16,002 bases of DNA from Candidatus Zixiibacteriota bacterium (GTDB lineage: Bacteria; SM23-81), in contig DAOVRJ010000022.1 in NCBI GenBank assembly GCA_030628225.1, positions 1-16,002 of the forward strand. The letters are read 5' to 3'. Below are positions 1-16,002 of the stretch, piece by piece (the first letter of the stretch is position 1; every line of letters starts with the position of its first letter). The notes under the pieces are model-generated. The model was not told the DNA's origin. It was given only the letters and a program-made list of their open reading frames with translations, and made no database searches. Made by a program: the position numbers and the translations under genes.

Positions 1-2
1 CA

Positions 3-905
3 GGCTTTGGCCCGGTCACCTCGGATTCGCTTACCGGCGAGTACACCATCGATGCCTACGAGGGTGTTTACACCATGCGGGTGAGCAAGGACGGCTATGC
101 CACCGTGCTGCGGGACAGCGTACATGTCCTCGGCAGCATCGTGGAGGACTTTGAGCTGTCTCCTCTGGCTGTCTACCTGTACACCAAGGTGGACTCTCTG
201 CCTATCCCGGACTTTGATCCGGCGGGCATCATCAGCACGATCACCGTTCCCGATTCCTTCCAGGTGCAGGATCTTAACGTCTACGTGGACATCACCCACA
301 CGTACATCGAAGACCTTATCGTGAGCCTGACCAACCCCCAGGGCGACTGGATCTATCTGCACGAGCTCGGCGGGGGATCCAACCACGACATCAAGACCTG
401 GTACGACACCGAGACCGAGCCGGTGGGTGATCTGTCCGATCTGATGGGCAAGAGCTCCCAGGGAGATTGGATCTTGTGGGTGAGCGACAACGCAAGCTGG
501 GACACAGGCACCTTGAACCTGTGGAAGCTGCAGCTTTACGGGGGCGACGCCTCACCGCCGTCGGCCATCACGGATCTGCAGGCGACCCTCTCCGGGGACC
601 AGATAGCCCTCTGCTGGTCTGCGGCCACCGATGACGTGGGAGTGAGCCATTACGTGATCTATCGCAATGCCGATCCTGGTTTTCAGCCACAGGCCTCCGA
701 TTCCATTGGCTGGACCGGCGAAACCACATTTTTAGACCCGGATAGCCCTGTTAAAAACACCTTGGTCAACGGCTATTATGTGGTGAAGGCCGTAGATATC
801 TCCGGGAATAAATCCAGCAGCTCCAACAAGGTGGGTGAGTTCGACAAAGCCCTGGAGGACTGCAAGGGCAGGAAAAAGTTCAAGATGGATTTTGACAGGG
901 GTTGA
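3..905 (+). CDS. C-terminal part of a secreted P-domain/FN3 protein (5' partial)
   Basis: The reading frame is open to the left edge, so the ATG at 75 is internal and the true start lies outside the window; 300 residues are visible. The first ~50 residues look like the end of a carboxypeptidase-regulatory-like beta sandwich (TGEYTI, then GVYTMRVSKDGY). About residues 66-178 match a proprotein-convertase P-domain: DLIVSLTNPQGDW, an acidic middle, then QGDWILWVSDNASWDTGTL. About residues 183-277 form an FN3-like domain (HYVIYRN, YYVVKAVD) ending in VGEFDKAL, followed by a Lys/Arg-rich tail. P-domains commonly follow subtilisin-like or other secreted peptidase domains, so the missing N-terminus may be a protease; that is inference. 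The terminal FN3-GEFD module also occurs in the genes ending at 9921 and 13885. The next gene follows after 87 bases on the same strand. Confidence 0.85.
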   Translation, partial: GFGPVTSDSLTGEYTIDAYEGVYTMRVSKDGYATVLRDSVHVLGSIVEDFELSPLAVYLYTKVDSLPIPDFDPAGIISTITVPDSFQVQDLNVYVDITHTYIEDLIVSLTNPQGDWIYLHELGGGSNHDIKTWYDTETEPVGDLSDLMGKSSQGDWILWVSDNASWDTGTLNLWKLQLYGGDASPPSAITDLQATLSGDQIALCWSAATDDVGVSHYVIYRNADPGFQPQASDSIGWTGETTFLDPDSPVKNTLVNGYYVVKAVDISGNKSSSSNKVGEFDKALEDCKGRKKFKMDFDRG

Positions 906-992
906 GATCGGCGCGTCTCTATGAGCGAATTGGTGAGCCTAAGGGCGCTTTTTTGTCTGTCTCAATGGTGACAGAATATAAGGAGATGAGGC

Positions 993-3900
993 ATGGGTCG
1001 AAGGAAGATGCTCTTGTTGCGCCAGGACAAACGATTTTCGCCGTTGCTTCAGAGGGTAACGTTGGCCGCGTTGCTACCTCTGCTGATGGGAAGTGTGGTG
1101 GCAGCGGAGCACGTGTTTTCTCGCTTTGGCGATGATCCCCGGTCAACGGGGACGGTGGTGTCTCTGGTGGACTTTGATCCAGGGGGCGTTTCTCTGAAGA
1201 CCACCGTCAGCGGACTGCGCAGCGAGCGAATATCCATAGATGGAAGGGAGTTCGGAAATCTGCAGATCGCCGGGGAGGGGATCACCGCCCAGGTGGGCAA
1301 GCCCAGGCTGCCTGTGGTTCGGCGCCTGGTGGAGATTCCCTTCGGGGCAACAGTGTCCGTGGAGCTGGGCCCTGCTCACATTGAGGAGCTGAGCTTGCCG
1401 GATCTGTCCCTCGGCGAGCGGATTGCCCCCTTGCAGCCGCCGGTGCCCAAAATCCCCGGGGCTCAGGAGAGGATCCCCTTCGTTATCGACGAGGAGCACT
1501 ACAGAACAGACGCCTTCTGGCCGCCGGAGCTGGTGAGGGTCAGGGAGATCGGTGTGCTCCGCCAGACCCGTGTGGCCTTGGTGGAGATATTCCCGGTGCG
1601 CTACAATCCACGGAAAGGGCTGGTTAAACTTTGCTCTCAGGTCCAGTTTCAACTTTCTTTTCAGGGGGTCGATCTGGCCCGCACCAGGGCTCACAAAAAG
1701 CGGTATACCGACTCTTTCTCGGCCAGACCTAACTCCCGGCTGTTCATCGCCACCGACCCCCAGCCATCCCCATTGGATGGCTGGTCCACGCCCCGGGTGG
1801 GTTATCTTGTGGTGGTGGATGATGACCTGTACGAGGCGGTGCTCCCTCTGACCGATTGGAAACGCCAGCAGGGTTTTCAGGTGAGTCTGGTGAGAACCTC
1901 CCAGGCCGGTTACGACAAAGCTGAGATCAAGAGTTACATCAAGGACGCCTATGACACCTGGGATGTTCCGCCCACCTTTCTGCTTCTGGTGGGCGATGTG
2001 GGCCAAATCCCCACCTACTCCGTCGGCGGCATCACCACCGATCTGTATTACACCACCATGGACGAGGAGAATTACTTCCCGGATATCCAGGTAGGCCGAA
2101 TCTCGGCCACCGATTCTGTGCAACTGGCCATGATGGTGAAGAAGATCGTCGAGTATGAGAAGGGGCTCTGGGATGTGCCGGATGGGTGGACCCGAAAGGG
2201 CTATTTTATGGCCACGAATGATTCCTGGAATCACGGTCTGGCCGAGGGCACCCAGGAGTACTCGATGCATTTGGCCCGGGCCTACGGCATGATCTGCGAT
2301 TCCCTGTATGCTTACTATGGTACCGGAACACCCATTGCAGAGGCTCTTGATGATGGACGCTGCCTGGCGGTATATACCGGCCACGGTAGTTTTTATGGTT
2401 GGGCCGGTCCCAGTTTCACCAAGAGCGATGTCCAGGCTCTCCAGAACGGGCAGATGTATCCCCTTATATGCAGTCACGCCTGTAACACCGGCGGCTATCA
2501 TAAGGGGGAATGTTTTGGCGAAACCTGGCTGAGAGCCGAGGAAAAAGGTGCTGTGTCCTTCTGGGGTTCCACGGTTTCTTCATATTGGGATGAGGATGAT
2601 ATCCTGCAAAAGCGGATGTTCGATGCCCTTTTCGATAGCAGTCTCACCTGGCTTTCCGGGATGATGGACAAGGCTAAACTGGAGCTGTGGATCTTTTACG
2701 GTGGTGAGGGGCTGAGCGAGAGCTACTACAAGATGTACAATATCCTTGGTGACCCCTCCATGCACCTGTGGACTCGACCTCCCAAGTCCCTGGTGGCCAG
2801 CCACGCGGACCACTTGCGCCTGGGGATTTCCTCTTTTGTTATCGATGTCTGGCAGCCCCGAGCGCCGGGCCCCGGTTCCCAGGACGTCATTCAATCCACC
2901 ACCCTTGTTCCGGTGAACGACGCCCTGGCCTCCATCAGCATGAAGGGTGAGCTGTGCGGCACGGCCCTGACCACACCCGGTGGTAAGGTGTCCGTCAAGC
3001 TGGAGCCGCCTCCCCTGGCAGAGGACTCCCTGGAGATTGCGGTGAGCAAAACCGGGTATCGGCCGTATCTGGGGTTCGCCGAGATTCGTGCTTTTGGCCC
3101 GTACCTTCTGTATCAGGACCATGTTCTCGATGATTCAGCTGAAGGCAATGGCGATGGCCAGGCCAGCGCCGACGAGACTTTCCAGCTGGAGGTAATCATC
3201 GAGAACGTGGGCAGCGAGGTGGCCCGTCAGGTGACCGCCGTTTTGGCCGTCGATGATCCCTATGTCCAGATCAGTTGCTACTCGGCAAGCTTTGGGAACA
3301 TCCCGGCCAAAGATTCCTGCGCCAGCCTGATTCCCTACGAATGCCATATCCATGAGCTCTGTCCCAGCGGCCACCAGATTGATTTCACCTTGACGGCCAT
3401 GGACAGTCTGGGCGGTTGGTGGAACTCTGAGTTCCAGATTCAGGTGGTGGCCCCGGAGGTGCTCTGCTATGAATGCTGTATCCAGGATGATCCGCCGGGG
3501 GGCAATGGCAATGGTGTGGCCGAGAGCGGGGAAACTCTGGAGATCGTGGTGACCTTGCGTAACGAGGGGTTGGGTGGGGCCGCCGGCGTGACGGCCATGC
3601 TCACCTCCATTGATCCTCACATCCAGGTCCTGTCCGACAGCTCTTCCTTCGGCGATCTGACCCCTGGCTCCCAGGCCAGCGGTTCGCCTGCTTATCAGAT
3701 CACGGTCAGCGGAGCCGGAACGGATCTGCTGTTCTGTTCCCTGGTGCTGAACATCGCCGCTGTGAGCGGATATGCCAACTGCGATACCTTCGCCCTGATG
3801 GTGGGAGCCCCGGGGTTCAGCGACGACATGGAGGCGGGGGTGGGGAGCTGGACACACAGGGTCGTCAGCGCGAATTATATGGATCACTGGCACATCTCCG

Positions 3901-4685
3901 GGGAGAAAAGCCACGGTGGTGGCCACAGCTGGAAATGCGGAGACGATGGGGATGGCACCTATTCTCACTACGAGAATGGAGCCCTGGTGAGCCCGGCCAT
4001 TCTTCTGGCTTCCAGCTCCACGTTGACCTTCTGGCACTGGATGGAGGCGGAGATCTACGACGTCAGGAGGGCCTGGGATGGGGGGGTGGTGGAGATCAGC
4101 ACCGATGAAGGGGCGCACTGGAAGCAGATCGCCCCGGTGGATGGATATTCGCACACCATCTATGAGACGGCTCCCTCTGTGGGGAGCCCCTTTGAGGCTG
4201 GGATGCCCTGTTTTTCCGGATCTTGGGACTGGAAACAGGAGCAGTTTGACCTGTCCGCCTATTCCGGCCTGGTCCATATCCGTTTTCGGTTTGGAAGCGA
4301 TCAGTATACCGAGAAGGAGGGATGGTACATCGACGACCTGCAGGTGGCCGGCCCCGGGGCATCGTTCAGGTTCGTCTGGGATCTCCAGCTGCTCTGCTCC
4401 CATCAGCAGATCTTGTTGCTGTGGCCCTTTTCTGCCCGGAATGCGGGCCGCGTGCATTATGAGGTTTACCGGGCCCTGCAGCCGGCAGAGGTGATCAAAG
4501 CCGAGAATCTCGTGGCCGTGGTGTCGGAACCTCGATATGTGGACGATCTCAGGGGGTTGAGCAAATCCGGCGAGAGTTTATTCTACGCGGTGGTGGCCGT
4601 CGATGAGGCCGGACGGCGTTCGCCCTCTTCTCCAGTGGTTGGCCGGTGGGTGCACTCGTTGGAGTTGCCTTCCGGGAAAAGATGA
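993..4685 (+). CDS. Gingipain-like C25 cysteine peptidase with CARDB-like, immune-inhibitor-A-like and FN3-like domains (peptidase A)
   Basis: A predicted secreted cysteine endopeptidase of 1230 residues. The ATG is preceded by AAGGAG seven bases upstream. A basic start and hydrophobic stretch (about 21-38) with VVAA look like a Sec signal peptide. Residues ~55-255 resemble the C25 propeptide (VPKIPGA, PVRYNPRKG) and end in a basic cluster (TRAHKKR). Residues ~267-595 are the C25 catalytic domain: LLVGDVGQIPT, candidate His464 in YTGHGS, Cys497 in SHACNTGG, and closing ILGDPSMHL. Two CARDB-like repeats follow (~703-820 and ~821-940), each with a DD..GNG[DN]G motif. Residues ~941-1120 resemble the immune-inhibitor-A/MAM-like sandwich (APVDGY, GWYIDDL), also found in the next gene. 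The last ~105 residues are a diverged FN3-like domain whose end reads VVGRWV where neighbours have VGEFD. About ten cysteines lie between 655 and 930. Family assignment is firm; cleavage specificity is unknown. Confidence 0.93.
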   Translation: MGRRKMLLLRQDKRFSPLLQRVTLAALLPLLMGSVVAAEHVFSRFGDDPRSTGTVVSLVDFDPGGVSLKTTVSGLRSERISIDGREFGNLQIAGEGITAQVGKPRLPVVRRLVEIPFGATVSVELGPAHIEELSLPDLSLGERIAPLQPPVPKIPGAQERIPFVIDEEHYRTDAFWPPELVRVREIGVLRQTRVALVEIFPVRYNPRKGLVKLCSQVQFQLSFQGVDLARTRAHKKRYTDSFSARPNSRLFIATDPQPSPLDGWSTPRVGYLVVVDDDLYEAVLPLTDWKRQQGFQVSLVRTSQAGYDKAEIKSYIKDAYDTWDVPPTFLLLVGDVGQIPTYSVGGITTDLYYTTMDEENYFPDIQVGRISATDSVQLAMMVKKIVEYEKGLWDVPDGWTRKGYFMATNDSWNHGLAEGTQEYSMHLARAYGMICDSLYAYYGTGTPIAEALDDGRCLAVYTGHGSFYGWAGPSFTKSDVQALQNGQMYPLICSHACNTGGYHKGECFGETWLRAEEKGAVSFWGSTVSSYWDEDDILQKRMFDALFDSSLTWLSGMMDKAKLELWIFYGGEGLSESYYKMYNILGDPSMHLWTRPPKSLVASHADHLRLGISSFVIDVWQPRAPGPGSQDVIQSTTLVPVNDALASISMKGELCGTALTTPGGKVSVKLEPPPLAEDSLEIAVSKTGYRPYLGFAEIRAFGPYLLYQDHVLDDSAEGNGDGQASADETFQLEVIIENVGSEVARQVTAVLAVDDPYVQISCYSASFGNIPAKDSCASLIPYECHIHELCPSGHQIDFTLTAMDSLGGWWNSEFQIQVVAPEVLCYECCIQDDPPGGNGNGVAESGETLEIVVTLRNEGLGGAAGVTAMLTSIDPHIQVLSDSSSFGDLTPGSQASGSPAYQITVSGAGTDLLFCSLVLNIAAVSGYANCDTFALMVGAPGFSDDMEAGVGSWTHRVVSANYMDHWHISGEKSHGGGHSWKCGDDGDGTYSHYENGALVSPAILLASSSTLTFWHWMEAEIYDVRRAWDGGVVEISTDEGAHWKQIAPVDGYSHTIYETAPSVGSPFEAGMPCFSGSWDWKQEQFDLSAYSGLVHIRFRFGSDQYTEKEGWYIDDLQVAGPGASFRFVWDLQLLCSHQQILLLWPFSARNAGRVHYEVYRALQPAEVIKAENLVAVVSEPRYVDDLRGLSKSGESLFYAVVAVDEAGRRSPSSPVVGRWVHSLELPSGKR

Positions 4686-4798
4686 GCATAAATGGAAATT
4701 GTCTAAGCCGTTTACAAAAAACATATTCTACAAAGAGAGGTGATGATCAGGCGACATTTTTTAAAGTCACTCTGCCCTTTGTTCAACGCTTTTTTCCC

Positions 4799-4804
4799 AG
4801 GAGG
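4799..4804 (+). promoter_or_regulatory. Ribosome binding site that decides the start of the CWB2/C25-like gene
   Basis: AGGAGG ends eight bases before the ATG at 4813 but only five before an in-frame TTG at 4810. The spacing and the stronger codon favour ATG 4813. The two starts differ by one residue, so the signal peptide is unaffected. Confidence 0.7.
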
Positions 4805-4812
4805 TAGTATTG

Positions 4813-7800
4813 ATGAGCAAGAATCTGTTTGCTAAAATCGTCCCGGTCATGTGCCTGGCCCTGATTCTCGGCCTGACCTTTTCCAGCGTTCAGGCCAGCC
4901 GCGATCTGGACCCGACCGTTTTTCTGCCCCGGGTGAACATCGTTCATCTGGATCAGGGCACTGGCGATACCCAGTATTATTATCTGGCCGCGGTGCCCAT
5001 GACCATTTTCCACTATAACGATGACGTGTACACTGCCCTGTTGCTCTCCGACGACATCGCCGACCAGACCGTGGACTACATGTTGGATGACTGGCAGGCC
5101 TATCTGGATCAGCACCCCAGCCTGGACCGCCATTTGAACTTCATCGGCGGTGTCTCCACTTCCGTGCAGAACACAGTGGCTGCCCAGTTCGGCGTTACCG
5201 ACCCTGAGGACATCTCGGTCATAGAGGGAACCCCCATTCAGGTGGCCAACGAGATAGCCGAGCATGATTGGCGTACAGCCAGCTCTGTGGTCATCGCCCC
5301 CTATCTGACCACGCTCACCGATCATGACCGGGAGAGCATAGCCAACGCGGCGGTCATAGCCGCCCTGCATAATGTGCCTCTGCTTTTCGCTGAGCCCACG
5401 GCCCTCTCTTCCGAGACGATGGATCTCATCGGAGCTCTGGGCGCGGACCAGGCCGTCCTGGTGGAGATCGACGACATGCTCAGCTCCAACATCAACACCC
5501 AGCTATCCGGTGCCGGAGTGACCGTGACGGCCGACCTGACCTCAGAGAGCGATGTAGTGGCCCACGTGAAATCCCTGACCAACAAGGTGACTCTCTGCGG
5601 TCTGGTAGACTCGGGCGACTGGCAGCACCTGCCGGCGGCCTTCAGCGGCGCCCGTTACGGGGGATACGTGCTTTATCTGCCCCCTGGAATGAACAAGATG
5701 GCCAATGATCTGAGCGCCCGGATCAAGGAAGACCCCGAGCTGCAGGGCTATTACAAGCTCACCGAGCCCCTCACCGGCAAGGGCTGGATAAAAGATATGG
5801 AGAAGGGGATTGCCGATAACTTCTACGCCTGGCTCAACGGTCTGGGCGGGTCTGACCCCAGCGATCTGGAGACAGTGATCACCTTTGAGCCCCAGGGCAC
5901 TGGCGGGGGCGATCTGGAGACCACTTTCGAACGGTCAATCTCCGGCGATCCCTCCAATCTCACCCGTCCGGGAGCCATCAGCGGCCGCATGCCTCTGAGC
6001 TACCGGCGCAACATCGCCCTGGCCAACCGCACCGGCATGTACCGGGCGACCATCTTCGCCAACCCCCGTCCCCAGCACGTGACCCTGTCTATGAACGCCT
6101 ATGAGGTACAGTATTCCTCCGACTACGACGACAGTTGGGGAACCGGTCACAATGTCAATGAGGTTTTTGGCTGGCCGGCGGCAGGATGGACCGCCGGCAA
6201 CGGCTATTTCCCCTGGGATGATATCCATACCAATCCACCGGACCTATATCCCATCCTGCCTCCACCGGCCAACGGCAGTGCCGGTCACGACTGCGGCCAG
6301 TTCACCTCTTTCCTGAGTGGCGGCTATGAAACCCATTGGCACAGCGGTTCGGGGGCCGGAACCGGGTCCCACCCGGCCCAGCCGGATGTGACCAATATCG
6401 GCTTCGTCGCCGATATGAACGACGGCAGCACCTTTCTGTATTTCAGCTGCCATGGCGGCGGCACGGTCATCGCCGTGCGCAATACCGATAACGGCATCGC
6501 CCAGGATTCCGGAGCCCCGGCTTGGGGAGAACCCTACTGGCCCGACGACGACGAGCGAGTGTACGACGGGAGCGCCGGGGGCGATTACTATCAGTCCAAC
6601 CTGGACTCTGATCTGGAGAACGCCCGCGGCATGATGATCGCCTACAACGCCTGTGGCATGGCCGATGGATACATGAACGAGATCCTCCTGGAGCACGGCG
6701 GCACCGTCTCCATCGGCAGCTACAGCTCGGTCAGCTTCAACGGATCGGGATGGTGGTGGAACATATGGGTCCACATGGTGACCAACGAGGATTACACCGC
6801 CGGCGAGGCGGCCATGTACGCCACCGCCCGGGTTTCCGATCTGATGACGCCGGCTGGCAAGGGCCCGGACTACACTCTGCGCTATGTCGTCTACGGTGAT
6901 CCTAACTGCCCCTTCGCGCAGACGGACTGGACCTCGCCTGTGCCGAACCCCATCAACACCAATTACGGGGGACACAAGCCGGATAAACCGGAAAATGAAT
7001 TCGCCGGCAGCGTCGTTCCGGACACTATCCAGGTCAACGTGCCCACGGATGTCACCGTCACCCTGCAAGATACGGCTGGCGTCGGCGTTGATAGCGTCCT
7101 GGTGACCATCGAGGGTTGGGGAGTTTCCCTCTCCGGTCTGACCGACCCCTCCGGCCAGAAGATCTTCAACATCGATGCACCGTACGGTGAGGAGTTGACG
7201 GTGATTGGTGAAAAGGAAGCCTTTGACACCTTCACAGGTACCATTCACGTTATTGGGGCCTTGGATTTTGCCACCGCCGACATCTTCGTCGAGGTGGCCG
7301 CGGTTGGGCTGACCGACACCCTGACTCCGTACTACGAGGGCATCATGACCGGCGTCTCCGACCAGACGGGTTTTGAGCTCATCGCCCAGGGTTGCGGCGT
7401 GGACACCAGCACCACCGCGGTGGGCGACAGCGTGGACATGGGCGTGACGCCCACCTCCACCGGCGTGGTCAAGGGCGCCATCGCCAAATCAGGGTACAAC
7501 GTCTACGTGGAGAATATACCGTGCATCAGTGTCTATGGTACCCTTTCCGGGGCCGTGGTGAACGGCGATACCGGAGATTCCCTGTCATCAGTCAGGGTGA
7601 AAGGTTACATTCACGGGGCCGACACCAGCATGGCCAGTCCGGTTTTCAACGTGGTCAGCGAAGCCTCGGGCATCTACACCGTGCCCGGCCAGTTGGCTGT
7701 GGGCCTCTATGACGTGTACAGCAGGCAATTCGGCTATCTGGATTATAGCAACACCACCCAGGTGATGTACGGGGCCAATGTCCACGACGTGATCCTAACC

Positions 7801-9921
7801 CCGGCCCCCAGCGGCACCGTTTCGGGCATCTGCTATGAGACGGGAACAGGTACTCCCTTGAACGCCACTCTGAAGATATACCGCTCCGACGACATGAGCC
7901 TGTACATCACCACCTATTCCGACTCCTTGGCGGGCGGGGCCTATTCCGCGCTGCTTCCTTACTTCGACTATGTTTTTCGAGTAACCGCCTATCAGCACAA
8001 GCCCATCACCAGGGACGTGACTGTGGACGAGCCGACGGAAACAGAGAATTTCAAGATGGAGGTGACCAGCGGCAATATCCTGGTCATCAACGACGACGAT
8101 GGCTCCAAGGACATGCAGGTCAAGCGGGACAAGCAGGGCAGAGTTCTCAGCAGACCGACCGGTGCTCTGGAGGCAAAGGCCGGTGAGTCGGCAGCGGCCA
8201 TGATCAGCCTGTTAGAAGAGTTGGGTTATTATGTGGTCAGCGAGGAGGCGTCAGCCACCGACCCCGGGACCTGGCCCAGCTATGATTTCATCCTGTGGAG
8301 CGACGGAGACGATACCGATCCGGTTTCCACCGCATCCTACCGCACAAATTTGGAGAACTATGTCAGCACCGGCGGCAAGCTGCTCATCGAGGGCGGCGAG
8401 CTCGACTACGACGCTGCCAGCTACCCCGGGTATCCCAGCTTTGCCGCCAATGTTCTGCACGTTGTCGACTGGAACGGAGACAATTCCGGCAACCTGAATC
8501 GCGTATCTGGAATGGAGAGCCATCCCATCGCCAGCACACCCAACACATTGCCGGCCAGCATAAGCATCGCTTACTCGGGTTACGGTGATCAGGACGCCTC
8601 GACGCCCGCCTCCGACGCCTATGCGGTGTACGATTGTGCCTCGGATCCGGGGGACGCTGGCATTCTGGTCTATGACGACACGCCGTCTCCCGAGTCGGCC
8701 CAGATCGTCTTCTTCTCTTTCAACTGGCTGGCCCTCGCCGATTCCACCACAAGCGCCCAGCTGCTGGAGAACGCCGTTAACTACCTGCTAGCCCAGGAGG
8801 CTCTGCCGGAAGGCGGGATCAGCGGAACTGTGGACCTGAAGGGATCCAACGACGAAAGCGGCGTGGTGGTCACGGCCTCCAGCGGCGGCAAGTTCGCCAG
8901 ATCCGACACCACCGATACCGACGGCAGCTACGCCATCATGGATCTGTACAATGGTACGTACACAGTCACGGCTCATAAGCTGGGCTACGTAGACTCCACT
9001 GCAGGCGACGTGGTGGTGCAGAACGGGCAGATCACCGAGAACATCGACTTCAATCTCTATCCACAGCAGGTGATCTTCTATTTGGACTTCGAGGACGCCG
9101 GTCACATGGTGCCCGCCGGTTCCGACTGGGAGTGGGGCGTGCCCACCAGCGGACCCGGCAATGCCCATTCCGGGACCAAGGTCTGGGCCACCAAGCTGGC
9201 TGGGGAATATTCCAGCAGTTCCAACTCCACCCTGGATACATATAGCATAGATTTCCATGGTGTGACCCAGGCCACCCTCACCTTTTGGAGCTGGTACTCC
9301 TTCGAGGGGAGCAGCACCCATTACGACGGTGGCAATGTGAAGATCTCTCTGGAGGGAGGACCGTATAATCTGATCACCCCGGTGGATGGCTACGACGGTA
9401 TTATTTACAGCACCAACGCCGGTATTCCCAATGAGCAGGGTTTTGCCGGTCCCTCCACAGGCAACTTCTGGCACCAGGAGACCTTCGATCTGACCCCCTA
9501 CGTGGGTAATAAGGAGATTTTCCTGCGCTTCCATTTCGGCAGCGACGGATCCGTCACCTATCCGGGTTGGTACATCGACGACCTGATGATCACTGGTCCG
9601 GCGACGGTTCCCCTGCCGGTGGAGAATCTCCAGGCTCAGTTGATGGAGGAGGATATATATCTAATCTGGTCGCCTCCCGTCAAGGCCGGCGAGGTGGATC
9701 ACTATGTTATCTACCGAAATGAGAGCCATGATTTCATGCCTGGCCATACCGATTCCATCGGGGTCACCGAAGATACCACCTTCGTGGACACCGATCCCGG
9801 CGTGGGCTCTCCGTCGATCAACCACTACTATGTTGTGGAGGCGGTCAGCGGGGAAGGGTACCGGTCTGACAGATCGAGCACCGTGGGCGAATTCGATAAA
9901 TATCTGCAGGTAACACCCTAA
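4813..9921 (+). CDS. Giant secreted mosaic protein: CWB2-like region, divergent C25-like core, GATase-like, immune-inhibitor-A-like and FN3-GEFD domains
   Basis: 1702 residues, numbered from ATG 4813. Residues 1-28 are a Sec signal peptide ending in SSVQA. There is no C25-type propeptide. Residues ~105-255 resemble cell-wall-binding repeat 2 folds (NFIGGVSTSVQ, then NAAVIAALHNVPLLFAEP and an Asn-Thr-Gln-Leu helix). Residues ~400-705 look like a divergent C25/caspase-fold core: candidate His547 in FSCHGGG, Cys614 in YNACGMADG, and closing VYGDPNC. The His-Cys spacing is 67, against 33 in the neighbours, so activity is uncertain. Next come an Ig-like domain (~735-815), an unassigned beta region, two carboxypeptidase-regulatory-like domains (~906-1085), a class I glutamine-amidotransferase-like fold (~1086-1329, ILVINDDDG) with a basic insert, a third regulatory-like domain (~1334-1416), an immune-inhibitor-A-like sandwich (~1419-1596) and a terminal FN3-like domain ending VGEFDKYLQVTP. 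The role is probably surface proteolysis or binding. The domain list is firmer than the function. Confidence 0.88.
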   Translation: MSKNLFAKIVPVMCLALILGLTFSSVQASRDLDPTVFLPRVNIVHLDQGTGDTQYYYLAAVPMTIFHYNDDVYTALLLSDDIADQTVDYMLDDWQAYLDQHPSLDRHLNFIGGVSTSVQNTVAAQFGVTDPEDISVIEGTPIQVANEIAEHDWRTASSVVIAPYLTTLTDHDRESIANAAVIAALHNVPLLFAEPTALSSETMDLIGALGADQAVLVEIDDMLSSNINTQLSGAGVTVTADLTSESDVVAHVKSLTNKVTLCGLVDSGDWQHLPAAFSGARYGGYVLYLPPGMNKMANDLSARIKEDPELQGYYKLTEPLTGKGWIKDMEKGIADNFYAWLNGLGGSDPSDLETVITFEPQGTGGGDLETTFERSISGDPSNLTRPGAISGRMPLSYRRNIALANRTGMYRATIFANPRPQHVTLSMNAYEVQYSSDYDDSWGTGHNVNEVFGWPAAGWTAGNGYFPWDDIHTNPPDLYPILPPPANGSAGHDCGQFTSFLSGGYETHWHSGSGAGTGSHPAQPDVTNIGFVADMNDGSTFLYFSCHGGGTVIAVRNTDNGIAQDSGAPAWGEPYWPDDDERVYDGSAGGDYYQSNLDSDLENARGMMIAYNACGMADGYMNEILLEHGGTVSIGSYSSVSFNGSGWWWNIWVHMVTNEDYTAGEAAMYATARVSDLMTPAGKGPDYTLRYVVYGDPNCPFAQTDWTSPVPNPINTNYGGHKPDKPENEFAGSVVPDTIQVNVPTDVTVTLQDTAGVGVDSVLVTIEGWGVSLSGLTDPSGQKIFNIDAPYGEELTVIGEKEAFDTFTGTIHVIGALDFATADIFVEVAAVGLTDTLTPYYEGIMTGVSDQTGFELIAQGCGVDTSTTAVGDSVDMGVTPTSTGVVKGAIAKSGYNVYVENIPCISVYGTLSGAVVNGDTGDSLSSVRVKGYIHGADTSMASPVFNVVSEASGIYTVPGQLAVGLYDVYSRQFGYLDYSNTTQVMYGANVHDVILTPAPSGTVSGICYETGTGTPLNATLKIYRSDDMSLYITTYSDSLAGGAYSALLPYFDYVFRVTAYQHKPITRDVTVDEPTETENFKMEVTSGNILVINDDDGSKDMQVKRDKQGRVLSRPTGALEAKAGESAAAMISLLEELGYYVVSEEASATDPGTWPSYDFILWSDGDDTDPVSTASYRTNLENYVSTGGKLLIEGGELDYDAASYPGYPSFAANVLHVVDWNGDNSGNLNRVSGMESHPIASTPNTLPASISIAYSGYGDQDASTPASDAYAVYDCASDPGDAGILVYDDTPSPESAQIVFFSFNWLALADSTTSAQLLENAVNYLLAQEALPEGGISGTVDLKGSNDESGVVVTASSGGKFARSDTTDTDGSYAIMDLYNGTYTVTAHKLGYVDSTAGDVVVQNGQITENIDFNLYPQQVIFYLDFEDAGHMVPAGSDWEWGVPTSGPGNAHSGTKVWATKLAGEYSSSSNSTLDTYSIDFHGVTQATLTFWSWYSFEGSSTHYDGGNVKISLEGGPYNLITPVDGYDGIIYSTNAGIPNEQGFAGPSTGNFWHQETFDLTPYVGNKEIFLRFHFGSDGSVTYPGWYIDDLMITGPATVPLPVENLQAQLMEEDIYLIWSPPVKAGEVDHYVIYRNESHDFMPGHTDSIGVTEDTTFVDTDPGVGSPSINHYYVVEAVSGEGYRSDRSSTVGEFDKYLQVTP

Positions 9922-9956
9922 GATTCAATACTGGCCTGAAAATTGCAGTGATAATG

Positions 9957-9991
9957 TCGTCTGGGCTGTCGTGCCTGGACAGCCCAGACGA
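9957..9991 (+). terminator. Perfect 14-bp intergenic hairpin without a T tract
   Basis: The arms TCGTCTGGGCTGTC (9957-9970) and GACAGCCCAGACGA (9978-9991) are exact reverse complements around a seven-base loop, GTGCCTG. Two G-T wobbles could extend the base. It starts 36 bases after the stop of the upstream gene. No run of T follows, so a standard intrinsic terminator is not shown. A factor-dependent or U-less terminator, a 3'-end stabiliser or a processing site all fit. Confidence 0.45.
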
Positions 9992-10086
9992 TGGAGCTAA
10001 TCCCATTAGAAGCACGGAATTATCAAAACGGGAGATAATCGTAAGGATGTGAATAAGTGGAGGAACCTAAAACTGGACGAGTAGAG

Positions 10087-10093
10087 AGGAGGT
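10087..10093 (+). promoter_or_regulatory. Ribosome binding site supporting a TTG start codon
   Basis: AGGAGGT lies nine bases before TTG at 10103. No ATG or GTG in this frame lies nearby upstream, and translation from the TTG immediately gives a textbook signal peptide (MQRKTIFAF and a hydrophobic core ending AHA). The TTG is therefore taken as the true start. Confidence 0.75.
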
Positions 10094-10102
10094 CGACTTA
10101 TC

Positions 10103-13100
10103 TTGCAGAGGAAAACTATTTTTGCGTTCACTCTGATTCTGGTCTTGAGTCTGGCCACATTTTCCTGGGCCCATGCTGCTGGTCAGTGGGTGTCCCTGGA
10201 TGTCGGCTCTGAGGATGGGGTGCAGATCTCCATTTTGGAATCTGGTCCGGTGCGCACCGTGGTGGAGTTACGCCTGGATGGATACTGGCAGGACCAGGTG
10301 GAGATCGAAGGGGTGACCCACGGGATCATCGGCTTGCCGGGGAGGACAACCCTGATGGAGAAGGGGCTTCCGGATCTGCCCAAGGTGCGGGAGCGGTTGA
10401 TCGTGCCCGACGATGCTTACATGGTCGTCAGGGTATTGGAGGTCGATGAGCTGGAGATGGAGACATTGCCCATCGCGCCATCGAAGGGCCATCTGCCCCG
10501 AAGCATCGATCCGGCGACGGTGCCCTATGAGTTCGATGATTTTTACCAAAGCGACACCTGGTATCCAGCGAGCAATGTGGAGTTGAGCGATCCATTTATT
10601 GTCCGGGATTTTCGCGGTATCTCTTTGCAGGTGAACCCCATTCAGTACAATCCGGCCCTGGGCCGGCTGCGCATATACCGGCGGTTAGTGGTGGAGGTGT
10701 TTTCCGCTGGGCCGGGTCGAAGTAATGTGAAGCGCCGGACCAAGGGTTTTGATCGGATGGATGCGGATTTTGAGTCGCTTTACCGGCGTCTGTTTCTCAA
10801 CTATTCCGCGGCCAAGTATGCTCCCGTGCTGGAGCAAGGCCGGATGCTCATCATCTGTGACAACGGCTTTTACAACGACACCTTGTCTCTCTATCACTGG
10901 AAACTGCAGAAGGGCGTACCAACCAAGCTGGCCCTGTATCCCGATAGCACGGGCAGCGGCTCTGGCGCATTGCAGTCCTACATTCAAAATGAGTATGATT
11001 CTGCCGATGGGCTGACATACGTCCTGTTGGTGGGGGATGTTGGTCAGATTCCCACTCTCTATGGCACAGCAGAGGGGGCTCCCTCCGATCCATGCTATGT
11101 GAAGCTGGAGGGCAGTGATCACTATCCCGATGCCTTCATCTCCCGGCTTTCGGCCACCAGCGCCGCGCAGGTAGAAAATCAGGTGGAGAAGTTCGTCAAT
11201 TACGAGGCCAGCCCGGACACAGGTGCGGCAGCGGCCTGGTATCACAAAGGTACCGGGATTGGCAGCGACGACAGTGGCGGGACCGGCCTGATGGATTGGG
11301 AGCGTTGTGATCTGCTGCGGGACGATCTTTTGGCTTACACATATACCCATGTGGATCAGATATACGACCCCGGGGCCACGGCCGCCCTGGTTACCACGGC
11401 CGTCAATGACGGACGTAGTATCATCAATTACATCGGCCACGGTGGCGTGACCTCCTGGAGCACCACCGGTTTCTCGAATTCCAATGTGAACGCCCTGAGC
11501 AATGGTCACATGTTGCCCTATATCTGTGATGTGGCCTGTGATAACGGGAAGTTCACATATGGGAGCGGCGATTGTTTCGCCGAGGCCTGGCTCAAGGCTG
11601 GCTCCGCCGGCAGCCCCAAAGGAGCCATTGGGATCTACGCCTCATCCACCCTGGCCGACTGGATGCCCCCCTGCGTGATGCAGACGGAAGTGGTGGATCT
11701 GCTTGTTGCAGAGGAGAAAAATACCTTCGGCGGCCTGAGCTTCAACGGTGTGATGAAGGCCATGGATGAATACCCGGGGACGGTTGGCACTAAGCTGATG
11801 GAGCAGTACAACCTGTTCGGGGACTGCTCGCTTGTGATGCGCACCGACGTGCCCACTACCATGACTGTGAATCATGACCCGATCATCTTAGTGGACGCCA
11901 CCAGCTACGACGTGCAGGTGCCGGGGGTGGAGGGTGCCCTGACCTCGCTGTACCACGATGGTGTCTTCTATGGATCTGCCTATACCAATGCCGCTGGCTA
12001 TGCGACCATCACTCTAGTGCAGTCCTTTCCCGGGCCCGGCCAGGTGACCCTGACGGTCACCGCCTACAACCGGGTTCCTTACGTCACCACATTAGATGTG
12101 GTCACCCCCTCCGGCCCGTACATGGTCTATGAGTCTCATGTCATCGACGATGTGGCCGGCGGCAATGGAGACGGCATGGTCAACCCCGGCGAGAATATCG
12201 GAATGCCGGTAAGCTTGAGAAACGCGGGCTCCGACCCGGCCACCGCCGTCACGGCTCTGCTGACCATCGACGATCCCTACGTGCAGATCGCCGACAGCCT
12301 GGAGAATTACGGTGACGTACCGGCGGGATCCACGGCTACCTGCGTCGATGACTACGACTTCCAGGTCCTCAGCGGGTGCCCGAATGGCCATGTGCTGGAT
12401 TTCACCCTGGAGATCAGCTCCGCGGAGACGACCTGGGTGGAGCACGGTTTGAACATCACCGTCGCCGCCCCGGACCTAGCCTATGAGGATCATGTTATCG
12501 ATGACAGCGGGGGAAATGGCAACGGCCAGGCGGATCCCGACGAGACCTTCGACATAACCATCTCCCTGAAGAACTGGGGTTCCGGAACGGCCATGGGGGT
12601 CTCGGCTCTGCTGAGCTCCGACGACGGCTACTTGGATGTGCAAGTGAACACTGCCAGCTACGGGGATATTCTCCCCGAGCAGGTGGCGTCATCTTTGACG
12701 GCTTACACCGTGAGCGTGGATGCCGGCTGTCCGCCGGGCCACGTGGCCGACCTTATCCTGGACATGACCGCCGGTGGATCGTACGCGGCGGCAGACACCT
12801 TTCAGATCAGCATCGGCCAAAGACCCATCTTGCTGGTGGATGACGATGATGGTAAAAGTTACCAGAGCTACTGGCTCGATGCCCTGGACGCCAACGGATA
12901 TTCTTATGAAGTCTGGGAGCTTTCCAGCAAGGGTTCGCCCCCGCCGGACAGCCTGAAGCAATATCGCGTCGTCCTGTGGACCACGGCCGACGATTATGGG
13001 TCTACCGGCTCTCCGACGACCCTGACGGCAACAGATCAGGCTAATTTGCAGGCCTATCTGGATGCCGGAGGGAACCTGTTCCTTTCCAGCCAGGACGTGC

Positions 13101-13885
13101 TTTACGACAACGAACCGGTCACCTCCTTCATCACCGATTACCTGCATGTGGCCGATCATGAAGATGACACACACCCCACGCAGGTGAGCGGTTTTAACGG
13201 GGACCCCATCAGCGACAGGATGATCCTGCCGCTGAGCTTTCCCTTCAGCAACTGGGGCGACGATATCGTTGTCGGGGCCGGAGCCACCTGTATTTTCGAA
13301 AATAACGATTACAGCACTGCGGAGTTCATCAGAGAAGGACCGCCCGCCGAGGAAGATCTTGCCAAGGGTGGAGAGAAACGGGGTGCCGGCGGGGCCCTCC
13401 GCTATCCCGATGATGGTTCCTCCACCTACAAAGTGGTGTTCTCCGTCTTCGCCTTCGAGGCTATCAGCACATCGGCCCCTGATCCGAACAACCAGAAGAC
13501 GGTTTTGGCCAATATCGTCGACTGGTTCTTAGGCGATTGTATTCCGCCATCGCCGGTAACTAATTTAGTGGCTATCCTCGGGGAAAATCAGCTGGTCCTG
13601 GAGTGGTCTCCGGCCATAGACAGCAAGGGTGTAGATCACTATGTGATTTACCGCAATACACAGCCTGATTTTCTGCCCTCAGCCACAGATTCCATGGGAT
13701 CGGCCGCGGACACCTTCTTCGTCGACACCAGTAGCGCCATCGGAGACACCCTGACCAACCACTATTACTCTGTGAAGGCCGTGGATGGAGCCGGCAACAA
13801 ATCGTTTGCTTGCGGAAACATCGGTGAATTCGATAGCCATCTCACCAACATCCACCCTGATAGCCTTAGGACCCTTCAACCGTAG
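10103..13885 (+). CDS. Gingipain-like C25 cysteine peptidase with CARDB-like, GATase-like and FN3-GEFD domains (peptidase B)
   Basis: A 1260-residue predicted secreted cysteine endopeptidase starting at TTG. The signal peptide is residues 1-25 (AHA cleavage site). Residues ~30-205 are a C25-type propeptide (GLPDLPKVRERLIVP, NPIQYNP), ending in a basic cluster (VKRRTK). Residues ~245-580 are the catalytic domain: LLVGDVGQIPT, His446 in YIGHGG, Cys479 in DVACDNGKF, and LFGDCSLVM. The VACxNGxF motif is the closest here to classical gingipains. An Ig-like segment (~585-668) precedes two CARDB-like repeats (~671-790 and ~791-906), each with GGNG[DN]G and a CPxGH turn. Residues ~907-1144 form a glutamine-amidotransferase-like fold (PILLVDDDDG) with a charged insert near 1080-1097. 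Residues ~1147-1240 are the FN3-like terminal module (DHYVIYRN, HYYSVKAVD), then IGEFDSHL and a 13-residue tail. It shares the last two domains with the gene upstream. Specificity is unknown. Confidence 0.93.
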   Translation: MQRKTIFAFTLILVLSLATFSWAHAAGQWVSLDVGSEDGVQISILESGPVRTVVELRLDGYWQDQVEIEGVTHGIIGLPGRTTLMEKGLPDLPKVRERLIVPDDAYMVVRVLEVDELEMETLPIAPSKGHLPRSIDPATVPYEFDDFYQSDTWYPASNVELSDPFIVRDFRGISLQVNPIQYNPALGRLRIYRRLVVEVFSAGPGRSNVKRRTKGFDRMDADFESLYRRLFLNYSAAKYAPVLEQGRMLIICDNGFYNDTLSLYHWKLQKGVPTKLALYPDSTGSGSGALQSYIQNEYDSADGLTYVLLVGDVGQIPTLYGTAEGAPSDPCYVKLEGSDHYPDAFISRLSATSAAQVENQVEKFVNYEASPDTGAAAAWYHKGTGIGSDDSGGTGLMDWERCDLLRDDLLAYTYTHVDQIYDPGATAALVTTAVNDGRSIINYIGHGGVTSWSTTGFSNSNVNALSNGHMLPYICDVACDNGKFTYGSGDCFAEAWLKAGSAGSPKGAIGIYASSTLADWMPPCVMQTEVVDLLVAEEKNTFGGLSFNGVMKAMDEYPGTVGTKLMEQYNLFGDCSLVMRTDVPTTMTVNHDPIILVDATSYDVQVPGVEGALTSLYHDGVFYGSAYTNAAGYATITLVQSFPGPGQVTLTVTAYNRVPYVTTLDVVTPSGPYMVYESHVIDDVAGGNGDGMVNPGENIGMPVSLRNAGSDPATAVTALLTIDDPYVQIADSLENYGDVPAGSTATCVDDYDFQVLSGCPNGHVLDFTLEISSAETTWVEHGLNITVAAPDLAYEDHVIDDSGGNGNGQADPDETFDITISLKNWGSGTAMGVSALLSSDDGYLDVQVNTASYGDILPEQVASSLTAYTVSVDAGCPPGHVADLILDMTAGGSYAAADTFQISIGQRPILLVDDDDGKSYQSYWLDALDANGYSYEVWELSSKGSPPPDSLKQYRVVLWTTADDYGSTGSPTTLTATDQANLQAYLDAGGNLFLSSQDVLYDNEPVTSFITDYLHVADHEDDTHPTQVSGFNGDPISDRMILPLSFPFSNWGDDIVVGAGATCIFENNDYSTAEFIREGPPAEEDLAKGGEKRGAGGALRYPDDGSSTYKVVFSVFAFEAISTSAPDPNNQKTVLANIVDWFLGDCIPPSPVTNLVAILGENQLVLEWSPAIDSKGVDHYVIYRNTQPDFLPSATDSMGSAADTFFVDTSSAIGDTLTNHYYSVKAVDGAGNKSFACGNIGEFDSHLTNIHPDSLRTLQP

Positions 13886-13924
13886 TTGCCAAGAGCTTCT
13901 GGGCGAGAGGTTTTGGTTTTTTCC

Positions 13925-13961
13925 CATGACAGGTGGCCGTATAGAGCGGTCGCCTGTCATG
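13925..13961 (+). terminator. 16-bp intergenic hairpin downstream of peptidase B
   Basis: The outer arms CATGACAGG (13925-13933) and CCTGTCATG (13953-13961) are perfectly complementary. The inner arms TGGCCGT and GCGGTCG continue the stem with three G-T wobbles around the loop ATAGA. It begins 40 bases after the stop codon. A T-rich stretch precedes rather than follows it, so intrinsic termination on the plus strand is not clear. It could be a factor-dependent terminator or an mRNA 3'-end structure. Confidence 0.4.
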
Positions 13962-13977
13962 TCATTATCCACGATGG

Positions 13978-14116
13978 GGTTTTTGTTTCTGTCGAAATGT
14001 CGTTCTAGTTCCTGAGGCGTCAGATGGGTATCAGCCCGGTAATGTATGATGGCTGGGAATCGGTGGTCTCCGTTCGGTCCGGGGAGTTCGACCATTACTT
14101 GCAATATTGGAAATAG
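13978..14116 (+). pseudogene. Decayed remnant of the FN3-GEFD C-terminal module
   Basis: Between peptidases B and C one frame (14009-14116) reads DGWESVVSVRSGEFDHYLQYWK and stops. GEFDHYLQ matches the GEFDKYLQ that ends the protein finishing at 9921 in seven of eight positions, again right at a C-terminus. In another frame just upstream (13978-14046) GFCFCRN...PEASD resembles the YVIYRN...PQASD strand-turn of intact modules, with about two residues missing between RN and P. Roughly 75 bases expected between the two parts are absent. The pieces are thus out of frame and shortened, as in a dead gene end. The GEFD tail is the strong part and the upstream match is moderate. No ribosome site precedes the only ATG (14042), so a functional small protein is unlikely. 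Confidence 0.45.
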
Positions 14117-14148
14117 AGACAGTTTGCAACCAGTGGAGGTAGGTGCAT

Positions 14149-16002
14149 ATGAACAGATCGTTGGAGAAATTGTGGCTGACGGGCGCTTTTTTGCTGGCCC
14201 TGAACATGGGAATGGCCGGTTATGCCTGGGCCCAGAGCTCCCCGGAGTGGATCGCCATGGGAGGTCCCCAGGCGGGACGGGAACCGGTCATCTCCGTCCT
14301 TGCCTCAGATGATAAGATCATCGAGATCCAGATGAGCACCCCCGGCCTGTTTCGGGAACTGGTACCCACCCCCGGAGGGGAATTTCCCCGGCTGTCCATG
14401 CCGCCGGAGGGTTTTACCACGGAGATAGGCTGGCCGCAGTTGCCGGTTATTTGCCGGTGGGTGGAAATACCCGCCGGGGCCCGGGTGGAGCTGGAGGTGG
14501 TGGAGGAGGTGACCAGCGTTTTGTCCCTGGATGAGCTGGAAATTCATCGCCCCATCGCCCCGGTGCAGCGGCCCGTGCCCAAGATCCCCGGAGCCCGGCA
14601 GGCTATGAATTTCGAAAGGGACGAGGGCTTCTATGCTCAAGACCAGTGGTATCCTGGGGATCTAGCCCGGTTGGGGGAGATCGATGAGACGCGCGGGCAT
14701 CGTCTTGTGCTTCTGAAAGTCTATCCCGTCCGATACAATCCCCGGAAAGGAACGGTATCCGTCTGTTCCCGGCTGCGCTTGAAACTCCACCTGCGCGGCT
14801 CGGATCTGGAGGAAACCAGTAGAAAGATCAAGCGGTGGCACAGCCACGACATGGAGAAAGCCCTGAGGCGAAAGGCGCTTAATTACGACCGCTATGCTGA
14901 CAAGGATGTGCCCGCTCTGCCCATCGGATATCTGATCATCACGCACGACAACTTCTACAGCCAGGTGCAGCCCCTGGCTCAGTGGAAGGAGCAGAAGGGG
15001 TTTGTGGTGACGGTGACCAGGTTTTCGGAGATCTCGCCGCAGACCAGCACCGGCATCAAGACCTATATCCAGGATGCCTATGATAACTGGCCGGTGCCGC
15101 CCACCTATGTTCTGTTGGTGGGAGATGTTGGCTATATCCCCACCTTTTACGGTTCCTCCAGCTCCACGGAGACGGACCTGCCCTATTCGGACATGGAGGG
15201 CAGCTATTTTCCCGAGCTGGAACTGGGCCGTTTTTCGGTGAGCAGCACCACAGAGGTGACGGCCATCGTGGATAAGGTGCTGGACTATGAACGGACGCAT
15301 CTGGCTACTCTGAATTGGTTTACAGAGGCCGTTTTCATGGCCTCTTATGACAACTGGCGGGTCAGCGAGGGAACCCACAACTACGTCATCAGCACCTACT
15401 TAGAGCCCAACCGCTACACCTGCCACAAGATTTACGCCCGCCTGGGAGGAGGAACGTCCGATATTACCTCCAACATCAATGCCGGCCGGGCCATCGCCAA
15501 TTACTCGGGACACGGAAACCGGACCTCTTGGTCCAATCCTGGCTTCAGCAAGAGCAACATCGATAACCTGAGCAACGCCGACAAATATCCCTTTGTTATC
15601 AGCAACGCCTGTCTGACCAGCGATCTGGGTTACAGCGAGTGTTTCGGCGAGCACTGGGTGAATGTGGCCAACAAAGGGGGAATTGCCCACTGGGGGTCCT
15701 CCAATTACACCTATTGGGATGAGGATGACATCTTAGAGAAGAGAATGTACAGGGCCATCTTCGAGGATGAGCTATTTACCTTTGCGGGATTCACCAACCA
15801 GGCCAAGTGGTATCATTACCAATATTGGGATGGTGCGGGACTGAGCAGATATTACTACGAGTGCTACATTCTGCTGGGCGATCCCTCGCTGATGCTGCCC
15901 ACAGCCATACCCGCCGCCCTGACCGTGGATCATCCGGCCACGGTGCTCCTGGGGCCCAGCGATGTGACGGTCACGGTCACCCATGAAGGTTCTCCTGTGG
16001 AA
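14149..16002 (+). CDS. Gingipain-like C25 cysteine peptidase, 3' partial (peptidase C)
   Basis: The frame is open for 618 codons to the right edge. The ATG follows GGAGGT with eight bases between. Residues 1-28 are a Sec signal peptide ending AWA. Residues ~30-220 match the C25 propeptide and resemble that of peptidase A most closely (VPKIPGAR, YPVRYNPRKG). A basic stretch (RKIKRW, then LRRK) marks the propeptide/catalytic junction. Residues ~257-585 are the catalytic domain: GYLIITHDNFY, LLVGDVGYIPTFYG, candidate His455 in YSGHGN, Cys488 in SNACLTSD (33 apart), YWDEDDILEKRM (nearly identical to peptidase A) and LLGDPSLML. The start of an Ig-like domain follows (TVDHPATVLLGPSDVTVTV) and is cut by the edge. 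Whether it carries the FN3-GEFD tail cannot be seen. Probable role: secreted or surface protein degradation. Confidence 0.92.
   Translation, partial: MNRSLEKLWLTGAFLLALNMGMAGYAWAQSSPEWIAMGGPQAGREPVISVLASDDKIIEIQMSTPGLFRELVPTPGGEFPRLSMPPEGFTTEIGWPQLPVICRWVEIPAGARVELEVVEEVTSVLSLDELEIHRPIAPVQRPVPKIPGARQAMNFERDEGFYAQDQWYPGDLARLGEIDETRGHRLVLLKVYPVRYNPRKGTVSVCSRLRLKLHLRGSDLEETSRKIKRWHSHDMEKALRRKALNYDRYADKDVPALPIGYLIITHDNFYSQVQPLAQWKEQKGFVVTVTRFSEISPQTSTGIKTYIQDAYDNWPVPPTYVLLVGDVGYIPTFYGSSSSTETDLPYSDMEGSYFPELELGRFSVSSTTEVTAIVDKVLDYERTHLATLNWFTEAVFMASYDNWRVSEGTHNYVISTYLEPNRYTCHKIYARLGGGTSDITSNINAGRAIANYSGHGNRTSWSNPGFSKSNIDNLSNADKYPFVISNACLTSDLGYSECFGEHWVNVANKGGIAHWGSSNYTYWDEDDILEKRMYRAIFEDELFTFAGFTNQAKWYHYQYWDGAGLSRYYYECYILLGDPSLMLPTAIPAALTVDHPATVLLGPSDVTVTVTHEGSPVE

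Follow-up and report, generated by a model that had tools for sequence, protein, structure and literature searches.

A subfamily of FN3 domains that almost always forms the extreme C-terminus of exported proteins is common to several phyla; it is not homologous to the C-terminal domains (CTDs) of type IX secretion, and its occurrence is not tied to the presence of that system. From its position and its carriers we infer a role in attachment or routing, and our preferred but tentative explanation, whose chances we put a little short of even, is that exported proteins use the module as a dedicated domain for attachment or sorting, independently of type IX.

The window, by which we mean the whole stretch of 16,002 bases analysed, is one complete contig of a Candidatus Zixiibacteriota assembly (2.34 Mb, 306 contigs, 92% complete). 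Its plus strand, on which the genes and modules described here lie, carries five consecutive large exported-protein genes: one encoding a P-domain protein, three with Peptidase_C25 and one with CarboxypepD_reg and InhA-like MAM domains. The contig edges cut the N-terminus of the first protein, a proprotein-convertase P-domain protein (ORF 3-905), and the C-terminus of the fifth (14143-16002). Between them lie a C25 peptidase with a propeptide and a MAM-like domain (993-4685; PF01364, 1e-66), the large exported protein with CarboxypepD_reg and InhA-like MAM domains (4810-9921; domain scan and signal-peptide heuristic) and a C25 peptidase with a propeptide and a C25_C Ig domain (10103-13885; PF01364, 1.4e-49; PF08126, 7.8e-25), all three of them passengers of the module. 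The region 993-16002, with its three C25 (gingipain/PorU-family) genes and the MAM-domain protein on one strand, represents a local expansion of C25 paralogues.

Four of the window proteins close with one FN3-fold module of about 105 aligned residues, and both the HMM and the alignment place the copies where the sequence-only reading had put them. In the P-domain protein, the module and its 20-residue tail span 549-902 (HMM 552-875; E 1.7e-52, this sequence being part of the model) and end GEFDKALEDCKGRKKFKMDFDRG-stop. The copy of the MAM-domain protein lies at 9604-9918 (HMM 9604-9921) and ends GEFDKYLQVTP-stop, and that of the second complete C25 peptidase at 13535-13882 (HMM 13541-13861). 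Common to these three are the motifs HYVIYRN, DS(I/M)G, YYxVxAV and (V/I)GEFD. The fourth copy, at the end of the C25 peptidase encoded at 993-4685, is a divergent one found by HMM at 4353-4682, with VGRWV for VGEFD. Against a four-module HMM the window modules score E 1e-45 to 1e-52, the same four sequences having built the model, and in all four the GEFD position lies 7-20 residues from the end of the ORF. The worn copy at 4353-4682 had been described in the sequence-only reading and is genuine, because a model built without that copy and without the tail columns still finds it (39.7 bits, E 8.9e-10). The sharing is far beyond chance, and about 30 places in the genome carry the module.

A fifth tail had also been reported in the gap before ORF 14143. 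The peptide SGEFDHYLQYWK-stop is indeed present there in translation (about 14081-14116), but it stands alone with no module body upstream, and its HMM score of 6.3 bits was reached by one of 2000 shuffled gaps. Since it is isolated, weak in score and chosen after the fact, it is only suggestive of a remnant of a lost module tail. The same gap (13886-14142) holds a terminator-like inverted repeat, TGACAGGTGGCC...GGTCGCCTGTCA.

Across this genome, the four-module model matched 33 places, about 25 of which are protein ends, nearly all of them with (V/A)GEFD followed by 0-20 residues; the other places include three internal copies and one cut by a contig end, the weakest being generic FN3. Forty-two proteins end in the module in a same-family relative, which is very probably one and the same assembly as the genome reached via Zixibacteria bacterium SM23_81 loci (same module count, same best-match coordinates). 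The Pfam fn3 model matches 11 places of the present genome, only one of which overlaps the module. With the full model, 132 of 139 copies in the eight genomes sampled were terminal. This bias is not an artefact of modelling the tail, because a tail-free model lacking the GEFD columns gave the same result: at 40 bits or more, four whole genomes contained 100 terminal copies, seven internal ones and one cut by a contig end. The module is thus nearly always C-terminal (100/107), as had been supposed, while tail-free matches of 20-40 bits in this genome are partly internal. The seven internal copies keep a GEFD-like motif in part (EYD, EFD, KLD). In two Zixibacteria-type genomes, internal copies are followed by about 190 residues containing two repeats of the 'GYTMISLSL...WYG...G.PYY' type; this stretch had no Pfam match in the three carriers of this genome and is possibly another C-terminal module.

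The tail is well conserved, with G in 87, E in 79, F in 74, D in 75 and L in 68 of 89 diverse copies. AlphaFold2 modelled the window module at 13535-13882 as an FN3 sandwich (pLDDT 91) whose final strand, at V-G, has only two residues and whose tail beyond it is modelled with lower confidence. In a Chloroflexota module (pLDDT 92.7), the last strand is V-G-E and FDFALVPG is confidently placed (about 92 over the stretch). Foldseek matched FN3 domains at probability 1.00; the nearest solved structure was the FN3 domain of chitinase A1 (1k85, TM 0.84 normalised to the target), the FN3 domains of Pel3/PelI were among the neighbours, and no type IX CTD was among the first 50 matches listed. A GEFD-like motif that survives in part in internal copies and comes out ordered in the models may be structural, closing the fold, rather than a signal, and these two features count against reading it as a short linear signal.

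The carriers are signal-peptide proteins, in line with the sequence-only reading: by a simple home-made heuristic, 103 of 115 carriers in eight genomes begin with a signal-peptide-like sequence, compared with 118 of 412 other long ORFs (Fisher p 3e-33), a contrast that is indicative only because the background set includes spurious ORFs. No C-terminal transmembrane stretch, scored as a hydrophobic 18-mer in the last 60 residues, occurred in any of the 132 terminal copies, which rules out a sortase tail of the transmembrane type. The passengers are diverse, with C25, S8, beta-helix, GHL10, PQQ, FG-GAP, CBM and P-domain families as well as glycosidases and propellers. Lipoboxes were found in three Chloroflexota carriers, which would already be anchored by them. 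Eisenbacteria and Fermentibacteria encode many small (about 190-230 aa) exported proteins made of a short domain and the module, several of which start QYVVxPSVxAGGG after the signal peptide.

Outside the phylum, GEFD-ending modules occur in 78 places of Eisenbacteria Prado127 and 66 of Fermentibacteria Zod_Metabat.355 (E 1e-6), where the motif is looser (VGEHDY, VGEMDY), and at 11-29 copies per genome in Anaerolineae/Caldilineales (Chloroflexota). A survey of 298 genomes sampled from the Anaerolineae, in which at most 16 candidates per genome were scored, found the module in 30, of which about half had at least eight copies and most of the others one to three. A viral scan returned only two generic FN3 proteins. 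The ends of the tails differ by lineage: PG falls within the last six residues, forming an LxPG end, in 34 of 38 Chloroflexota copies versus 1 of 87 elsewhere, and the last residue is K or R in 30 of 47 copies from two Zixibacteria-type genomes. A module tree, although of low resolution, also clusters by lineage (seven changes versus a shuffled mean of 59). This clustering, together with the differing passengers, agrees with a history in which each lineage duplicated the module onto the ends of unrelated genes; duplication alone would also give the lineage clustering of the tails. Relatives in Thermoplasmata and WOR-3/Stahlbacteria have a mostly internal FN3 body in which the E and D of the motif are lost and which is followed by a 'GWNLVSxPL' or 'NWVSLPW' domain.

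The sequence-only reading had likened the module to the sorting domains of type IX secretion, while judging it unlike the CTD families. That judgement is sustained. The module resembles type A CTDs (Por_Secre_tail PF18962/FlgD_ig PF13860, both in this genome) in being a short C-terminal Ig-like module on dozens of exported proteins per genome, but it folds as FN3, lacks the CTD motifs B, D and E and shows no profile similarity: 89 modules compared with eight of the genome's own CTDs gave an hhalign probability of 1.2%, and Pfam and NCBIfam scans of the same 89 detected no CTD family. Nor does any carrier in this genome also have a type IX CTD, as none of about 68 CTD-like places lay in the same frame as any of about 29 modules within one ORF length.

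This genome encodes SprA (632 bits, with its neighbours), as do its relatives and the Eisenbacteria and Fermentibacteria, but no match was found in the four Anaerolineae carriers tested, each with 11-29 copies of the module. Likewise FlgD_ig, which tracks CTDs, is abundant in those SprA-positive genomes and scored zero in eight Chloroflexota carriers. Two SprA-positive, CTD-rich genomes of another family of the same phylum in turn lack the GEFD form; where examined, their related FN3 without GEFD usually lies some 100 residues short of the end and is followed by a classic CTD (one case was Pfam-confirmed). With the module found without type IX in Chloroflexota, and type IX without the GEFD module in these relatives, neither needs the other. 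Profile comparison and the carriers without SprA or CTD led us to reject type IX membership, and the type IX part of the earlier reading lacks support as a general account; the broader notion of a sorting or anchoring tag retains its basis in terminal position, export signals and the lack of CTD overlap.

We also considered C25 peptidases as the dedicated processing enzyme. C25 occurs in 186 of 298 Anaerolineae, at up to six per genome, and in 26 of 30 module carriers versus 160 of 268 other genomes (p 0.005). The association is not specific, because C25 proteins are themselves cargo. The family is common in Anaerolineae although the four tested genomes of the class had no SprA match.

A variant of the type IX idea is that PorV/SprA read the module like a CTD in diderm carriers. 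SprA was found in all diderm carriers tested, the module and a CTD never share an ORF in this genome, the C-terminal sandwich is Ig-like, and the K/R ends recall the basic residue of CTD motif E (PMC11969387). Already weakened by the abundance of the module in Anaerolineae without SprA match or CTD, this explanation is quite improbable given also the hhalign and structural comparisons, the absence of the GEFD form from SprA-positive relatives and the lack of the glycine-tyrosine motifs B and D of CTDs. Still more improbable, to the point of being barely credible, is the idea that the FN3 domain is a secretion determinant read by some other outer-membrane route, for instance type II secretion (T2SS). 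Its attraction is that the structural neighbours include the FN3 domains of Pel3/PelI, exported enzymes whose FN3 loops act as T2SS signals (PMC7949064). In Pel3/PelI, however, the determinants reside in loops of both the FN3 and the catalytic domain, whereas conservation in the module falls on core residues and the terminal tail; moreover, Chloroflexi genomes are reported to lack bamA and LPS genes, consistent with a single membrane, and to be monoderm (PMC5826079).

A close rival to a sorting or attachment tag is a structural or adhesive end-cap, possible though on the doubtful side, in which the FN3 domain stabilizes large extracellular enzymes or sticks them to polymers and no sorting machinery is involved. 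GEFD would then be a closing strand and latch, and the terminal position would result from duplication onto gene ends. The FN3 fold with its nearest structure in chitinase A1, the lineage-wise expansion and the many polymer-active enzymes among the passengers all agree with such a cap, and it stays close behind because internal copies preserve part of the motif and it looks ordered, as the tail does in the Chloroflexota model. Other FN3 domains of the genome, however, show nothing like the terminal bias of 100 to 7; the all-or-many distribution is not what a cap would suggest, and P-domain, beta-propeller and phosphoesterase passengers have no obvious need for polymer binding.

Terminal position, export signals, diverse passengers and all-or-many copy number instead favour a dedicated attachment or sorting tag. 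On this explanation, an FN3-fold beta-sandwich closed by [VL]-G-E-F-D-x-x-L, at most about 20 residues from the C-terminus, would follow its carrier through Sec export; the folded domain and its lineage-specific end, mostly K/R in Zixibacteria-type genomes and LxPG in Chloroflexota, would then be bound by a cell-surface or matrix partner, and this binding would retain or route the carrier protein. The outer-membrane route of diderm carriers could still be type IX or some other system, while Chloroflexota carriers would have no outer membrane to cross. Counting against this explanation, no partner, receptor or processing enzyme for the module was found, and the three lipobox carriers would be anchored without it. 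We regard as rather unlikely the stronger proposal of one undescribed sorting or attachment system spanning diderm Zixibacteria-type bacteria, Eisenbacteria and Fermentibacteria as well as the monoderm Chloroflexota. Under that proposal the folded FN3 domain, with V-G-E-F-D-x-x-L at its end, would stand in for type IX CTDs and transmembrane sortase tails alike, and a lineage-adapted partner would read it.

Scans of the 89 copies found no Pfam or NCBIfam model of this subfamily beyond generic FN3. The fold is that of Pfam fn3 (PF00041), which 6 of the 89 match at E 0.001, but the module adds the V-G-E-F-D-x-x-L end and is almost exclusively C-terminal; the window copies fall below the Pfam gathering cut-off for FN3, and most copies are beyond Pfam's reach. 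Like LPXTG, PEP-CTERM, rhombosortase and myxosortase tails, it is a C-terminal element on unrelated exported proteins with an all-or-many distribution; unlike them, it is a folded domain of about 105 residues free of a transmembrane stretch. A literature search recovered the motif only in an unrelated SPARC paper, and no work that associates Zixibacteria with type IX secretion or gives an FN3 tail a part in sorting.

A whole secretome can be recognised by its C-terminal tag. As this case warns, finding a C-terminal Ig-like domain in a genome that has type IX secretion is not enough to call it a type IX signal. If the tag explanation is true, a type-IX-independent tag on dozens of proteases, glycosidases and surface proteins would allow the surface proteomes of abundant uncultured phyla to be listed, and would also give a way to look for the missing receptor.
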